Below, piece by piece: positions 1-64,000 of a stretch of DNA of 64,000 bases. Below the pieces are notes generated by a model. It was not told where the DNA came from and did no database searches. It saw only the letters and a list, made by a program, of their open reading frames with translations. The translations under genes and the position numbers were made by a program. The first letter of the stretch is position 1, and every line of letters starts with the position of its first letter. The stretch is from an uncultured Sphingomonadaceae bacterium (GTDB lineage: Bacteria; Pseudomonadota; Alphaproteobacteria; Sphingomonadales; Sphingomonadaceae). The DNA is taken from the NCBI GenBank assembly GCA_947493955.1, contig CANLSQ010000001.1, forward strand, positions 310,001 to 374,000. The letters are read 5' to 3'.

Positions 1-140
1 TTCTATCACGCAAAACCTCTCCTGTACATGAATATAGGATGAATAAGCTGGATTTCAAGATGTCAGTCCTGAAATTCTGTCGAGATATCAGTAGAAATTG
101 GAATTCGAGAGGGAATTCCTCTTAAGAACCTAGAAATTTT

Positions 141-707
141 TCACCCTTCTAGTTCAATATCCCAGTATAACCAGTCATGCCATGTATCGTGGAGGAAGTT
201 CGGCGGGAAGGCGCGTCCATGTTCCTGCAACTGCCAATTGGTCGGTTTGATCGGCCTGTTGGAAAGCTGCATGTGTGCCTCTTTCGGCGTTCGGCCACCT
301 TTTTTCAGGTTGCAGGGCAGGCAGGCAGTAGCAACATTTTCCCATGTGGTACGGCCTTTCTGGCGACGCGGAATGACATGGTCGAACGTCAGATTGTCGA
401 GGCTGCCACAATATTGGCACATGAACTTGTCGCGCAGAAACAGGTTAAACCGGGTAAATGCGGGATATTCAGAAGGTTTCACATAGTTTTTCAGCGCAAT
501 TACCGACGGGATTTTCATGTCGAGATTGGGGCTATGGACTTCGCGTTCATAGCTGGAAACAATGTTTACCCGGTCCAGGAAAACCGCTTTGATTGCGGTT
601 TGCCAAGGCCATAAGCTTAAGGGATAATAGGATAGCGGCGTATAGTCAGCGTTCAACACCAGTGACGGACAACTTTCGGGATGCCGCAACAGGTCGGGAT
701 GATACAT
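141..707 (-). CDS. HNH endonuclease family protein
   Basis: This 188-residue protein carries a compact HNH nuclease fold in its second half. A CxxC pair (MCQYCG) is followed by the metal/catalytic segment FDHVIPRR and a second CxxC (CLPCN), the zinc-braced layout of HNH_5 nucleases. The N-terminal part (LNADYTPLSYYPLSLW) is typical of the stand-alone alphaproteobacterial members. An AAGGGAG ribosome site lies about 10 nt before the ATG. It is divergent from gluQ with about 100 bp between. No toxin, methylase or integrase partner is near, so a role in defence or mobility is not supported. The cellular substrate is unknown. Confidence 0.88.
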   Translation of the reverse strand: MYHPDLLRHPESCPSLVLNADYTPLSYYPLSLWPWQTAIKAVFLDRVNIVSSYEREVHSPNLDMKIPSVIALKNYVKPSEYPAFTRFNLFLRDKFMCQYCGSLDNLTFDHVIPRRQKGRTTWENVATACLPCNLKKGGRTPKEAHMQLSNRPIKPTNWQLQEHGRAFPPNFLHDTWHDWLYWDIELEG

Positions 708-804
708 AGTCTAACTACTCCCTTAGTCTTTGACTGACTGCTCTTTATCCGCAAGAACATGACATGGTCATTACAACTGACATGCAAAGAACATTATCTG
801 CCCT

Positions 805-1695
805 ATGACGTCAAGAGGGGATATTGGCCAAGATGTTGTGGTGCGCTTTGCGCCAAGCCCCAACGGATTGTTGCATTTGGGGCATGCTTATGCAGCCTGT
901 GTCGCCCATGATTATGCGCGAGAGAGGGGTGGGAAGTTACTGTTACGGATCGAAGATATAGATATTGGGCGCAGCAAGCCCGAATTTATTGACGCGATTT
1001 TTGCTGATCTGCGATGGCTGGGTCTCGATTGGGATGGAGATGCAGTTTTCCAATCTCAGCGGCTCCAGAGTTACGCTAACGCGGCCAAACAGCTGAAGAA
1101 AAAGGGAGTTCTCTACCCTTGTTTTTGTACGCGATCATCCATGCGCGCTATCCAGGAAAAAGAAGGATTGGAGGAGGGGCCGGATGGCCCGATTTATCCC
1201 GGGACTTGTCGGGGTCTCGACAAGGGTGAGGTTGCCGAAAGACTTAAAAGGGAACCGCATAGTTGGCGGCTTGATGTTAAAAAGGCGACCGATATGGTTG
1301 GTGATATAGGCTGGCATGACAAGCATCGCGGGGATCAGATTGCTGATCCTGTGGCACTGGGAGACGTTGTATTGATACCCAAAGATACGCCCGTCAGCTA
1401 TCATTTGGCTGTGACATTGGATGATGCGCGCGACGGGATCACCCATGTCGTACGCGGGGAGGATCTATTTGCCTCGACCCATATACACAGACTGCTGCAG
1501 GCCCTGCTGGATTTACCCGTTCCCCGCTATGTCCATCATCCGGTTTTGCTTGATGAAACAGGGGTAAAGCTGTCGAAAAGCCTAGGCTCTGCATCTTTGG
1601 CCGTATTGCGAGAAGCAGGCACGGATGGCTATATGTTAGCCAATAAATTACGAAAAAACATTTTCCCGGTTGGAATAACTTTATCAAAGGGGTAA
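805..1695 (+). CDS. gluQ: Glutamyl-Q tRNA(Asp) synthetase
   Basis: A 296-residue paralogue of the GluRS catalytic domain without the anticodon-binding half. Such enzymes activate glutamate and attach it to queuosine in tRNA(Asp). The class I signatures are present: HLGHA near residue 21 in place of HIGH, and KLSKS near residue 255 in place of KMSKS. The GluQ-type zinc knuckle (PCFCTR, then YPGTCRG) is also present. The ATG at 805 has no clear Shine-Dalgarno, but the FAPSPNG motif starts only about 15 residues in, so the start cannot move far. It heads a short run with the HIG1-like gene and the adenosyltransferase (gaps 9 and 11 nt). Confidence 0.93.
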   Translation: MTSRGDIGQDVVVRFAPSPNGLLHLGHAYAACVAHDYARERGGKLLLRIEDIDIGRSKPEFIDAIFADLRWLGLDWDGDAVFQSQRLQSYANAAKQLKKKGVLYPCFCTRSSMRAIQEKEGLEEGPDGPIYPGTCRGLDKGEVAERLKREPHSWRLDVKKATDMVGDIGWHDKHRGDQIADPVALGDVVLIPKDTPVSYHLAVTLDDARDGITHVVRGEDLFASTHIHRLLQALLDLPVPRYVHHPVLLDETGVKLSKSLGSASLAVLREAGTDGYMLANKLRKNIFPVGITLSKG

Positions 1696-1704
1696 TCAGA
1701 GAAT

Positions 1705-1935
1705 ATGAGTTATGTACTTATCCTACTAATTTTGTTGTCAGCTGGCGCCGTTGTCTACGCTTTGGTCCGCGGTTTGATTGCTTTCGTCAATATGGAGCCG
1801 GAAGACGTTGATGCTGATGGCGTGACGGCTTCGCACAAAAAACAGAATGAAATGATGTTCGCTCGGGTGAAATATCAGGCAATCGCAGTCATATTGGTTG
1901 CGCTGCTATTGTTGCTTGCCGGCGGTCAAAGCTAA
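1705..1935 (+). CDS. HIG1-domain-like twin transmembrane protein
   Basis: A 76-residue protein with two hydrophobic helices (about residues 4-25 and 54-73) joined by a short polar loop rich in Asp/Glu and His-Lys-Lys. The second-helix entry NEMMFARVKYQA resembles the HIG1 (hypoxia-induced gene) family, which in mitochondria associates with respiratory supercomplexes. Bacterial members are annotated only as twin transmembrane proteins. It sits 9 nt after gluQ and 11 nt before the adenosyltransferase, so the three are probably co-transcribed. A role around cytochrome oxidase is a family-based guess. Confidence 0.8.
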   Translation: MSYVLILLILLSAGAVVYALVRGLIAFVNMEPEDVDADGVTASHKKQNEMMFARVKYQAIAVILVALLLLLAGGQS

Positions 1936-1946
1936 GACCAGCCTTT

Positions 1947-2525
1947 ATGGTCAAGCTCAACAAAATCTACACGAAGACGGGCGATGATGGAACGACGGGG
2001 CTGGTCGATGGATCACGCTTGGCCAAGAGCGATATACGCATGGCAGCCATTGGTGACGTTGATGAACTCAACAGTGCGCTGGGCGTCGCAACTTGCGAAG
2101 TTAATGATGCGGCGTTGGTGCAGTCGCTCAAGGTGATTCAAAATGATCTGTTCGATCTTGGAGCGGATTTGGCAACGCCCGCTGGCGAGGGAGACGATTT
2201 CACACCATCGGATATGGTCCTTCGAGTTACGCCGTCGCAGGTCGAGAGGCTCGAAAGCGAAATTGATAGGGTCAATGACAATCTTGATCCGCTGACCAGC
2301 TTTATATTGCCTGGAGGTAGCAAGGCTGCCGCATCCATCCATCTGGCCAGGGCTGTTGCTCGGCGTACAGAACGAACCGCCGTAGGTGCCGCACAGGCTA
2401 TGGCGATCAATCCGCAGGCTCTCGCCTACATTAATCGGCTATCGGATTATCTTTTTGTGCTTGGGCGAATGCTGAATGATGGCGGCAAAGCTGACATTTT
2501 GTGGGTTCCTGGAGCCTCTCGCTAG
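1947..2525 (+). CDS. Cob(I)yrinic acid a,c-diamide adenosyltransferase, PduO type
   Basis: A 192-residue PduO-type ATP:corrinoid adenosyltransferase, which makes adenosylcobalamin from cob(I)alamin and ATP. Diagnostic segments are the N-terminal TKTGDDGTTGL ATP-binding motif, GDVDELNSALG, the SRxxRRTER-like region (LARAVARRTERTAVGA), and the C-terminal NRLSDYLFVLGR. Length and motif order are normal for the family. No cobalamin synthesis gene or B12-dependent mutase is next to it, so it probably serves salvage for enzymes encoded elsewhere. The start ATG lacks a strong ribosome site, which is consistent with coupling to the gene 11 nt upstream. Confidence 0.92.
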   Translation: MVKLNKIYTKTGDDGTTGLVDGSRLAKSDIRMAAIGDVDELNSALGVATCEVNDAALVQSLKVIQNDLFDLGADLATPAGEGDDFTPSDMVLRVTPSQVERLESEIDRVNDNLDPLTSFILPGGSKAAASIHLARAVARRTERTAVGAAQAMAINPQALAYINRLSDYLFVLGRMLNDGGKADILWVPGASR

Positions 2526-2560
2526 CTGGCCGTTTTATCGCGTAAGCGCACCGCAACATA

Positions 2561-2589
2561 TATATTTGCAACCTGATGGCGCAAATATA
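2561..2589. promoter_or_regulatory. Inverted repeat upstream of egtB (candidate operator)
   Basis: TATATTTGC and GCAAATATA form a perfect 9-bp dyad around an 11-nt centre. It ends 5 nt before a promoter-like -35 element. Its position suggests a regulator site for the ergothioneine genes. No regulator is identified. Confidence 0.45.
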
Positions 2590-2594
2590 AGCGG

Positions 2595-2622
2595 TTGACC
2601 CTAATCTCGTTCGCTCTATGTT
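2595..2622 (+). promoter_or_regulatory. Putative sigma70-type promoter of egtB
   Basis: TTGACC (2595-2600), a 16-nt spacer and TATGTT (2617-2622) resemble -35 and -10 boxes. The predicted start of transcription lies about 50 nt before the GTG start codon. Assigned by eye. Confidence 0.4.
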
Positions 2623-2681
2623 CTTAATACGCCCAATAAGCGGATGGAGTAGGAAAGATCGCAGGCCAAGCCGAAACTATC

Positions 2682-3878
2682 GTGACATCGCCTCAGATCG
2701 ACCGAAAAACCAATCGGCGTTCGGTTCTGAAAGAAGATTTTCAAAAGGTCCGTGCACATAGCAGTTCGCTGGTCGTCGGCTTGAGCGATGCTGATGCAAC
2801 CGTTCAGTCGATGGACGATGCGTCCCCAGCCAAATGGCATCTGGCGCACACAAGCTGGTTTTTTGAATCTTTCCTGCTGCGCGATCATGTCGATGGCTAT
2901 CGGGTGTTTGATGAGTCTTATGCTTATTTGTTCAATAGCTACTATGAAGCCGAAGGTGCGCGGCATGCGCGGCCGGATCGAGGCCTGCTGACCCGGCCAT
3001 CGTTAGAAGAGGTGCTTGATTATCGCGCACATGTAGATGAAGCAATGATCGAAGCGATGGAAAGCTTTTCCGATGAGGCTCTGGATCTGATCGAGCTGGG
3101 ACTGCATCACGAGCAACAACATCAGGAACTGTTGCTTACGGATATATTGCACCTGTTTTCCCGCAATCCGCTTGGTCCCGCTTTCATGGAACCCAAGCCG
3201 CGCCCGGCGATTATCGAAGCGCCATTACATTGGATTGAAGGTGCAAATGGCGCCCAATTCATAGGTCATGATGGAGAAAGTTTCTCCTTTGACTGTGAAG
3301 GGCCACGTCACCAGGTCTTGCTGCACCCTTATGCTATAGCCGACCGCCCTGTTACAAATGGGGAGTGGCAGAATTTTATGGACGATGGTGGTTATGCCGA
3401 TCATCGATATTGGTTGTCCGATGGTTGGGCCTGGGTACAGCAAGAAAGGGTCACAAAACCGCTCCATTGGCGCACACGCGATGGTGTGATGGAAGAATTC
3501 ACCTTGCAAGGATGGCGTGAAATCGTGTTGTGCGCGCCGGTTCGGCATATCAGTCTTTATGAAGCCGACGCCTATGCGTGCTGGGCGGATGCCCGGCTTC
3601 CAACTGAGGCCGAGTGGGAAGTCGCGGTGCATAATGGATTGCCAGGCACCGGCAGCGTGTGGGAATGGACTGGCAGCGCCTATCGCCCTTATCCCGGTTT
3701 TAAAACTGCAGAGGGCGCAGTCGGTGAATATAATGGCAAGTTCATGTCTGGGCAGTTTGTATTGAAAGGTGGCAGTGTTGCCACGCCGCCGGGCCATATC
3801 CGCGATAGCTATCGCAATTTCTTTTACCCCCATCAGCGTTGGCAGTTTACCGGCCTTCGCCTCGCCAAAGATCTTTGA
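2682..3878 (+). CDS. egtB: Ergothioneine biosynthesis sulfoxide synthase EgtB
   Basis: A 398-residue non-heme iron enzyme that joins a thiol donor to trimethylhistidine with O2, the central step to ergothioneine. The N-terminal DinB-like domain supplies the iron ligands: KWHLAHTSWF around residue 50, and HHEQQHQE around residue 145 with the H-x3-H spacing. The C-terminal half is the formylglycine-enzyme-like fold, ending in GSVWEWTGS, VLKGGS, YRNFFYP and FTGLRLA, all typical of EgtB. The start is a GTG; no ATG is available downstream of the last in-frame stop (2637-2639). egtD follows within 33 nt. No egtA, egtC or egtE is present, so the thiol donor (gamma-glutamylcysteine or cysteine) cannot be told from context. 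Confidence 0.93.
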   Translation: MTSPQIDRKTNRRSVLKEDFQKVRAHSSSLVVGLSDADATVQSMDDASPAKWHLAHTSWFFESFLLRDHVDGYRVFDESYAYLFNSYYEAEGARHARPDRGLLTRPSLEEVLDYRAHVDEAMIEAMESFSDEALDLIELGLHHEQQHQELLLTDILHLFSRNPLGPAFMEPKPRPAIIEAPLHWIEGANGAQFIGHDGESFSFDCEGPRHQVLLHPYAIADRPVTNGEWQNFMDDGGYADHRYWLSDGWAWVQQERVTKPLHWRTRDGVMEEFTLQGWREIVLCAPVRHISLYEADAYACWADARLPTEAEWEVAVHNGLPGTGSVWEWTGSAYRPYPGFKTAEGAVGEYNGKFMSGQFVLKGGSVATPPGHIRDSYRNFFYPHQRWQFTGLRLAKDL

Positions 3879-3911
3879 TCGACAAATTTGGCCGCCAAGG
3901 ACGGCTTTCTC

Positions 3912-4871
3912 ATGGATATGACAGTTAGCCGGGTAGACCCGGGTTTTGAAAAAGATGTTATGCGATGTTTTCAAGAGCAGAGCTACGCAATTCCAGCCCG
4001 TTGGCTCTATGACCGTCAGGGTTCGGAACTATTTGAACAGATTACAGAGCTACCCGAATATTATCCGACACGAACGGAAACAAGCTTGCTGGAACGATAC
4101 AGCGCAGAGGTCGGAGAAATGAGTGGCACAGACCGTGCTGTTGTTGAATTCGGTTCCGGCAGTTCCACAAAAACACCGCATCTTTTGAGTGCGACCCATC
4201 CTGCAGCCTATGTCCCGATAGATATTTCCGGAGAGTTTCTCGCCGCAAGCGCTGCGCAATTGCAAACTCAGTTTCCTGAGCTTCCGATTTACCCCTTAGA
4301 GGCCGACTTTATGCGACGGATAAACTTGCCGAGCGAAGTGGCCAATATGCCCAAGCTGGGTTTTTTCCCGGGCTCTACAATCGGTAATATGATTGCGCGT
4401 ACCTCCGTTGATTTGCTCCGCTTCATGCGAGAGACGCTAGGCACGGGATCGCAGTTGCTGATCGGTTTTGATCGAATCAAGGATACAGATACTCTGGTTG
4501 CCGCTTATGACGATAGTGCAGGGGTAACTGCGCAGTTTTCGCTAAATTTACTGCACCGAATTAATCGAGAAATGGCTGGTACAATCCCGGTGGACCAGTT
4601 CCGCCACATCGCGATCTGGAATGATCTTTACGCGCGAATTGAAATCTATCTCGAGGTCCAGGCAGATGTGCACTTTACCATCGGTGACAACCAGTTCGAC
4701 ATCGATAAGGGTCAGAAAGTTCATATCGAGAACAGCCACAAATATGGTTTGCGTGATGCGCGTTTGATGCTGCGTGCAGGCGGCTGGTCACCGGTTCGCG
4801 AATGGAGTGACGAGCGGGACTATTTCTCGCTGATCCTGGCTGAAGCGCACCCCTTTAAGAATGCGCCATAA
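3912..4871 (+). CDS. egtD: L-histidine N-alpha-methyltransferase EgtD
   Basis: SAM-dependent enzyme that trimethylates histidine to hercynine, the first step of ergothioneine synthesis. Family signatures are the near-N-terminal YDRQGSELFEQITELPEYYPTR and the SAM-binding EFGSGSSTKTPHLL, followed by YVPIDIS and FFPGSTIGN. The length of about 319 residues is normal. An in-frame TTG lies at 3888, but the ATG at 3912 has AAGGA 10 nt upstream and is preferred. A third possible start is the ATG at 3918. It ends 3 nt from the convergent DUF1176 gene, leaving no room for a terminator between them. Confidence 0.93.
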   Translation: MDMTVSRVDPGFEKDVMRCFQEQSYAIPARWLYDRQGSELFEQITELPEYYPTRTETSLLERYSAEVGEMSGTDRAVVEFGSGSSTKTPHLLSATHPAAYVPIDISGEFLAASAAQLQTQFPELPIYPLEADFMRRINLPSEVANMPKLGFFPGSTIGNMIARTSVDLLRFMRETLGTGSQLLIGFDRIKDTDTLVAAYDDSAGVTAQFSLNLLHRINREMAGTIPVDQFRHIAIWNDLYARIEIYLEVQADVHFTIGDNQFDIDKGQKVHIENSHKYGLRDARLMLRAGGWSPVREWSDERDYFSLILAEAHPFKNAP

Positions 4872-4874
4872 AAC

Positions 4875-5999
4875 CTATTCTACGGCTTCTTCAGCGGCCG
4901 GTATTTGCTGGGCCAGCTCTTCGGCCTTTTGATATTTTGCGCGCCAGGTAGTGATCCACTTATAGGCTCCGCGACATTCCCGCATACCACTGGCTTCGAT
5001 CAAACGGAATTGTTCGCCATCCCAGACGAAGCTCTCGGCATTGCCACAATCGCCAATACCTCTACCTTTTGCCAAGCTGCTCAAGATTTGACGATTTTCT
5101 TCCCAATGGGCGTTTACCAGCAAGGGTGGTCGATCTTCGCCGCCCCAGGCGGGTTGCAGGTCATAGGTTGCCGGACGGAATGCCCAACTGGCGCCCTCTT
5201 TCTCATCTCCTTTGATTTCGCCAATATAGGCGGCGCTGGAAAAGTTGTAGGCACCAGAACCACATGACATCAAAATGAGCGCACGATAGCGACCATCTTT
5301 TTGACCCAAAGGAAATATCTGATCCTCGACGACACCAAATCTTTCATCCTTGCAGGGAGAATTCTCTACCAGATCAACGATTTCAGTTGTCGCAGGAATT
5401 CGTTTCGCGGGTGCCCATTGGTCAACAACTACAACTGGAACTTCTTTCTTTTCGGGCCTGAATGAACGGCGACCTTTGGATATTAAAGCGGTCGGTGTGC
5501 GCACTCGTTTCTGTTGCTGATCAATATATCGCAGCGCGGCGGTAGAGCCTGATAAAGATATCTTCGTCAAACTATCTCCATTTGAGGCTCTGATTTCTAA
5601 TGTCCGGCCACGAGCGATAGCAGTTGCCGCTTTCTTGGCTTCTTCGCCGGTAATTTCGACAGGGTGATCGTCCTCGGCCATAGGGCCAGTGATTATGACT
5701 TTGCCGTCTACGACCAGTTCATAACGTCCGATGCCCGTGACTTGTAACAGCGCCCGGATTGTTAAAACATCATCTGCGCCAGCTGTGCGGGTAATTGTAA
5801 TCGGGCCACCCCAATCATCAAAACCGCGGCTGGCATCATCAACCAAGGAGATCGCTTGACAGTCGCCGCCATTGTCACAGCCTACCGACCAGTCTTTGAA
5901 GACTTTTACCTCACCCGGATTAGGGATCGGCTGCACATCGCTGGCTGCCGTTGTCGCCGCAAGTGCCATAAGGGCAATGGTAGAAATAATAGGGGACAT
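4875..5999 (-). CDS. DUF1176 domain-containing secreted protein
   Basis: A 374-residue exported protein of the DUF1176 family, of unknown function. An N-terminal signal peptide (hydrophobic IISTIALMALAATTAAS) is followed by FKDWSVGCDNGGDCQAISL, the invasion-associated-locus-B-like start of DUF1176. Further conserved pieces include ENSPCKDERF and FVWDGEQFRLIEASGMRECRG near the C-terminus. Cysteine pairs suggest periplasmic disulfides. It stands alone, convergent with egtD and divergent from the dehydrogenase at 6091. Confidence 0.85.
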   Translation of the reverse strand: MSPIISTIALMALAATTAASDVQPIPNPGEVKVFKDWSVGCDNGGDCQAISLVDDASRGFDDWGGPITITRTAGADDVLTIRALLQVTGIGRYELVVDGKVIITGPMAEDDHPVEITGEEAKKAATAIARGRTLEIRASNGDSLTKISLSGSTAALRYIDQQQKRVRTPTALISKGRRSFRPEKKEVPVVVVDQWAPAKRIPATTEIVDLVENSPCKDERFGVVEDQIFPLGQKDGRYRALILMSCGSGAYNFSSAAYIGEIKGDEKEGASWAFRPATYDLQPAWGGEDRPPLLVNAHWEENRQILSSLAKGRGIGDCGNAESFVWDGEQFRLIEASGMRECRGAYKWITTWRAKYQKAEELAQQIPAAEEAVE

Positions 6000-6090
6000 A
6001 TTTGCAATCTAGCCAGTTTGCTCGACAATCGCTAGTGCCTTGTTACATCAGCATTAACGGCTCAGTCATGATAAGGAAAAAGGACGGCAA

Positions 6091-6960
6091 ATGAAATCAA
6101 TCGGTATCATTGGATCAGGACAAATGGGAGCAGGAATTGCGCAGGTTTCCGCGCAGGCCGGATACCATGTTTACTTGTCTGATATGAATCAGGAGATAGC
6201 CGAGAAGGGCAAGGCCGGGATTGCCAAACAATTGTCGCGATTGGTCGACAAAGAGAAGATTGAGCAACAGGTGGCGCAAACTACTCTGGACCGGATCGAA
6301 ACGATCGGTTCTCTGGATCCGATGGCAAGCGCGGATATCATTATCGAAGCGGCCACCGAGCGGGAGGATATCAAGCGCCAGATTTTTGGAGCAGCTTCTG
6401 AAGTCTTGGGCCATCAATCGCTTATGGCCACCAACACATCGTCTATATCCATCACGCGATTGGCACAGTCTGTTAAAGACCCGTCCCGCTTCATTGGCGT
6501 ACATTTCTTTAATCCCGTACCGTTAATGGGCTTGGTCGAGGTCATTCGCGGCCTGGCAACAAGCGACCACAGCGTCGCCATGGCTAACGACTATGTGAAG
6601 GCGCTCGGCAAACAGGCGGTTCTGGCCAAAGATTCGCCGTGCTTCGTAGTCAACCGAATATTACTGCCCATGCTCAATGAAGCATTTTTTGCACTGGGCG
6701 AAGGCACCGCGTCTATGGAAGACATAGATCGCGGCGTACAATTGGGCCTTGGTCATCCGATGGGGCCTATTACCTTGGCGGATATGATTGGGCTTGATAC
6801 GTTGCTGGAAATCTTGCGTGTGCTGCAAAACGATTTTGGCGATCCCAAATATCGTCCGGCACCTCTATTACTGAAATATGTCGAGGCTGGTTGGCTTGGC
6901 CGAAAAACCGGTAAAGGCTTTTACGATTATTCGGGTGAAGTGCCGACGCCTACGATATAA
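6091..6960 (+). CDS. 3-hydroxybutyryl-CoA (3-hydroxyacyl-CoA) dehydrogenase
   Basis: A 289-residue NAD-dependent short-form 3-hydroxyacyl-CoA dehydrogenase, oxidising (S)-3-hydroxyacyl-CoA to the 3-oxo form in fatty-acid or butanoate metabolism. The Rossmann motif [10 protein letters not shown] is at residues 7-16, the NTSSIS segment is near 110, and the catalytic-His motif HFFNPVPLM is near 135. The C-terminal domain contains [11 protein letters not shown] and GLGHPMGP and ends with [16 protein letters not shown] precedes the ATG at suitable spacing. The product resembles Hbd/PaaH. Phenylacetate genes are absent nearby, so Hbd-like is the safer reading. Confidence 0.93.
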
Positions 6961-6997
6961 TATGGCGATGTAAGCTGGATGAAATGGAGACGATGCG

Positions 6998-8143
6998 ATG
7001 AGCGATGATATCAGGGATTTTCAGATTGATATTCCGCAATCGGCATTGGACGATTTGCAAGCTCGGTTGGCAAGCGTCCGTTGGCCTGATCCAGAACCGG
7101 TAGACGACTGGTCTCAGGGCATACCGCTGGCTTATGTTCAGCAAGTTACCGACTATTGGCGCGAGAGCTATGATTGGCGGCGCTGTGAAGCGGCCCTAAA
7201 CCAGTATTCGCATCATATGACCGAGATTGACGGGGTCGATATTCATTTCATGCATATTCGCTCGCCCGAAGCGGATGCACGGCCATTGATCATGACCCAT
7301 GGTTGGCCAGGATCGATTGTCGAATTTATGGACGTTATCGGTCCGCTGACAGATCCGGTTGCCCATGGCGGCGATGCGGGGGACGCCTATCATCTCGTCA
7401 TTCCTTCACTGCCCGGATATGGTTTTTCCGGCAAACCCACCGAAACCGGATGGGGCGCAGAGAAGATCGCGCGCGTCTGGGATGTGTTGATGACGCGGCT
7501 GGGCTATGACCGCTATTTTGCGCAGGGCGGAGATTGGGGCGCTTTGGTAACATCTGCCATAGGGGTGCAGAATATCGGTCATTGTGGGGGCATCCATATT
7601 AACCTCGTCGTGGTCGGAACACCGCCGGACGAAGTGATGAAAAATCCCACGCCAGAGGAGCAGGCGTCGCTAGCGCGCTTCGCTGAATATCAAACACAGG
7701 GCGGTGGTTATGCTGAGATTCAGCGCACCAAGCCGCAGACACTGGGCTATGGTCTGGCGGATTCTCCCGTAGGCCAGATGGCATGGGTCCTTGAGAAATT
7801 TCAGGGTTGGTCTGATGGGGCGATGACGCCCGATGAGAGTTTTGATCGTGATCGCTTGCTCGATAATATCATGCTCTATTGGCTCAACAATGCCGGAGCT
7901 TCCTCAGCGAGACTGTATCGGGAGAGTTTTGGCAATCCCAATGTCGATCCCGTCGATCTTGCAACAGGATGCAGTATTTTCCCGAACGAGATTATGGCCC
8001 CGTCCCGTCGCTGGGCAGAACAACGGTTTAAAAACCTGCAATATTGGGGTGAAGCCGACAGAGGCGGTCATTTCGCTGCAATGGAAGTGCCCGAGTTGTT
8101 CATCAACGAAGTGCGCGGCTGTTTTGGCCAGATGGAGCTGTAA
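6998..8143 (+). CDS. Epoxide hydrolase, alpha/beta-hydrolase with EHN domain
   Basis: A 381-residue soluble epoxide hydrolase. The N-terminal EHN domain (FQIDIPQSALDDLQARLASVRWPD) packs against an alpha/beta hydrolase core. The HGWPGS oxyanion-hole motif is near residue 99, and the nucleophile elbow GGDWGA near 174 provides the Asp that attacks the epoxide. The general-base His is probably in GGHFAAMEVPEL near the C-terminus. GGAGA lies upstream of the ATG. It is 38 nt after the hydroxyacyl-CoA dehydrogenase and 7 nt before the ABC permease, so a shared transcript is likely. The substrate is unknown. Confidence 0.9.
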   Translation: MSDDIRDFQIDIPQSALDDLQARLASVRWPDPEPVDDWSQGIPLAYVQQVTDYWRESYDWRRCEAALNQYSHHMTEIDGVDIHFMHIRSPEADARPLIMTHGWPGSIVEFMDVIGPLTDPVAHGGDAGDAYHLVIPSLPGYGFSGKPTETGWGAEKIARVWDVLMTRLGYDRYFAQGGDWGALVTSAIGVQNIGHCGGIHINLVVVGTPPDEVMKNPTPEEQASLARFAEYQTQGGGYAEIQRTKPQTLGYGLADSPVGQMAWVLEKFQGWSDGAMTPDESFDRDRLLDNIMLYWLNNAGASSARLYRESFGNPNVDPVDLATGCSIFPNEIMAPSRRWAEQRFKNLQYWGEADRGGHFAAMEVPELFINEVRGCFGQMEL

Positions 8144-8149
8144 CGCCCC

Positions 8150-9070
8150 ATGCTAGCGCTGGTCGCAAGACGGTTGATGACAGCGATCCCGACGCTGCTT
8201 GCGATCATATTGACTTCCTTTTTCCTGATGCGGCTGGCCCCGGGTGGTCCATTTGACGGTGAACGACCGTTGCCGCCGGAGACACAGGCCGCCCTGCAAA
8301 CTGCCTATGGCCTTGATAAACCGCTTTGGGAGCAAGCCTGGCTGTATATTTCACGGCTGGCGCAGGGTGATTTTGGACCATCACTGGTTTATCGCGATTT
8401 TACGGTTTCCGAGCTTGTGGCACAGGGATTGCCGATATCACTGACTCTCGGCGGTCTGGCGATAGCTTTGGCATTGCTGATTGGAGTTTCCGCCGGGCTG
8501 TTTGCAGCGGTGCGGGCTGGCAAGGCGGCTGACAAGACAATTATGATGCTGGCAACCGTTGCAACTGCATTGCCGACCTTTGTTACCGGGCCGGCATTGG
8601 CTTTGCTTTTCGGACTCTGGCTGGGATTGTTGCCTGTCTCGGGGACAGGGGAAGGTTGGTCCTGGCTGATCATGCCGGTGGTTGCCCTGGCGCTGCCGGT
8701 TTCTGGGGCCATCGCCAAACTGACCAGAGCGGGTCTGGCGACAGTGCTGAAACAGGACCATATACGCACCGCAAGGGCGCGGGGACTGCCTGAAACGAAA
8801 ATCCTGTTCAAACATGGGTTGCGTCCGGCGCTCGTTCCGGTGGCCAGCTACCTAGGACCGGCTGCAGCGGGTTTGCTTACTGGCGCCGTGGTGGTGGAAA
8901 CTGTCTTCGGGCTGCCGGGATTGGGCCGCTATTTTGTTCAGGGCGCGCTAAACCGGGATTATCCTTTGGTTCTCGGCGTGGTGACGCTCTATGCCACGCT
9001 CATTATCCTGTTTAACCTGTTTGCTGACCTGATTTATGGCTGGCTCGATCCAAGGATGCGGGACGGATGA
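8150..9070 (+). CDS. ABC transporter permease, OppB/DppB type
   Basis: A 306-residue inner-membrane permease of the peptide/nickel importer family, with about six helices. The N-terminal ARRLMTAIPTLLAIILTSFF and the FMRLAPGGP-like segment are typical of OppB homologues. The EAA coupling loop that contacts the ATPase is at HIRTARARGLPETKILFKHG, and VVVETVFGLPGLGRYF is a strong family marker. Its stop overlaps the next permease (ATGA). The cargo cannot be told, because no binding-protein gene is present. Confidence 0.92.
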   Translation: MLALVARRLMTAIPTLLAIILTSFFLMRLAPGGPFDGERPLPPETQAALQTAYGLDKPLWEQAWLYISRLAQGDFGPSLVYRDFTVSELVAQGLPISLTLGGLAIALALLIGVSAGLFAAVRAGKAADKTIMMLATVATALPTFVTGPALALLFGLWLGLLPVSGTGEGWSWLIMPVVALALPVSGAIAKLTRAGLATVLKQDHIRTARARGLPETKILFKHGLRPALVPVASYLGPAAAGLLTGAVVVETVFGLPGLGRYFVQGALNRDYPLVLGVVTLYATLIILFNLFADLIYGWLDPRMRDG

Positions 9071-9867
9071 GGCGGTTGCTAAATCGCGTTCATTGGCCGC
9101 TATGGGTGGTTCTGGTCCTGATCGCTCTGGCGTTGATTCTACCGCTCGTATCGCCGTGGACCTATGATCAAATTGACTGGGAGGCCGTGCGTGCGCCTGC
9201 TTTCAGCGGATCGCATATATTTGGCACAGATGAGATAGGCCGCGATCGGCTCGCGCGCCTTGCTGCCGGGACGCAGGTCACGCTAATGGTCGCGATAGCG
9301 GCCGCTCTGGTGTCTCTGGTCGTCGGCATCGCCTGGGGCGCAACTGCGGGTTGGGTTGGCGGAAAGGTTGATGAAGCGATGATGCGTTTTGTCGATGCGC
9401 TCTATGCGCTGCCGTTCATGTTCATCGTCATTCTGCTGATGGTGATTTTCGGCCGCTCGATTTTGCTGGTCTTTATTGGTATTGGACTGGTTGAGTGGCT
9501 AACCATGGCGCGTGTGGTGCGTGGACAGGTGATGGCACTAAAACAGAGGCCTTTCATATTGGCTGCTGAAGCCGCTGGAACGCCGCCACGTACCATTATC
9601 CTGAAACATGTCTTGCCCAATATCGCCGGCGTTGCGTTGGCCTATTTGATGCTGACCGTGCCTCAGGTGGTAATGGTCGAGAGCTTCCTTTCATTCCTTG
9701 GTTTAGGTGTGCAGGAGCCGCTGACATCGCTGGGCATATTGGTCAAGGAAGGCGCCGATGACATGGATATGACGCCCTTGGGTTTGCTATTACCCGGCGG
9801 ACTTTTGGTTATCATTCTGGTTTGTCTGACAATTGAGGGCGAACGCCTGCGAGATATCTTCTCATGA
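9067..9867 (+). CDS. ABC transporter permease, OppC/DppC type
   Basis: A 266-residue second permease of the same importer. The family marker FGTDEIGRDRLARL is near residue 50, several membrane helices follow, and the EAA-loop-like segment RPFILAAEAAGTPPRTIILKHVLPN precedes the C-terminal helices. It overlaps both neighbours by 4 nt (ATGA), implying translational coupling and fixed stoichiometry with the OppB-type subunit and the fused ATPase. Confidence 0.92.
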   Translation: MRRLLNRVHWPLWVVLVLIALALILPLVSPWTYDQIDWEAVRAPAFSGSHIFGTDEIGRDRLARLAAGTQVTLMVAIAAALVSLVVGIAWGATAGWVGGKVDEAMMRFVDALYALPFMFIVILLMVIFGRSILLVFIGIGLVEWLTMARVVRGQVMALKQRPFILAAEAAGTPPRTIILKHVLPNIAGVALAYLMLTVPQVVMVESFLSFLGLGVQEPLTSLGILVKEGADDMDMTPLGLLLPGGLLVIILVCLTIEGERLRDIFS

Positions 9868-11411
9868 GCCTATATGAGATACGTGATATGGCCATTCAAA
9901 TTGATGGCAGGCAACTGGTAGAAGGCGTCAATATCTCGGTTGAAGCTGGTAAATGCACAGCGATTATCGGTGCGTCCGGTTCGGGAAAAAGCCTTTCCTG
10001 CCTGACACCATTTGGCCTGACTCCGGGTAAAGCGGTCGGTTCCATCAAGCTGGACGGCATCGACCTGTTAAAGGCGAACGCGCATCAACAAATGAAGCTC
10101 CGCAGCCATTTGACAGGCTTTGTATTTCAACAGCCATTGACGGCACTGACGCCGCATTTGACCATCGGTGCACAGCTTAAGGAAGCGGCGGCCCAGGCCG
10201 GACCACCGGCCTTGTCCAGGCACGATCTGGCGCAAAAACTGGAACGGGTAGGTCTGTCACGAGCGGATGAACGGCTGGACCAGTTTCCTCATCGGTTATC
10301 GGGAGGGGAACGTCAGCGTGTCATGATCGCGGCTGCAATTGCTCACAAACCTAAATTGCTTATCGCCGACGAACCGACCAGTGCGCTTGACGCCAGCCTG
10401 CGCGGAGAGATCATGACGCTGCTCGATGATCTACGCGAAGAGCAGAGGCTTGCGATGTTACTGGTCAGTCATGACCTTGCCTCGGTAGAGAATCATGCTG
10501 ATCATCTGATTGTTATGGAAGAGGGCAGGGTGGTGGAAAGTAGTCCCACAGCCGATCTGATCGCCTGTCCGAAAAAAGATTATACCAAGCGACTGATCGC
10601 GGCAACGCCGCGACTGTATGAGCCACCGCCTGACCTTCCCGCGACTGGCCATGTCCTGATCGATACCAAAGACGTAAATATCGTTTTTCCAAAACCGGGC
10701 TGGCGACGCGGTAAAATTGAAGCTGTCGTAGATGCGTCCTTGACCGTGAGAAAGGGCGAAGCACTAGCCATCGTCGGTGGTTCCGGATCTGGCAAATCCA
10801 CTTTGGGAAGAGCCATTGCGGGAATTGGTCCGCTCACGTCGGGGGTGATCAGCTGGCGGGGAGAGCATTTGCCCGAACGTCGCGACCGGAATCTTGCTAT
10901 GCGGGCACTGATTCAGCCCGTATTTCAGGACCCGGTGGCGAGTCTGGATCCGCAATGGAAACTGCGTGATATCATCTCAGAACCACTGAAAAACCTGCGA
11001 CCGGATATCAACCAGCAAACTCGTGAAGAGATGGTGCTCAAAGCGCTATATGATGTAAAATTGGGCGAAGAGTATCTTGATCGTAAACCGGCAAGCCTTT
11101 CCGGCGGTCAGGCGCAACGTGTGGCTATAGCCCGGGCGATAATAGCCGGTCCCGAACTGCTGGTCCTCGATGAGGCAACCTCTGCGCTTGATCCGTTGGT
11201 GGGGTCATCCATCTTACAACTGCTTGCCGAATTGCAGCGGAGCAAGGAAATCAGTCTCATTCTGATCACGCATGATATCGCCTCTGCGCGGAGAATCTGC
11301 CATCGGATTGCGGTGCTTGACGAGGGGCATATTGTCGAGATTGGAGAGATGGAAACTGTTATAGGTAATCCGCAAGCTGTGGCTACCCAGAAACTGGTCG
11401 CGGCCAGCTGA
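9864..11411 (+). CDS. ABC transporter ATP-binding protein, tandem (DppD-DppF fusion, YejF-like)
   Basis: A 515-residue double ATPase. The first nucleotide-binding domain has Walker A GASGSGKS, signature LSGGERQRV and Walker B LLIADEPTSALD. The second has GGSGSGKST, LSGGQAQRV and LLVLDEATSALD. Both halves keep complete catalytic motifs, so both sites should work. The short linker contains the proline-rich peptide-importer region (TPRLYEPPPDLP). The gene closes an operon of two permeases plus a fused ATPase, with a strong terminator directly downstream. The substrate-binding protein is missing. Confidence 0.93.
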   Translation: MSLYEIRDMAIQIDGRQLVEGVNISVEAGKCTAIIGASGSGKSLSCLTPFGLTPGKAVGSIKLDGIDLLKANAHQQMKLRSHLTGFVFQQPLTALTPHLTIGAQLKEAAAQAGPPALSRHDLAQKLERVGLSRADERLDQFPHRLSGGERQRVMIAAAIAHKPKLLIADEPTSALDASLRGEIMTLLDDLREEQRLAMLLVSHDLASVENHADHLIVMEEGRVVESSPTADLIACPKKDYTKRLIAATPRLYEPPPDLPATGHVLIDTKDVNIVFPKPGWRRGKIEAVVDASLTVRKGEALAIVGGSGSGKSTLGRAIAGIGPLTSGVISWRGEHLPERRDRNLAMRALIQPVFQDPVASLDPQWKLRDIISEPLKNLRPDINQQTREEMVLKALYDVKLGEEYLDRKPASLSGGQAQRVAIARAIIAGPELLVLDEATSALDPLVGSSILQLLAELQRSKEISLILITHDIASARRICHRIAVLDEGHIVEIGEMETVIGNPQAVATQKLVAAS

Positions 11412-11424
11412 ACCATATAGACCG

Positions 11425-11459
11425 AAAAAAGGCCGCTCTCCCCCGAGAGCGGCCTTTTA
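11425..11459. terminator. Rho-independent terminator, usable from both sides
   Basis: AAGGCCGCTCT and its complement form a GC-rich hairpin with a tiny CCCC-type loop. It is flanked by an A-run on the left and a T-run on the right. It lies between the end of the ABC operon and the convergent porin gene and can serve both. Confidence 0.85.
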
Positions 11460-11495
11460 TGACGAACCTAAGTGTGAATTCAGACCCAATGGGTT

Positions 11496-12272
11496 TTAGA
11501 AGGATACGCCTAATGTGAATACGACTGCGCTGTCAGTGAAGTTATTGACCGATGGCGCGTCTGTATCGGTGTAAGCGACGCTGGCGGTGAGGTTCTCGGT
11601 AATCGCCCAATCGGCACCAAGCATCCAATCAATGTAATTGTCATCACCAAAGACACCAACAGGGTTACCCAATGAGCCATCATTGATACCAATATTTGCA
11701 TTTAGTGTGATCGGCGTATTTGGAATGCCGCCAGAAACGCCAGTATAGATGTAAATATTGTCACTGTTTCCGAGGCTGTCCTGCGACCAGGCGTAAGCGA
11801 GGCCGGATGTCAGTTCAACAGGGCCGAGCGTAGTCGAAACAGAAGCATAGGGTTCAAAATAGTCACTCGGACCAGCAGCTCCGCCTTCACCATTCGGATA
11901 AACATAGTAGAGCAGCCCAACGTCAAGCGTGAGGCCATCTGTGACATCACCGGACCAACCACCATAGAGGTCAAGCTCTGTGTGACCAAAGGTTGCGCTA
12001 TCTTCGATAGAAGAGGCCCAGGTACCGATGTAGAAGCCACTTTCATGAGCGACATCAATTCCGCCCTGAACAGCAATGTCGCCGTCTGAGAAAGACAGGC
12101 CGCGGAAGCGGTAATCAGATGTGAGAGCAGCATTTCCGGAAATCGTAATTCCGCTGCCTTCAATTTCTTGAGCGAGAGCAGGTGATGCTGCGGTTGCTAG
12201 TAAAATAGCCGAAAGACCAATGATCCCCGATTTAGTTTTTTTGCCAAATTTGGCATTTGTGGACGTGCGCAT
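11496..12272 (-). CDS. TorF family putative outer-membrane porin
   Basis: A 258-residue beta-barrel protein of the TorF/TIGR02001 family. A signal peptide (GLSAILLATAASPALAQ) is followed by the family's opening GNAALTSDYRFRGLSFSDGD. Amphipathic strands alternate to the end, and the chain finishes with the aromatic terminus VFTLGVSF used for barrel assembly. The reading frame stays open 35 codons upstream. The ATG at 12272 is chosen because it has AAAGGGA at the right distance and directly precedes the signal peptide. Substrate unknown. Confidence 0.87.
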   Translation of the reverse strand: MRTSTNAKFGKKTKSGIIGLSAILLATAASPALAQEIEGSGITISGNAALTSDYRFRGLSFSDGDIAVQGGIDVAHESGFYIGTWASSIEDSATFGHTELDLYGGWSGDVTDGLTLDVGLLYYVYPNGEGGAAGPSDYFEPYASVSTTLGPVELTSGLAYAWSQDSLGNSDNIYIYTGVSGGIPNTPITLNANIGINDGSLGNPVGVFGDDNYIDWMLGADWAITENLTASVAYTDTDAPSVNNFTDSAVVFTLGVSF

Positions 12273-12509
12273 GAAAATCCCTTTCTGGTTGATGCGTATC
12301 GCCCCTCCTGGAATTTGTCCCGGTTGTCTTTTTATTGCGTCAACAGAGCCGACGACAGACAATCTCAAAACATGCAAGAAAAAGCTGCATCATATTGCTG
12401 CGCCGCACAACAAAAAAATGACAGCAAATATGACATATTTTGATAGTGTTGCAAATCAGCATCATGTCACTGATTGGCCGCAAACCGCTCTGTTTAGGGC
12501 TTGTTAACT

Positions 12510-12899
12510 ATGGTAACCTATCTGACAGCTATGTCGAAAATTGATTCTATAGAAAAGGCGGATAATTGTAGCGGCGGCTTTGTCGGCAGCTTTGAACGCC
12601 TGCAGGCAGTCGAATCGGTTGTCGGACTTGTAGCGCATATGACAAATGCGTCGGATTCTCACGCATTGGTGTTGTCTGACCCCGCGGAGATGGAATCGGC
12701 CTACAAACATAGCTTGCCGATGACCCAGAAATGTTTTGATCGTGGATGCGATGATTTGGCTGTGATGGCGCAATCAGGGGCGAAGGCTTTGCTGCACTTG
12801 AATTCAACGGGGCGAGGCAGAGTCGATATTGCTGCCCAGAGGTTGATGCAGGAAATCCAAATGTCCGGACGCCGAACCCTGGATCTGCTTCAAAAATAG
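12510..12899 (+). CDS. Hypothetical protein, mostly helical
   Basis: About 129 residues with no family I recognise. The sequence is predicted largely alpha-helical, without a signal peptide or membrane span, and it ends SGRRTLDLLQK. Start codons are possible at 12501 (TTG), 12510 (ATG) and 12531 (ATG, giving MSKIDSIEKA). None has a convincing ribosome site, so the start is uncertain. It is divergent from the porin gene (237 bp apart) and convergent with the MscS gene (5 nt apart). Coding status rests on open frame and base composition only. Confidence 0.6.
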   Translation: MVTYLTAMSKIDSIEKADNCSGGFVGSFERLQAVESVVGLVAHMTNASDSHALVLSDPAEMESAYKHSLPMTQKCFDRGCDDLAVMAQSGAKALLHLNSTGRGRVDIAAQRLMQEIQMSGRRTLDLLQK

Positions 12900-12904
12900 A
12901 TCAG

Positions 12905-14200
12905 CTATTTGGCCGAAATCTGGACGGCTCCCGTCTCCGGAAGTGATCTGATGTGCACATCGCGCTGCGGGAACGGAATTTCTACGTCATTTTCCTTGAA
13001 CAGGTCCCAGACCCTTTTGAGCACGGCTGCCTTGAAATTGCCGACACCTGATTCCGGATCCTTTATCCAGCACCTAATTTCAAAGTTCACACTATTGTCG
13101 CCAAATTCGAGCATCCAGACCACCGGTTTTGGATGATTGAGAACGCGAGGAACATCGACGCAAGCCTGCTTCATCAGTTCAATGACCTGATCCATATCGC
13201 TATCGTATGAAACACCCACCGGAATGCTGATCCGGACATTCTTGTTCGAATAGGACCAGTTTTCCACCTCCTGCGTCATTAGATTTTCATTGGGAATCAG
13301 ATGTTCTTTTCCTTCTCGGGTGAGCACAGACACCGCGCGAACACCGATTTTGTTGACCCAGCCAAAACTGTCACCAACGGCGATCACGTCACCGGGCTTG
13401 ATTGACCGGTCCATCAACAGGATGATCCCGGCAATCAAGTTTCCGATCGTTTTCTGCATCCCGAAACCGATGGCCAGACCAAATGCACCTGAAAAGACCG
13501 CCAGTGCAGTGAGATCGATGCCCAAAACGTCAAGGCCCAGCATGAAAGCGGCGGCCAGTATGGCAACGGTTGCCAGTTTCTGGCCAAGCACTTTTTGCGC
13601 TCCATCGAGATCGCTATTGCCGATGACATGAGTGACAAGTTTCATCAATACACGGGCGACGGCGAGTAGAATGACTGCTGTCATGATGGTCGTGACGACG
13701 GCTAGCAGTGATATCCGGTTGGTCCCCACATCAATGCCAACTCGCTCCAGCGCGATGGTAATGCGGTCAATATTCCCGACAAGGCCGAGTGCCGCTGAGA
13801 CAAAGACGGTGAGCCCCATGGCGGTGCCGAGCCAGTCCGGCATCCGGACCCCGCGGATCAGATCATTTGTGAACAGACCCATGGTAATTGCAATGGTCAG
13901 AGCAAAGATAACCTGCGGGATAAGCTGCCATTGCCATATCGCGAGGAAGAAACCGCACAATATAAAGGTCGTCGCTCGCCGCGTCATGTCGCGGATGCGG
14001 CGTCCGGCCAGATCGCTTTCGTAACCTGCTCGCGTCTCCCAGATATGCCGCAGCTTCGGCCCTATATATTTGCTGAGGAGCCAGCCGCAAACCAGCGCGA
14101 ATGCGACCAGGCCAGCAGCGATACCGCTTTCTATATATTGGACATTGCGCGGCGTATCTGGCGCGAGGGATTCAAGATAACGGACGATTTCTTGCATCAT
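12905..14200 (-). CDS. MscS-family mechanosensitive ion channel
   Basis: A 431-residue membrane channel with several N-terminal helices, then the pore-lining helix and MscS beta-domain. The conserved stretch GLAIGFGMQKTIGNLIAGIILLMDRSIKPGD (split here by family alignment at about residues 241-271) is the pore/beta-domain entry. DSFGWVNKIGVRAVSVLTREGKEHLIPNE follows it and the C-terminal vestibule comes after. It is larger than E. coli MscS because of extra N-terminal helices. Its start overlaps the end of the cystathionine lyase gene by 4 nt. Confidence 0.9.
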   Translation of the reverse strand: MMQEIVRYLESLAPDTPRNVQYIESGIAAGLVAFALVCGWLLSKYIGPKLRHIWETRAGYESDLAGRRIRDMTRRATTFILCGFFLAIWQWQLIPQVIFALTIAITMGLFTNDLIRGVRMPDWLGTAMGLTVFVSAALGLVGNIDRITIALERVGIDVGTNRISLLAVVTTIMTAVILLAVARVLMKLVTHVIGNSDLDGAQKVLGQKLATVAILAAAFMLGLDVLGIDLTALAVFSGAFGLAIGFGMQKTIGNLIAGIILLMDRSIKPGDVIAVGDSFGWVNKIGVRAVSVLTREGKEHLIPNENLMTQEVENWSYSNKNVRISIPVGVSYDSDMDQVIELMKQACVDVPRVLNHPKPVVWMLEFGDNSVNFEIRCWIKDPESGVGNFKAAVLKRVWDLFKENDVEIPFPQRDVHIRSLPETGAVQISAK

Positions 14201-15405
14201 AAGGCATTGTTATAGTGTTCAAAGGCTTTGGCAAGATCGGCGATTAAATCGTCGGGATCTTCAAGGCCAACATGAAGTCGCACCAACGCACCCTTCATCG
14301 TCCACTCGGTGGCGGTGCGATATTTGCCGGGATCAACGGGTAGAGCCAGACTTTCAAAGCCACCCCAGCTGTATCCAATGCCAAAGAGAGCCAGCGAATC
14401 TATAAAAACCGCTCTCGACTTTTCATCGCCGTCGATCAACTGGAAGGAAAACAACCCTGATGCCCCGTCAAAGTCGCGTTTCCAGATTTCATGTCCCGGG
14501 CAATCTGGCAGGGCGGGATGTAATACCAGCCCGACTTCATCCCGTTCTTTCAGCCAATGAGCGATGGTTAGTGCCGATTGTTCGTGCTGTTTCAACCTGA
14601 CTTCCAAAGTCCGCAATCCCCTGGCAGCCAGATAGGCATCATCCGGAGAAACAACTTGACCCAGTCGCTGCGCTGTGCGCCGAAGTCGCGTCCAATATCT
14701 GTCATGAGTTGTCGCAGCCCCCATCATGACATCGCTATGACCGACGATATATTTTGTGGCAGCCACAATGGATATATCAACACCTTTACTCAAAGCCGGA
14801 AAAAAGCGGGACGTTGCCCATGTATTGTCCAACAGGCTTGTAATGCCGGCTTCTTTTGCTGCCGAGCAAATTGCCGGAACGTCTTGTACTTCAAAAGTCA
14901 GACTGCCTGGACTTTCAAGCAATATCGCTTTTGTCTTGTCAGTGAAAAGGCTGCCAATCTCAGCACCAATCAGCGGATCATAATAGCGCGCCGTTATACC
15001 CATGCGTTTCAGGAAGGCATCGGCATAGCTGCGGCTTGGATCATAGCTGCTGTCTGTGAGCAGCACTTCGTCTCCAGGCTTGACGACCGCTAACATCGCG
15101 CAGGCAATTGCTGCGACACCGGAAGGGTAGAGCATGGTACCGGCGGCACCGGGCTCCATTTCGGTGAGTGCATCGGCCAGAGACCATTGTGTAGGGGAAC
15201 CGCGCCGACCGTAGAAAAACTGACCGTCAGCGTTAGATGAGAGGCCTGCTCTTAAATCGGCAACACTGTCATAGAGATGCGTGCTGGCGCGCCAGACGGG
15301 CGGATTGACCACCGCCTCGATCCATTCCTTGCGCCTGCCGCTGGTGACTGCCTGTGTTGCAGGCTTTTTCGAGTTTTGCGAGCTATCGGTCAATTGCTGT
15401 TCCAA
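14197..15405 (-). CDS. metC: Cystathionine beta-lyase
   Basis: A 402-residue PLP enzyme of the Cys/Met metabolism family. It would split cystathionine to homocysteine, ammonia and pyruvate. The Schiff-base lysine lies in SIVAATKYIVGHSDVMMG. YGRRGSPTQ and LLDNTWATSRFFPAL are further family motifs, the latter characteristic of MetC-type lyases. It lies between a mercaptopyruvate sulfurtransferase upstream (16 nt gap) and an MscS channel downstream (overlap). Other members of this fold (cystathionine gamma-synthase or gamma-lyase) are less likely given the MetC-like motifs. Confidence 0.88.
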   Translation of the reverse strand: MEQQLTDSSQNSKKPATQAVTSGRRKEWIEAVVNPPVWRASTHLYDSVADLRAGLSSNADGQFFYGRRGSPTQWSLADALTEMEPGAAGTMLYPSGVAAIACAMLAVVKPGDEVLLTDSSYDPSRSYADAFLKRMGITARYYDPLIGAEIGSLFTDKTKAILLESPGSLTFEVQDVPAICSAAKEAGITSLLDNTWATSRFFPALSKGVDISIVAATKYIVGHSDVMMGAATTHDRYWTRLRRTAQRLGQVVSPDDAYLAARGLRTLEVRLKQHEQSALTIAHWLKERDEVGLVLHPALPDCPGHEIWKRDFDGASGLFSFQLIDGDEKSRAVFIDSLALFGIGYSWGGFESLALPVDPGKYRTATEWTMKGALVRLHVGLEDPDDLIADLAKAFEHYNNAL

Positions 15406-15420
15406 TAGCCTCCAAAAACA

Positions 15421-16257
15421 TCAGGCGGTTGCTTTGGGCGTATCCGCGTCAGCACCCCATTCGGCCCAACTGCCATCGTAGAGTGCCACTTTTTCGCCGC
15501 CCGCCACCGCAGCAGCAAAGGATACCACGGCGGCTGTCATGCCGGAACCACAGGTCGTAACGACCGGCTTGGCAAGATCAACGCCTGCTCCGTCAAAAAG
15601 AGCTTTCATTTCATCGGCGCTTTTCCAGGTGCCATCGGCATTGAAAAATTCGCTGTGTGGGATGTTGACGGAACCCGGAATGTTGCCGGATACAATGCCG
15701 GGACGCGGATCTTCTTCTGCGCCAGAGAAACGCGCCGCGGGGCGCGCGTCGATAACCTGCTCACCCTTGCTGTGCAGATTTGCCAGCATGTCGGCTTTGG
15801 TGCGGATGTCCTTGTCGTCTTTCCAGACCGTGAAATGACGGTGGCGCAACGCCTCCTTACCGGTTTCAAGCGGACGGCCTTCGGATTTCCATTTAGCAAT
15901 GCCGCCGTCCAATATGGCGACTTCATGGGCTCCAAATATGGTCAGCATCCACCACGCACGAGCAGCGCTTTTCAGAGGACTGTCGTCATAAAGAACGATG
16001 CGACTACCGTCACCAAGACCAAGTGATTGCATGCGGCTGGCAAATTTTTCCGGCGGCGGCAACATGTTTTCGACAGGATTACTGGTATCTGTAAGCTCGC
16101 TGAGGTCCATGAAAACAGCGCCTGGAATATGGCCAGCTTCATATTCAGCAGCAGGATCGCGCCCCGCATCGGGCATGAATTTGGTGGCATCAACAATGCG
16201 CAAATCCGATGCGCCCAGTTCATTTGCAAGCCAGTCTGTTGTTACCAGCAATTCCAT
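15421..16257 (-). CDS. sseA: 3-mercaptopyruvate sulfurtransferase
   Basis: About 278 residues, two rhodanese domains. It transfers sulfur from 3-mercaptopyruvate to a thiol or cyanide acceptor. The active-site loop CGSGMTAA follows the SseA pattern rather than the thiosulfate-type CRKGVT loop, which supports the mercaptopyruvate assignment. The ATG at 16257 has AAGGAGC at ideal spacing; a longer frame to 16311 lacks this. With metC 16 nt downstream it forms a small sulfur-metabolism unit. Confidence 0.9.
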   Translation of the reverse strand: MELLVTTDWLANELGASDLRIVDATKFMPDAGRDPAAEYEAGHIPGAVFMDLSELTDTSNPVENMLPPPEKFASRMQSLGLGDGSRIVLYDDSPLKSAARAWWMLTIFGAHEVAILDGGIAKWKSEGRPLETGKEALRHRHFTVWKDDKDIRTKADMLANLHSKGEQVIDARPAARFSGAEEDPRPGIVSGNIPGSVNIPHSEFFNADGTWKSADEMKALFDGAGVDLAKPVVTTCGSGMTAAVVSFAAAVAGGEKVALYDGSWAEWGADADTPKATA

Positions 16258-16400
16258 TTTTTGCTCCTTATGCAAGCGGAGGATCAAATTGCCTCTGCTT
16301 CGAAATATCAACGTTTATCGATTCGTGTTCAAGCCGTCGAGGCTATAACGCATTGAAGATGGAATCCACAGCTTATGTGGCTTTTCGGCAAATGATTGAT

Positions 16401-17930
16401 TTATAACTGTTCCAGAAACTTTTTGGCACTGCCGCGAAGCTGCTTCCGGGCATCGGCGTCCATCTTGTTCCACGTGCGATAAGGCATGGCCAAACGGTTA
16501 TTATCCTTCAGCTTGTCCTCGTTGCGGGCGAGAAAATCCCAGTAAAGCGCATTATATGGACATGCATTCTCACCAACGCGTTTTTTTACGTCATAGCGGC
16601 AGGACGCGCAGTGATCGGACATTTTGTTTATATAGTTGCCAGATGAGGCATATGGTTTCGAAGCAATAATCCCGCCATCGCCAAATTGGCTCATCCCCAA
16701 TGTGTTGGGCAGTTCAACCCATTCGTAAGCATCAGCATAGACTTCCAGATACCACTTATGAACTGCGTGTGGATCAATCCCGGCAATTAATGCGAAATTG
16801 CCCGTTATCATCAGCCTCTGGATGTGATGAGCATAAGCAAGGTCCAATGTTTGCCCGATCGCTTCTGATAAACACAACATGTCGGTATCGCCGGTATAGT
16901 AAAAGTCGGGCAGGGGGCGCCGAGCCTCCAGAAAATTGCGCTGTGCATAATCAGGTCCTTCGCGCCAATATATGCCGCGGACATATTCGCGCCAGCCGAT
17001 AATCTGGCGGATGAAACCCTCGGCCGCATTGAGCGGTACTTTGCCATCCGCATAAAGGTTTGCGACCTCCCGGCAGAGGTCAAGCGGATCCAGTAGGCCG
17101 CTATTGAGATAAGGTGACAGGATAGAGTGCCAGAGAAACGGTTCACCCGTCAGCATAGCGTCTTGATAATCGCCAAATTGAGCCAGTGCGTGATCCAGAA
17201 ATTTACGTCTTTGGCGCAGCGCTTCTTTGCGGGTTACAGCAAAGTGAAAATGATCGAGTGAGCCGGGATGATCGGTAAATTTCTCAGCCACGAGGTTCAG
17301 CACATCTTGTGTGATTTCGTCGGGTTGAAACCGGATCGGTTGCGGCATCATCAAATCGCTTTGTGCTGGTTTACGATTTTCGGCGTCATAGTTCCATTTT
17401 CCGCCTTCCGGTTTGCCATCGTCATCCAACAAGAGTCCTGTTTTACGGCGCATCTCGCGATAGAAAAACTCCATCCGCAGCTGTTTCTTGCCCTCCGCCC
17501 ATTCTTCAAATTCCTGATGGGTGGCGATGAAGCGGTCATCGGGGCAGATGGCAACCGGAACGTCAAACTGGTCCTGCCAGTTTTCTATCATCGCCATCAC
17601 CCGCCACTCACCCGCCTCGGTGATGCGGATTGACTCCACTGGATGCCGTTCCAGTGCCCGGGCCACTTCGCCGGTAAAACTGCCAGTATTTTCAGGATCG
17701 TCCAGGGATACGTAGTCGACTATCCAGCCACGTTCGCGCAGAGCGGCAGCATGGTGCCGCATTGCCGAAAAAATATAGACTATCTTGGCTTTATGATGCT
17801 TCACATAGGTGGTTTCAGCATCAACCTCCATCATCAACAGGATGGATTTATCAGGGTCTTGATCAGACAATGAGGAGATACCATGGGACAGTTGGTCACC
17901 AAGGATGGGGATGAGAGTTTTCTTAGACAT
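16401..17930 (-). CDS. Iron-sulfur photolyase/cryptochrome (PhrB/FeS-BCP type)
   Basis: A 509-residue member of the deoxyribodipyrimidine photolyase-related family, which repairs (6-4) photoproducts with FAD, a ribolumazine antenna and a [4Fe-4S] cluster. The N-terminal antenna domain begins LIPILGDQLSHGIS. The four likely cluster cysteines are one near residue 350 (DMLCLSEA) and C441, C444 and C457 in HCASCRYDVKKRVGENACP. YAHHIQRLMITGNFAL and GWREYVRG are family hallmarks. It is a single gene on the minus strand with 71 nt before the next stop. Confidence 0.92.
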   Translation of the reverse strand: MSKKTLIPILGDQLSHGISSLSDQDPDKSILLMMEVDAETTYVKHHKAKIVYIFSAMRHHAAALRERGWIVDYVSLDDPENTGSFTGEVARALERHPVESIRITEAGEWRVMAMIENWQDQFDVPVAICPDDRFIATHQEFEEWAEGKKQLRMEFFYREMRRKTGLLLDDDGKPEGGKWNYDAENRKPAQSDLMMPQPIRFQPDEITQDVLNLVAEKFTDHPGSLDHFHFAVTRKEALRQRRKFLDHALAQFGDYQDAMLTGEPFLWHSILSPYLNSGLLDPLDLCREVANLYADGKVPLNAAEGFIRQIIGWREYVRGIYWREGPDYAQRNFLEARRPLPDFYYTGDTDMLCLSEAIGQTLDLAYAHHIQRLMITGNFALIAGIDPHAVHKWYLEVYADAYEWVELPNTLGMSQFGDGGIIASKPYASSGNYINKMSDHCASCRYDVKKRVGENACPYNALYWDFLARNEDKLKDNNRLAMPYRTWNKMDADARKQLRGSAKKFLEQL

Positions 17931-18002
17931 GCCGGGTTTCTGGCAGATTATCGATTAAAAAGCAGTCTGTGCTTTAGTGCAAAAGTGCGGAACTTCTGCC
18001 TA

Positions 18003-19427
18003 TCAGGTGTTTAGTGCGCGTTGTCCAACAGGACTGAAACTTCGCGGTCCAAGATCAAGTCTGAAGGGCGCCATTTTTGGCCGCGGCGGTTCATATTCCC
18101 GGCCTACGATAAACGATGCAGTCTGCTCGTTCTCGACATCTTGATGGTCGGTATACCGAACCACAAATCGGGCGAGAGGTATAAATAACGCCTGTGATTT
18201 GAATGTGATCGGGCGGATGGCGCTGAGCGGCAGGCGTATATCTCCCTCGAGGGTCGCCGTTTCGCCGGCGGGCAGGCTTTGAGCCTTATGAAGCAGCTCG
18301 CCCTTTTGTGCCTCATGATTTCGGGCAATTTCGGAATCTGCCTGCATCATCAGGCCGGATAGGCAAATATCCCGCATATCTTCATCTGACATATTGGTGA
18401 GGGTGATTGCATAGTTGAGGACTGCATTCAGCAGCGTCGAGGACGCTCCGGTGGCCGTAAATTCTATTCGAAGATGATCGGATGAAACCTTTTTTGCTCC
18501 GCCTGTTGGTTTTAAGGTCGCTGGCGGAGGCGACGGGGCAGTGGGTGCTGCTCCGGGAGCAGTGCCTATATTAGACACGATAAAACCGTTTGATGATATC
18601 GGTGATGGTTTCTCAGGCTCCGCCGGATTGGGTGGTGAATAGATTTTGGGTGCCGGCTTACGAGGTGTCGGCGCGAGCACGGGCTGGGCCGCTGGCTCAG
18701 GCTGCAGATCGTCAACAACTTCCTCTTCGTAGACGGGCATGGCTGCCTTGCGCCGCCAGAAAAATATTCCCAACCCGCCAAACAACAGAAGGGCTAGGCC
18801 TCCGGCGAGATAATAGAAGATATTGGATTCAAAACCTGTTGCAGGAGGGGTTACGGATGGAGCGATTTCTGGTGCGATATCCGGAGCTGGTGCGTCTGAC
18901 GGCAGCGGCTGACCAGGTAAATCGGTTGTGAAACCGGGTTGTGGCTGATTTTCGTTTATGGATGGCGCGCGAGGTGCCGGGGCAGCATTTGAATTGCTGT
19001 TTGGTTGCTGCGCTGATGTGACGGGCGGCACGGAACTGACTGGTGTGCTCGGGCGCGCATTTTCCTGCGGCGTTGACTGATTTGAACTATTATTTGCCGG
19101 AGTGGTTTCGGCCTGTGGCAAGGGTGTGACGGGCACAGGTTGAGCACTTGGTGCAATCGTGCCGGGACTTGGTGTAGCCTGTGGCGGCGCTGCGTTTTCT
19201 TCAACCGGTCCCTCGGCCTGATTGCTGGCAGGCGTCTGACCGTCGCCAGGCGGCAGTGAATAATCGCTAACGGATGGGAGTTCGGGTAGAGGCTCCGGCG
19301 GCAATGGCCGGGGCGCGGCCTGACCTTGTGCGGATGGTGCATATACCGCAGAAAGTCCAAGCACACCGGCAATCATCAATGCCAGCGATCCTGCGCGCAT
19401 CATTGGTTTCATGAAATTTATTGCCAT
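18003..19427 (-). CDS. Hypothetical proline-rich exported, membrane-anchored protein
   Basis: About 474 residues and no recognised family. The order seen is: signal peptide (SLALMIAGVLGLSAVYAPSAQ), a roughly 180-residue linker dominated by Pro, Ala, Gln, Asn and Ser, one membrane helix (YLAGGLALLLFGGLGIFFW) followed by RRK, a second proline-rich stretch, and a C-terminal folded region of about 150 residues rich in alternating hydrophobics (possible beta-sandwich). The frame is open much further upstream (to 19724), but that would overlap the divergent DUF427 gene. The ATG at 19427 has GAAGGG just upstream; 19412 and 19451 are alternatives. Predicted with the N-terminal part outside and the C-terminal domain in the cytoplasm. 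Confidence 0.72.
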   Translation of the reverse strand: MAINFMKPMMRAGSLALMIAGVLGLSAVYAPSAQGQAAPRPLPPEPLPELPSVSDYSLPPGDGQTPASNQAEGPVEENAAPPQATPSPGTIAPSAQPVPVTPLPQAETTPANNSSNQSTPQENARPSTPVSSVPPVTSAQQPNSNSNAAPAPRAPSINENQPQPGFTTDLPGQPLPSDAPAPDIAPEIAPSVTPPATGFESNIFYYLAGGLALLLFGGLGIFFWRRKAAMPVYEEEVVDDLQPEPAAQPVLAPTPRKPAPKIYSPPNPAEPEKPSPISSNGFIVSNIGTAPGAAPTAPSPPPATLKPTGGAKKVSSDHLRIEFTATGASSTLLNAVLNYAITLTNMSDEDMRDICLSGLMMQADSEIARNHEAQKGELLHKAQSLPAGETATLEGDIRLPLSAIRPITFKSQALFIPLARFVVRYTDHQDVENEQTASFIVGREYEPPRPKMAPFRLDLGPRSFSPVGQRALNT

Positions 19428-19532
19428 CGCCCTTCGTGACCCGAACCGCATTCTTACCGCTTCATTCGCTGAACCATCAATGAATATGCGAGCAGGGATG
19501 ACACGAGCTGCCCCGTGCATTAGATGACCTGC

Positions 19533-20003
19533 ATGACAGATAATGACACGCCCGAAGTAGCGCCTCGTTTCCTGGGTCAGGACAGCGCGTTGCCAACGTC
19601 TCCCGAGAAAGCGATCTTGGACTATGTCCCAAATCCGCGAGATGGAGAGCTCTATCTCACACGCTTTGCGGTACCGGAATTCACCTCGCTTTGTCCGGTG
19701 ACTGCACAGCCTGATTTTGCGCATCTGGTCATTGACTATGCGCCGGACAAGACGATTGTCGAATCCAAATCATTGAAGCTTTTTTTGGGATCATTCCGGA
19801 ATCACGCGGCCTTTCATGAAGACTGCACAGTAGGCATTGGTCAGCGACTTTTCTCTGAAATGAACCCGAAATGGTTACGTATCGGTGGTTACTGGTATCC
19901 TAGAGGCGGCATTCCGATCGATGTTTTTTGGCAGTCGGGAGAACCACCCAAGGGGCTCTGGATTCCGGATCAAGGCGTTGCATCTTACCGAGGAAGGGGC
20001 TGA
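19533..20003 (+). CDS. DUF427 domain-containing protein
   Basis: About 156 residues of the DUF427 fold, a small all-beta protein whose molecular role is not established. The late motif [21 protein letters not shown] and the middle [15 protein letters not shown] are family features. The start could also be the ATG at 19524; neither has a clear ribosome site. It is divergent from the proline-rich protein and overlaps nothing if that gene starts at 19427. A GST gene begins 1 nt after its stop, so the two are likely co-translated. Confidence 0.85.
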
Positions 20004-20004
20004 T

Positions 20005-21093
20005 ATGACCCACAAATTATACGCGGCGCCGCTATCCCTCTATTCCGGTAAGGCCCGGTCCTATCTTGATTGGAAAGGCATAGACTATGAAGAAGTGCTT
20101 GCTTCAGGTGATGTCTACAAAGATGTTATCGTCCCGAAAGTCGGCCGTCCTGTAATTCCAGTATTGGATACTGATGATGGCCGGACCATTCAGGATACGA
20201 CCTGTATCATCGACCATTTTGAAGACGTTGCAGATGGCCCTTCTGTTTATCCAGACACGCCGAAACAGCGGCTTGTCGCATTGTTGCTAGAGACTTTCGG
20301 CGATGAATGGCTGGTGATCCCTGCGATGCATTATCGCTGGAACTATAATGAAGAGTGGGTTTACGGCGAATTTGGCGCATCTTCGGCACCCCATGCGAGT
20401 AGGGAGGAGCAGCTCGTTATCGGGCGAGGCGTAGGATCCAATTTTAAAGGCTTCTGTCCGGTCTTGGGGATTAACCCCGAAACTATACCTGCCATCGAGG
20501 TTAGTTATGAAGCGCTATTGGCTGACCTAGACACCCATTTTGCGGAGCATGATTACCTGTTGGGATCGCGACCATCTATTGGGGATTATGGTCTAATCGG
20601 TCCACTTTATGCGCATCTTTATCGTGATCCGGCGTCGGGCGAGATTATGAAACGCCTCGCGCCGCGGGTTGCGGCATGGGTTGAACGCATGGTTGATGTC
20701 AAAGCGCCTTTATCTGGTGAATTCTTACCGGGTGATGAAGTGCCAGATACATTGATCCCCGTGCTGGAACGGATGATGGGCGAGCAGATACCATTTTTGC
20801 AAACCACCGCCGATATGTTTGATGCATGGGCAGAGGCCAACAAAGGGGCTGATATCCCCCGCGTTGTCGGCATGGCGGATTTCACCGTAGAAGACGTGAC
20901 GGCTCAGAGGATCGCACCGCCGTTTAGCTTGTGGATGCTGCAACGCGCACTGGACTATTATGAGGGATTGGATGAAGCTGACAGATCGGCTGTAGATGAA
21001 TTTCTATTCTCTATCAAAGGGGTACAAGGGTTTCAGAATTTTGCACTGGAACGACCCTTGGCGTTTGAAAATTTCAAACTGGTGCTGGCATAG
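20005..21093 (+). CDS. Glutathione S-transferase family protein (long form)
   Basis: About 362 residues with an N-terminal thioredoxin-like GST domain (LYAAPLSLYSGKARSYLDWKGIDYEEV; VPVIPVLDTDDG-like substrate-side loop near residue 50) and an extended helical C-terminal domain. The length exceeds ordinary GSTs (about 210), so it is a long-form member of unknown substrate. The ATG at 20005 has AGGAAGGGG immediately upstream and begins the conserved domain; an earlier in-frame start at 19885 inside the DUF427 gene is rejected. It is convergent with another GST-like gene (16 nt gap). Confidence 0.88.
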   Translation: MTHKLYAAPLSLYSGKARSYLDWKGIDYEEVLASGDVYKDVIVPKVGRPVIPVLDTDDGRTIQDTTCIIDHFEDVADGPSVYPDTPKQRLVALLLETFGDEWLVIPAMHYRWNYNEEWVYGEFGASSAPHASREEQLVIGRGVGSNFKGFCPVLGINPETIPAIEVSYEALLADLDTHFAEHDYLLGSRPSIGDYGLIGPLYAHLYRDPASGEIMKRLAPRVAAWVERMVDVKAPLSGEFLPGDEVPDTLIPVLERMMGEQIPFLQTTADMFDAWAEANKGADIPRVVGMADFTVEDVTAQRIAPPFSLWMLQRALDYYEGLDEADRSAVDEFLFSIKGVQGFQNFALERPLAFENFKLVLA

Positions 21094-21109
21094 TCGGCAA
21101 AACCGGGCC

Positions 21110-21829
21110 TCAATGTTGATCATCAGGGAACCATAAGGTGTTGCAATGTTGCACGTAAGGTACAAAGTTAGAATGTAATTTTGCAGCATCGAGCATCGGT
21201 CCGGGTAGTTCCTCAATCAGGCTGTTGGCAATAATCGGATAGGCGATCGCATCCAGGCTGCTCGGCCTGTCGCCAAACATAAATGGGTTTTGGCCCAATT
21301 GCGCCGATAAAGCCGACAGGTCAGCCGCGCCAAAGGCATAGATGTCTTCCTCTGCATGTCGCCCTATGCCATGGGCCTGCAGTCCATTTTTCACCTGTCT
21401 TTGTGCAACAACCGGCACGATATTGCGAATGATCGGCGGCATGCTACCGAACCAGAAATCCTTGATAATTGGCCAGTTATGGTCATCAATCCAGCGGCTA
21501 TAGAGGGTCACCCAATACAGTCGTTCTTCGACCATGCGGGCCATCGCATGGGAAATGGTGCGCTGTTCCTCCGTGAGACCGGCATCAAAATCGGCGCCAT
21601 ATTTGTCCTCCAGATGGCGTCTGATCAATGTTGTGTCGGCAACTTCGATGCCATTATCAATCAGGAAAGGTAGCTTGCCCTTTGGCGCTTTGCGCGGGTC
21701 GTCCATGATTTCGGTTTTATATTCGATCCCCGCCATCTTCAGTAAAATCTCTCCCTTCATGCAAAAGGGGCTCGGGTTCGGTACGCCAAAACCCGATTGG
21801 AACTGTACATATTTAATGGCCATTTTCAT
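21110..21829 (-). CDS. GST-like protein, metaxin/FAX type
   Basis: About 239 residues. An N-terminal thioredoxin-like domain (FGVPNPSPFCMKGEILLKMAGIEY, then KGKLPFLIDNG) is followed by an all-helical domain (LSAQLGQNPFMFGDRPSSLDAIAYP), as in failed-axon-connections/metaxin-related GSTs. The frame is open to 21880, but ATGs at 21829 and 21823 sit just after GGGGA and directly before the conserved domain. Function unknown; possibly thiol conjugation or detoxification. Confidence 0.85.
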   Translation of the reverse strand: MKMAIKYVQFQSGFGVPNPSPFCMKGEILLKMAGIEYKTEIMDDPRKAPKGKLPFLIDNGIEVADTTLIRRHLEDKYGADFDAGLTEEQRTISHAMARMVEERLYWVTLYSRWIDDHNWPIIKDFWFGSMPPIIRNIVPVVAQRQVKNGLQAHGIGRHAEEDIYAFGAADLSALSAQLGQNPFMFGDRPSSLDAIAYPIIANSLIEELPGPMLDAAKLHSNFVPYVQHCNTLWFPDDQH

Positions 21830-21960
21830 GTTCCCCGTCGATTCATCCGGCAACGACATATCATAAAAAATTGTTGCCATCCGGCATCATAATGCAACGT
21901 CATGTCGCTTTTTTGCTTTTGCCCTATCAATCGCCCGCCGCTAACATTATTGTTAGCACC

Positions 21961-22362
21961 ATGAGCAGCATCCCCCATCACTACAACATTGCCATAGAAC
22001 CTGATGATATCGATTTCATGGGCCATGTGAACAATGCCAACTACCTGAAATGGGTGCAGGACGCTGTTGTCGCCCATTGGGAAAAAATCGCGCCGTCAGA
22101 GGCGGTGGCGACACATTTGTGGGTCGCGTTGAAACATGAGATAACCTACAGAAAACCGGCCTTTTTGGACGATGATGTGATTGCCGAAGTGCTGCTGGAA
22201 AAAGTCCATGGCGCACGCGCTTTTTACAGCACGGTTATCCGCCGGGGCGAAGATGTACTCGCTGAGGTGCAATCCAGCTGGTGCTGTGTTGACGCAGATA
22301 CACTGCGTCCAATGCGAATCGCCAAGGATATTGCCGCCAATTTCTTTGGCAGCAAAGACTGA
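21961..22362 (+). CDS. Acyl-CoA thioesterase, hotdog fold
   Basis: About 133 residues, a single hotdog domain of the 4-hydroxybenzoyl-CoA thioesterase/YbgC type. The signature DFMGHVNNANYLKWVQDA sits near the N-terminus, with an Asp preceding MGHVNN as the expected catalytic residue. The ATG at 21961 is preferred to a longer open frame from 21871 because the family begins with HYNIAIEPDDID. Ribosome site weak. Substrate unknown. Confidence 0.87.
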   Translation: MSSIPHHYNIAIEPDDIDFMGHVNNANYLKWVQDAVVAHWEKIAPSEAVATHLWVALKHEITYRKPAFLDDDVIAEVLLEKVHGARAFYSTVIRRGEDVLAEVQSSWCCVDADTLRPMRIAKDIAANFFGSKD

Positions 22363-22371
22363 ATTGAACAC

Positions 22372-23952
22372 TTAGCGCATCAACCCGCCGATCAGATTGC
22401 GAACAAACCGTCCAGCTACCGGCCCAGCCAGATCGGTCGCAATCGAACCAACTGCCGAGGTAACACCGGATCGCATAGGATTGGCACGTGATTTTTTGCC
22501 GAGCATGGTGGAGGCGGCAATGCTGGCGGCTGAGCCCAGGGCGACTTTGGATCCGCGGCTCAGCGCTTTTTCCCAGATACTCTTGCTCTTGCGCGGTTGT
22601 TTGCGGACTTCCTCTTCGCCCTTTTCCTCGACTTCTTTGGCGGTTTCGGTAGCGTCGATGACTTTTTGAGCCAATATCTCCTCGGCGCTATTCCTGTCTA
22701 TCTCCTCATCATATTTGCCATCATAGGGCGAAATGGACTGCATGATCGCGCGTTCTTTGGCGGTGATCGGTCCCAGGCGAGAGCGCGGCGGCTTGATCAA
22801 TGTGCGTTGGACAATAGACGGTGCGCCATCTTCCATCAAAGTTGACACCAAAGCTTCACCGACGCGCAGCTCGGTAATCGCTTCCTCCACATCCAGATCA
22901 GGATTGATTCGGAATGTATCGGCCGCCGCCTTGATCGCTTTCTTGTCCCGAGGGGTAAAGGCGCGCAGGGCATGCTGCACACGATTGCCCAGCTGTCCGG
23001 CGACATCCTCGGGAATGTCGACGGGGTTCTGGGTGACAAAATAGACACCTACGCCTTTTGACCGGATCAATCGTACGACCTGTTCGATCTTGTTTTCCAA
23101 AGCTTTTGGAGCGTCTTCGAACAGCAGATGCGCTTCGTCAAAGAAGAATACCAGTTTCGGTTTTTCCGGATCGCCGACTTCGGGCAGCGTTTCAAACAGT
23201 TCCGCGAGCAGCCAGAGCAGGAAAGTTGCATAGAGTTTCGGGCTGCGCATCAACTGATCGGCGGCCAGGACATTTATATAACCGCGACCTTGATCATCGC
23301 ATTTGATGAAATCATCAATTTCCAGAGCCGGTTCACCAAAAAACTGGCCCGCGCCCTGACTGTCAAGTTGCAGCAACTGGCGCTGGATTGCACCGACACT
23401 GGCTTTGCTGACATTTCCATATTTGGCCGAAAGTTCTTTTGCGTTTTCCGCCGTGTAGGCGAGCATCGATTGCAAGTCGTCAAGGTTCAGCAGCAACAGC
23501 CCTTCTTCATCGGCAAAGCGAAAGACGATGTTGAGCACGCCTTCCTGCGTGTCATTGAGGTCCATCAGGCGCGCCAGCAACAACGGCCCCATTTCTGTGA
23601 TTGTCGTACGGATCGGATGACCCTGTTTGCCATAAAGGTCCCAGAAAATAGCAGGATTATCGGAATAGGCATAGTCATCCATGCCCAATTCCTTGGCCCG
23701 TCCTTCCAGCTTGTCAGCATGTTTGAAGGTGGAGGAGCCAGCCATTGAGACGCCGGCCAGATCGCCTTTCACATCTGCGACAAAGACCGGAACACCATTG
23801 GCGGAGAAGCTTTCGGCCATGCCCTGCAGTGTCACGGTTTTACCGGTTCCGGTGGCACCGGCGATCAGGCCATGGCGATTGGCGCGTTTGAGGTTCAGGC
23901 TTTGGCGTTCGCCGCCACCCAATCCTAAAAATATCTCTGTTGCACCAGCCAT
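22372..23952 (-). CDS. HerA-like P-loop ATPase (DUF853, YjgR type)
   Basis: About 526 residues of the helicase HerA-like/DUF853 family. Walker A is GATGTGKTVT near residue 35. The Walker B-like KLVFFFDEAHLLF and YFVTQNPVDIPEDV are family hallmarks. A basic, low-complexity tail ends in a Gly-rich segment. The start ATG at 23952 has GAGGGGA upstream; a TTG at 23967 is less likely. Members are thought to be DNA-related motor ATPases, with no settled function. No NurA nuclease or defence partner lies beside it. Confidence 0.88.
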   Translation of the reverse strand: MAGATEIFLGLGGGERQSLNLKRANRHGLIAGATGTGKTVTLQGMAESFSANGVPVFVADVKGDLAGVSMAGSSTFKHADKLEGRAKELGMDDYAYSDNPAIFWDLYGKQGHPIRTTITEMGPLLLARLMDLNDTQEGVLNIVFRFADEEGLLLLNLDDLQSMLAYTAENAKELSAKYGNVSKASVGAIQRQLLQLDSQGAGQFFGEPALEIDDFIKCDDQGRGYINVLAADQLMRSPKLYATFLLWLLAELFETLPEVGDPEKPKLVFFFDEAHLLFEDAPKALENKIEQVVRLIRSKGVGVYFVTQNPVDIPEDVAGQLGNRVQHALRAFTPRDKKAIKAAADTFRINPDLDVEEAITELRVGEALVSTLMEDGAPSIVQRTLIKPPRSRLGPITAKERAIMQSISPYDGKYDEEIDRNSAEEILAQKVIDATETAKEVEEKGEEEVRKQPRKSKSIWEKALSRGSKVALGSAASIAASTMLGKKSRANPMRSGVTSAVGSIATDLAGPVAGRFVRNLIGGLMR

Positions 23953-24000
23953 AGCGAATCCCCTCAAATATCTGAGTTGGAAGGATATCCATCACCCAGC

Positions 24001-24029
24001 AAAAAGGCCAGCGGGATACGCTGGCCTTT
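24001..24029 (-). terminator. Rho-independent terminator of the degP/Q gene
   Basis: AAAGGCCAGCG, a 5-nt loop and CGCTGGCCTTT form an 11-bp hairpin. Read on the minus strand it is followed by TTTTT. It lies 27 nt past the protease stop codon and separates it from the HerA-like gene. Confidence 0.85.
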
Positions 24030-24056
24030 GGGTAATGTTACAATTTTGAACTTGCG

Positions 24057-25592
24057 TTATTCGTCATTCAGTCGAACACCAACAAATCTTGGATCACGGC
24101 TGCCTTGTCTGACTTGCAGTAATACGGCTTCACGGTTTGACCGTTTAGCGGCGCTGATCGCTTTGTCCAAATCCGATGCGGTATTAACCGGACGACGGTT
24201 TACACTGATGATAACCGTGGTGCGCCTGATCCCTTTGCGAGCGGCGTCGCTATTGGGGTCGACCGTTGAGACAACAACACCTTTTTGTGAAGATGGAACA
24301 CGGATCTGACGCGCAATGGCAGGTGTTAGATCGACGACCGACAGTCCAAGCGCTTCGGCTGTTGCTTCGGCGCTAGCCCCATCTTCGTCCGTGCCCATCG
24401 GATCCTCGGCATCGGGATCAAAGCTGCTCGCCGCCAATTCTTCTTCAGATGGTCTTTCACCAAGTGTCGCATTGACTTTCACCGTCTTGCCGTCGCGCAG
24501 CAACTCAATCGGAACTTTCGTGCCGACAGGCAGGTTGGCAACCAGATAGGACAGCGTCTGATCCGGGGTAACAACCTGACCATTGACCTTCACGATAACA
24601 TCGCCCGCCTGAATACCGGCTTTAGAGGCGCCTTCGCCAGGCTCAACGCGCTGCACAAATTCACCACGATTCTTCTGAAGACCCAGTGAGTCGGCCAGAT
24701 CTTCGGTCAAGGGGCTGATTTGTACCCCGAGGTAGCCTCGCTCAACTTTTTCGCCTTTGCGCAAAGTGTTAACAATCGGAACAGCAACTTCCGCGGGGAT
24801 GGCAAAGCCAATACCAACATTGCCGCCGGTTGGCGAAATAATGGCATTGTTGATACCGATCACATTGCCGTTAAGGTCAAACATCGGCCCGCCGCTATTG
24901 CCGCGGTTGATGGATGCATCGGTCTGCAGGAAACGGTCATAGGCGCCGCCTTGTCCGGTGTTCCGGTGAATGGCTGACAAAATGCCTGTGGTTACTGTTC
25001 CGCCAAGACCGAACGGGTTGCCGATTGCAATAACCCAGTCGCCGACACGAGCGCCTTGACTATCGCCAAATTTGACAAAAGGCAGGTCTTTGTCTGCATT
25101 GATTTTCAGAACGGCGATGTCAGATGCTGCATCCCGACCTACCAAGGTTGCTTCATATTCTGTTCGATCCGGCATGATGACGGTGATTGTTTCAATCGTC
25201 GCATTGCGGTTTCCGGGAGCGACCACATGATTGTTCGTCACAACATAGCCGTCAGCGGAAATGATAAAGCCGGAGCCAAGGGATTGGGCCTGGCGGGTCT
25301 GTCCACCATTGTTACCACCGCGGCGGTTTCCGAACAGACCATCAAACGGCGTGCCGGCAAATGGATTATTTCTTACCCGCACGCGCTGTGTGGTGGAAAT
25401 GTTGACAACGGCCGGCTGCAATTGCTCGGTCAGGTCGGCAAAGCTCATCGGCGCGCCTGGGCGCGGCGCAGCGGCTCTGATGACCTGACTGTCATTGGCA
25501 GCGACCTGGGCACCGGCTGACCCGATGCCGGTTAACGCCGCTGCTCCTCCCGCCAAAAGCAAAGCTGCTGAAATTCCGTAAGCGTAACGCAC
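24057..25592 (-). CDS. Do-family periplasmic serine protease (DegP/DegQ/MucD)
   Basis: A 511-residue HtrA-type protease/chaperone. A signal region (SAALLLAGGAAALTG) is followed by the trypsin-like domain with catalytic His122 (VTNNHVV), Asp158 (SDIAVLK) and Ser233 (GNSGGP). Two PDZ domains follow, the first around residues 290-380 (RGYLGVQI) and the second at the C-terminus (GVVVSTVDPNSDAARKGI). A Gly/Asn-rich loop before the protease domain matches the LA loop. It degrades misfolded envelope proteins. It lies downstream of hflK-hflC, separated by a structured intergenic region and a likely terminator, so it has its own promoter. Confidence 0.93.
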   Translation of the reverse strand: MRYAYGISAALLLAGGAAALTGIGSAGAQVAANDSQVIRAAAPRPGAPMSFADLTEQLQPAVVNISTTQRVRVRNNPFAGTPFDGLFGNRRGGNNGGQTRQAQSLGSGFIISADGYVVTNNHVVAPGNRNATIETITVIMPDRTEYEATLVGRDAASDIAVLKINADKDLPFVKFGDSQGARVGDWVIAIGNPFGLGGTVTTGILSAIHRNTGQGGAYDRFLQTDASINRGNSGGPMFDLNGNVIGINNAIISPTGGNVGIGFAIPAEVAVPIVNTLRKGEKVERGYLGVQISPLTEDLADSLGLQKNRGEFVQRVEPGEGASKAGIQAGDVIVKVNGQVVTPDQTLSYLVANLPVGTKVPIELLRDGKTVKVNATLGERPSEEELAASSFDPDAEDPMGTDEDGASAEATAEALGLSVVDLTPAIARQIRVPSSQKGVVVSTVDPNSDAARKGIRRTTVIISVNRRPVNTASDLDKAISAAKRSNREAVLLQVRQGSRDPRFVGVRLNDE

Positions 25593-25751
25593 AATATATT
25601 CCTCTCAATTTGACGGTATCGACAATTAACATTCGATACCAAAATCCTTCAAGTTACATAAATTATTGGCGCAAAATTTATGAACCGAATTTGAATGTTA
25701 CCACAGTCGATCATTAAGATCGCCTATAAGATAGGTGATTTTAGACCCCGT

Positions 25752-25765
25752 CCCAGATATCTGGG
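25752..25765. promoter_or_regulatory. Perfect 14-bp palindrome upstream of degP/Q
   Basis: CCCAGATATCTGGG is a perfect 14-bp palindrome about 160 bp upstream of the protease start, within the 299-bp gap. A second short dyad, CCTAT-AAG-ATAGG, is at 25723-25735. They could be regulator sites for envelope stress control; no regulator is identified. Confidence 0.35.
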
Positions 25766-25829
25766 TGTGACAAACGGCATTCGCAAGCCAAAAATAGCCA
25801 ATTTATCGAAAAACCTCGTCTTTCTGCAG

Positions 25830-25852
25830 AAAAAACGACAATTGTAGTCGTT
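25830..25852 (-). terminator. Putative terminator of the hflK-hflC operon
   Basis: On the minus strand AACGAC, a 7-nt loop and GTCGTT are followed by a T-run, 40-60 nt after the stop of the SnoaL-like gene. The stem is short and AT-containing. A longer outer pairing, CGCAAGCCAA (25782-25791) with TTGGCTTGCG (25851-25860), overlaps its right arm and could compete with it. Confidence 0.5.
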
Positions 25853-25891
25853 GGCTTGCGGTTTGGCGGTATTTCTACTTATGAAATGCCG

Positions 25892-26332
25892 TCACAGCCT
25901 GAAATCACCATCGGTTTGACAAGGCGGCTTACCGATAAAGTCCAGCGATTCATTTGCCAACTGTGTATCGAAAAATTCGTGGACGGATGCTATCCTACCA
26001 TCGCGGAAAGTAAAAATATGGACGTAACGTTGATCATAGCGCTTGCCATTTTTTGCAACGCCCTTGGCTTCCATGATTGCCGTGGTGCCATCGGGTCCGT
26101 CATTCATGATTTTCCAGTTTTCCGCAAACTGAAACTGTTCGAAATCGAGAGCGTCAAAAATCAGTGGTAATATGGTTTTCAGTGCCTCGAAACTGTCATA
26201 GCGGCCGGAGATAATGGTGTTGCCGGACACATTATAGATAACATCAGGATGATGAAGCGCTTCAAACGCGTCGACGTCCAACCGGGCGAGTGCCTCATAA
26301 TAGGCGTTCACGATATCCCGGTTGGACATCAA
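25892..26332 (-). CDS. SnoaL-like / nuclear transport factor 2 family protein
   Basis: A 146-residue single-domain protein with the NTF2-like cone fold: an N-terminal helix pair (NAYYEALARLDVDAFEALHHPD), then curved-sheet strands (VIYNVSGNTIISGRYDS; YVHIFTFRDGRIASVHEFFDT). Such proteins are ketosteroid-isomerase-like enzymes, or binding domains with no activity. It starts 6 nt after hflC and is probably co-transcribed with hflKC, but no functional link is known. Confidence 0.82.
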   Translation of the reverse strand: MMSNRDIVNAYYEALARLDVDAFEALHHPDVIYNVSGNTIISGRYDSFEALKTILPLIFDALDFEQFQFAENWKIMNDGPDGTTAIMEAKGVAKNGKRYDQRYVHIFTFRDGRIASVHEFFDTQLANESLDFIGKPPCQTDGDFRL

Positions 26333-26338
26333 AGTCGT

Positions 26339-27190
26339 TTACCTGCCGCGGAACTGGCGAAGATATTCATTGTCCGGTGAAAGGACGAAAGACGAGTTGG
26401 GATCGCCTTCCTGACCTCTGCGGAAGGTTGTTTCATAGCTTTTCATCGCGCGGTAGAAATCGTAAAAGTCTGCATCTTTGCCGAAGCTTTCAGCATAGGT
26501 CCGGGCGGCACTCGCATCTGCTTCTGCGCGGATGATCTGTGCCTGCTTTGCGCCTTGCGCCTTGATCGTCCGGGCTTCCTGTTCACGCGCTGTCCGCATC
26601 CGCTGATAGGCACTTTCAAGCGGCGTGCCGTCAGGCAGATCCGCACGTTTGATCCGCACATCCACAATTTCCGCTCCATATTGGCGGGCGACGCGGTTCA
26701 GGCCGGTGCGGATATTGTCCATCACCTGACCCCGCTCGGGGCTCAGAAGGGCAGCGAAGGGACGTTTGCCGAGCTCGTTACGCAATGCAGAACCCAGGAT
26801 CGGACGCAGTTCATCAGCCACGCGGGCTTCGTTGCCGGCAGCAATGAACATCCGCAACGGATCGGTGATCCGAAAGCGGGCAAAGGCATCGACCTGCAAA
26901 CGCAACTGGTCGGTAGAGAGGACTTGTTGCTGTTCCATCTCAACGTCGAGAATGCGTTTGTCGATCCATTCCACTTGTTCGATGAAAGGGAATTTGGGCA
27001 GCAGTCCTGCGCCGGTCTGACCGAAAGGCGTATTGTCCTGGTAGCGATTGATGATCCGTACGGGCTCGCCAAAGCGGACGACAACGCCCTGACGGGTTTC
27101 CGGTACAATGATCAGCGTGTTGACCAGTACCAAGATCAAGCCGAAAACGATGATGCTAAGCGCGACGGGGTTTTTCATGATGTTGCCCAT
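26339..27190 (-). CDS. hflC: Protease modulator HflC
   Basis: A 283-residue SPFH/band-7 protein anchored by an N-terminal helix (NPVALSIIVFGLILVLVNTLIIV), with the large domain in the periplasm. With HflK it forms the ring complex that encloses FtsH and limits its proteolysis. RQGVVVRFGEPVRI, AFARFRITDPLRMF and the C-terminal AEADASAARTYAESFGKDADFYDFYRAMKSY helix are typical HflC pieces. Its ATG overlaps the hflK stop codon (TAATG). Confidence 0.93.
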   Translation of the reverse strand: MGNIMKNPVALSIIVFGLILVLVNTLIIVPETRQGVVVRFGEPVRIINRYQDNTPFGQTGAGLLPKFPFIEQVEWIDKRILDVEMEQQQVLSTDQLRLQVDAFARFRITDPLRMFIAAGNEARVADELRPILGSALRNELGKRPFAALLSPERGQVMDNIRTGLNRVARQYGAEIVDVRIKRADLPDGTPLESAYQRMRTAREQEARTIKAQGAKQAQIIRAEADASAARTYAESFGKDADFYDFYRAMKSYETTFRRGQEGDPNSSFVLSPDNEYLRQFRGR

Positions 27191-28281
27191 TATTTCGCCT
27201 CCACAACTTGGGGCGCTGCTGCTTGAGCCCGCTTTTTGATTTCCGGGAGTGGCAGATAAGGTGTCACGCCATCCGCCTCGATAATGGTTTTGTCGACTTG
27301 CGACAATACTCGCTCCATCGTTTCATAATACATGCGTTGCCGCGTCACGCGCGGGGCAAGCCGATATTCCTCGTAAACCTTGTCAAAGGCCGCCGATTCA
27401 CCTTGCGCTTGTGCAGTTAATTGCTGCGCATAGGCCCGCGCTTCGTTGAGATAGGTCTGTGCGGTCTGCTGTGCGGCCGACACTTCTTTAAACGCGTCGT
27501 TCACGGCGGCGGGCGGATCGGCTTTCTTGATAGCAATACCGCGGATCACGACGCCGGCTCCATAACCATCGAGCAGGGCCTGCATATTCTGTTCGACCTG
27601 TTGTTCAATCTCGGTACGCTCTGAACCGATAGTATCATCGAGTGTGAAATTGGCGACCGCTGCTCGCATCGCGGATTCAGCGACCTCCTTGATCGTTTCT
27701 TCCTGTTCGGCAATCTGGAACAGAAATAGTTCCGGCGACTTGATGTTCCAACGCACTGAATAGGCGAGGTCGACGATATTCTGGTCACCGGTCAGGATCA
27801 GCTTTTCCGATTCTCCGGTGGGGATATCGATTGTGCGAATTTCTTCCACATCGAGTTTCATCACTTGCTCCAGCGGAGCAGGAAGCGAGAAATGCAAGCC
27901 TGGCTGCATGGTCCGTGAATAGGAACCGAAAAACGTCACCACGCCCCGTTCCTGCGGGCTCACCCGGTGGATGGAAGTCAATAAAGCCCACAAAATAATG
28001 AAGCCGATCAAGATGATCGGCCACCAAGGACGGCCGCCAGGCCGTTTCGGGATACCACCTTTAAAGCCGCCGCCAGTGCCTTTTTTGAAAAGTTCCTCGA
28101 GCGAAGCGGATCCGCCCTTGCCGCCACCGCCAGAAGATCCGCCTGAAGGATTACCCCACGGATTACGCGGACCACTACCTTTGCCGTCGTCTCCGCCGCC
28201 GTTGCCCCAGGGGCTAGCCATGTTCAGTATAGAACCCAAGAACGTTTTTTGGGCCGCTTGCCCGTCAATTTTTTTATCCAT
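27190..28281 (-). CDS. hflK: FtsH protease activity modulator HflK
   Basis: A 363-residue band-7 protein. The cytoplasmic N-terminus is Gly/Pro-rich (PWGNGGGDDGKGSGPRNPWG), as is usual for HflK. It is followed by one membrane helix (WWPIILIGFIILWALLTSI) and the SPFH domain (VSPQERGVVTFFGSYSRTMQPGLHF). The coiled C-terminal arm includes ARAYAQQLTAQAQGESAAFDKVYEEYRLAP. It heads the hflK-hflC-SnoaL unit, divergent from mrp with 71 bp between. Confidence 0.93.
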   Translation of the reverse strand: MDKKIDGQAAQKTFLGSILNMASPWGNGGGDDGKGSGPRNPWGNPSGGSSGGGGKGGSASLEELFKKGTGGGFKGGIPKRPGGRPWWPIILIGFIILWALLTSIHRVSPQERGVVTFFGSYSRTMQPGLHFSLPAPLEQVMKLDVEEIRTIDIPTGESEKLILTGDQNIVDLAYSVRWNIKSPELFLFQIAEQEETIKEVAESAMRAAVANFTLDDTIGSERTEIEQQVEQNMQALLDGYGAGVVIRGIAIKKADPPAAVNDAFKEVSAAQQTAQTYLNEARAYAQQLTAQAQGESAAFDKVYEEYRLAPRVTRQRMYYETMERVLSQVDKTIIEADGVTPYLPLPEIKKRAQAAAPQVVEAK

Positions 28282-28352
28282 GATTTCATTATAGGTAGCG
28301 TGGTGTCAGAAAAACAGTGTCAATCGGATAAAAGTGTAACTATGCGGAACAA

Positions 28353-29315
28353 ATGACCGATATTTCTAACATCGAAGCGGCCCTTGAAGAGGTCGCCAGC
28401 GGAAGATTTAGCGCTGTTCGTCTGGAAGAAGGGCGCGTTTCGCTAGTATTAAATGTCAGCGGACTCGATGTTCGCGAGCGCGGACAGATTGAGATTGCCG
28501 CAAAAGGTAAGCTTTTGGAACTGGATGTTGTTGAAAAGGTCGACATTGTGATGACGGCCGAGAAAATCCAGCGTCGTCTGATCGCTGTCGGTAGTGGCAA
28601 AGGCGGGGTTGGCAAGTCCACATTGTCCACGAATCTGGCTATCGCGCTGAAAGTAATAGGGCACAAAGTTGGCATGGTTGATGCTGATATTTACGGCCCG
28701 TCCCAGCCGCGTCTTTTGAATTGCGAAGGCCGCAAACCCGAGGCCGAAGGAAAGCAGCTAATCCCTGTTCGGAATGAATATGATATTCCGGTGCTGTCTA
28801 TGGGACATCTCGCCAAGCCCGGTCAGGCGATTGCGTGGCGCGGCCCGATGGCGGGCAAGGCGCTGGAGCAATTGATTGATGCCCATTGGGGCGATACCGA
28901 GCTTTTGATTGTCGACATGCCGCCGGGCACCGGAGATGTGCAATTATCGATGATGCAAAACCATAAACCGGTCGGGGCGTTGATAGTTTCGACGCCGCAG
29001 GATCTTGCGTTGATGGATGCGGTGCGTGCGGTGGACCTCTTTGAACAGGCGAAAATCCCGATCATTGGAATGATTGAAAATATGGCGGGTTATATTTGTC
29101 CGCATTGCGGTGAAGTTAGCGATCCCTTTGGAGCCGGCGGCGCCGAAGCGGCGGCCAAGACAATGGGCATGGCGTTTATGGGCCGGGTGCCTCTGGACAT
29201 CGAAATTCGCAAATCCAGCGATGGTGGAACGCCGCCAGCTCATTCTGACAGTCTGCAAGGAAAGGCTTTCCACGATATTGCAAAAAGGCTCGCGACATGG
29301 TTGGATGAACAATAA
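28353..29315 (+). CDS. Mrp/NBP35-family Fe-S cluster carrier ATPase
   Basis: A 320-residue P-loop ATPase that holds and transfers [4Fe-4S] clusters. An N-terminal DUF59-like stretch is followed by the deviant Walker A GKGGVGKS (residues 82-89) and the bridging CxxC pair C249/C252 (YICPHCGE), which binds the cluster at the dimer interface. RLLNCEG and [12 protein letters not shown] are family motifs. It starts the long plus-strand run reaching to 37.3 kb. Downstream genes for a molybdenum enzyme and ferrochelatase fit a metallocofactor context. Confidence 0.93.
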
Positions 29316-29344
29316 GTCGTTTACTGCGAAGGGAAAGACCGGCC

Positions 29345-29782
29345 ATGCTTTTGGAAACTGATGAAGACATCGCCCGTCTATTGACCGAAACCAAACATAT
29401 TGCTCTCGTTGGCGCATCAGCCAAGCCAGAGCGCGCCAGTAATCGTATTCTCAAATTCCTTCTCGACCAGGGCTATGATGTCACGCCAGTCAATCCGGGA
29501 CTGGTTGGTGAGGAATTGCACGGGGTAGAGGTCGCGCCGTCTCTCGAAGCCATCGAGAGGTCGATCGATATGGTCGATATTTTCCGCAACTCGAATGCGG
29601 CGGGCGTCGTCGTGGATGAAGCCATAGCGGTGGGCGCCAAATCCGTATGGATGCAGCTCAACGTGATCAACAGGCCGGCGGTTGAACGCGCTGAAGAAGC
29701 GGGACTTGATGTTGTTATGGATCGCTGCCCCAAAATAGAAATTCCCCGGCTCGGTTTGTTGAAGAGTGACGATGGCGGTTAA
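29345..29782 (+). CDS. CoA-binding protein (YccU-like)
   Basis: A 145-residue Rossmann-fold CoA-binding domain of the succinyl-CoA-synthetase-alpha type. Visible motifs are [34 protein letters not shown] and [11 protein letters not shown], ending [12 protein letters not shown]. It is a stand-alone domain as in E. coli YccU; function unknown. The stop is inside the first codons of the next gene. Confidence 0.88.
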
Positions 29783-32072
29783 GCAGGACCCAGAACCAGA
29801 ATCGAACGAAGGGGAAAAGCGCGGTGCGGTGTTTACGCGTCGCAATTTCCTGATCGGTGGCGGAACAGCGGCCGGACTGATCGTGGCTTGGGCCATCTGG
29901 CCACGTGCTTACGAGCCCAATATTAGCGCCGCCGAGAATGAAGAAATCTTTGGTGCTTACCTCAAGATTTCGAAAGAGGGGCAAATCACTGTTGTCGTAC
30001 CTCAAAGTGAGATGGGGCAGGGTGTCTACACGGTTTTGCCGCAAATTTTGGCCGATGAACTGGGTGCTGACTGGCGGACGATCGCCGTCGAACCGGCGCC
30101 GATCAACCCGTTATACGCCAACAACTTCCTGGCTCAGCAATGGGCCGAGACATTACTGCCGCCGGGAGCTGCCAAGTTAACTGAGGAAGAAGCAGCAAGC
30201 TGGGCTGCCAAGAATATCGCGACCCGCAATGATTTCATTGTAACGGCTGATTCCTCCTCGGTTCCTGCTTATTCCGACAGTTTTCGCGAAGCCGGCGCAG
30301 CGGCGCGCATTTTGCTCAGCAAGGCGGCAGCTGAAAAATGGGATGTCGAATGGGAAACCTGTATCGCTGAAAATGGATTTATCTCCAATGGTGATAATAA
30401 GATGCGCTTTGCCGAACTGGTCGCCAGTGCGCTCAAACAGGATTTGCCTGATCCGGTACCGCTGCGTTCCGATCCGGTCAACAATCTGGTCGGTCAAGAT
30501 ATCCCTCGACTTGATTTGCCTGCAAAACTTGATGGTTCGGCCAATTTTGCGGGTGATGTGAGACTGCCCGATATGGTCTTTGCCTCCATCCGTCAGGGAC
30601 CCATTGGAGCGACGCGCCTCAAGTCGTTTAACCGTGAGGGGGCCGACAAGATCATCGGTCTGGTTGATGTAGTTGAGCATGACCAATGGATCGCTGCTGT
30701 TGCGACAAACTGGTGGGCGGCCAATGACGCGCTCGACAAAATGAGCCCGATGTTTGAAACAACCGGACTGCTGCCAGACAGCGACAAAATGGATGCCACC
30801 CTGGAAAAAGCTTTGGAAGAGGGGCCGGGCATCCGGTTTGCCAGTCGCGGAGAAACACAGCCTGCTTTTGATGAATATCAGACAATTCGCTCGCGCTATC
30901 AGGCGGATTCAGCGGTGCATGCGCCGATGGAGACTCGAACGGCAGCGGCTGATTATAAAGATGGCCGGCTAGAGCTCTGGCTGGCGACACAGGCACCTGC
31001 CTCGGCTGTGCAGGCCGCTGCCAAGGCGATCGGCATCGCGACAGACCGGGTAACACTCTATCCAATGCTGGCGGGGGGCTCCTTCGGCCGTAACCTTGAC
31101 AGCAAAATCGCGGCACAAGTGGCTATTATCGCCGAAAAAATGGGTCGGCCGGTACAGCTGATGTGGTCGCGCGCAGAAGAAATGATGCACGATCATTATC
31201 GTGCGCCCGCCCATGCCCGGCTTGACGCGGCGACCGACAAGGCGGGGCGGATACAGGCTCTGCAGATCAAGGTTGCAGCTCCTGCAGCAGCCAGAGAGCA
31301 AAGCAAGCGTGTGGTTCGCGGCATGGACGATATTGCCGCAATGCGTGCCTCGATCAATGAGGCCGATGTCAAAGCTGTTGCAGGCGCGGATGTGCACTAT
31401 AACATTGAAAATTTCTCGCTCGATCATCATCCGGCCTATATCGGCGCACCGACGGGCGACTGGCGTAGCAACGCCCATAGCTATAACGCCTTTTTCGTCG
31501 AATCCTTCATCGACGAACTCGCATCAAAAGCAGGAATCGAGCCGTTGTCATACCGGATGCCGATGATGACGGATCGGCCGCGCCTGGCGCGCTGTCTGAC
31601 AGGGGTGGCCGCTATGGCCGGTTGGGACGGCGGGCTGGATGGTAGCGGCATGGGCCTTGCCTGTCATTCGATGCGTGGCGGCCATATTGCGGTCATTGTC
31701 AGTGCCAGTCGCGGCGAAGGTGGACTGCGGGTCAGCCGGATTTCTGCCACAGTCGATGTTGGGCGGATCATTCACCCTGAAATCGCAAGGCAACAGATTG
31801 AAGGCGGCATTATTTACGGCCTTGCCATGGCTTTGGGATCGTCAACCCGTTTTAATCGCGGTATTGCCAGTGCCCGGCGATTGAGCGATCTGGCGTTACC
31901 GAGATTATCGGAAATTCCGTCCATACAGGTTGAATTTATTCGCAGCGAAGAGGAACCGGTGGGCGTTGAGGAAATCGGTGTGCCGGCTGTGGCTCCAGCC
32001 ATTGCCAACGCCTTATTTTCCGCAACCGGCGTTCGTTTTCGTCAGCTACCGCTTTTTTCAGAGGCATCTTAA
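29772..32072 (+). CDS. Molybdopterin-dependent oxidoreductase large subunit, isoquinoline 1-oxidoreductase beta-like
   Basis: About 766 residues of the xanthine-dehydrogenase family, closest in layout to IorB/aldehyde dehydrogenase large subunits. A twin-arginine export signal ([22 protein letters not shown]) indicates a periplasmic enzyme. Cofactor-binding segments include [46 protein letters not shown] and the C-terminal [17 protein letters not shown] with the expected catalytic Glu. The usual partner, a small [2Fe-2S] subunit, is not adjacent. An alternative ATG lies at 29766. It overlaps the CoA-binding gene, so translation is coupled. Substrate unknown. Confidence 0.87.
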
Positions 32073-32074
32073 TT

Positions 32075-33085
32075 ATGCAGATTCTTGATAACCTGCCTGA
32101 GGGGCATCCGCCGGTCGCCACCGGAAAAGTTGGCCTGTTGCTGGTCAATCTCGGAACCCCTGATGCGCCAGACAAAAAGGCAGTTAAACGCTACCTGAAG
32201 GAATTTTTGTCGGACAAGCGCGTGGTTGAGATACCCGACATCCTCTGGCAGCCGATATTGCGTGGGATCATATTGAACACCCGGCCCAAAAAATCAGCCC
32301 ATGCTTATGGTCTAGTCTGGACGGATGAAGGATCGCCGCTCGCCGTATATACACGGCGTCAGGCAGAGGCGTTGGCTGCGAAATATGGCGATGATGTTCA
32401 TGTTGATTGGGCCATGCGTTATGGCAATCCCGGTATTGCAAGTCGGTTGCAGGCAATGAAGGATGCAGGTTGTGATCGCATACTGATAGCGCCCCTCTAT
32501 CCGCAATATAGCGGAGCAACGACGGCCAGTGTGCATGATGCGGTGTTTGATGCGGTCAAATCGATGCGCTGGCATCCGGCTATCCGCACGCTGCCACCAT
32601 ATCATGATGATCCCGCTTATATTGAAGCGTTAAAATACAGCGTCGAAGCTGGCTTGGCTGCACTCGATTTTGAGCCGGATGCGGTAATTGCAAGTTTTCA
32701 CGGCATGCCGAAGCGGACATTGGAATTGGGCGACCCCTATCATTGCCACTGTCAGAAAACAGCGCGCTTGCTGTCCGAAGCCATGGGGCGGGATCTGACC
32801 ATCGCTTTCCAGTCGCGTTTTGGTCCGGCAAAATGGTTGGAGCCCGCCACGGACCTGACGCTTGAGGAGCTTGCAAAAGCGGGTAAGAAAAAGGTCGCGA
32901 TTTTTGCGCCCGGTTTCTCCAGTGACTGTCTGGAAACATGCGAAGAACTGGCCATCCGCGGCAAGGAAGATTTTCAGGAAGCTGGTGGTGAGTGTTTTGC
33001 CTATATCCCTTGTCTCAATGACAGCGCTATTGGCATTGATCTACTCGATACGCTGATGCGCCGGGAATTGGCCGGATGGATTTAG
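32075..33085 (+). CDS. hemH: Ferrochelatase
   Basis: A 336-residue enzyme that inserts Fe2+ into protoporphyrin IX, the last step of heme synthesis. VGLLLVNLGTPDAP opens the family domain. The catalytic His is in ASFHGMPKRTLELGDPY, and FAPGFSSDCLETCEEL carries the conserved Glu region. CHCQKTARLL adds two cysteines near the active-site lid. There is no long C-terminal extension for a [2Fe-2S] cluster, so it resembles the cluster-free type. It begins 2 nt after the molybdoenzyme stop and overlaps the next gene by 10 nt. Confidence 0.94.
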   Translation: MQILDNLPEGHPPVATGKVGLLLVNLGTPDAPDKKAVKRYLKEFLSDKRVVEIPDILWQPILRGIILNTRPKKSAHAYGLVWTDEGSPLAVYTRRQAEALAAKYGDDVHVDWAMRYGNPGIASRLQAMKDAGCDRILIAPLYPQYSGATTASVHDAVFDAVKSMRWHPAIRTLPPYHDDPAYIEALKYSVEAGLAALDFEPDAVIASFHGMPKRTLELGDPYHCHCQKTARLLSEAMGRDLTIAFQSRFGPAKWLEPATDLTLEELAKAGKKKVAIFAPGFSSDCLETCEELAIRGKEDFQEAGGECFAYIPCLNDSAIGIDLLDTLMRRELAGWI

Positions 33086-33339
33086 AGCCGGATGACATTT
33101 TTCATCCGCCGGTGAAGCGCAGCATTACAATTGCGGGGCACCAGACATCCATCACCCTGGAGCCTCTGTTCTGGGAGCTGCTCCGCTCGGCATCGGAAAA
33201 ACGGGCACTGCCCATTAATGCTTTGGTCGCGCAAATTGATGTGCAACGGTTGGATGCGGACGAGCCACCGGGGCTGGCGACAGCAATCCGCTTGTGGCTG
33301 ACGCATGATGTGCTTGGAAATTCTGTCCAAGCCGACTAA
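33076..33339 (+). CDS. Ribbon-helix-helix domain protein (RHH_4)
   Basis: An 87-residue protein of the alphaproteobacterial RHH_4 family. The ribbon strand is KRSITIAGHQTSITLE, followed by helices FWELLRSASEKRALPINALVAQID and GLATAIRLWLTHDVLG. Members look like small DNA-binding proteins but have no assigned targets. It overlaps hemH by 10 nt, so it is translated with it. It might act on its own operon, but no operator was recognised. Confidence 0.85.
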   Translation: MDLEPDDIFHPPVKRSITIAGHQTSITLEPLFWELLRSASEKRALPINALVAQIDVQRLDADEPPGLATAIRLWLTHDVLGNSVQAD

Positions 33340-33349
33340 GGCTGCCTGC

Positions 33350-33727
33350 ATGAACGCAACCCTTCTTGTCATGGCTGGCGGCGCGGTTGGTGCGGCCGCG
33401 CGCTACAATCTGGGGCGACTAGTTTTTCATTGGGGTGGAACGGGCCTGCCTTATGGCACGTTGATCGCCAATCTATTGGGCGGGTTGTTAATGGGTGTGC
33501 TGGCTGGAGTGCTGGCGCGCAGTGATTTTGTCGATGAACCGTGGCGGTTGCTGCTGGGTGTCGGTTTGCTGGGCGGGTTTACGACCTTTTCGGCTTTTAG
33601 TTTGGAAGTTTTAAATATGATTGAGCGCGGAAATTGGGGCATTGCTCTGGGCTATGCATTGCTATCCGTGGCCGGATCGGTGCTTGCGCTTTTTGCGGGA
33701 CTTATGGCCGTGAGGGCAATGGCATGA
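33350..33727 (+). CDS. crcB: Fluoride efflux channel CrcB/Fluc
   Basis: A 125-residue four-helix membrane protein that works as a dual-topology dimer exporting fluoride. GGAVGAAARYNLGR, GTLIANLLGGLLMGVL and the pore-lining GGFTTFSAFSLE are the Fluc signatures. The ATG at 33350 begins the first helix; an earlier frame from 33305 adds unlikely sequence. No fluoride riboswitch is seen upstream, and the gene sits inside an operon. Its stop overlaps the rluC start (ATGA). Confidence 0.93.
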   Translation: MNATLLVMAGGAVGAAARYNLGRLVFHWGGTGLPYGTLIANLLGGLLMGVLAGVLARSDFVDEPWRLLLGVGLLGGFTTFSAFSLEVLNMIERGNWGIALGYALLSVAGSVLALFAGLMAVRAMA

Positions 33728-35007
33728 GCGGTTTTGATCCCACGGCCGATAGCGGTTCCGAAGAGGAGAAGCCACAAGGGCAGGGCAAGCTCAAGGAGCA
33801 GAAGCAGGCATTGAAGGTTCTCGATGTCCGGCAGTTTACGGTGTCTGCCGATGATGATGACATCCGGCTCGATCGCTGGTTCAAACGGCATATGGAAGAT
33901 GTGCCGTTCAATGTCGTGTCACGCTGGTCGCGTACCGGTCAATTGAGGCTGGACGGCAAACGGGTCAGTCCCGGGGACCGGATCAATGAAGGGCAGGTTA
34001 TCCGAGTCCCACCTGCCGAGATTGAACGGCCGGGCCGCATTGCCAAACCGCGTACGGAACTGTCGCAAGACCAGATTGATTTTGCGCAGGAACTGGTCAT
34101 TCACAAGGACAAGGCTGCCATAGTGGTCAACAAACCTCCGGGGTTGGCGACACAGGGTGGCAGCAAGACGACCACCCATCTCGATGGTTTGCTAGACGCG
34201 CTGACCTATGATGCAAAAAGCCGGCCCAAGCTGGTTCATCGGCTCGACAAGGATACCAGCGGAGCGATCCTTCTGGCCCGCTCACCGGGAGCGGCATCTT
34301 TCTTCTCCAAGCGGTTTTCGGGACGCACGGCCCGAAAAGTCTATTGGGCCCTAGTCATGGGTGTGCCGGAAATTGCCGATGGCATGATCGACCTGCCGTT
34401 ATCCAAGCAACCCGGTTCCGGCGGTGAAAAAATGCACGTTGATGAAGAAAACGGACAGGCGGCGAAATCGCGCTACCGGATTATCGAACGCGCGGGAAAT
34501 CGAGCTTGCTGGGTAGAGTTGCAGCCATTTACCGGGCGCACCCATCAACTGCGCGTCCATATGGCGGCCATTGGTCACCCGATATTGGGAGACGGTAAAT
34601 ATGGCGGCAAGGATGCATTCCTTACCGGTTCTATCAGCCGCAAAATGCATTTGCATGCACGGCGGCTGCGGATCGATCATCCCGACGGGCACAAGCTGGA
34701 TGTTAAGGCTGACTTGCCACCCCATTTTGCCGAGACGATTGAGGGATTGGGTTTAGATCTCAGCTTGGGTGATCTACCGCTGGAGGAGAAAAAACCAGGT
34801 GGCAAGGCAGTGCGTAAAAAGCAAGGCCGTGCTCATGCCAAGCAAATTCGCAAAGACAAGCGCGGCGAACGGCGCGGACGCGGTGAGACCAGCGGCAAGC
34901 CAACAAAGGCGGGTAAGCCAACCAAACGCGAGCGTCCCAACGCCGGAAAAGCCACACATAAGAAAAACATGCCGCACAAGGCCAAAGTCAAGCAAAAGGG
35001 CCGTTAA
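33724..35007 (+). CDS. 23S rRNA pseudouridine synthase, RluC/D family
   Basis: About 427 residues: an acidic N-terminal segment, an S4 RNA-binding domain (DDIRLDRWFKRHMEDVPFNVVSRW) and the RluA-type catalytic domain with the active Asp in HRLDKDTSGAILLAR. FTGRTHQLRVHMAAIGHPILGD is the C-terminal signature. The last about 80 residues are a tail very rich in Lys, Arg, Gly and Ala, probably disordered and RNA-binding, longer than in enteric homologues. It is translationally coupled to crcB and to the PaiB-like gene. Confidence 0.9.
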   Translation: MSGFDPTADSGSEEEKPQGQGKLKEQKQALKVLDVRQFTVSADDDDIRLDRWFKRHMEDVPFNVVSRWSRTGQLRLDGKRVSPGDRINEGQVIRVPPAEIERPGRIAKPRTELSQDQIDFAQELVIHKDKAAIVVNKPPGLATQGGSKTTTHLDGLLDALTYDAKSRPKLVHRLDKDTSGAILLARSPGAASFFSKRFSGRTARKVYWALVMGVPEIADGMIDLPLSKQPGSGGEKMHVDEENGQAAKSRYRIIERAGNRACWVELQPFTGRTHQLRVHMAAIGHPILGDGKYGGKDAFLTGSISRKMHLHARRLRIDHPDGHKLDVKADLPPHFAETIEGLGLDLSLGDLPLEEKKPGGKAVRKKQGRAHAKQIRKDKRGERRGRGETSGKPTKAGKPTKRERPNAGKATHKKNMPHKAKVKQKGR

Positions 35008-35642
35008 TGCATCCTGATCCCGCGTTTCGATGGCCCAAATCGGGCAATGACCATAATGATGCCGATGAACGGGCTGCGCTCGAGGCGCTGATTGCCCAAA
35101 TCGGCTTCGGCATGATTTTCGCGACCACACCGGATGGACCGCGCGTGGCCCATGTACCGGTTTTTTCAACCGGCGACGGGGCACTGCAATTCCATCTTTC
35201 ACGCGGCAATGCGCTGACCAAACACCTGTCAGGAATGACCGCTTTATGCGTTATCAATGGGCCAGATGCTTATATCAGTCCTGACTGGTACGGCGTGGAT
35301 GATCAGGTTCCGACCTGGAATTACCTGTCGTTGGAACTGGAAGGCCCGGTTCGCGAGATGGAGCGGGAGGGCCTTGTGGCTCTGTTGGATGACCTCGCCG
35401 AGCAGAATGAAACAAAACTGGCCCCGAAGAAGCCGTGGCACCGCGACAAAATGGATGCGGGTAAATTTAACAAAATGGTTGATGCGATTGTCGGTTTCGA
35501 AATGGAAATTGTGGCTTGGCGCCCGACGGCGAAGTTTAGCCAGAATAAACCAGTTGTGGCCCGCGATAATGCCGCCGATGCGCTGGACGCTGTCGGTCGC
35601 CGGGCTGTTGCGCATATGATGCGGGAGTTTAGTCCAAAATGA
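35007..35642 (+). CDS. FMN-binding negative transcriptional regulator (PaiB-like)
   Basis: A 211-residue PaiB family protein with an FMN-binding split-barrel fold. It opens MHPDPAFRW, and has HVPVF, LQFHLSRGNALTKHL and YISPDWYG in the expected order, with WNYLSLELEG forming the dimer strand. Bacillus PaiB represses sporulation and protease genes. In proteobacteria the role is unclear, and a flavin-dependent reductase or heme-related function is equally possible. The start overlaps the rluC stop by one base. Confidence 0.88.
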   Translation: MHPDPAFRWPKSGNDHNDADERAALEALIAQIGFGMIFATTPDGPRVAHVPVFSTGDGALQFHLSRGNALTKHLSGMTALCVINGPDAYISPDWYGVDDQVPTWNYLSLELEGPVREMEREGLVALLDDLAEQNETKLAPKKPWHRDKMDAGKFNKMVDAIVGFEMEIVAWRPTAKFSQNKPVVARDNAADALDAVGRRAVAHMMREFSPK

Positions 35643-36304
35643 GCAGTGGCATGAACAAGCTGGCCCTGTTCGATTGCGATGGCACAATGGTCGATAGCCA
35701 GGCGAATATTTGTGCTTCGATGGATCAGGCTTTTCTTGCGCACGGTTTGACCCCACCGGACCATCACAAGACCCGCCGAATTGTTGGTTTGAGCCTGCAG
35801 GAAGCTGTGCGTCAGCTATTGCCGGATCGGGAAGATGCCTTGGTTGCTGCTGTCACCCAGTCTTACCGCGATGGCTTTTTCAAGATGCGGGAGGGTGGTG
35901 CAGTACAGGAACCGCTTTATGACGGCCTGATCGGATTGATCGACAGACTTGAAAGCGATGGCTGGATGTTGGGCGTGGCGACCGGAAAATCCGATCGGGG
36001 GCTTAACCATGTTCTGGAAGTGCATGGGCTGATGGATCGGTTTGTGACCTTGCAGACCGCCGACCGGCATCCTTCCAAACCGCACCCTGCCATGGTGGAG
36101 CTTGCGATATCCGAAGCCGGCGCCGCAGCGGAAACCACAGCTATGATCGGCGATACCAGCTTCGACATGGAGATGGGTGTTAACGCTGGCGTGCGGCCAA
36201 TTGGTGTGGACTGGGGCTATCATGACAGTCATGAATTGTTGACCGCCGGTGCTCACATTGTGGCCGAGACCATGGATGAATTATACGAGTTTCTGAATCA
36301 ATGA
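35639..36304 (+). CDS. HAD-superfamily hydrolase (phosphoglycolate phosphatase-like)
   Basis: A 221-residue HAD phosphatase. Motif I LFDCDGTMVDS gives the nucleophile and acid-base aspartates. Motif II is VATGKSDRGL, the Lys of motif III is in HPSKPHP, and motif IV MIGDTSFDMEMGVNAG binds Mg. An alpha-helical cap lies after motif I. It resembles Gph/PpaX; the physiological phosphate ester is not known. It overlaps the genes on both sides by 4 nt. Confidence 0.88.
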   Translation: MSSGMNKLALFDCDGTMVDSQANICASMDQAFLAHGLTPPDHHKTRRIVGLSLQEAVRQLLPDREDALVAAVTQSYRDGFFKMREGGAVQEPLYDGLIGLIDRLESDGWMLGVATGKSDRGLNHVLEVHGLMDRFVTLQTADRHPSKPHPAMVELAISEAGAAAETTAMIGDTSFDMEMGVNAGVRPIGVDWGYHDSHELLTAGAHIVAETMDELYEFLNQ

Positions 36305-36606
36305 CCAAAACCCCGGAAAAATATGACGATCCGATTTATGTCGCGGATCCCGAAAAGGAAAAGCAAGCCAAGACGCTGCATTTCATGGTCAGTATCATTC
36401 GGCTGCTTGGTGTTGCCATATTGATGTTGGGTATTGTCATCGCACTGGGCAGACTGGCGGGTATTCCGGCGGCGGTCGGCTATGTGCTGGTCGTTCTGGG
36501 GCTTGCGCAAACCTGGGTGATTCCATTTGTTATGGTGCGGTCTTTCGTCAAACGGCAGGTTGCCGAGCAAGCCGAGAAAGAAGCGGCTGATGAAAAAATT
36601 CTATAA
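36301..36606 (+). CDS. Small two-helix membrane protein, hypothetical
   Basis: A 101-residue protein, hydrophilic at both ends, with two membrane helices (about residues 30-50 and 55-77: IIRLLGVAILMLGIVIALGR and AAVGYVLVVLGLAQTWVIPF). The charged C-terminus RQVAEQAEKEAADEKIL points to the cytoplasm by the positive-inside rule. No family recognised. It overlaps the HAD gene by 4 nt and the ATP12 gene by 17 nt, so an association with ATP synthase assembly is possible from context only. Confidence 0.78.
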   Translation: MTKTPEKYDDPIYVADPEKEKQAKTLHFMVSIIRLLGVAILMLGIVIALGRLAGIPAAVGYVLVVLGLAQTWVIPFVMVRSFVKRQVAEQAEKEAADEKIL

Positions 36607-37288
36607 GCAGGCTGCTAGCGTTGCGGTCGACGGTGGTTTTGCAATCCATTTGGACGGTCGTCCGGTTAAAACTCCGGGGCGCAACCCGCTTCATCTTCCC
36701 ACTCCGCAGCTGGCCGATGCAATTGCGGATGAATGGGACGCACAAGGCGAAGAGATTGACCCCGCCACCATGCCTCTCACCGCGCTGGCTCAGGGCGCGC
36801 TGGACCAGGTTACCCACGAAAGGGAGCGCATCGTTGGACGCATCGCCGCTTTTGCCGATAGCGATATGCTCTACTATCGCGGTGACGACAGTCAGCAGGC
36901 CTTGGCTGATCATCAGGCCGAAAAGTGGGACCCGCTGCTCGATTGGGCACGGACCCGCTATGATATCAGTTTTGTTCTGACCCGTGGCATAATGCATAAC
37001 GCACAGTCTGAGCAAACGATCGCCCGACTGTCCGAAGCCGTCGAGACGCAAGATGATTTTACCCTTGCCGCGATGCTGTCTCTGGTCGGCCTTGCCGGAT
37101 CACTGGTTGCGGTCTTGGGTCTGGTGGAAGGGAAATATGACACTGACACCCTGTGGCCGCTGATGAACCTCGAAGAACTTTGGCAGGAAGAGCAATGGGG
37201 CAAGGATGATCTTGCGACCCAAAACCGGACGATCAAAGAGACCGAATTTCTGGCTGCCGCCCAATTTCTTGCACTTTCCCGCACTTAG
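36590..37288 (+). CDS. ATP12-family F1-ATPase assembly chaperone
   Basis: About 232 residues. In mitochondria ATP12 protects the F1 alpha subunit during assembly; alphaproteobacteria keep an orthologue. FAIHLDGRPVKTPGRNPL, EWDAQGEEIDPATMPLT, SDMLYYRGDD and KWDPLLDWA are the family motifs. The ATG at 36590 begins the family domain and overlaps the previous gene by 17 nt. It ends the 28.3-37.3 kb run. No F1 subunit gene is in the window. Confidence 0.92.
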   Translation: MKKFYKQAASVAVDGGFAIHLDGRPVKTPGRNPLHLPTPQLADAIADEWDAQGEEIDPATMPLTALAQGALDQVTHERERIVGRIAAFADSDMLYYRGDDSQQALADHQAEKWDPLLDWARTRYDISFVLTRGIMHNAQSEQTIARLSEAVETQDDFTLAAMLSLVGLAGSLVAVLGLVEGKYDTDTLWPLMNLEELWQEEQWGKDDLATQNRTIKETEFLAAAQFLALSRT

Positions 37289-37344
37289 TTTTTCCCTTTT
37301 CCGCAATTTTCCGCTACAGGCCCGTAACTGTAAACGGAGACTAC

Positions 37345-38802
37345 ATGACCACTTCTTCCCCACGCCAATCCTTGGCGCTATGCGACAGCCCAGCAGAGGC
37401 CGTCGCTCTTCTCGAAAAACTCTACCAAGAACAAATTGATCTGATCACTGCGCGTTTTGCTCGCTATGCGAAAGGCGATTTGTCTGACGGCGACCGCGAA
37501 CAGGGCGTTTACCCTATGATTTCGGTCGAAATTCCAGCCGATCAAGCCACCGAAACCAGCAATCTGGCTTCTGGCCGGATTTCCGACATAAATTGCTACA
37601 GCACGACGATTAGTCAGCCGAAACTGTATCGGCGCTATCTGCTCGATCAGCTAGAGCGGATCAACCGGGTGTTCACAGCAAAAATCCATGTTGGACTGTC
37701 CGACACACCGATCCCATTGGCCTTCGCCATTGAAAATGCCGCTGGTGGGCTCGATCGGGATCGCAAAGATGCGTTGCCCAATCATTTCCACACACCCAAT
37801 CTGGTCAAGACCAATGACGAGATCGTCGATGGCGGCCAGATTTTTCAGGATCACGTCGATAGCGCGCTGTCCCTCTTCACCGCTGAACGGGTGGACTATT
37901 CGCTCCACCGTATCCGCCACTATTGCGCGACCGATCCGGAATATTTCCAGCCCTTCATATTATTTACCAACTATCAGCGCTACGTGGATGAGTTTATCGA
38001 ATTTGGTCTGGAAGAGGTGAAGTCCGGCAAGGCAGAAATGCTGGTTGAGCCAGGTAACCGTGTCACGGGTGCCGATGGCAAACCATCCTGTCCACCAATT
38101 GCAAAACCACCGCAAATGCCGGCCTATCATCTGGTCCGCAAAGACGGCCGCCCGGGTGTCACTTTGGTCAATATGGGTGTCGGCCCTTCCAATGCGAAGA
38201 CGATTACTGATCATCTGGCCGTCTTGCGCCCGCATGTCTGGCTGATGATCGGTCACTGCGGCGCGCTGCGCCGAACGCAGCGACTGGGCGACTACGTTCT
38301 GGCGCACGCCTATCTGCGCGATGACAATGTCCTCGATGATGTTTTGCCGCCCAGCATTCCATTGCCAACCATTGCCGAAGTGCAGCTCGCACTGACCAAA
38401 GCGGTGCAGGAAGAAACTGGCATTGACCAGTCGCAACTCAAACAGCATTTGCGCACTGGCACCGTCGTTACCACTGGCGACCGCAACTGGGAGCTGCGCT
38501 TTGAGCAGATTGCGAAACGGCTGAATCAGTCGCGCGCCATCGCCATCGACATGGAATCCGCAACCGTCGCGGCCAATGGCTATCGCTACCGTGTGCCTTA
38601 CGGGACTTTGCTTTGTGCGTCGGACAAGCCGCTCCACGGCGAAATCAAACTCCCGGGTATGGCCGATGCTTTCTACCAGGAGCGGGTCGGGCAGCATCTG
38701 GCGATTGGTTTGCGGACAATCGATCTACTGGCCCAAGAGGCAGATGCCGGTACCTTGCATAGCCGCAAATTACGCAGCTTTGGCGAACCCCTCTTTCGGT
38801 AG
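37345..38802 (+). CDS. amn: AMP nucleosidase
   Basis: A 485-residue enzyme that splits AMP to adenine and ribose 5-phosphate. An N-terminal AMN-specific domain (about 1-180) precedes a nucleoside-phosphorylase-like catalytic domain with LVNMGVGPSNAKTITDHLAVL, GHCGALR, the base-binding region and IDMESATVAANGYRYRVPYG. Length and motif order match E. coli Amn. Monocistronic by context, 56 nt after the ATP12 gene. A palindromic repeat begins 10 nt after its stop. Confidence 0.94.
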   Translation: MTTSSPRQSLALCDSPAEAVALLEKLYQEQIDLITARFARYAKGDLSDGDREQGVYPMISVEIPADQATETSNLASGRISDINCYSTTISQPKLYRRYLLDQLERINRVFTAKIHVGLSDTPIPLAFAIENAAGGLDRDRKDALPNHFHTPNLVKTNDEIVDGGQIFQDHVDSALSLFTAERVDYSLHRIRHYCATDPEYFQPFILFTNYQRYVDEFIEFGLEEVKSGKAEMLVEPGNRVTGADGKPSCPPIAKPPQMPAYHLVRKDGRPGVTLVNMGVGPSNAKTITDHLAVLRPHVWLMIGHCGALRRTQRLGDYVLAHAYLRDDNVLDDVLPPSIPLPTIAEVQLALTKAVQEETGIDQSQLKQHLRTGTVVTTGDRNWELRFEQIAKRLNQSRAIAIDMESATVAANGYRYRVPYGTLLCASDKPLHGEIKLPGMADAFYQERVGQHLAIGLRTIDLLAQEADAGTLHSRKLRSFGEPLFR

Positions 38803-38811
38803 GCACATTCA

Positions 38812-38973
38812 TCCTCTCCCCCTTGAGGGAGAGGAAACGGAGACTTGGCAGCTTGCCTGCCTAGTCGAGTTGGAGAGGGGGAATGGCTTCGCGCGCCCTC
38901 TCTCACCCCTCACCAAGATTTTCTAGCGAACAAGTTCGCAAGCAAATCTGTCCTCTCCCTCAAGGGGAGAGGA
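38812..38973. repeat. Paired palindromic repeats (TCCTCTCCC / GGGAGAGGA)
   Basis: Two near-identical palindromes, 38812-38835 and 38951-38973, each pair TCCTCTCCC with GGGAGAGGA around a 5-6 nt loop. A third, looser pairing (GAGAGGG near 38873, CCCTCTC near 38895) lies between. No T-run follows, so they are not standard terminators. They resemble intergenic palindromic repeats or the ends of a small miniature element. No open frame in this stretch is convincing. Confidence 0.6.
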
Positions 38974-38990
38974 AGAATATCGGAAAACTG

Positions 38991-39180
38991 GCGAAGTTTA
39001 CGATGTGCACACAGTCTTTTTGAGCATTTTTGGTGCGAAACAATATTCCAAAGTTCACACAAATCACACTCGTTGCTTCTCAAGCCCGATTCCGTGAAGT
39101 TTACAATATTGACGCATCCCTATGGGGTCGCTCCTCTCCACCATGATATCGCAAAGTTCACACAATTCTCACTCTTGCGT
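38991..39180. repeat. Degenerate ~102-bp tandem duplication
   Basis: GNGAAGTTTAC occurs at 38991 and 39093, and AAAGTTCACACAA with a CACTC-like follow-up at about 39050 and 39153. The two motif types alternate at 59 and 43 bp, meaning a unit of about 102 bp repeated twice and then diverged. The conserved parts are the AAGTT(T/C)AC cores. Purpose unknown. Confidence 0.55.
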
Positions 39181-39281
39181 GCGGGCGTGTTGCCACCTCT
39201 TCAATTGTCAAAGAACGGTTGCAAACCATGCCACAGCTGCTGGCCTGTAGGACAGGAAAAATCGGCAATGAATCCATTCCA

Positions 39282-39317
39282 TTGACCTAGGTCAAAACAT
39301 TCGTTGCGTTGGATCAA
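39282..39317 (+). promoter_or_regulatory. Two FNR/CRP-family-like boxes upstream of ompW
   Basis: TTGACCTAGGTCAA (39282-39295) is a perfect palindrome one base per half-site away from the FNR consensus TTGAT-N4-ATCAA. TTGCGTTGGATCAA (39304-39317) keeps the right half-site exactly. Their starts are 22 bp apart, two helical turns, on the same DNA face. The second box is centred about 67 bp before the ompW start codon. Confidence 0.55.
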
Positions 39318-39377
39318 TGCGGCTCCTTCTGGCTCTCCCTAACCACCATTGGGGACTAAGTAAGAAGGATTTTTTCA

Positions 39378-40046
39378 ATGCGTAAAACAGTGAAATTTTT
39401 GGCGCTGGCAGCGGTATCAGGCATGGCGATCAGCTCTGTACCGGCTTTTGCTGAACAGGGTGACATAATAGTCCGCGTCCGGGCCATTAACGTAATGCCA
39501 AGTGAGGAAAGTGGCTCTATTTTGCCGGCCTTTCCCGGTGAGCAGGTCAGCGTGGATAACAGTCCCGCACCGGAAGTTGATATTACCTATATGGCGACCG
39601 ACAATATCGGGTTCGAGTTGATCGCCGCGACGACCAAGCACAGTGCAAGCGGTGTGTCGGGAACGACCGGCGGGATCGGGCGTCTGGCATCGACCTGGGT
39701 ATTGCCGCCAACCCTGACGGCACAGTATCATTTTGCACCTGATGCAGCGATCCGCCCCTATATCGGAGCCGGTATCAACTACACGATGTTCTACAACGAA
39801 AATGCTTCGGATGCGCTGGAAGCGGCGGTGGGTGAGACGGATGTCAGTCTGAAAAGCAGCTTCGGTTACGCATTGCAGGCCGGTTTCGATATTCCCATCA
39901 ATGACCGATTTACGTTCAATGTTGACGTTAAATATCTTGACGTTGACACCACAGCGACGCTGCGGACGACGGCTGCTGGAACGCAGCGGGTAAAGATCAA
40001 TCTTGACCCGATCGTGGTCGGTGTTGGTTTGGGTATCAAGCTATAG
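39378..40046 (+). CDS. OmpW family outer-membrane protein
   Basis: A 222-residue eight-stranded barrel protein. Signal peptide VKFLALAAVSGMAISSVPAFA, then the family opening GDIIVRVRAINVMPSEESG. The barrel strands include PTLTAQYHFAPDAAIRPYIGAGINYT, typical of OmpW. It forms a narrow hydrophobic channel in the outer membrane. AAGAAGGA lies upstream of the ATG. Enteric ompW is controlled by oxygen regulators, in line with the FNR-like boxes upstream here. About 130 bp of seemingly empty DNA follows before the TPR gene on the other strand. Confidence 0.92.
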   Translation: MRKTVKFLALAAVSGMAISSVPAFAEQGDIIVRVRAINVMPSEESGSILPAFPGEQVSVDNSPAPEVDITYMATDNIGFELIAATTKHSASGVSGTTGGIGRLASTWVLPPTLTAQYHFAPDAAIRPYIGAGINYTMFYNENASDALEAAVGETDVSLKSSFGYALQAGFDIPINDRFTFNVDVKYLDVDTTATLRTTAAGTQRVKINLDPIVVGVGLGIKL

Positions 40047-40180
40047 CGGCGAACTAGCGTTATAGTTTCGGGAGAGAGGTCACGTGAAGATACCTGTTGC
40101 CGAGGAGGGACAACTTGGCCGCTTGGTATCTTTGCGTGATCTTTTTGATATTGGCTTGCTTGCAGACTCGATGCGGGTGC

Positions 40181-41176
40181 TTAGCCCCCAACGCCCAAGG
40201 CCATTCCCGCCTCGCGAATCCGTTTGGCCTCTGCGCCATCATTCTTGAACGCCGCCAATCCGTCGGCTAGTGCCTTTTTGGCTTTGGCAGTTTGACCCAG
40301 TTGCATGCGGCTGCGCATCAGCATGATCCAGCCGTTTGCATCGTTGGGATTGGATTGCAGCCGTTGATCCAGGCCATCCACCATATTCGCGATCATCGCT
40401 TCTTGCTGACCGGCGGGCAAGGCGGCGGCCTCTTGCATTTGCTGGCGGCTGGGGCCGGGAATCGCTGCGGTAGCAACTTGCGGGCCGTCGGTGGAGATGC
40501 CGCCTGTGGGCGCCGCTGGGGTAACCTTGGCGAGCCGCGCGGCCACGTCGATATTTTCCTTTTCGGCAACTTGTCCGATCACGCGGCGAATATCTGCAGC
40601 ATAAGGTGCATCTGCCGGCGTGTCTTCGAGCAACGCGAACCAGTCATTGATGGCGCCTTTGTGATCACCCGAAATATCCTTTTGCACCGCCAGGAAATAG
40701 CGCGCGCGCGGATCACTCTTGTCAATGGCCAGCGCCTTTCTGAACGCATCCGCGGCATCGCCGGGCACTTGCTGCCCGTCGCTGGACATGACCAGCGCTT
40801 CACCCAGCATGGACCAATATTCGGCATTATCGGGATCAAGCGTCGTTGCGCGTTTCATCGCCGTGGCGGATTCGGCATATTTTTCGGTTTCGAAATAGCT
40901 CCAACCCAGCATGCGCCAGCTTTCAGCATCTTCGGGATCATCCTGAAGCTTTTTTTCAAGGCCGGCGATGACTTCATCGACACTGGGCGCCGTTTCGGTT
41001 TCACCAGACGCCGCTTGGGTATCCGCGCTGCTGCCTGATCCAGCGGTGTCCATGCCGCGATAGACCTGCACACCAACCGCTCCGATTGCCAGGACGGCGG
41101 CAGATATCAGGGCAACACGACTGATATTGCCGGTCGCCTTTTTGCCGGATGGTGCTGTTTCTTCTGGCTCGCTCAT
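40181..41176 (-). CDS. TPR protein, CcmI/CycH-like (c-type cytochrome biogenesis)
   Basis: About 331 residues. A cytoplasmic N-terminus is followed by one membrane helix (ISRVALISAAVLAIGAVGVQVY). A periplasmic part then has TPR motifs (ESWRMLGWSYFETEKYAESATAMKRATTLDPDNAEYWSMLGEAL, given as positions about 85-130) and a last CcmI-like block ending in QLGQTAKAKKALADGLAAF. It resembles the TPR part of CcmI, which hands apocytochrome to the heme ligation machinery. It is divergent from the heme-rich cluster at 41.4 kb. The start ATG at 41176 is chosen over a TTG at 41251. Other ccm genes are not in the window. Confidence 0.78.
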   Translation of the reverse strand: MSEPEETAPSGKKATGNISRVALISAAVLAIGAVGVQVYRGMDTAGSGSSADTQAASGETETAPSVDEVIAGLEKKLQDDPEDAESWRMLGWSYFETEKYAESATAMKRATTLDPDNAEYWSMLGEALVMSSDGQQVPGDAADAFRKALAIDKSDPRARYFLAVQKDISGDHKGAINDWFALLEDTPADAPYAADIRRVIGQVAEKENIDVAARLAKVTPAAPTGGISTDGPQVATAAIPGPSRQQMQEAAALPAGQQEAMIANMVDGLDQRLQSNPNDANGWIMLMRSRMQLGQTAKAKKALADGLAAFKNDGAEAKRIREAGMALGVGG

Positions 41177-41451
41177 CTCTAAAACCCGTTCCTTAACTGG
41201 TGCGACCCAGTTGATCGCCTCGCATTGTCGTAAACTGTACCGCTTTGACAAGCATTTTGTTTCAGATTTTCGATAGTGACCAAAGCGGTTCTAACTGTGA
41301 TATTTTCCACTGGCATATCAAAAGCTTTTTGGTAAGATGCTGGTAAGTTAAGTCTTTTGGGGTCGCGCTAGAGCCGGAAAACTTGCCGCATTGGTCCGTT
41401 AAACGCATGAGGGAGCGTTGGGCCAAGAAGGGCAAAAGGGGGAAGAAGCGC

Positions 41452-43902
41452 GTGGCGGACAAGTTTCGAGTGGTGATCGTGGGATCGGGACCAGCGGGCA
41501 TGAGTGCTGCTGGCCGTGCCGCACAGTTGAAGCTGAAACATGTGCTGCTGGAAAAGACTGACCATCTTTCCGACACCATCTACAAATATCAAAAAGGCAA
41601 GCACGTCATGGCGACGCCGAGCCAGCTGGTGCTGCGTTCGGATATGGATTTTGACGCGGGCAAGCGTGAAGCGATCCTGGAAATCTGGGACAAGCAAACC
41701 GAAGCTTGTGCGGTCAATGTTCAATATAATGCCGAGCCGGTCAAGATCGAAGGCGAAGAAGGTGATTTCACTATCACGTTGAAAAACGGTGATAAAGTGA
41801 TGGCCGAGACCATTGTCATGGCGATCGGAACGCAGGGCAATCCCAACCTGATGCGTTGTCCGGGCGGGGACAACAAGCTGGTGCAATATCAGCTGGATGA
41901 TCCGGGCGAATATTATGACGAGCATATCACCGTGATCGGTTCCGGTGATGCCGGGATTGAAAATGCGCTCGGTCTCGCGGCCGATGCGGCTCAGAATAAT
42001 ATTGTCACGATCCTCAATCGCTCGCCGGAATTTGCGCGTGCAAAAAAGGCTAACGTAAAGCTGCTCATGGAAGCAGGCGAGCAGGGTAAAGTTGATGTCC
42101 GTACCGAAACAACTCCGGCGGAAGTCAAGGATGGCGAGTTGGTGCTCGAAACCCGCGATGGGCAGGAAACAATCAAGTGCGACCGGATCATTGCACGCAT
42201 GGGATCAGCACCGCCGCGCAAATTTGTCGAGGAGTGCGGGATTGAGTTTACCAGCGAGGATCGCGAAGCCTATCCCAAGCTGACGCCCGCATTCGAGAGT
42301 ACCAAGAAGGGTATCTATGTCATCGGTGCGCTGGCCGGTTATCCGCTGATCAAGCACTGTATGAACCAGGGCTATGACGTCATTGAATTCATCAACGGTA
42401 ACAAGGACCTGAAGCCGGCGGACGAACCAATACTCGAGAAGAAATTTGCAGACCTGCCCGGTGGCAAGTCGGTCGACGAGTGGCTGGAATTTTTCCGTGA
42501 GCGGGTCACTATTCTTAACGAGCTATCATCACTGCAGATGCGCGAATTCATGCTCGACAGCGAACCGCGCCGTTATCGTCGCGGCGAGGTGGTTTTCGAG
42601 AAGAATGAACCGGGCTCATCGCTGTTCGCCATTGCCGAAGGTTCGGTCGCGGTCGAGATTGATCCCAATGATCCGTCGATCACAGTACCCATTGAGGAAG
42701 GATCAATCTTCGGCGAAGTTGGCCTGATATCCGGTCGCCGCCGCGGTGCGACCGTCAACGCAGCTGAAGACCTGATCGTTGTAGAAATTTCCCGCACGGC
42801 GGCGTTGAAACTGCAGGCCTCGGTGCCAGCTGCCAAGCGCGCCATCACACGTATTTCCACGGAACGCCAGTTGCTGCAGATGTTTGGTTCCGGCCTGACC
42901 AAAGACGATATCTCCGAGGTTGTCGAGGGCAGCGAGATCATGAATGTCAGGGCTGGCGAAGCGATTATCGAGGAAGGCAGCGAGGGCAATGACATCTACG
43001 TCATTCGCGTCGGATCGATGGTGGTGGAAAAGAAAATTGGTGGCAAGCCGGTGTTCCTGTCCTATCTGCCAGCTGGTTCCTATGTCGGGGAAATGACCCT
43101 GATCGCTGGCGGTATGCGCACCGCGACTGTAAAGGCGGCGATCAAATCGGAAGTTATCAAGATTAACGGCGATGCCTTCAAGAAGGTGCTCGACAAGCAT
43201 CCCGACCTGATGCGCAAGGCCAAGCAGGAAATGGCTTCGCGGCAGGATATCAACGCCTTTGTCGAAGCCAAGAAGGATAGCTTCTCCGGCGTGGTGGATT
43301 ATTATTCCGGCGTTGCCAATTTTCTCGTCGACAATGGCATCGGCGAAGCAACCGACGTATTGCTGATCGACGAGAATCTCTGTGTCGGCTGTGACAATTG
43401 TGAAAAGGCCTGCGCCGACAGCCATGAAGGCCTGTCCCGTCTCGACCGTGAAGCGGGCCGGACCTATGCGCATCTGCACGTCCCGACCAGTTGTCGCCAC
43501 TGCGAGCATCCGCACTGTATGTCTGATTGCCCACCTGATGCGATCCACCGTGGTCCGGACGGAGAGGTCTTCATCGACGACACCTGCATCGGCTGCGGCA
43601 ATTGTCAGCGCTATTGCCCTTATGGCGTGATCCGCATGGACAAGGTGCCGCCGAAGAAACCGGGCTTGCTCAGCTGGCTGTTTTTCGGTAGCGGGCCCGG
43701 CCCCGGTGAGCCCGACAAGCAATGGGCGGCGGAAAACAGCGATCCCGAAGTCGAGAAACCGAAAAAAGCGATCAAATGCGATATGTGTGCCGGCATCAAC
43801 GGCGGCCCGGCCTGTGTCCGTGCCTGTCCCACGGGGGCCGCGATCCGCGTGGCACCTGAGGAATTCCTGACTGTCGCCAAGCTAGAGCAGGAGGACGCGT
43901 GA
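41452..43902 (+). CDS. NAD(P)H/FAD oxidoreductase - dual cyclic-nucleotide-binding - 4x[4Fe-4S] fusion protein
   Basis: About 816 residues (numbering from the GTG at 41452) in three blocks. Residues 1-340: a two-dinucleotide-fold flavoprotein with GSGPAG (11-16) for FAD, GSGDAG (163-168) for NAD(P)H and IYVIGALAG near 290; there is no CxxC, so it is not a thioredoxin reductase. Residues about 365-620: two cNMP-binding domains with intact phosphate cassettes, FGEVGLISGRRRGATV (Glu422, Arg431) and VGEMTLIAGGMRTATV (Glu547, Arg556). Residues about 640-810: sixteen cysteines in four CxxC...CP-type motifs (C644-654, C681-693, C712-722, C776-792), a DmsB/NrfC-like four-cluster ferredoxin. There is no signal peptide, so it is cytoplasmic. 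The GTG has GGGGGAAG upstream; ATG 41407 and TTG 41383 would add a very basic leader. It overlaps the cytochrome b-like gene by 1 nt. Confidence 0.88.
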   Translation: MADKFRVVIVGSGPAGMSAAGRAAQLKLKHVLLEKTDHLSDTIYKYQKGKHVMATPSQLVLRSDMDFDAGKREAILEIWDKQTEACAVNVQYNAEPVKIEGEEGDFTITLKNGDKVMAETIVMAIGTQGNPNLMRCPGGDNKLVQYQLDDPGEYYDEHITVIGSGDAGIENALGLAADAAQNNIVTILNRSPEFARAKKANVKLLMEAGEQGKVDVRTETTPAEVKDGELVLETRDGQETIKCDRIIARMGSAPPRKFVEECGIEFTSEDREAYPKLTPAFESTKKGIYVIGALAGYPLIKHCMNQGYDVIEFINGNKDLKPADEPILEKKFADLPGGKSVDEWLEFFRERVTILNELSSLQMREFMLDSEPRRYRRGEVVFEKNEPGSSLFAIAEGSVAVEIDPNDPSITVPIEEGSIFGEVGLISGRRRGATVNAAEDLIVVEISRTAALKLQASVPAAKRAITRISTERQLLQMFGSGLTKDDISEVVEGSEIMNVRAGEAIIEEGSEGNDIYVIRVGSMVVEKKIGGKPVFLSYLPAGSYVGEMTLIAGGMRTATVKAAIKSEVIKINGDAFKKVLDKHPDLMRKAKQEMASRQDINAFVEAKKDSFSGVVDYYSGVANFLVDNGIGEATDVLLIDENLCVGCDNCEKACADSHEGLSRLDREAGRTYAHLHVPTSCRHCEHPHCMSDCPPDAIHRGPDGEVFIDDTCIGCGNCQRYCPYGVIRMDKVPPKKPGLLSWLFFGSGPGPGEPDKQWAAENSDPEVEKPKKAIKCDMCAGINGGPACVRACPTGAAIRVAPEEFLTVAKLEQEDA

Positions 43903-44783
43903 TGGCTTCTGTTCCTGTTCCCGGTGATGTCGCGAAAAAGAAAGTCGCCATGCATGACGGCTTCCTTAAACATGCGGGTTATAAATGGCTGAAAATTGCC
44001 TCTTTCATCATGCTGCTATCCATTGTCAGCTATCTCTTCATCGACGTCTCGCCGCGTCATAATGGCGGCAGCTGGTATGGTTATACGCTTGGCACGATCG
44101 GGGCTGGGCTGATCCTGTGGCTGACCATGCTTGGTGTCCGCAAGCGCGCAATGACACCGGGCAAATGGTCGCTCAAGGCCTGGACCTCGGCGCATATCTA
44201 TCTTGGCCTCAGCCTGATTGTTATCGGCACATTGCACACCGGCTTTCAATTTGGCTGGAACATTCACACGGCAGCTTATGCCTTCATGATGATCGTGATC
44301 ATCTCCGGCATTGTCGGCATCTATTTCTACGCAACCATCCCGCAATCCCTGTCTAACAATCGTGACGAGATGACCGAGACGCAGATGCTGGAAAGCCTGC
44401 GCTCGCTCGACCGGCAACTGCATGAAGCGGCTCAACCGTTGTCGGCAGAACATGCCGCTTTGGTGCTCCAATCGCTGGAACAGGACCCATTTGGCGGCGG
44501 TTTCCTCAAACGGGTGTCCGGAAAATATCCCAATTGCGCTACCCGCGCTGCGCAGGCTGATTTGCGGCGAGAACGTGCTTATCAGCCTCGCATGGGCGGG
44601 GACGACCCGCTGGACAAGGTTGATGCGCTGCTTGAGAAAAAGGAAGCGACGCTCGCCCGCGTCCGCCGCCATCTTAGGCTGAAAGCGCTGCTGCAGGTTT
44701 GGTTGTTCATCCATGTGCCCATGACCTTCGCGCTGATCGCATCGCTATCGGCGCATATCATTAGCGTTTTCTTTTACTGGTAG
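43902..44783 (+). CDS. Membrane cytochrome b-like subunit of the electron-transfer cluster
   Basis: About 293 residues with five predicted helices (about 30-50, 60-80, 95-115, 123-145, 264-290) and a charged cytoplasmic loop of roughly 115 residues between helices 4 and 5. Histidines in or beside helices 3, 4 and 5 (SAHIYLGL, TLHTGFQ, NIHTAAYAF, FIHVPMTFAL, SAHIISVF) can ligate heme b, as in cytochrome b561/NrfD-like anchors. GGAGG lies just before the ATG; a GTG at 43899 is an alternative. It sits between the soluble ferredoxin fusion and the decaheme gene, the expected place for the membrane link. Family not firmly recognised. Confidence 0.8.
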   Translation: MASVPVPGDVAKKKVAMHDGFLKHAGYKWLKIASFIMLLSIVSYLFIDVSPRHNGGSWYGYTLGTIGAGLILWLTMLGVRKRAMTPGKWSLKAWTSAHIYLGLSLIVIGTLHTGFQFGWNIHTAAYAFMMIVIISGIVGIYFYATIPQSLSNNRDEMTETQMLESLRSLDRQLHEAAQPLSAEHAALVLQSLEQDPFGGGFLKRVSGKYPNCATRAAQADLRRERAYQPRMGGDDPLDKVDALLEKKEATLARVRRHLRLKALLQVWLFIHVPMTFALIASLSAHIISVFFYW

Positions 44784-44798
44784 GCGGGAGATAGACTG

Positions 44799-46667
44799 AT
44801 GACCTTTATCGTTCGCCAAATTGCCGTCACCGCTGATGGGCGTGAAATTATCCGTTCCAATCCGTTCACGGATGCTGAAATCGGGATCGGCCGTAACACG
44901 GCAAATGCGATCCATCTGCCTGACCTTGCCGTCAATCCCGACCATGCGGTTATTCGCCAGCTTGAAGACGGCCAGATTGAGATTGAAAGTATCTCGGGCC
45001 AGAAATTCTCGGTTGATGGCCGCGACCAGATGTCGGCAACCATTGATCCTGGTGCCGGTGCTGAAATTGGTTTTGGCGGCCATGTCATAGCGGTCAGCCA
45101 AGGCGAAGAAGGTGTGACCCTGACCGTCAAACGGGTCGAAGCGCTTTCGGATTCCGCACAAGAGAGGGAAGAGGGCGCGCTATATACCTTGAAAGGTCTT
45201 TTGCCGGGGAAGCGGATCAGCGCGTGGGGTTTTGTCGGACTTATGCTTGCCGCATTCCTGATCTGGCCAATCTACACATGGGCCACTTATCGCGGCGTCG
45301 AAGAGCGGCCTGAGGGTTTTCATGCTGACACGATGTGGTCATCCGGTGCGCTCAGTGACGCGCATCATAGCCTGGAAGGCGATTGCCAGGCCTGCCACGT
45401 CGATGCCTTTGTGACGGTGACAGATAAAACCTGTCTCAACTGCCATGAAGATGATGCGCATGATCATGCCAAGAAAGACCGCCTGCTCACTGCCATGGGA
45501 GAACCCGAAGGATTTGAAAAAGTCGGCGCGGCTTTTGCCTCGGCCTTTAACAAACCACCCGGCAGGTGTGTCGAATGTCACACCGAGCATGAAGGGGCAG
45601 GTGCTATGGAGCCTACTGCGCAAAAATTCTGCGCGGATTGTCACGAGGGAATGGACGGGCGTTTGACCGATACAGAGCTTGAAAATGCGTCGGATTTCGG
45701 GATTTCACACCCGCAGTTTCGTCCTGCTTTGCTGGTCCAGCCTGGCGGCAAAAATCCACCTCGCATGCGGGTTTCACTCGATGACAAGCCCACTGAATAT
45801 AATGGTCTGAAATTCCCGCATGATGTGCATATGTCAAAAACCGGCGGGGTCGCGCAAATGGGGCGGCGGCTGTCGGCGAAATTTGGTTTTGGCGATTCGC
45901 TGGTCTGTGCAGACTGCCATACGCCGGATTCGAACGGCGTTCGGTTTGAGCCCGTGGACATGGAGGAAGACTGCGCGATGTGCCACAGTCTTGCCTTCGA
46001 GGAAATTGGCAACACGGTGCGAACGCTGCGCCACGGCGAACCGGATATGGTGCGGGCGGACCTGCGCGCCTATTACCGGTCCACCGGTCCTTCGCGGCCA
46101 ATTAATCTTGGCGGTATGAAGCGGCGACGTCCGGGTGCAGAAAATGACAATAGGGTGGCAAGCGATTATGCGCGTGCTGTCCAGTTCCGACCAAGCCGCG
46201 CAAACTTGGCGATCCAGCAGGTATTTTCACGCGGCGGCGCCTGTTTCGATTGCCATGGCGTCACGCCACCGACGGCGCGCGGACGGGTTGACTATGGTAT
46301 CAAGCCGGTAACGCAGACTGATCGTTATATGCACAAAGGCTGGTTTAGCCATGAAGCGCATAATGACGAGGATTGCACCTCCTGCCACGCAGCGACGACA
46401 TCGGACAATGCGCGCGACCTGCTGTTGCCCGGCATCAAAACCTGCCGTGAATGTCATGGCGGTGAGTTCCAGAAAAGCTCCGATGTTCCATCGAGCTGCG
46501 CCATGTGTCATGATTACCATGCCGATGACGGTGCGCCCTGGCTGATCAAGGAGCAGCAGAAGGACAAACGGAAAAAACCTGACAAGGTGGCGAATGATAA
46601 TGAGGCGCTTAAGCCTTCCGACAAGCTGAAAGTTAAGATAAGAAAGCAGAAGATTGCCAGTCGTTAG
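44799..46667 (+). CDS. FHA domain - transmembrane - decaheme cytochrome c protein
   Basis: A 622-residue protein. Residues about 1-110 form an FHA domain (IGIGRNTANAIHLPDLAVNPDHAVI region), in which the usual Ser-Arg of the phosphothreonine site is Asn-Pro. Residues about 143-163 are the only membrane helix. The remainder holds ten CxxCH heme motifs with cysteines starting at 196, 212, 257, 278, 370, 392, 482, 526, 549 and 567, like cytochrome c3/multiheme families, plus spare histidines (DAHH, HTEHE, FPHDVHM, WFSHEAH) as distal ligands. This predicts FHA in the cytoplasm and hemes in the periplasm, with no cleaved signal peptide. The C-terminus is lysine-rich. It starts 15 nt after the cytochrome b-like gene. 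Confidence 0.9.
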   Translation: MTFIVRQIAVTADGREIIRSNPFTDAEIGIGRNTANAIHLPDLAVNPDHAVIRQLEDGQIEIESISGQKFSVDGRDQMSATIDPGAGAEIGFGGHVIAVSQGEEGVTLTVKRVEALSDSAQEREEGALYTLKGLLPGKRISAWGFVGLMLAAFLIWPIYTWATYRGVEERPEGFHADTMWSSGALSDAHHSLEGDCQACHVDAFVTVTDKTCLNCHEDDAHDHAKKDRLLTAMGEPEGFEKVGAAFASAFNKPPGRCVECHTEHEGAGAMEPTAQKFCADCHEGMDGRLTDTELENASDFGISHPQFRPALLVQPGGKNPPRMRVSLDDKPTEYNGLKFPHDVHMSKTGGVAQMGRRLSAKFGFGDSLVCADCHTPDSNGVRFEPVDMEEDCAMCHSLAFEEIGNTVRTLRHGEPDMVRADLRAYYRSTGPSRPINLGGMKRRRPGAENDNRVASDYARAVQFRPSRANLAIQQVFSRGGACFDCHGVTPPTARGRVDYGIKPVTQTDRYMHKGWFSHEAHNDEDCTSCHAATTSDNARDLLLPGIKTCRECHGGEFQKSSDVPSSCAMCHDYHADDGAPWLIKEQQKDKRKKPDKVANDNEALKPSDKLKVKIRKQKIASR

Positions 46668-46694
46668 CGGCGACATAACAGAGAGGAAGCGCCC

Positions 46695-47543
46695 ATGATC
46701 TTGGCGCAGGTAACGGATATCCATCTCGGTTTTGACCCAGATAATCCGTCGGAATTTAACCGCAAGCGCCTCGATCAGGCGCTCAAGGTCCTGTGCGAGA
46801 TGACACCGCGACCTGACGCTTTATTGGCTACGGGCGACCTAGTGGATCGCGGTGATCAGGATAGCTATATGCGACTGGAACAGGCTTTTTCCGACCTGCC
46901 GTTTCCTGTTTATATGTGTCTGGGCAATCATGACCTGCGCGGCCCGTTCCAAAAACAGTTTCCCGACGTGCCCTCAGCAGATGGCTTTGTCCAATATGAG
47001 ATTGATGATGGCCCGCTGCGTTTGCTGTTTCTGGATACGCTGGAAGAGGGGCGTCACGGGGGCGCCTTTTGCGAAGTTCGGGCGCGGTGGTTGACCGAAA
47101 GACTGGCCGAGAAACAGGACAAGCCGACTTTGCTCATCATGCATCATCCTCCTGTAGAATCTGGTATTGCATGGATGAATACCGATCCGCGTGAGCCATG
47201 GGTGTCGGTGCTGGCCGAAACGATTGCAGGGCATGACCAGATCAAGGGTATGATTACTGGCCACCTGCACCGGAATATTTCAACGTCTTTTGAAGGCACA
47301 AGTCTTTCGATTTGTGCGTCCACCGCACCGCAGGTTGCGTTTGACCTGGAACCGATTGATCCTGAAAACCCTGATGGTCGCAATATGATTGTCGCGGACC
47401 CGCCGGCCATTGCATTACACTGGTGGAATGGCAAACAGCTCGTCAGTCATTTCGAGACGGCCGAAGAACACGTGATGCTCGCCCGCTATGACGAGAATCT
47501 GCAGCCGCTGGTGCGCGCCTTGCTGGCTGAACGACCTGATTGA
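46695..47543 (+). CDS. Class III cyclic-nucleotide phosphodiesterase-like metallophosphoesterase (CpdA-like)
   Basis: A 282-residue calcineurin-fold enzyme. All metal ligand motifs are seen in order: TDIH (Asp8, His10), GDLVDRG, GNHDLR, IMHHPP and GHLHRN. This set and spacing match CpdA/Rv0805-type enzymes that hydrolyse cAMP or cGMP, although some relatives prefer other phosphodiesters. It lies 27 nt after the FHA-decaheme gene and near two cyclic-nucleotide-binding domains, which favours a cyclic-nucleotide substrate. AGAGAGGAAG precedes the ATG. Confidence 0.85.
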   Translation: MILAQVTDIHLGFDPDNPSEFNRKRLDQALKVLCEMTPRPDALLATGDLVDRGDQDSYMRLEQAFSDLPFPVYMCLGNHDLRGPFQKQFPDVPSADGFVQYEIDDGPLRLLFLDTLEEGRHGGAFCEVRARWLTERLAEKQDKPTLLIMHHPPVESGIAWMNTDPREPWVSVLAETIAGHDQIKGMITGHLHRNISTSFEGTSLSICASTAPQVAFDLEPIDPENPDGRNMIVADPPAIALHWWNGKQLVSHFETAEEHVMLARYDENLQPLVRALLAERPD

Positions 47544-47629
47544 AAACAGGGCTCCTTTAAAGTTCCTCTTTTGCCATGCCAAATTGTCCGCGCTTGTCGC
47601 CATTGACAACGCGGACTATGGAAGGTCGC

Positions 47630-48625
47630 ATGAATATAGTGAATGAAACGCTCGACCTGATCGGTAACACCCCGCTCGTTCATCTTGCTGGTCCCAGCGC
47701 GGAGGCAGGATGCGACATCTACGGCAAATGCGAATTCGCCAATCCCGGCGCTTCGGTGAAAGACCGTGCTGCTTTGTTTATCGTGCAGGATGCCGAGGAA
47801 CGCGGGCTGTTAAAGCCCGGTGGCATGATCGTGGAAGGTACCGCTGGCAATACCGGGATTGGAATCGCGCTCGTTGCCAATGCCAAAGGTTACAAGACAA
47901 CCATCGTCATGCCTGAGACTCAAAGCCGGGAAAAGATGGACACGCTTCGCGCGTTGGGAGCCAGGTTGGTTCTGGTGCCTGCGGCGCCTTATGCCAATCC
48001 TGGGCATTTTGTTCATACAAGCCGCCGCCTTGCCGAAGAAACAGAAGGCGCGGTTTGGGCAAACCAGTTTGACAATGTCGCTAACCGCCGTGCGCATATT
48101 GAAACGACTGCGGAAGAAATCTGGGAACAGCTCGATGGCGAGGTCGATGGCTTTGTTTGCGCAGCGGGGACCGGCGGGACGATCGCTGGCGTCGGCATGG
48201 GCCTGAAAGCCAAGAATGAGAAAGTGAAGATCGGACTAGCTGATCCACACGGTGCGGCCCTGTACAACTATTATGCGCATGGTGAATTGAAATCCGAAGG
48301 CAGCAGTGTTGCAGAAGGGATTGGGCAGGGACGGATCACAGGCAATCTGGAAGACGCGCCGATTGATACGCAATATCGGATCAGCGATGAAGAAGGGATG
48401 AAATGGGTCGAGCGGCTGTTGCAGGAAGAAGGACTTTGCCTCGGTCTCTCATCCGGGATTAATGTAGCTGGTGCTATTGCTCTTGGCAAAGAGCTTGGTC
48501 CCGGTAGCAAGGTCGCCACGATATTGTGCGACACCGGTTTTCGCTATCTGTCCTCGCTCTACAATGCCAATTGGCTAAGAGAGAAAGGATTGCCGGTTTT
48601 CCCGTGGCTTGAAGATGATGAGTGA
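47630..48625 (+). CDS. cysK: Cysteine synthase A
   Basis: A 331-residue PLP enzyme that makes cysteine from O-acetylserine and sulfide. The Schiff-base lysine is in PGASVKDRAA; the PLP phosphate loop and substrate loop are GTAGNTGIGIALV and EGTAGN. FRYLSSLYNANWL near the C-terminus is as in CysK. The ATG at 47630 follows GGAAGG; a longer frame from 47576 is not needed. The stop overlaps the next gene by 8 nt. A cystathionine beta-synthase-like role is possible but less likely. Confidence 0.9.
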   Translation: MNIVNETLDLIGNTPLVHLAGPSAEAGCDIYGKCEFANPGASVKDRAALFIVQDAEERGLLKPGGMIVEGTAGNTGIGIALVANAKGYKTTIVMPETQSREKMDTLRALGARLVLVPAAPYANPGHFVHTSRRLAEETEGAVWANQFDNVANRRAHIETTAEEIWEQLDGEVDGFVCAAGTGGTIAGVGMGLKAKNEKVKIGLADPHGAALYNYYAHGELKSEGSSVAEGIGQGRITGNLEDAPIDTQYRISDEEGMKWVERLLQEEGLCLGLSSGINVAGAIALGKELGPGSKVATILCDTGFRYLSSLYNANWLREKGLPVFPWLEDDE

Positions 48626-48998
48626 GGAACAGAAAGAAACTGCTAACCGGCAAGATACGGTTCAGCGCATCCAGGTGGGTGTTGTAGGCTTGGTGGCAGT
48701 CCTCTTGCTCGTCAGCGTCGCAAATTTTGTCTTGCAGCGCGCCAGTGATGAGCAATCTGCCATTGAGGAAATTCAAGCTGAAGCGGCTGACAGGTCAAGG
48801 GAACTGGTGCAGGAAGTTGCACCTGTACCGGCACCTGCTCCGGCCGAACCACTGGCGGAACTGGGTATTACCCCGGCGCCCGTGCCGGAAGACGAGGTGG
48901 TTCAGCCAGTGCCGACCGTACCGGGTTCCCGGGCGCAGGTCGTTCCTGATCTGGAACCCGATCCCAAGCTGGAAGCGCCTATGGATCAGGAGCGATAG
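48618..48998 (+). CDS. Hypothetical single-helix membrane protein
   Basis: About 126 residues. A polar N-terminus (MSEEQKETANRQDTVQRIQ), one membrane helix (VGVVGLVAVLLLVSVANFVL), then an acidic and Pro/Ala/Val-rich periplasmic stretch (PVPAPAPAEPLAEL, PAPVPEDEVVQPVPTVPG). No family recognised. It starts within the end of cysK, at either of two adjacent ATGs (48615, 48618), and is followed 6 nt later by another exported protein; the three genes are probably one transcript. Confidence 0.72.
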   Translation: MSEEQKETANRQDTVQRIQVGVVGLVAVLLLVSVANFVLQRASDEQSAIEEIQAEAADRSRELVQEVAPVPAPAPAEPLAELGITPAPVPEDEVVQPVPTVPGSRAQVVPDLEPDPKLEAPMDQER

Positions 48999-49004
48999 TC
49001 ATTG

Positions 49005-49772
49005 GTGCGGATTACTGCTTTGTGTTTGGCCCTCGCAGCAATCATGGGGCTGTTTTCGCAATGTAGTCCGGCAGCTACCAATTTGCAGAACGAGAATTCT
49101 GCCGCCGCCAAAGTCCAGCTGATGACCAGTCTGCCGATTGTCTGGGGCGAGGGCGCATCAATGAAGAGCATCGTTTCCGGCGAAGCGTCTCCAGCCCCGA
49201 TTTATGCGCATTGGCAGCAGCAACATGATATAACCGCAGTGGACAGTTTTGCCGGGCTGGAAAATTCCGATACCGATGTGATCTTGCTGGCCCAGCCACC
49301 CGCAATGGACCCGGCCGACATCGCGGTGGTTGACGCCTGGGTGCGGGCAGGCGGCAAGGCAATTATCCTGACCGATCCGATGCTGGTATGGCACACGGAA
49401 TTTCCCATTGGTGATAATCGCAGACCACTGACGTCCGGTTTGCTATCCCCTTTGCTGGGGCACTGGGGCCTCGAACTGCTGGCACCTGATGGTGATGGAG
49501 CGGGCGGCGTGGAACTCGAATTTCCCGATGCCAGGATATCAACTGTCGGTATCGGGACTTTCAAGGCCGCGGCAGAGCGTGAAGACAGTCATGCCGACTG
49601 TGCGTTCAGCGCTGGCAATGTGATGGCACGCTGTTCTGTCGGCAAGGGGGCAGTGATTATCGTCGCAGACGCTGATTTTCTGAATGATGCTCTATGGTCA
49701 AATCAGACCGGGGAAGACATGGGTGATGCACGGGAATTGATGGACAGTTTGATCGCTGATTTGCAAAAATAG
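49005..49772 (+). CDS. Exported protein resembling GldG/DUF4350-type domains
   Basis: About 255 residues. A signal-like N-terminus (ITALCLALAAIMGLFSQCSPAA) could be a lipoprotein signal, but the position before the Cys is Gln, not the usual small residue. The middle (TDVILLAQPPAMDPADIAVVDAWVRAGGKAIILTDP) looks like the GldG/DUF4350 class-I-amidotransferase-like fold found with ABC-2 transporters. No transporter is adjacent. The start is GTG 49005 or TTG 49002; AGGAG is 12 or 9 nt upstream. Function unknown. Confidence 0.72.
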   Translation: MRITALCLALAAIMGLFSQCSPAATNLQNENSAAAKVQLMTSLPIVWGEGASMKSIVSGEASPAPIYAHWQQQHDITAVDSFAGLENSDTDVILLAQPPAMDPADIAVVDAWVRAGGKAIILTDPMLVWHTEFPIGDNRRPLTSGLLSPLLGHWGLELLAPDGDGAGGVELEFPDARISTVGIGTFKAAAEREDSHADCAFSAGNVMARCSVGKGAVIIVADADFLNDALWSNQTGEDMGDARELMDSLIADLQK

Positions 49773-49917
49773 CCTCGATTCTGGCTTCGTACCTGCTCTG
49801 AAGTCCATTTATTTGCCGTGTTTCCAACAACTAATCCGAGTTTTGGTGACGTCTATCGAAAGGAGTGCAAAATAAAAGACAATTAAATCAAATAGATAGA
49901 GAAAACACTCCGTAAAT

Positions 49918-49971
49918 TCCCGCAAAATCCCGTAAAATCCCCTTCCATCCCTAGCCCTCCCCTGTTAACCC
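49918..49971. promoter_or_regulatory. MraZ-type operator: five TCCC boxes at 10-bp period
   Basis: TCCC starts at 49918, 49928, 49938, 49948 and 49958, and ACCC at 49968, all exactly 10 bp apart. On the other strand the boxes read GGGA with 5-nt AT-rich spacers, the form of known MraZ sites (TGGGN-N5). They lie 120-170 bp upstream of mraZ and touch a promoter-like -35. The rest of the 316-bp gap (49773-49917) holds nothing I can assign. Confidence 0.7.
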
Positions 49972-49993
49972 TGTTTCGTTATCGGGGTAAATT
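49965..49993 (+). promoter_or_regulatory. Putative dcw promoter
   Basis: TTAACC (49965-49970), a 17-nt spacer and TAAATT (49988-49993) resemble -35 and -10 boxes. The last repeat box overlaps the -35, which would let bound MraZ block polymerase. It leaves a leader of about 90 nt before mraZ. Confidence 0.45.
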
Positions 49994-50088
49994 TCCTGTC
50001 CGGAATTCTGGTTTTTCGGGAGTGGTTCGTTGCGCGCTTCTCCACACGGGAAAGATTTGCCTTTCGATAGTGTTGAGGGATTGAGGCT

Positions 50089-50577
50089 GTGTCAGGCAAT
50101 TACGCTTATTCAGGATCGGGAATTTCCACGATAGACGACAAAGGTCGCCTGTCCGTTCCTGCGTTCCTGCGCAAAGACCTGATCGCCAGCAGCGACGGCC
50201 GCGTTCTGTGCCTTGGCAAACATGAAAAATGGGACTGTCTGGTTGGTTTTGGCCTCAGCCGCAAAATTGATATGCTCGCGGAAATCGACAAGGAAGAAGA
50301 AATCGCCATTGCGCGTTCTGAACCTTATGACCGCGATGCCGCTGGCGCTCGCAAATTCTCGACCCTGCAGGAGCTCAGCTTCGACGCGAGTGGCCGCTTT
50401 GTTCTACCGCCCATGTTGCAAGCGATTGGCGGCCTGAAAGACAATGTCCTCTTTCACGGTATCGGCAAAACATTTTGCCTTTGGGCGCCACAGGCGCTGC
50501 TCGACATAACCAACGATGTGCCAGTGGACAAGCGTCTGGTGGAATTTCATCTCAGCGAATTGGGGAAAAAGAAATGA
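50089..50577 (+). CDS. mraZ: Transcriptional regulator MraZ
   Basis: A 162-residue protein made of two AbrB-like swapped-hairpin modules. In E. coli it forms a ring that binds repeats upstream of its own gene and represses the dcw cluster. Module 1 contains [26 protein letters not shown], split here by a GTG start at 50089; module 2 is [16 protein letters not shown]. It is slightly longer than E. coli MraZ, as usual for alphaproteobacteria. The stop overlaps rsmH (ATGA). The repeat array lies 120-170 bp upstream. Confidence 0.94.
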
Positions 50578-51539
50578 CCCCAAATGAAGCGATGTCCCAG
50601 ACCAAGCCCCATATTCCCGTCCTGCTTGACGAAGTCATCGATGCGCTCGCCATTACCCCGGGCGAAACGCATGTCGATGGCACGTTCGGTGCCGGCGGAT
50701 ACAGCATGGCGATGATTGCTGCTGGCGCAAAAGTACATGGCTTTGATCAGGATCCTGATGCCATTGCTGGCGGAGCATCATTGGTCGAAGCCTCTGACGG
50801 CCAGCTGGTCTTGCACCATGGCTATTATTCGCAAATGGCGGATGTCTTGGAAGGCGAAGATATTGACGGCGTCACCCTGGATATCGGTGTCTCTTCAATG
50901 CAGCTGGATCAAGCCGAACGTGGATTTTCTTTCCAGAAAGACGGCCCACTCGACATGCGTATGTCGCAAGATGGCCCCAGCGCTGCAGACTTTTTGAACG
51001 AAGCGGACGAAGAAGAAATTGCCGATGTCATCTATCGCTATGGCGAAGAACGGCGTTCGCGGAAAATTGCCAAGGCGATAGTCAACGCGCGCCCGCTAAC
51101 CCGCACTTCCGAACTGGCTAGTGTCGTTCGCAAAGCTTTGGGTCAAAAGCCTGGCGACAAGAAAGATCCAGCAACCCGGACCTTTCAGGCCATTCGCATC
51201 CATATCAATCGCGAGCTTGGTGAACTGGAAGATGGCTTGGTCGCTGCGGAGCGACTGCTGAAACCAGGTGGCCGTCTTGCCATCGTCACCTTTCACAGCC
51301 TTGAAGATCGTATCGTTAAAAATTTCCTGCGTGACCGCAGCGGCCAAAAATCCGCTGGTTCACGCCATCTACCCCAAGTTTCCGAAACACGGCCGGCACC
51401 CACCTTTCATAAACCAGCCAAACTGGTGCGTCCGGCCGGGGCGGAGCAGGTCTCTAATCCCCGAGCCCGCTCCGCCACCCTCAGATCAGCGGTGCGTTCC
51501 GATGCACCAAGCCATGCGAAGACGGGAGGCGTTCAATGA
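50574..51539 (+). CDS. rsmH: 16S rRNA (cytosine1402-N4)-methyltransferase
   Basis: About 321 residues. Class I SAM methyltransferase acting on 16S C1402. [11 protein letters not shown] opens the domain, GTFGAGGYS is the SAM motif, and [19 protein letters not shown] and [17 protein letters not shown] are RsmH hallmarks. The ATG at 50574 overlaps mraZ by 4 nt; a second ATG at 50592 is possible. Its end overlaps ftsL by 4 nt. Confidence 0.95.
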
Positions 51540-52138
51540 AATTGGCAGTGAAACGTCTTGAAGGTATCGGGTGGCTGGCGCTAGTTTTTCTCGTCGCGAT
51601 CCTGCTCTATCCCTTGTCTCTCAGCGTGGCCACTTTGCGCAGTGATCTTGCGCGGACCGACAGCAAGATTGTGTCGGTCAAAAAAGAGATCCGCTATCTG
51701 GAAACGGAGTTTAGTGCGCGCGCCAATTTGCGGCAGCTGGAGCACTGGAACAAACTGGAATATGGTTATGTGTCTCCCAACGCGTCGCAATATCTGGATG
51801 GAGAGCGGGCGCTAGCCAATCTGGGTGGCAAGGATTTGCGCAAGCCTGTTAAAGTGGCTGTCATCAGCACCATGGACAAGGTTCCGCCAGCGGGTATAAT
51901 TGGTTCGGTCTTTCCAACGGCATCAGCCAAGGTGCGCGATAGCGAGAGCAATGATGCGTCACCCGTCGCGATAAACGGGGAAGATGACAATATCGGAGAA
52001 GAGCCCACGGCGGCTGAATTGCGCGAGACAAAAACCGCGCGCGTCGCTGATATGGAGGACAAGCTGCTCGATGACGGGTTGATCAAACAGCTGGCGGCAA
52101 GGGCGGATACCGAACAAGCGGGGAGCCGCGCTCAATGA
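51536..52138 (+). CDS. ftsL: Cell division protein FtsL
   Basis: A 200-residue bitopic protein: membrane helix at about 12-33 ([23 protein letters not shown]) then a heptad-like coiled coil ([32 protein letters not shown], about 33-64). The remaining 130 residues are acidic and low in structure, making it longer than enteric FtsL. FtsL bridges FtsQ/B and FtsW-FtsI in the divisome. Identification rests on position between rsmH and ftsI plus topology, since FtsL sequences diverge strongly. Confidence 0.85.
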
Positions 52139-53823
52139 CCACTCTTCTGGCAAGCAGCAGAAAGATGCAGTTTTCCGGGAAGAGTAAGGAGGTAGCGGCC
52201 AGCGCCCACTTTCGTTTGATGGTGTTGCTGCTCGTGTTTCTGGCGATTTTCACGATCATTGTCGGACGCCTGATCAGCTTCAGTATATTGGAAGATGCCA
52301 AGCCGATGCGGATGTCCAGCTCGGCTTTTGTTCCGGCGCGTGGTGATATTGTGGATCGCAACGGTGTTCCGTTGGCCCGTACGATGAAGGGCTATGCCAT
52401 CCGCGTGGTGCCGGAACGGGTTTTGGGTGACAAGGAATTGCTGGCGCGCCAACTGGCTGATCTGTTTCCTGATACGACAGCGGCAGAATTTCTTTCCAAG
52501 CTAAAGGGCTCTCGGCCGACTTACCTTCGCCGCCGGGCGTTGCCCCATGAAGTGCGGCAGGTTCATGCACTTGGCGAGATCGGCATCGAATTTCCACGAG
52601 AGAATGAACGGCTTTATCCTCAGCGGGACTTGGCGGCTCATGTCCTGGGTTATGTCAATGCCGATAGCGAAGGCGTTATGGGTATGGAGCGTGCGCTTAA
52701 TGACCGCTTGAAGGACGAAAGCCTTCGCGGCAAGCCGGCTGCATTGTCGATTGATAGCCGGGTTCAGGCGGCGCTCGAAAGTGAGTTGATGGTCGCAATG
52801 ACAGCTCACGAAGCGCGCGGCGCTGCGGGTATCGTCCTTGATGTCCACACCGGAGAGGTGATGGCGCTTGCCTCCTTGCCGGTATTTGATCCGAACAAGA
52901 TCCTCAAAGCGACGATGAAATATCAGAACAATGAAGTGACACAGAGCGTGTTTGAGCTGGGGTCGACTTTCAAACCACTGACGGTCGCTGCTGCGCTTGA
53001 TGCCGGAACGGTCACCGATTTGGCAGTGCGTTATAATGCTACAGAACCGATTAAGGTTGCGGGCTTTAAGATCAAGGATGATCATGGCCAAAACCGCTAC
53101 CTCAACGTCCCCGAAACGCTGGTGCACAGTTCCAATATCGTGACCGCCCGATTGGCCGACAATCTGGGCAAGGAGCGCATGGAGCATATGATCCGGCGGC
53201 TTGGTTTTGACGAACGGCCTCATATCGAGTTGGCGGAGCGTGGAAAGCCGCTTTGGCCGCAGCGTTGGGGGCGAGTGACCAATATGACGGTGGCCTATGG
53301 TCACGGTATCGCGGTGACCCCTCTGCACTTGGCGAGTTCCTATGCTGCCTTGGTCAATGGCGGTATCTGGCGGCCAGCGACATTGCTGAAAGTTGAGCCT
53401 GGCGAGGAGGCCGAGGGCCGCCGCGTGTTCAAGGCGGCGACCAGTGCACGGATGCGGCAACTGCTGCGAATGATCGTGTCGAATGGAACCGGCCGCAAAG
53501 CGGATGCACCGGGTTACCGGATTGGCGGTAAGACGGGATCTGCCGAAAAACCATCCAACGGCGGTTACAACAAGACGTCACTTGTTTCGACATTTGCGGC
53601 CGCCTTCCCGATGGACAATCCGCGCTATGTAGTGATCGCCATGCTGGATGAGCCCAAGGGAAACGCGGAAACAGGGTTCCAAAGGACCGCCGGTTGGACC
53701 GCAGCGCCCGTTGTACGCAAGGTCGTTCCGCGGATTGGGCCAATGCTGGGCGTCGTCCCGGATGAACACCGCGATGTTGATGTATCGGAGCTAACACCGC
53801 TTCTCTGGTCGCCGAAAGGATAG
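52135..53823 (+). CDS. ftsI: Septal peptidoglycan transpeptidase FtsI (PBP3)
   Basis: A 562-residue class B penicillin-binding protein. N-terminal membrane helix (MVLLLVFLAIFTIIVGRLISF), pedestal domain starting ARGDIVDRNGVPLA, and a transpeptidase domain with the catalytic Ser in STFK (277-280), SSN (332-334) and KTG (466-468). It cross-links septal peptidoglycan together with FtsW, encoded further along. It overlaps ftsL by 4 nt and precedes murE by 3 nt. Confidence 0.95.
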   Translation: MTTLLASSRKMQFSGKSKEVAASAHFRLMVLLLVFLAIFTIIVGRLISFSILEDAKPMRMSSSAFVPARGDIVDRNGVPLARTMKGYAIRVVPERVLGDKELLARQLADLFPDTTAAEFLSKLKGSRPTYLRRRALPHEVRQVHALGEIGIEFPRENERLYPQRDLAAHVLGYVNADSEGVMGMERALNDRLKDESLRGKPAALSIDSRVQAALESELMVAMTAHEARGAAGIVLDVHTGEVMALASLPVFDPNKILKATMKYQNNEVTQSVFELGSTFKPLTVAAALDAGTVTDLAVRYNATEPIKVAGFKIKDDHGQNRYLNVPETLVHSSNIVTARLADNLGKERMEHMIRRLGFDERPHIELAERGKPLWPQRWGRVTNMTVAYGHGIAVTPLHLASSYAALVNGGIWRPATLLKVEPGEEAEGRRVFKAATSARMRQLLRMIVSNGTGRKADAPGYRIGGKTGSAEKPSNGGYNKTSLVSTFAAAFPMDNPRYVVIAMLDEPKGNAETGFQRTAGWTAAPVVRKVVPRIGPMLGVVPDEHRDVDVSELTPLLWSPKG

Positions 53824-53826
53824 GCG

Positions 53827-55317
53827 ATGAAATTATCTGCTCTTATCGCCGGGCTGAATGACGCGGCATTGGAAAGCGAAGAAGTTGAGGCTCATGTCAC
53901 CGGTTTTGCGATTGACCATCGCAAGATCGCGCCGGGAAATATATTTGGCGCCTTTCAAGGCACCAAAGTCAACGGCGAGGATTTTATCGAAGACGCAGTC
54001 TCTGCCGGTGCGCTAGCGATTGTGGCGCATCCTGATGCTCAGGTTGAAGGCGCTGTCCATATTGCTGCCGAAGAACCGCGACGTGTTTTTGCATTGATTG
54101 CGGCCCGTTACTTTACCCCGACACCGCAATATGTTGCAGCGGTCACCGGGACGAATGGCAAGACATCTACTGCGGAAATGACCCGTCAGCTATGGCGTAT
54201 GGCCGGTTTGAACAGTGCGTCGATCGGCACGCTGGGGGTCACGACAGCTGATGAACAGGTTAAGACCGGGCTGACGACGCCCGACATCGTGACTTTTCTG
54301 TCCAACATGTCCGGCCTGGCCCGCGAGGGTGTTAGTCATGCGATATTCGAAGCGTCCAGTCATGGCCTGTCACAATATCGCACCGAAGGTTTGCCTGTGC
54401 ATGTCGGCGTGTTCACAAATCTCAGCCGCGATCACCTGGACTATCATGGCGATATGGATAGTTATTTCGAAGCCAAGATGCGGCTGTTTGACGAGGTCGT
54501 GCAGGACGCTGGTACGGCAGTTATCTGGGCGGATGATGAGTGGTCAGCTCCGGTTATCAAGCGTGCTATGGATCGCGGGCTGAACCTCTTCACCGTTGGC
54601 GAACAAGGCACATCGCTGCGCCTTTTGTCACGCACGCCAACCCAATTGGGCCAGGTGTTGATGGTGAAGGCGCAGGGAAATACACACCGCATATCGCTGC
54701 CACTGATCGGTGCCTATCAAGCGGCCAATGTGTTGTGCGCCGCAGGTGTCATTCTGTCCACCGGTGGAACAATAGACGATGTGGTTGACCATCTTCAGCG
54801 GGTTCAGCCCGTGCGGGGCCGATTGGAACGCGCTGTCATTACGAAAATCGGTGCGCCTGTTTACGTTGACTATGCTCACACGCCTGACGGTTTGCGTGCC
54901 GCAATTGATGCACTGCGGCCCCATGTCAAAGGGAAGTTGATTACGATCTTCGGGGCTGGCGGTGATCGGGATACAGGAAAGCGGCCTGAAATGGGCAAGG
55001 TAGCGGCGGAGCTATCCGATATTGCCATTGTCACCGATGACAATCCCCGTGGTGAGGATCCCGCCGCCATCCGGGCTGATATCATGGCGGGTGCACCGGG
55101 TGCCCAGGAAGTAGGCGACCGGCGTGCAGCCATCGCCCATGCCATTGGGCTAGCGGGAGCCGATGATATCATATTATTGGCTGGCAAGGGACACGAACAG
55201 GGTCAGATCATTGGCGATCGCGTCATTCCGTTTGATGATGTCGAAGTCGCCCGGGAATGTGCCCGCGAAGACAGCAATGAAGGCAATGGCGCGCCGCAAT
55301 CGGAGGCGACGGCATGA
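53827..55317 (+). CDS. murE: UDP-MurNAc-L-Ala-D-Glu:meso-diaminopimelate ligase
   Basis: A 496-residue Mur ligase adding the third stem-peptide residue. ATP site TGTNGKTST at 107-115, the central-domain motif HVGVFTNLSRDHLDYHGDM (about residues 197-215) with the carbamylated-Lys region, and the C-terminal VTDDNPRGEDP. The DNPR motif predicts meso-diaminopimelate rather than lysine. Its stop overlaps murF by 4 nt. Confidence 0.95.
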   Translation: MKLSALIAGLNDAALESEEVEAHVTGFAIDHRKIAPGNIFGAFQGTKVNGEDFIEDAVSAGALAIVAHPDAQVEGAVHIAAEEPRRVFALIAARYFTPTPQYVAAVTGTNGKTSTAEMTRQLWRMAGLNSASIGTLGVTTADEQVKTGLTTPDIVTFLSNMSGLAREGVSHAIFEASSHGLSQYRTEGLPVHVGVFTNLSRDHLDYHGDMDSYFEAKMRLFDEVVQDAGTAVIWADDEWSAPVIKRAMDRGLNLFTVGEQGTSLRLLSRTPTQLGQVLMVKAQGNTHRISLPLIGAYQAANVLCAAGVILSTGGTIDDVVDHLQRVQPVRGRLERAVITKIGAPVYVDYAHTPDGLRAAIDALRPHVKGKLITIFGAGGDRDTGKRPEMGKVAAELSDIAIVTDDNPRGEDPAAIRADIMAGAPGAQEVGDRRAAIAHAIGLAGADDIILLAGKGHEQGQIIGDRVIPFDDVEVARECAREDSNEGNGAPQSEATA

Positions 55318-56735
55318 CCACCCTGTGGAAATCTTCTGCTATTGCCGAAGCGATCGGCGGACAGGCTAGCGCTGATTTTGAAGTCAACGGCGTGGCATTT
55401 GATTCCCGTGAAATTGGGCCGGGTGACCTGTTCTTTGCGCTGAAAGGCGAGCAGAGTGACGGGCATCTTTATGTTGACGATATCTATGCGGCTGGCGGAG
55501 CGGGCGCGGTCGTCAGTCAGCCGGTCGACGGCCCTCACATATTGGTACCAGACACCACGAAGGCGCTAAACGATCTGGCCATCGCATCGCGGGCCCGCAC
55601 CGATGCGAAGATTATTGGAGTTACGGGGTCGGTCGGCAAGACCGGCACCAAAGAAGCCCTTTTTGCAGCCTTGAACCGTGCGTCCATGGGAAAGTCCCAT
55701 CGGTCGGTGAAAAGCTACAATAACCATGTTGGCGTTCCGCTGAGCCTGTCGCGTATGCCGGCGGAATGCCAATATGGAGTTTTTGAAATGGGTATGAACC
55801 ATGCGGGTGAACTGTCGCAGCTCACGCGTCTGGTGCGGCCCGATGTTGCGATCATCACCGCGATTGCGCCAGCCCATATTGGGCACTTTTCCGGTGTGGA
55901 AGCGATAGCCGATGCCAAGGCCGAAATTTTCCAGGGTTTGACCCACGAGGGGACTGCCGTCATTCCCCGCGATAGCGATCATTATGAGCGGCTTCGTAAA
56001 GCTGCCCTGCGTTGCACCAAGAAGATCGTGACTTTTGGCTTTGATGAACAGTCCGATGTGCGCGCCATAGATGTTGTCCCGGCCCAAGGCGGCGGCTCGC
56101 TGGTAACAGCCAGTTTTCGCGACGATGGTGACGGGGATCGCAGCCTGTGTTTCACGGTTGCAGAACCGGGCAAGCACTGGGTGTCCAATGCGCTCGCCAT
56201 ATTGGCAGCGGTTCGTGCAGTCGGCGGCGATCTGGCGGCGGCTGGTCTGGCACTGGCAGAGCTACAGGGCCTTGATGGTCGCGGCAGACGCCATCAGATT
56301 GAACTTAAAAATGGCGGGCGAGCGCTGTTGATTGACGAAAGTTACAATGCGAATCCCGTGTCGATGAAAGCCACTTTGGGGCAGTTGGCGCGCGAAAATT
56401 GTGGTGGCAAAAAAATCGTCATTCTGGGCGCAATGGGCGAGCTGGGAGACAAAGCGCAAGCATATCACGAGGCGCTGGCCGAAGACATCATCGCCTCTGG
56501 TGCACAGGCCGTCATATTGGTTGGCGACGAGATGGCCCATACGCAAGCTCGGCTGGAACAATTATCGTCGGAAAAACTTGATCACGCTCTCAAAATATCT
56601 CATGTCGCGGGTTCTTCGGAAGCGCTGGCTGCAGTCGCAGGGGAAATCAGTGACGAAGACATCCTTCTTATCAAGGGGTCAAATTATCTGGGGCTTTCCA
56701 AGGTCGTATCGGCTTTGGTGAGCGGGGAGTTTTAA
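55314..56735 (+). CDS. murF: UDP-MurNAc-tripeptide:D-Ala-D-Ala ligase
   Basis: A 473-residue Mur ligase that adds D-Ala-D-Ala to form the pentapeptide precursor. [14 protein letters not shown] is the ATP loop; [22 protein letters not shown] and [17 protein letters not shown] are MurF markers. The ATG overlaps murE and its stop codon shares bases with the mraY start (TAATG). Confidence 0.95.
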
Positions 56736-57805
56736 TGTTTTATCTATTGGCACAATGGCTTGAATTTGAAGGCCTATTCAATGTCTTTCGCTATTTGAGT
56801 TTCCGTTCAGGCGCAGCGGTTGCAACCGCACTGTTCATTGGCATGTTGATTGGACCAAGATTCATCAACATGCTGCGGATGAAACAGGGCAAGGGTCAGC
56901 CTATCCGTGAGGACGGGCCGATTACGCATCTCAAAAAAGCAGGCACGCCGACCATGGGCGGCCTGATGATTTTGCTTTCGGTAGTTATCTCCACTTTGCT
57001 TTGGATGGACCTGAGCAATATTTTTGTCTGGGTCTGTATCTTTGTGACGCTGGGTTTCGGAGCGATAGGCTTCATGGATGACTACGACAAAGTCAGCAAA
57101 GCCAGTCACAAAGGTGTTCCCGGGCGTGTCCGGTTGTTGATGGAATTTGTCGTTGCCGGTTTTGCAACCTGGATCATTGTTCAACAGGTTGGCACCAATC
57201 TCTATGTTCCGTTTTTCAACGATGTGCAGGTCAATCTCGGGTGGTTCTATTTCCCCTTTGCCATGTTTGTTATCGTCGGCTCGGGCAATGCGGTGAATCT
57301 GACCGACGGGCTTGATGGTCTGGCGACGATGCCGGTGGCGATTGCAAGTGCGACCTTTTTGATTCTCGTATACATGTCGGGCAACGCGGTTTTCTCGGAA
57401 TATCTCGGTATTCCTTTTGTAGCAGGTGCGGGTGAGCTCGCCATTTTCTGTGCCTGTATCATCGGAGCCTGTCTGGCGTTTCTCTGGTTTAACGCACCGC
57501 CAGCTGCAGTATTCATGGGTGATACCGGGAGCCTCGCCCTCGGCGGTGCGCTCGGCGCAATTGCTGTTTCGATCCACCATGAAATCGTCCTCGCCATTGT
57601 CGGCGGACTTTTTGTACTCGAGGCGGTCTCGGTCATCGTTCAGGTCTTCTTCTTCAAACGGACCGGCAAGCGGGTTTTTCGCATGGCGCCGATTCATCAC
57701 CATTTCGAACAGCTTGGCTGGTCTGAATCCACTGTCGTGATCCGTTTCTGGATCATCAGTCTGGTTCTGGCGTTGGCCGGCCTTGCAACACTCAAACTCA
57801 GATGA
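56735..57805 (+). CDS. mraY: Phospho-N-acetylmuramoyl-pentapeptide transferase
   Basis: A 356-residue integral membrane enzyme with ten helices, forming lipid I on undecaprenyl phosphate. Mg-binding aspartates in [10 protein letters not shown], the nucleotide loop [10 protein letters not shown], and the HHH motif in [13 protein letters not shown] are all seen. [14 protein letters not shown] is the N-terminal signature. It is coupled to murF and murD. Confidence 0.95.
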
Positions 57806-59136
57806 TGCGTTCGTCCGCCTTTGCCAACAAAAGCTATGCCATTTTGGGCCTGGCACGATCCGGCATGGCGACACTTGATGCACTGCACGCCAGCGGTGCG
57901 AGAATATTGGCATGGGACGCGCGGGAAGAATTGCGCGAAGCGGCGAATGACAAGGCCATTATCGCCGATCCTATGGAAGCGGACCTCAGCGACTATGATG
58001 CGATAGTCGTGTCACCCGGCGTGCCGCTGAACACCCACCCGATCCGTGACAAGGCCGCCGATGACGGTGTGCAGATTATCGGTGATATCGAATTATTCGC
58101 CCAGGCCCGGCGGTCTCTGCCGCCACATCGTGTCGTCGGGATTACAGGCACTAACGGGAAGTCCACGACGACCGCGCTTTTGCATCATATCATCCAGAGC
58201 GCAGCCCTGCCGACGCATATGGGCGGGAATATTGGTGTACCGATCCTTTCACAGGAACCCTTGGCGGCGGGCGGTGTCTATGTGCTGGAACTGTCCAGCT
58301 ATCAGATCGATCTGACACACAGCCTGGATTGCGATGTGGCGATGTTGCTCAACATCAGTCCGGACCATCTTGATCGCTATGACAGTTATGATGCCTATGC
58401 CGCGGCCAAGGTACGCCTGTTCGACATGATGGACCCGGACCATGTTGCTATTTTCGGCAGTACAGATGAAAAAACACAGCTTGCCCTGCAGCTCATTCGC
58501 GCTGAAGGCCGGGTAAAAAACATTATGGATAGCAGTGCCTTCTTTCTGGAAGGACAGGAGAATTGGCCATCCTTACAGGGGCCGCATAATCTGGAAAACG
58601 CGGTTGCAGCAGTGGTCGCCGCAGAAGTGCTGGGCATAAAGGAACACCAATGGCGTCCCGCGCTGGCGAGTTTCAAGGGCCTGCCGCACCGGATGGAACG
58701 GATGGCCGAGGCCGAAGGCGTGCTGTTTGTAAATGACAGTAAGGCAACCAACCCGGCTTCTACCGGCCCGGCACTTGGCGCCTATCCTAAAATCCACTGG
58801 ATCGTCGGTGGATTGCCCAAGAGTGATAGTCTTGAAGAGTGCGAACCCTATTTTGGTAACGTGGTCCAGGCTTACACAATTGGTGATGCCGGGCCGATGT
58901 TTGGTGAATTGCTTGCGCCGCACATGCCGGTTGATCCTTGCGAGATGATCCTGACCGCCGTGCAGCATGCAGCAGCCAATGCCAAACCGGGCGAAGTGGT
59001 TTTGCTATCACCGGCCTGTGCCTCGTTCGACCAGTTCAAGGATTTTGAAGCGCGCGGCGAGTGTTTCCGCAACGCGGTAGAGAGTGTCATCGAAAATAAT
59101 CTAATCGGAACAGCGGCTGGGGGCAGTATAGAATGA
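57802..59136 (+). CDS. murD: UDP-MurNAc-L-Ala:D-glutamate ligase
   Basis: A 444-residue Mur ligase adding D-Glu to UDP-MurNAc-L-Ala. N-terminal Rossmann segment [20 protein letters not shown] loop [30 protein letters not shown] in the central domain, and [15 protein letters not shown] in the C-terminal domain. It starts with two consecutive ATGs; the first overlaps mraY by 4 nt. Confidence 0.95.
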
Positions 59137-60371
59137 CCGATGGAACAACCTCTAAGGGTCCGTTGCCGGAAATTGCGGCAGGCCTGAAAAAGAAACGTTT
59201 CCAGCTGGAATCACGTCTGGGGCGTAGTGACCGTTCGCCATTGGCAATCTGGTTCTGGGAACTGGACCGGGTGTTGCTGGCCTTGATGTTGACGCTGATA
59301 GCCATTGGCCTGATCGCCGTCGCGGCAGCATCGCCGGTATCTGCGTTGAAGCACAGCACCTCGGCGGTTTCGCTTGACCCGCTTTACTATTTCTATCGTC
59401 AGCTCGGTTGGGTAATAGTGGGTGTTCCCATAATGCTCGTGGTGTCAATGCTACCCAAGGAACAGGCGCGGCGCTTTGCGATTATCGCAGGGGTTGCTGC
59501 CTTTGCTCTGCTGTTTCTGGTGCCGATTTTCGGAAAGACGGTTAACGGTGCACAGCGCTGGATCGGCTATGGTTTCGCCACGGTCCAGCCGGGAGAGTTT
59601 CTCAAACCCTTCTATGCCGTTTCGCTGGCCTGGCTGCTTTCCTTGCGGGTCAAGGACCCTTCACTTCCGGTAATATCGCTGTCTTTCGTGCTAACCGGGG
59701 TGATTGCCCTGCTCTTGATGATGCAGCCAAATCTTGGTCAAACACTGATTTTTTGCGGTATCTGGTTTGTGTTGATGATGATTTCCGGCCTCTCGGCACG
59801 TCTGATTGCAGCGATCAGTATGGGCGGGATCGGTGGATTGGTCGGCGCTTATTTTCTCTACCCGGTGGCGACACAGCGGATCAATACCTGGCTCTTCGGG
59901 GGCGATGAATTCGATCAGGTGATGCTGGCGCACAAGGCACTGACCGGTGGCGGCCTGCTGGGCACAGGCCCCGGTCTTGGTACCGCGAAGTTCAAACTGC
60001 CGGAAGCGCATACCGATTATATTTTCTCGGTCATTGGCGAGGAATTCGGGTTGCTCGCGTGCGTTGCGATCGCGCTGGTCTATCTTGCCATTGTGGTACG
60101 GGTATTCCTGCGCCTGCTCGATGAGGAGGATAATTTCATCATCCTCGCCGTCGCCGGTCTGACGGCGCAATTTGGTGGGCAAGCACTGATCAATATGGCG
60201 GTGAACCTGCAGCTTTTTCCTTCCAAGGGCATGACATTGCCGCTGATCAGCTATGGCGGCTCCTCTTTTCTGGCCCTGTCGCTCGGCGTTGGACTGCTGC
60301 TGGCCTTTACACGCAGAAATCCCTATTTAGATCGCTCACTTTATGTCACAAATGGGATGGTGACCAAATGA
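59133..60371 (+). CDS. ftsW: Septal peptidoglycan glycosyltransferase FtsW
   Basis: A 412-residue SEDS-family polymerase with about ten helices, partner of FtsI. After a polar 40-residue N-terminus, motifs include YFYRQLGWVIVGVP, GAQRWIGYGFATVQPGEFLKPF, QPNLGQTLIF, EAHTDYIFSVIGEEFGLL with the catalytic Asp region, and PLISYGGSSFLALSLGVGLLL. Overlaps murD and murG by 4 nt each. Confidence 0.95.
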   Translation: MTDGTTSKGPLPEIAAGLKKKRFQLESRLGRSDRSPLAIWFWELDRVLLALMLTLIAIGLIAVAAASPVSALKHSTSAVSLDPLYYFYRQLGWVIVGVPIMLVVSMLPKEQARRFAIIAGVAAFALLFLVPIFGKTVNGAQRWIGYGFATVQPGEFLKPFYAVSLAWLLSLRVKDPSLPVISLSFVLTGVIALLLMMQPNLGQTLIFCGIWFVLMMISGLSARLIAAISMGGIGGLVGAYFLYPVATQRINTWLFGGDEFDQVMLAHKALTGGGLLGTGPGLGTAKFKLPEAHTDYIFSVIGEEFGLLACVAIALVYLAIVVRVFLRLLDEEDNFIILAVAGLTAQFGGQALINMAVNLQLFPSKGMTLPLISYGGSSFLALSLGVGLLLAFTRRNPYLDRSLYVTNGMVTK

Positions 60372-61567
60372 GCTTTACGAAACATTATGTTCTCGCCGCC
60401 GGCGGTACGGGCGGCCACATGATTCCCGCCTATGCACTGGGCAAGGAACTGGTCCAGCGTGGCCACCGTGTTGCCCTGATCACAGACGAGCGCGGCGAGA
60501 AAATTCCCGGCATGGTCGATGACGGTCAGGTCCATGTACTGCCTGCCGGTCGGATCACTAAGGACCCGCGCGGGTGGCTATCGGGCGCGCGCGCGATCCT
60601 GAAGGGTCGCAAGATGGCAATGCAGCTTTATGATACGTTTGAGCCGTCCGCCGTTATCGGCTTTGGCGGCTATCCGGCCTTTCCGGCGCTGTTGGCGGCA
60701 AACCGCAAGAACATCCCTACAATCATCCATGAACAAAATGCTGTGCTGGGCCGGGTCAATCGGTTGGCGGCGCGCTCGGTTAATGCGATTGCCACGTCCT
60801 ATCCCGATATCCTGAAGCTGAAACCGAAATATGAGGAAAAGGTCCATCTGGTCGGAAACCCGGTACGTGAAGAGGTTATCGCGCTGCGCGAGGAGCCCTA
60901 TCCACCACTTACGGAGGAAGGTATTTTCCGCGTGCTGGTCACCGGTGGCAGTCAGGGAGCAACCATTCTTTCGGATGTCGTACCGGATGGAATGGCTCTG
61001 TTGCCAATGCATCTACGCCGCCGGCTGCAGGTTACCCAGCAATGTCGTGAGCAGGATATAGAGCGGGTTCGCGAAAAATATGCCGAACATGATATTCCGG
61101 CCGAACTGGCCACTTATCTGCCAGACCTGCCGCAGCGCCTTGGTTGGTCGCATCTGGTAATCGGGCGCGCAGGTGCGTCGACCATCGCCGAGCTGACAAC
61201 TGCAGGACGTCCGGCGATCCTTATCCCGCTGCCGATTGCGACAGATGACCATCAAACCCAGAATGTCCGCGAGATGGTCGCCGCCGGCGGTGCACGTGCG
61301 ATTGCACAGCCACAATTTACGGCCAAGGAACTGGCCAAGCAGATGCAGAAAATGGCCCTTGGCCCGGATGCACTTCAAAATGCGGCGCGTTTTGCCCGGA
61401 AATGTGGTCGGCCCGATGCGGTGAGTGATCTGGCAGATTTGGTTGAAAGCATTGGAACATCGCCGCTTTCCAAAACACTAAAGGTGAAGAAGGAAAAACT
61501 CCAGCTGGCTCCCAATCCGGGCCCAGCACTCGCAAAGGACAATCTCGCGAAAGAAAGCATGCGATGA
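60368..61567 (+). CDS. murG: UDP-GlcNAc:lipid I N-acetylglucosaminyltransferase
   Basis: A 399-residue GT-B enzyme on the inner face of the membrane, making lipid [17 protein letters not shown] is the first glycine loop, [14 protein letters not shown] and [15 protein letters not shown] follow, and VTGGSQGA plus [23 protein letters not shown] form the UDP-GlcNAc side. The C-terminus carries about 35 extra polar residues compared with E. coli MurG. Coupled to ftsW and murC. Confidence 0.95.
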
Positions 61568-62970
61568 AAGGTGTCGGTACAGATATTGGCACAATCCATT
61601 TTGTTGGCATCGGCGGTATCGGCATGTCCGGCATTGCCGAGGTCATGCATAATCTTGGCTATCAGGTGCAGGGCTCTGACATAGCCGAAAGCTATATCGT
61701 CGAAGGGCTGCGCGCCAAGGGTATCAAGGTGATGATCGGCCAGAATGGCGAGAACGTCGTCGGGACGGCCGTGGTCGTCACCTCAACCGCCGTAAAGCGC
61801 GGCAATCCCGAAGTGGAAAAGGCGCTGGAAGACCGTATCCCCTTGGTCCGGCGTGCGGAAATGCTCGCGGAGCTGATGCGGCTGAAGCGGACCATCGCGA
61901 TTGCTGGCACGCATGGAAAGACCACCACCACCTCGATGGTCGCGGCGATGCTGGATGCGGGCGGAATTGATCCGACCGTGATCAATGGCGGCATCATCAA
62001 CAGCTATGGTTCCAACGCCCGTCTGGGTGACAGCGAGTGGATGGTCGTTGAGGCTGATGAGAGCGACGGAAGCTTTCTGCGTCTCGATGGGACGATTGCG
62101 GTTGTCACCAATATCGATCCGGAACATCTCGATCATTATGGCAGCTTCGACAAGATCAAGGACAGCTTTGTCGAGTTTATCGAGAATGTGCCTTTTTACG
62201 GCGCCGCGATCCTGTGTCTTGATCATCCCGAAGTACAGGCGATCCTGCCGCGTATTCGCGACCGGCGGCTGATTACCTATGGTTTTTCCGCGCAGGCTGA
62301 TGTGAAGGGTGTCAATGTCACGCCAATACCCGGTGGTAACCGCTTTGATGTGGTCATTCGCGACCGTGATGGCGAGACGCGGACAATTGAAGGCATTACA
62401 CTGCCCATGCCGGGGCGGCACAATGTCGAGAATGCGATTGCAGCGGTGGCGGTTGGCCTCGAAATGGGCATGACGGACGAACAAATAGCCAGCGGCTTTG
62501 ATCATTTTGGCGGCGTCAAACGGCGCTTTACCAAAGTCGGCGAAGTGGACGGCGTATCGATCATCGACGATTACGGCCACCACCCGGTCGAAATCCGCGC
62601 CGTGCTTTCCGCGGCTCGCGAAGGCGCAGAAGGTCGCGTCATTGCTGTGGTTCAGCCACATCGCTTCACCCGGCTGCGCGATCATATGGAGGATTTTCAG
62701 CAAGCGTTTAATGACGCTGACATGGTCTATGTCACACCGGTCTTTGTAGCCGGTGAAGAACCGATAGAAGGCGTGGATAGCGAAGCCCTTGCCGCGGGCT
62801 TACGCAAACGCGGACATAGGGTTGCCGAAACCGTTGCAGATGAAGCGGATTTGACGGCAAGGCTTGCGGAGGTAGCGGAAGACAAGGACATGATTGTCTG
62901 TCTGGGCGCCGGTGATATTACCAAATGGGCGGCCGGTTTGGCCGACGGAATAAAGGCCGCACGGTCATGA
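61564..62970 (+). CDS. murC: UDP-MurNAc:L-alanine ligase
   Basis: A 468-residue Mur ligase that adds the first stem residue. [20 protein letters not shown] is the N-terminal nucleotide fold, [17 protein letters not shown] the ATP loop, [14 protein letters not shown] the MurC-specific segment, and [16 protein letters not shown] the C-terminal domain. It overlaps murG and murB by 4 nt. Confidence 0.95.
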
Positions 62971-63884
62971 CGGTCGCGACAGCCCTTCCCGAAACCCACG
63001 GCAAGCTTACGGCCGAAGCGCCGCTGGCACCGCTAGTCTGGTTCAAAAGCGGCGGTCCTGCTGAGTGGTTGTTCGCGCCCAAAGATGTGGACGATCTCCA
63101 GCAATTTCTCCGCGATCTCGATCCCACCATTCCCGTCTGGCCCCTGGGTCTAGGGTCCAATCTCATCATTCGCGATGGGGGAAAACGTGGTGTGACTATC
63201 CGTCTGGGCAAGGCTTTTGCCGGGATTGAAACCGTCGGCAAGGGACGGTTCGGAATTGACAATGCACTGATTTGTGGTGCCGGCGCGCCGGGAGTTTCCG
63301 CTGCCAGTATGGCACGCGATCATGGCATTGCGGGCATGGAATTCTTGCGCGGTATTCCGGGCACAATTGGAGGTGCCGTCCGGATGAACGCCGGTGCTTA
63401 TGGCCGGGAAGTCTGTGACATATTGGAAAGCGCGGACGTTGTCCTGCGAACCGGCGAGCTGAAAACCATTGCGCTGGCGGACATGGGATATACCTATCGC
63501 CATTCTGAATTGCCGGAAGGGGCCATCGTGGTCAGCGCAACACTTCGAGGAACCGATGGAGATCCGGAAACTATCGGCGCCGAAATGAAACGCATTGCCG
63601 ACGAGCGTGAAGCGTCCCAACCACTGCGTTCCAAAACCGGCGGTTCGACCTTCAAGAATCCCGACGGGCACAAGGCATGGCAGCTGGTCGATGAAGCCGG
63701 TTGCCGCGGTCTTCAGGTCGGGCAAGCGCAGGTGTCAGAGAAACACTGCAACTTCCTGCTCAATCTGGGCGGCGCAACCTCGGCGGACATCGAAGCCTTG
63801 GGCGAAGAAGTGCGCCGGCGGGTAAAGGAGCATAGCGGCGTCGATCTGCAATGGGAGATACAGCGCGTGGGGGACGAAGCATGA
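62967..63884 (+). CDS. murB: UDP-N-acetylenolpyruvoylglucosamine reductase
   Basis: A 305-residue FAD enzyme that reduces enolpyruvyl-UDP-GlcNAc to UDP-MurNAc. [15 protein letters not shown] and [24 protein letters not shown] bind FAD; the catalytic Ser is in [12 protein letters not shown], and the type I layout is kept. The ATG at 62967 is coupled to murC; a longer in-frame start at 62925 inside murC is rejected. Its stop overlaps the start of the DUF4262 gene. Confidence 0.95.
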
Positions 63885-64000
63885 GCGAAGCCCTGACGGA
63901 GTTCGAACAGTCCATTCTCGACAATGTCGAACAATACGGGTGCCACCTGAACGGAGTTTTTGACCCGGATGGTAGGGATCCCGACTTCTCTTATTCGACA
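63881..64000 (+). CDS. DUF4262 domain protein, cut by the window edge
   Basis: Only the first 40 codons are visible. The frame starts at an ATG overlapping the murB stop by 4 nt (ATGA) and remains open to the edge. SILDNVEQYGCHLNGVFDPD followed by DFSYST matches the start of DUF4262 proteins, whose function is not known. In related genomes ddl usually follows murB, so this gene sits within the wall-synthesis cluster or borders it. Confidence 0.75.
   Translation, partial: MSEALTEFEQSILDNVEQYGCHLNGVFDPDGRDPDFSYST

Follow-up and report, generated by a model that had tools for sequence, protein, structure and literature searches.

A candidate cyclic-nucleotide-gated route from NAD(P)H to a periplasmic decaheme protein in Sphingomonadaceae and other proteobacteria

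The window analysed here, 64,000 nucleotides of DNA from an uncultured Sphingomonadaceae bacterium, holds three packed genes, FNF, CYB and MHC, whose products are best explained as one inner-membrane complex that would carry electrons from NADPH to the periplasm and be switched by cyclic-nucleotide-binding domains (CNBDs). We assign this reading, in which complex, cofactors, direction, gating and acceptor are all deduced from sequence, a probability of roughly 0.6. A preliminary description had proposed such a conduit with four genes; its core interpretation holds with corrections, and the system is larger than four genes. No description of this architecture (CNBD with multiheme, FHA or 4Fe-4S parts) was found in the literature searched, which consisted of titles and abstract openings, with few subscription papers and no preprints.

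Gene layout and recurrence

ORF analysis of the window gave four reading frames on the plus strand, FNF, CYB, MHC and PDE (Table 1), and their coordinates agree with the arrangement first reported, three packed genes and a fourth shortly after. The CYB ATG and the FNF stop share one base. For FNF, possible starts are TTG 41383, ATG 41407 and GTG 41452; the last is favoured because the entire open frame of a relative (G017) is 817 aa, so that the protein of this relative cannot start before about residue 23. A purine-rich stretch seen by eye 5′ of this GTG is a second point in its favour.

Table 1. Coordinates of the genes and domains discussed (positions in the window)
Feature	Position	Strand	Remarks
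Divergent TPR protein, cytochrome c biogenesis H/CycH type (TPR_CcmH_CycH)	40181..41251	-	
FNF, flavoprotein / 2x CNBD / 4x[4Fe-4S] fusion	41452..43902	+	ORF open from TTG 41383
FNF, flavin/NAD(P)H two-dinucleotide-fold domain (predicted)	41464..42372	+	residues 28-330, numbered from 41383; closest known structures YpdA/Bdr
FNF, first CNBD	42568..42813	+	cassette FGEVGLISGRRRGATV (E445, R454)
FNF, second CNBD	42895..43242	+	cassette VGEMTLIAGGMRTATV (E570, R579, T580); CRP profile match, residues 505-620
FNF, DmsB-like ferredoxin domain	43360..43842	+	16 invariant Cys in four groups
CYB, b-type cytochrome-like, five predicted membrane helices	43902..44783	+	
MHC, FHA-like N-domain, one hydrophobic helix, C-terminal decaheme domain	44799..46667	+	
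PDE, calcineurin-type phosphoesterase, SpdA/CpdA-like, accessory	46695..47543	+	27 bp after MHC

FNF, CYB and MHC recur together across alpha- and gammaproteobacteria at 38–99% CYB identity, far beyond chance. The wider gene maps rest on the longest ORFs, some of which, in clusters 4, 6 and 9, are spurious antisense frames. In the order FNF-CYB-MHC, 74 of 80 loci contain FNF, and in 73 of these it was scored as a same-strand neighbour; the exception is probably L081, whose CYB frame extends from stop to stop over the preceding gene. Six loci have no FNF nearby: L051 and L073, which are contig ends, and a clade of four (L072, L074, L076, L082). All four genomes of this clade hold an FNF; only one contig extends far enough to show where, and there the gene follows in the same row at a distance of about 12 kb. 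In a phylum sample of 398 genomes, the 15 with FNF at E<=1e-100 are the same 15 that have CYB at E<=1e-60, and in two genomes (L133, L134) FNF and CYB are fused into single ORFs of 1125 and 1120 aa. Conserved order, matching occurrence and gene fusion are strong evidence that FNF and CYB belong to one complex, and they support the proposal of a single FNF-CYB-MHC unit, whose genes are not regularly found apart.

The fourth gene fared differently in the same survey. PDE matches Metallophos (Pfam) and stays below the NCBIfam cut-offs for SpdA (138.9 of 400) and CpdA (78.7 of 225); 43 of 47 rows remained in its alignment after the length filter. Of the 79 MHC-bearing loci, 35 have it directly downstream of that gene and 11 have it at a distance of about 5 kb; in the other 33 it was not seen, and 11 of these have less than 1.2 kb of sequence left. 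Across L070–L092 (23 loci) it was never found directly downstream, and 17 of these loci have more than 1.2 kb there. The phosphodiesterase, at first counted as a member of the complex, is thus rejected as a core subunit and is a lineage-specific accessory.

Modules of the three proteins

The modules reported for FNF, two dinucleotide folds, two CNBDs and sixteen ferredoxin cysteines, were all recovered by Pfam and by alignments, which kept 79 of 86 rows after the length filter and to which 14 divergent FNFs were added later (with the two fusion proteins trimmed at residue 860). Pyr_redox_2/3 matches and conserved glycine motifs at residues 34–39 and 186–191 support a flavin module with two dinucleotide folds. 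Its nearest solved relatives are YpdA/Bdr (7a76, E 4.4e-19), and it also resembles TrxR-like ferredoxin-NADP reductases (5ygq, E 7.3e-7). The catalytic cysteines of YpdA/Bdr and TrxR are, however, missing: the flavin domain in the window has no CxxC, and at position 38, the YpdA-type Cys site, the 79 aligned FNFs carry A (70) or G (9).

Pfam finds two cNMP_binding stretches in FNF, and the cassette Glu and Arg of both (E445, R454, E570, R579) are invariant in 93/93 FNFs, down to about 41% identity, which supports the view that these CNBDs can bind ligand. Among solved structures, the relatives of the tandem are for the most part regulatory regions of PKA/PKG, together with CRP. FNF shares with them tandem CNBDs with intact cassettes, but it has no kinase or DNA-binding part, its CNBDs being attached to a redox chain instead. 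The window's own genome has three Guanylate_cyc matches above cut-off. CNBD, Fe-S and flavin modules do stand in one chain, as had been claimed, but fusions of CNBD to Fe-S also exist without flavin: a related flavin-less family retains CNBDs, Fe-S module and CYB, and in the alignment its second CNBD-like stretch has no cassette.

The Fe-S module is supported by 4Fe-4S domains (Pfam) and by the 16 cysteines, invariant in 79/79 aligned FNFs and in 93/93 with the divergent ones. Against the DmsB equivalog TIGR02951, FNF reaches 59.9 bits (cut-off 214.1). NCBIfam matches were DMSO_dmsB and DsrO for FNF, with HmcB and QrcC in addition for the flavin-less relative, all far under their cut-offs. DmsB-type Fe-S subunits and Hmc/Qrc/Dsr-type complexes likewise place a four-cluster ferredoxin module beside a membrane anchor and multiheme c; here flavin and CNBDs are fused in, and the anchor is the four-His CYB in place of an NrfD-type protein.

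In CYB (91 of 92 alignment rows kept after the length filter), H98, H112, H122, H271 and H285 are conserved. The eight distant CYBs all retain H98, H112, H271 and H285 and none retains H122. The pairs H98/H112 and H271/H285, each 14 residues apart, are found in 15/15 rows, distant relatives included, and fall in predicted helices 91–113 and 236–292. They support a b-type heme membrane module, putatively a diheme-b-like pair. A match to Ni_hydr_CYTB stays below threshold (E 0.0018; 18.5 bits against a gathering cut-off of 30.1; Pfam). Since Foldseek gave no match to the CYB fold at E<=0.001 and the VIA structural rows are mostly unrelated helical bundles, CYB is given no family; the rows for b561 (4o6y) and STEAP1 (8ucd) are too weak to claim homology. 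NADPH oxidases, STEAP proteins and cytochrome b561 likewise pair NAD(P)H or flavin at one face of the membrane with heme b across it; the system proposed here differs from them in having four [4Fe-4S] clusters interposed between the flavin and the heme, a decaheme exit and CNBDs.

MHC was described as an FHA-helix-decaheme chain, and this layout stands: Pfam assigns Cytochrome_C7/c3, the window copy has 10 CXXCH motifs, a hydrophobic helix was located by eye at about 45213–45281, and FHA scores just below its cut-off (19.1 against 20.7 bits). Relatives mostly have 10 motifs, with 9 in L044, L077 and L086 and 7 in L078. The phosphothreonine-binding loop of FHA domains comprises GR, Ser and His. 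R32 and H49 occur in 72/74 MHC rows (74 of 91 kept after the length filter) and the Ser position is variable; these rows include the FHA-less L072 and L074, as well as one for L082 that begins with an erroneous N-terminal extension. The decaheme holds up as a part of the complex; the FHA is dispensable, being missing from the clade of four that retains the rest. A role for FHA as a dock for FNF, suggested by the seeming loss of both in that clade, was ruled out by full-length FNFs in all four genomes. On the L072 contig FNF stands in the same row of genes, at its opposite end, so FHA was lost and FNF kept; the MHC rows are complete in L072, L074 and L082 (L076 is cut by the contig end). A Gallionellaceae cluster 403 'Forkhead-associated protein' with 10 hemes and a count of 27 (PMC10734462) resembles MHC in FHA and heme number, as judged from its table row.

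A distant partner set

Four further genes co-occur with CYB and lie outside the region first described, whose own genes were confirmed: a tetraheme C554-like protein, an HbpS-like protein, a predicted 18-strand barrel and a giant decaheme protein. In a class sample of 385 genomes, searched for CYB and the giant, the latter is found in 29, all among the 37 with CYB at E<1e-80 and in 0 of the 348 others (Fisher p 1e-36), and in 23 of the 29 it lies within 15 kb of CYB. The genus count of the giant omits a match in G030 (E 6.4e-4 over 90 residues). On the Sphingobium plasmid pMSHV all eight genes lie clustered within about 16 kb; in the window's own genome the partner set is 1.42 Mb away.

The barrel has no Pfam match. 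Its model has modest confidence (mean pLDDT 62, with low-confidence stretches that include 17–101 and 454–503), and its best PDB match is AlgE (E 2.5e-15), followed by OprD-type pores. The giant has LVIVD repeats (L028), and the HbpS-like protein of the window's genome has a lipobox-like start, noted by eye. MtrB-type barrels have 26 strands. MtrCAB, Pcc and Uet conduits also combine periplasmic multiheme, barrel and large multiheme; here the barrel is predicted to be 18-stranded and AlgE-like, and the cytoplasmic flavin/CNBD input does not appear in the portions of their published accounts available. Among NCBIfam profiles the giant scores best with ExtM of the Geobacter ext cluster, where porin and multihemes are also clustered, at 74.1 bits in L071 (a copy cut by the locus end) and 65.6 in L028, far below the 800-bit cut-off. 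The ext cluster differs in that it includes a Rieske protein along with a cytochrome b of the bc type (PMC5877670).

Proposed electron path and competing readings

In the proposed path, NADPH (or NADH) would give hydride to FAD in the flavin domain, and single electrons would run through the four [4Fe-4S] clusters to the diheme b pair of CYB, whose ligands would be H98/H271 towards the cytoplasm and H112/H285 towards the periplasm. From there the electrons would reach the periplasmic decaheme of MHC. The two cAMP/cGMP-type CNBDs, placed between flavin and Fe-S module, may turn the contact between flavin and clusters on and off. From MHC, electrons could pass to the periplasmic and outer-membrane partner set, which would reduce an acceptor located either in the periplasm or farther out. 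A fuller version is more doubtful: tandem PKA/PKG-like CNBDs as the allosteric switch of a new class of second-messenger-gated membrane conduit which, with the distant C554-HbpS-barrel-giant operon, would run from cytoplasm to outside (FAD, 4 Fe-S, 2 heme b, 24 heme c), cAMP/cGMP setting the rate of reductant discharge. If true, electron exit would be controlled by direct messenger binding, beyond transcription alone, and aerobic alphaproteobacteria would gain a reductant-disposal or extracellular route now hidden by annotations such as 'hypothetical protein', 'cyclic nucleotide-binding domain-containing protein' and 'cytochrome c3 family protein'. The gene set, which carries no name yet, occurs in many water and soil bacteria and is plasmid-borne in Sphingobium; it might offer a switchable NADPH-to-multiheme module for bioelectrochemistry.

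The most credible competitor, at somewhat less than even chances, keeps the inner-membrane module as proposed and makes the whole a periplasmic reductase system, with the giant as terminal reductase and the AlgE/OprD-type barrel as substrate pore. The barrel's strand number and structural matches and the co-encoded HbpS-like protein favour it, but the barrel model is of modest confidence, and LVIVD repeats and a lipobox-like start would suit surface proteins too. It is unlikely that the CNBDs gate nothing, serving as structural spacers or binding nucleotide only for assembly, in a dehydrogenase that would pass electrons from NAD(P)H to c hemes without regulation: the loss of the second cassette in the flavin-less family and the non-conserved adjacent PDE would fit, but the invariant Glu and Arg of both cassettes and the PKA/PKG and CRP relatives of the tandem argue against it.

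We consider it quite improbable that the same complex runs in the opposite direction, taking electrons from a donor in the periplasm or outside the cell by way of the multihemes to NAD(P)+, under cyclic-nucleotide control. The anatomy is compatible with either direction, but a periplasmic donor would need a very low potential to reduce NADP+ without energy input, and no ion-pumping subunit was recognised among the conserved neighbours in a non-exhaustive look. That FNF is a thiol-disulfide reductase of YpdA/TrxR type fused to sensors, donating no electrons to CYB, is very improbable indeed; the likeness of the flavin domain to YpdA/Bdr is countered by the missing cysteines and by covalent fusion to the Fe-S module and, in two genomes, to CYB itself.

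Conservation of the FNF, CYB and MHC genes

The four open reading frames of the preliminary description are present as it gave them, all on the plus strand of the window: a flavin, two-CNBD (cyclic-nucleotide-binding domain) and four-[4Fe-4S] fusion (FNF), a b-type cytochrome-like membrane protein (CYB), an FHA-helix-decaheme chain (MHC), whose FHA-like domain falls slightly below the Pfam cut-off, and a phosphoesterase (PDE). Upstream of FNF, a divergent gene encodes a TPR protein of CcmH/CycH type, a family of cytochrome c maturation; neighbour clustering found its cluster again in 28 loci.

Features of the window operon and of L097, a second locus of the same genome
Feature	Location	Strand	Remarks
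FNF	window 41383 or 41452 to 43902	+	Pfam: Pyr_redox_2/3 flavin domain, two cNMP_binding stretches, several 4Fe-4S matches
CYB	window, ATG start at 43902	+	ORF; overlaps FNF stop
MHC	window 44799-46667	+	N-terminal FHA-like domain, one hydrophobic helix, ten CXXCH
PDE	window 46695-47543	+	calcineurin-type; nearest profiles SpdA and CpdA, under both cut-offs
C554	L097 4390-5796		
HbpS	L097 5796-7796		
barrel	L097 7835-9910		
giant	L097 9912-14072		ten CXXCH

The preliminary description had looked to conserved co-occurrence as a check, and FNF, CYB and MHC do travel together. A CYB scan found relatives encoded by 102 stretches; among the best 80 of these, from Sphingomonadales, Caulobacterales, Hyphomonas-type alphaproteobacteria and gammaproteobacteria (Solimonas and Fontimonas among them), FNF is present in 74 loci (scored as a same-strand neighbour in 73) and MHC in 79. 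Two of the six loci lacking FNF begin at contig ends and the other four form one clade, all four genomes of which encode a full-length FNF; the clade's only long-enough contig has the order CYB-MHC-HbpS-barrel-giant-C554-FNF. Across 398 genomes sampled from the phylum, the 15 with FNF at E<=1e-100 are the very 15 with CYB at E<=1e-60, and seven further genomes have weak CYB matches only (E 6e-9 to 2.5e-15). Within the genus, FNF was found in 24/24 genomes (three split or partial) and the giant decaheme protein in 23/24; outside it, none of the 16 genomes of the order that were searched has a full FNF or giant. In two genomes FNF and CYB are fused in a single open frame, of 1120 residues in G449 and 1125 residues in G554 (the latter run against Pfam), which is direct evidence for a joint function of FNF and CYB.

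Another genome carries two full-length FNF genes, on separate contigs (G424, C96 and C17). Three metagenome-assembled records (L072, L085, L091) bear the titles Klebsiella pneumoniae or Bordetella parapertussis yet hold the present environmental gene set, and these titles look like mislabels. Downstream of the operon, the window holds an ORF with an ABC_transp_aux match (49002-49772; Pfam, 3.9e-13) and then mraZ-like and rsmH-like ORFs recognized by eye (50089-51539), so the operon lies near a putative division and cell wall cluster. Upstream, a 485-residue ORF (37345-38802) appears AMP nucleosidase-like by eye, and its cluster is confined to near relatives.

Cofactor motifs and the predicted electron path

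All 16 ferredoxin cysteines of FNF are invariant in the 79 of 86 sequences aligned, and in 93/93 once 14 divergent FNFs were added. The cassette Glu and Arg are likewise invariant in both CNBDs (93/93). The residue after the cassette Arg is Gly (66), Ser (18), Thr (8) or Asn (1) in CNBD 1, and Thr or Ser in 75/93 for CNBD 2 (otherwise Val, Asn, Gly or Ile). Small residues at this position resemble the RAA cassette of PKA alignments, and Thr resembles that of PKG; by this analogy the ligand preferences of the two CNBDs may differ. YpdA/Bdr proteins align with the flavin domain, but at the position of the YpdA Cys it carries Ala or Gly, and it contains no CxxC. R213, which follows the second Rossmann fold, is conserved in 92/93 and would suit NADPH. 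The CYB model has five long hydrophobic helices and a helical domain (mean pLDDT 84.5). H98, H112, H122, H271 and H285 are identical in all aligned rows covering them, and eight distant relatives keep all except H122; from charge and helix order we infer pairs of H98 with H271 and H112 with H285.

Weak CYB matches occur in nine genomes of a class sample (n=385) and the seven of the phylum sample, one (G146) being common to both. Nine of these 15 loci were surveyed, and seven (L136, L137, L138, L140, L148, L149, L150) have, close to CYB, a 572-613-residue frame with CNBD-like stretches joined to a four-cluster ferredoxin; it matches these two parts of FNF, not its flavin part, and a C554-like gene lies nearby in every case. 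Two of these proteins, run against Pfam, gave cNMP_binding and 4Fe-4S domains; all seven keep Glu and Arg in the first CNBD and have lost the cassette in the second. No such frame was found at L139, which has CYB alone, or L147, where CYB is accompanied by a TPR gene and by a flavin-type frame of its own. The flavin-less frames beside CYB suggest that CNBD, Fe-S and CYB may be an older core, the NADPH-oxidising part having been added in FNF.

The genes with their motifs, conservation, fusion and co-occurrence are observed, whereas cofactors, direction, gating, ligand and acceptor are predicted: most probably NADPH would reduce the FAD of FNF, and electrons would then move over the clusters, a pair of b-type hemes and ten c-type hemes to the tetraheme C554-like protein and the giant. 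Since the CNBDs lie between flavin and clusters in the chain, nucleotide binding could gate transfer by setting the distance or angle of flavin and clusters. A cyclic nucleotide ligand is plausible, given three adenylate/guanylate cyclase-type matches in this genome and the adjacent phosphodiesterase gene in sphingomonads.

Every module is already known; their combination and the eight-gene extent were not found in the literature searched, most subscription papers lying outside that search. A Gallionellaceae 'Forkhead-associated protein' with ten hemes, a table row in PMC10734462, may be a relative of MHC that has already been published in this form. We therefore class the system, from sequence, as probably a transmembrane NAD(P)H-to-multiheme conduit in kind, with an unusual built-in sensor; a messenger-gated conduit is the bold reading.

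The larger gene set and its predicted outer-membrane end

Neighbour clustering and profiles revealed three extra families in the gammaproteobacterial operons: an HbpS-like double-domain protein, a predicted 18-strand barrel (no Pfam match) and the giant multiheme protein, which gave a weak ExtM profile match. LVIVD repeats occur in the full-length alphaproteobacterial giant of L028; the gamma copy tested ended at the locus edge. The C554 family joins these three, and in the window's genome all four are grouped 1.42 Mb from the operon (L097). Ahead of them (L097:1028-4137; C1 about 1761028-1764137) are an acetolactate-synthase-type TPP enzyme (PRK08322, 879.6 bits) and an aldehyde dehydrogenase, relatives of which lie near FNF-CYB-MHC in Phenylobacterium-type loci. 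In the class sample, every one of the 29 genomes with the giant belongs to the 37 that have CYB at E<1e-80; the other eight of these have no giant (Fisher p 1e-36, a statistic that ignores ancestry). The two genes are within 15 kb in 23 of the 29, on separate contigs in five, and far apart in the window's own genome.

The L068 barrel was modelled with 18 strands (mean pLDDT 62), its best structural match being AlgE (E 2.5e-15), followed by OprD-type pores. MtrB has about 26 strands, so on present evidence the modelled barrel would not be an Mtr-type sheath. The giant may be located at the cell surface, or the barrel may only let substrate in to a periplasmic reductase.

The whole gene set lies inside about 17.4 kb of Sphingobium herbicidovorans plasmid pMSHV, in the order TPR, FNF, CYB, MHC, PDE, two small genes and then, on the opposite strand, giant, barrel, HbpS (annotated 'heme-binding protein') and C554. 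Sphingobium plasmids of very large size carry FNF in 12 records, pMSHV (NZ_CP020539.1, L110) and 11 others; two of these 12 were inspected, and one of the 12 is typed as conjugative.
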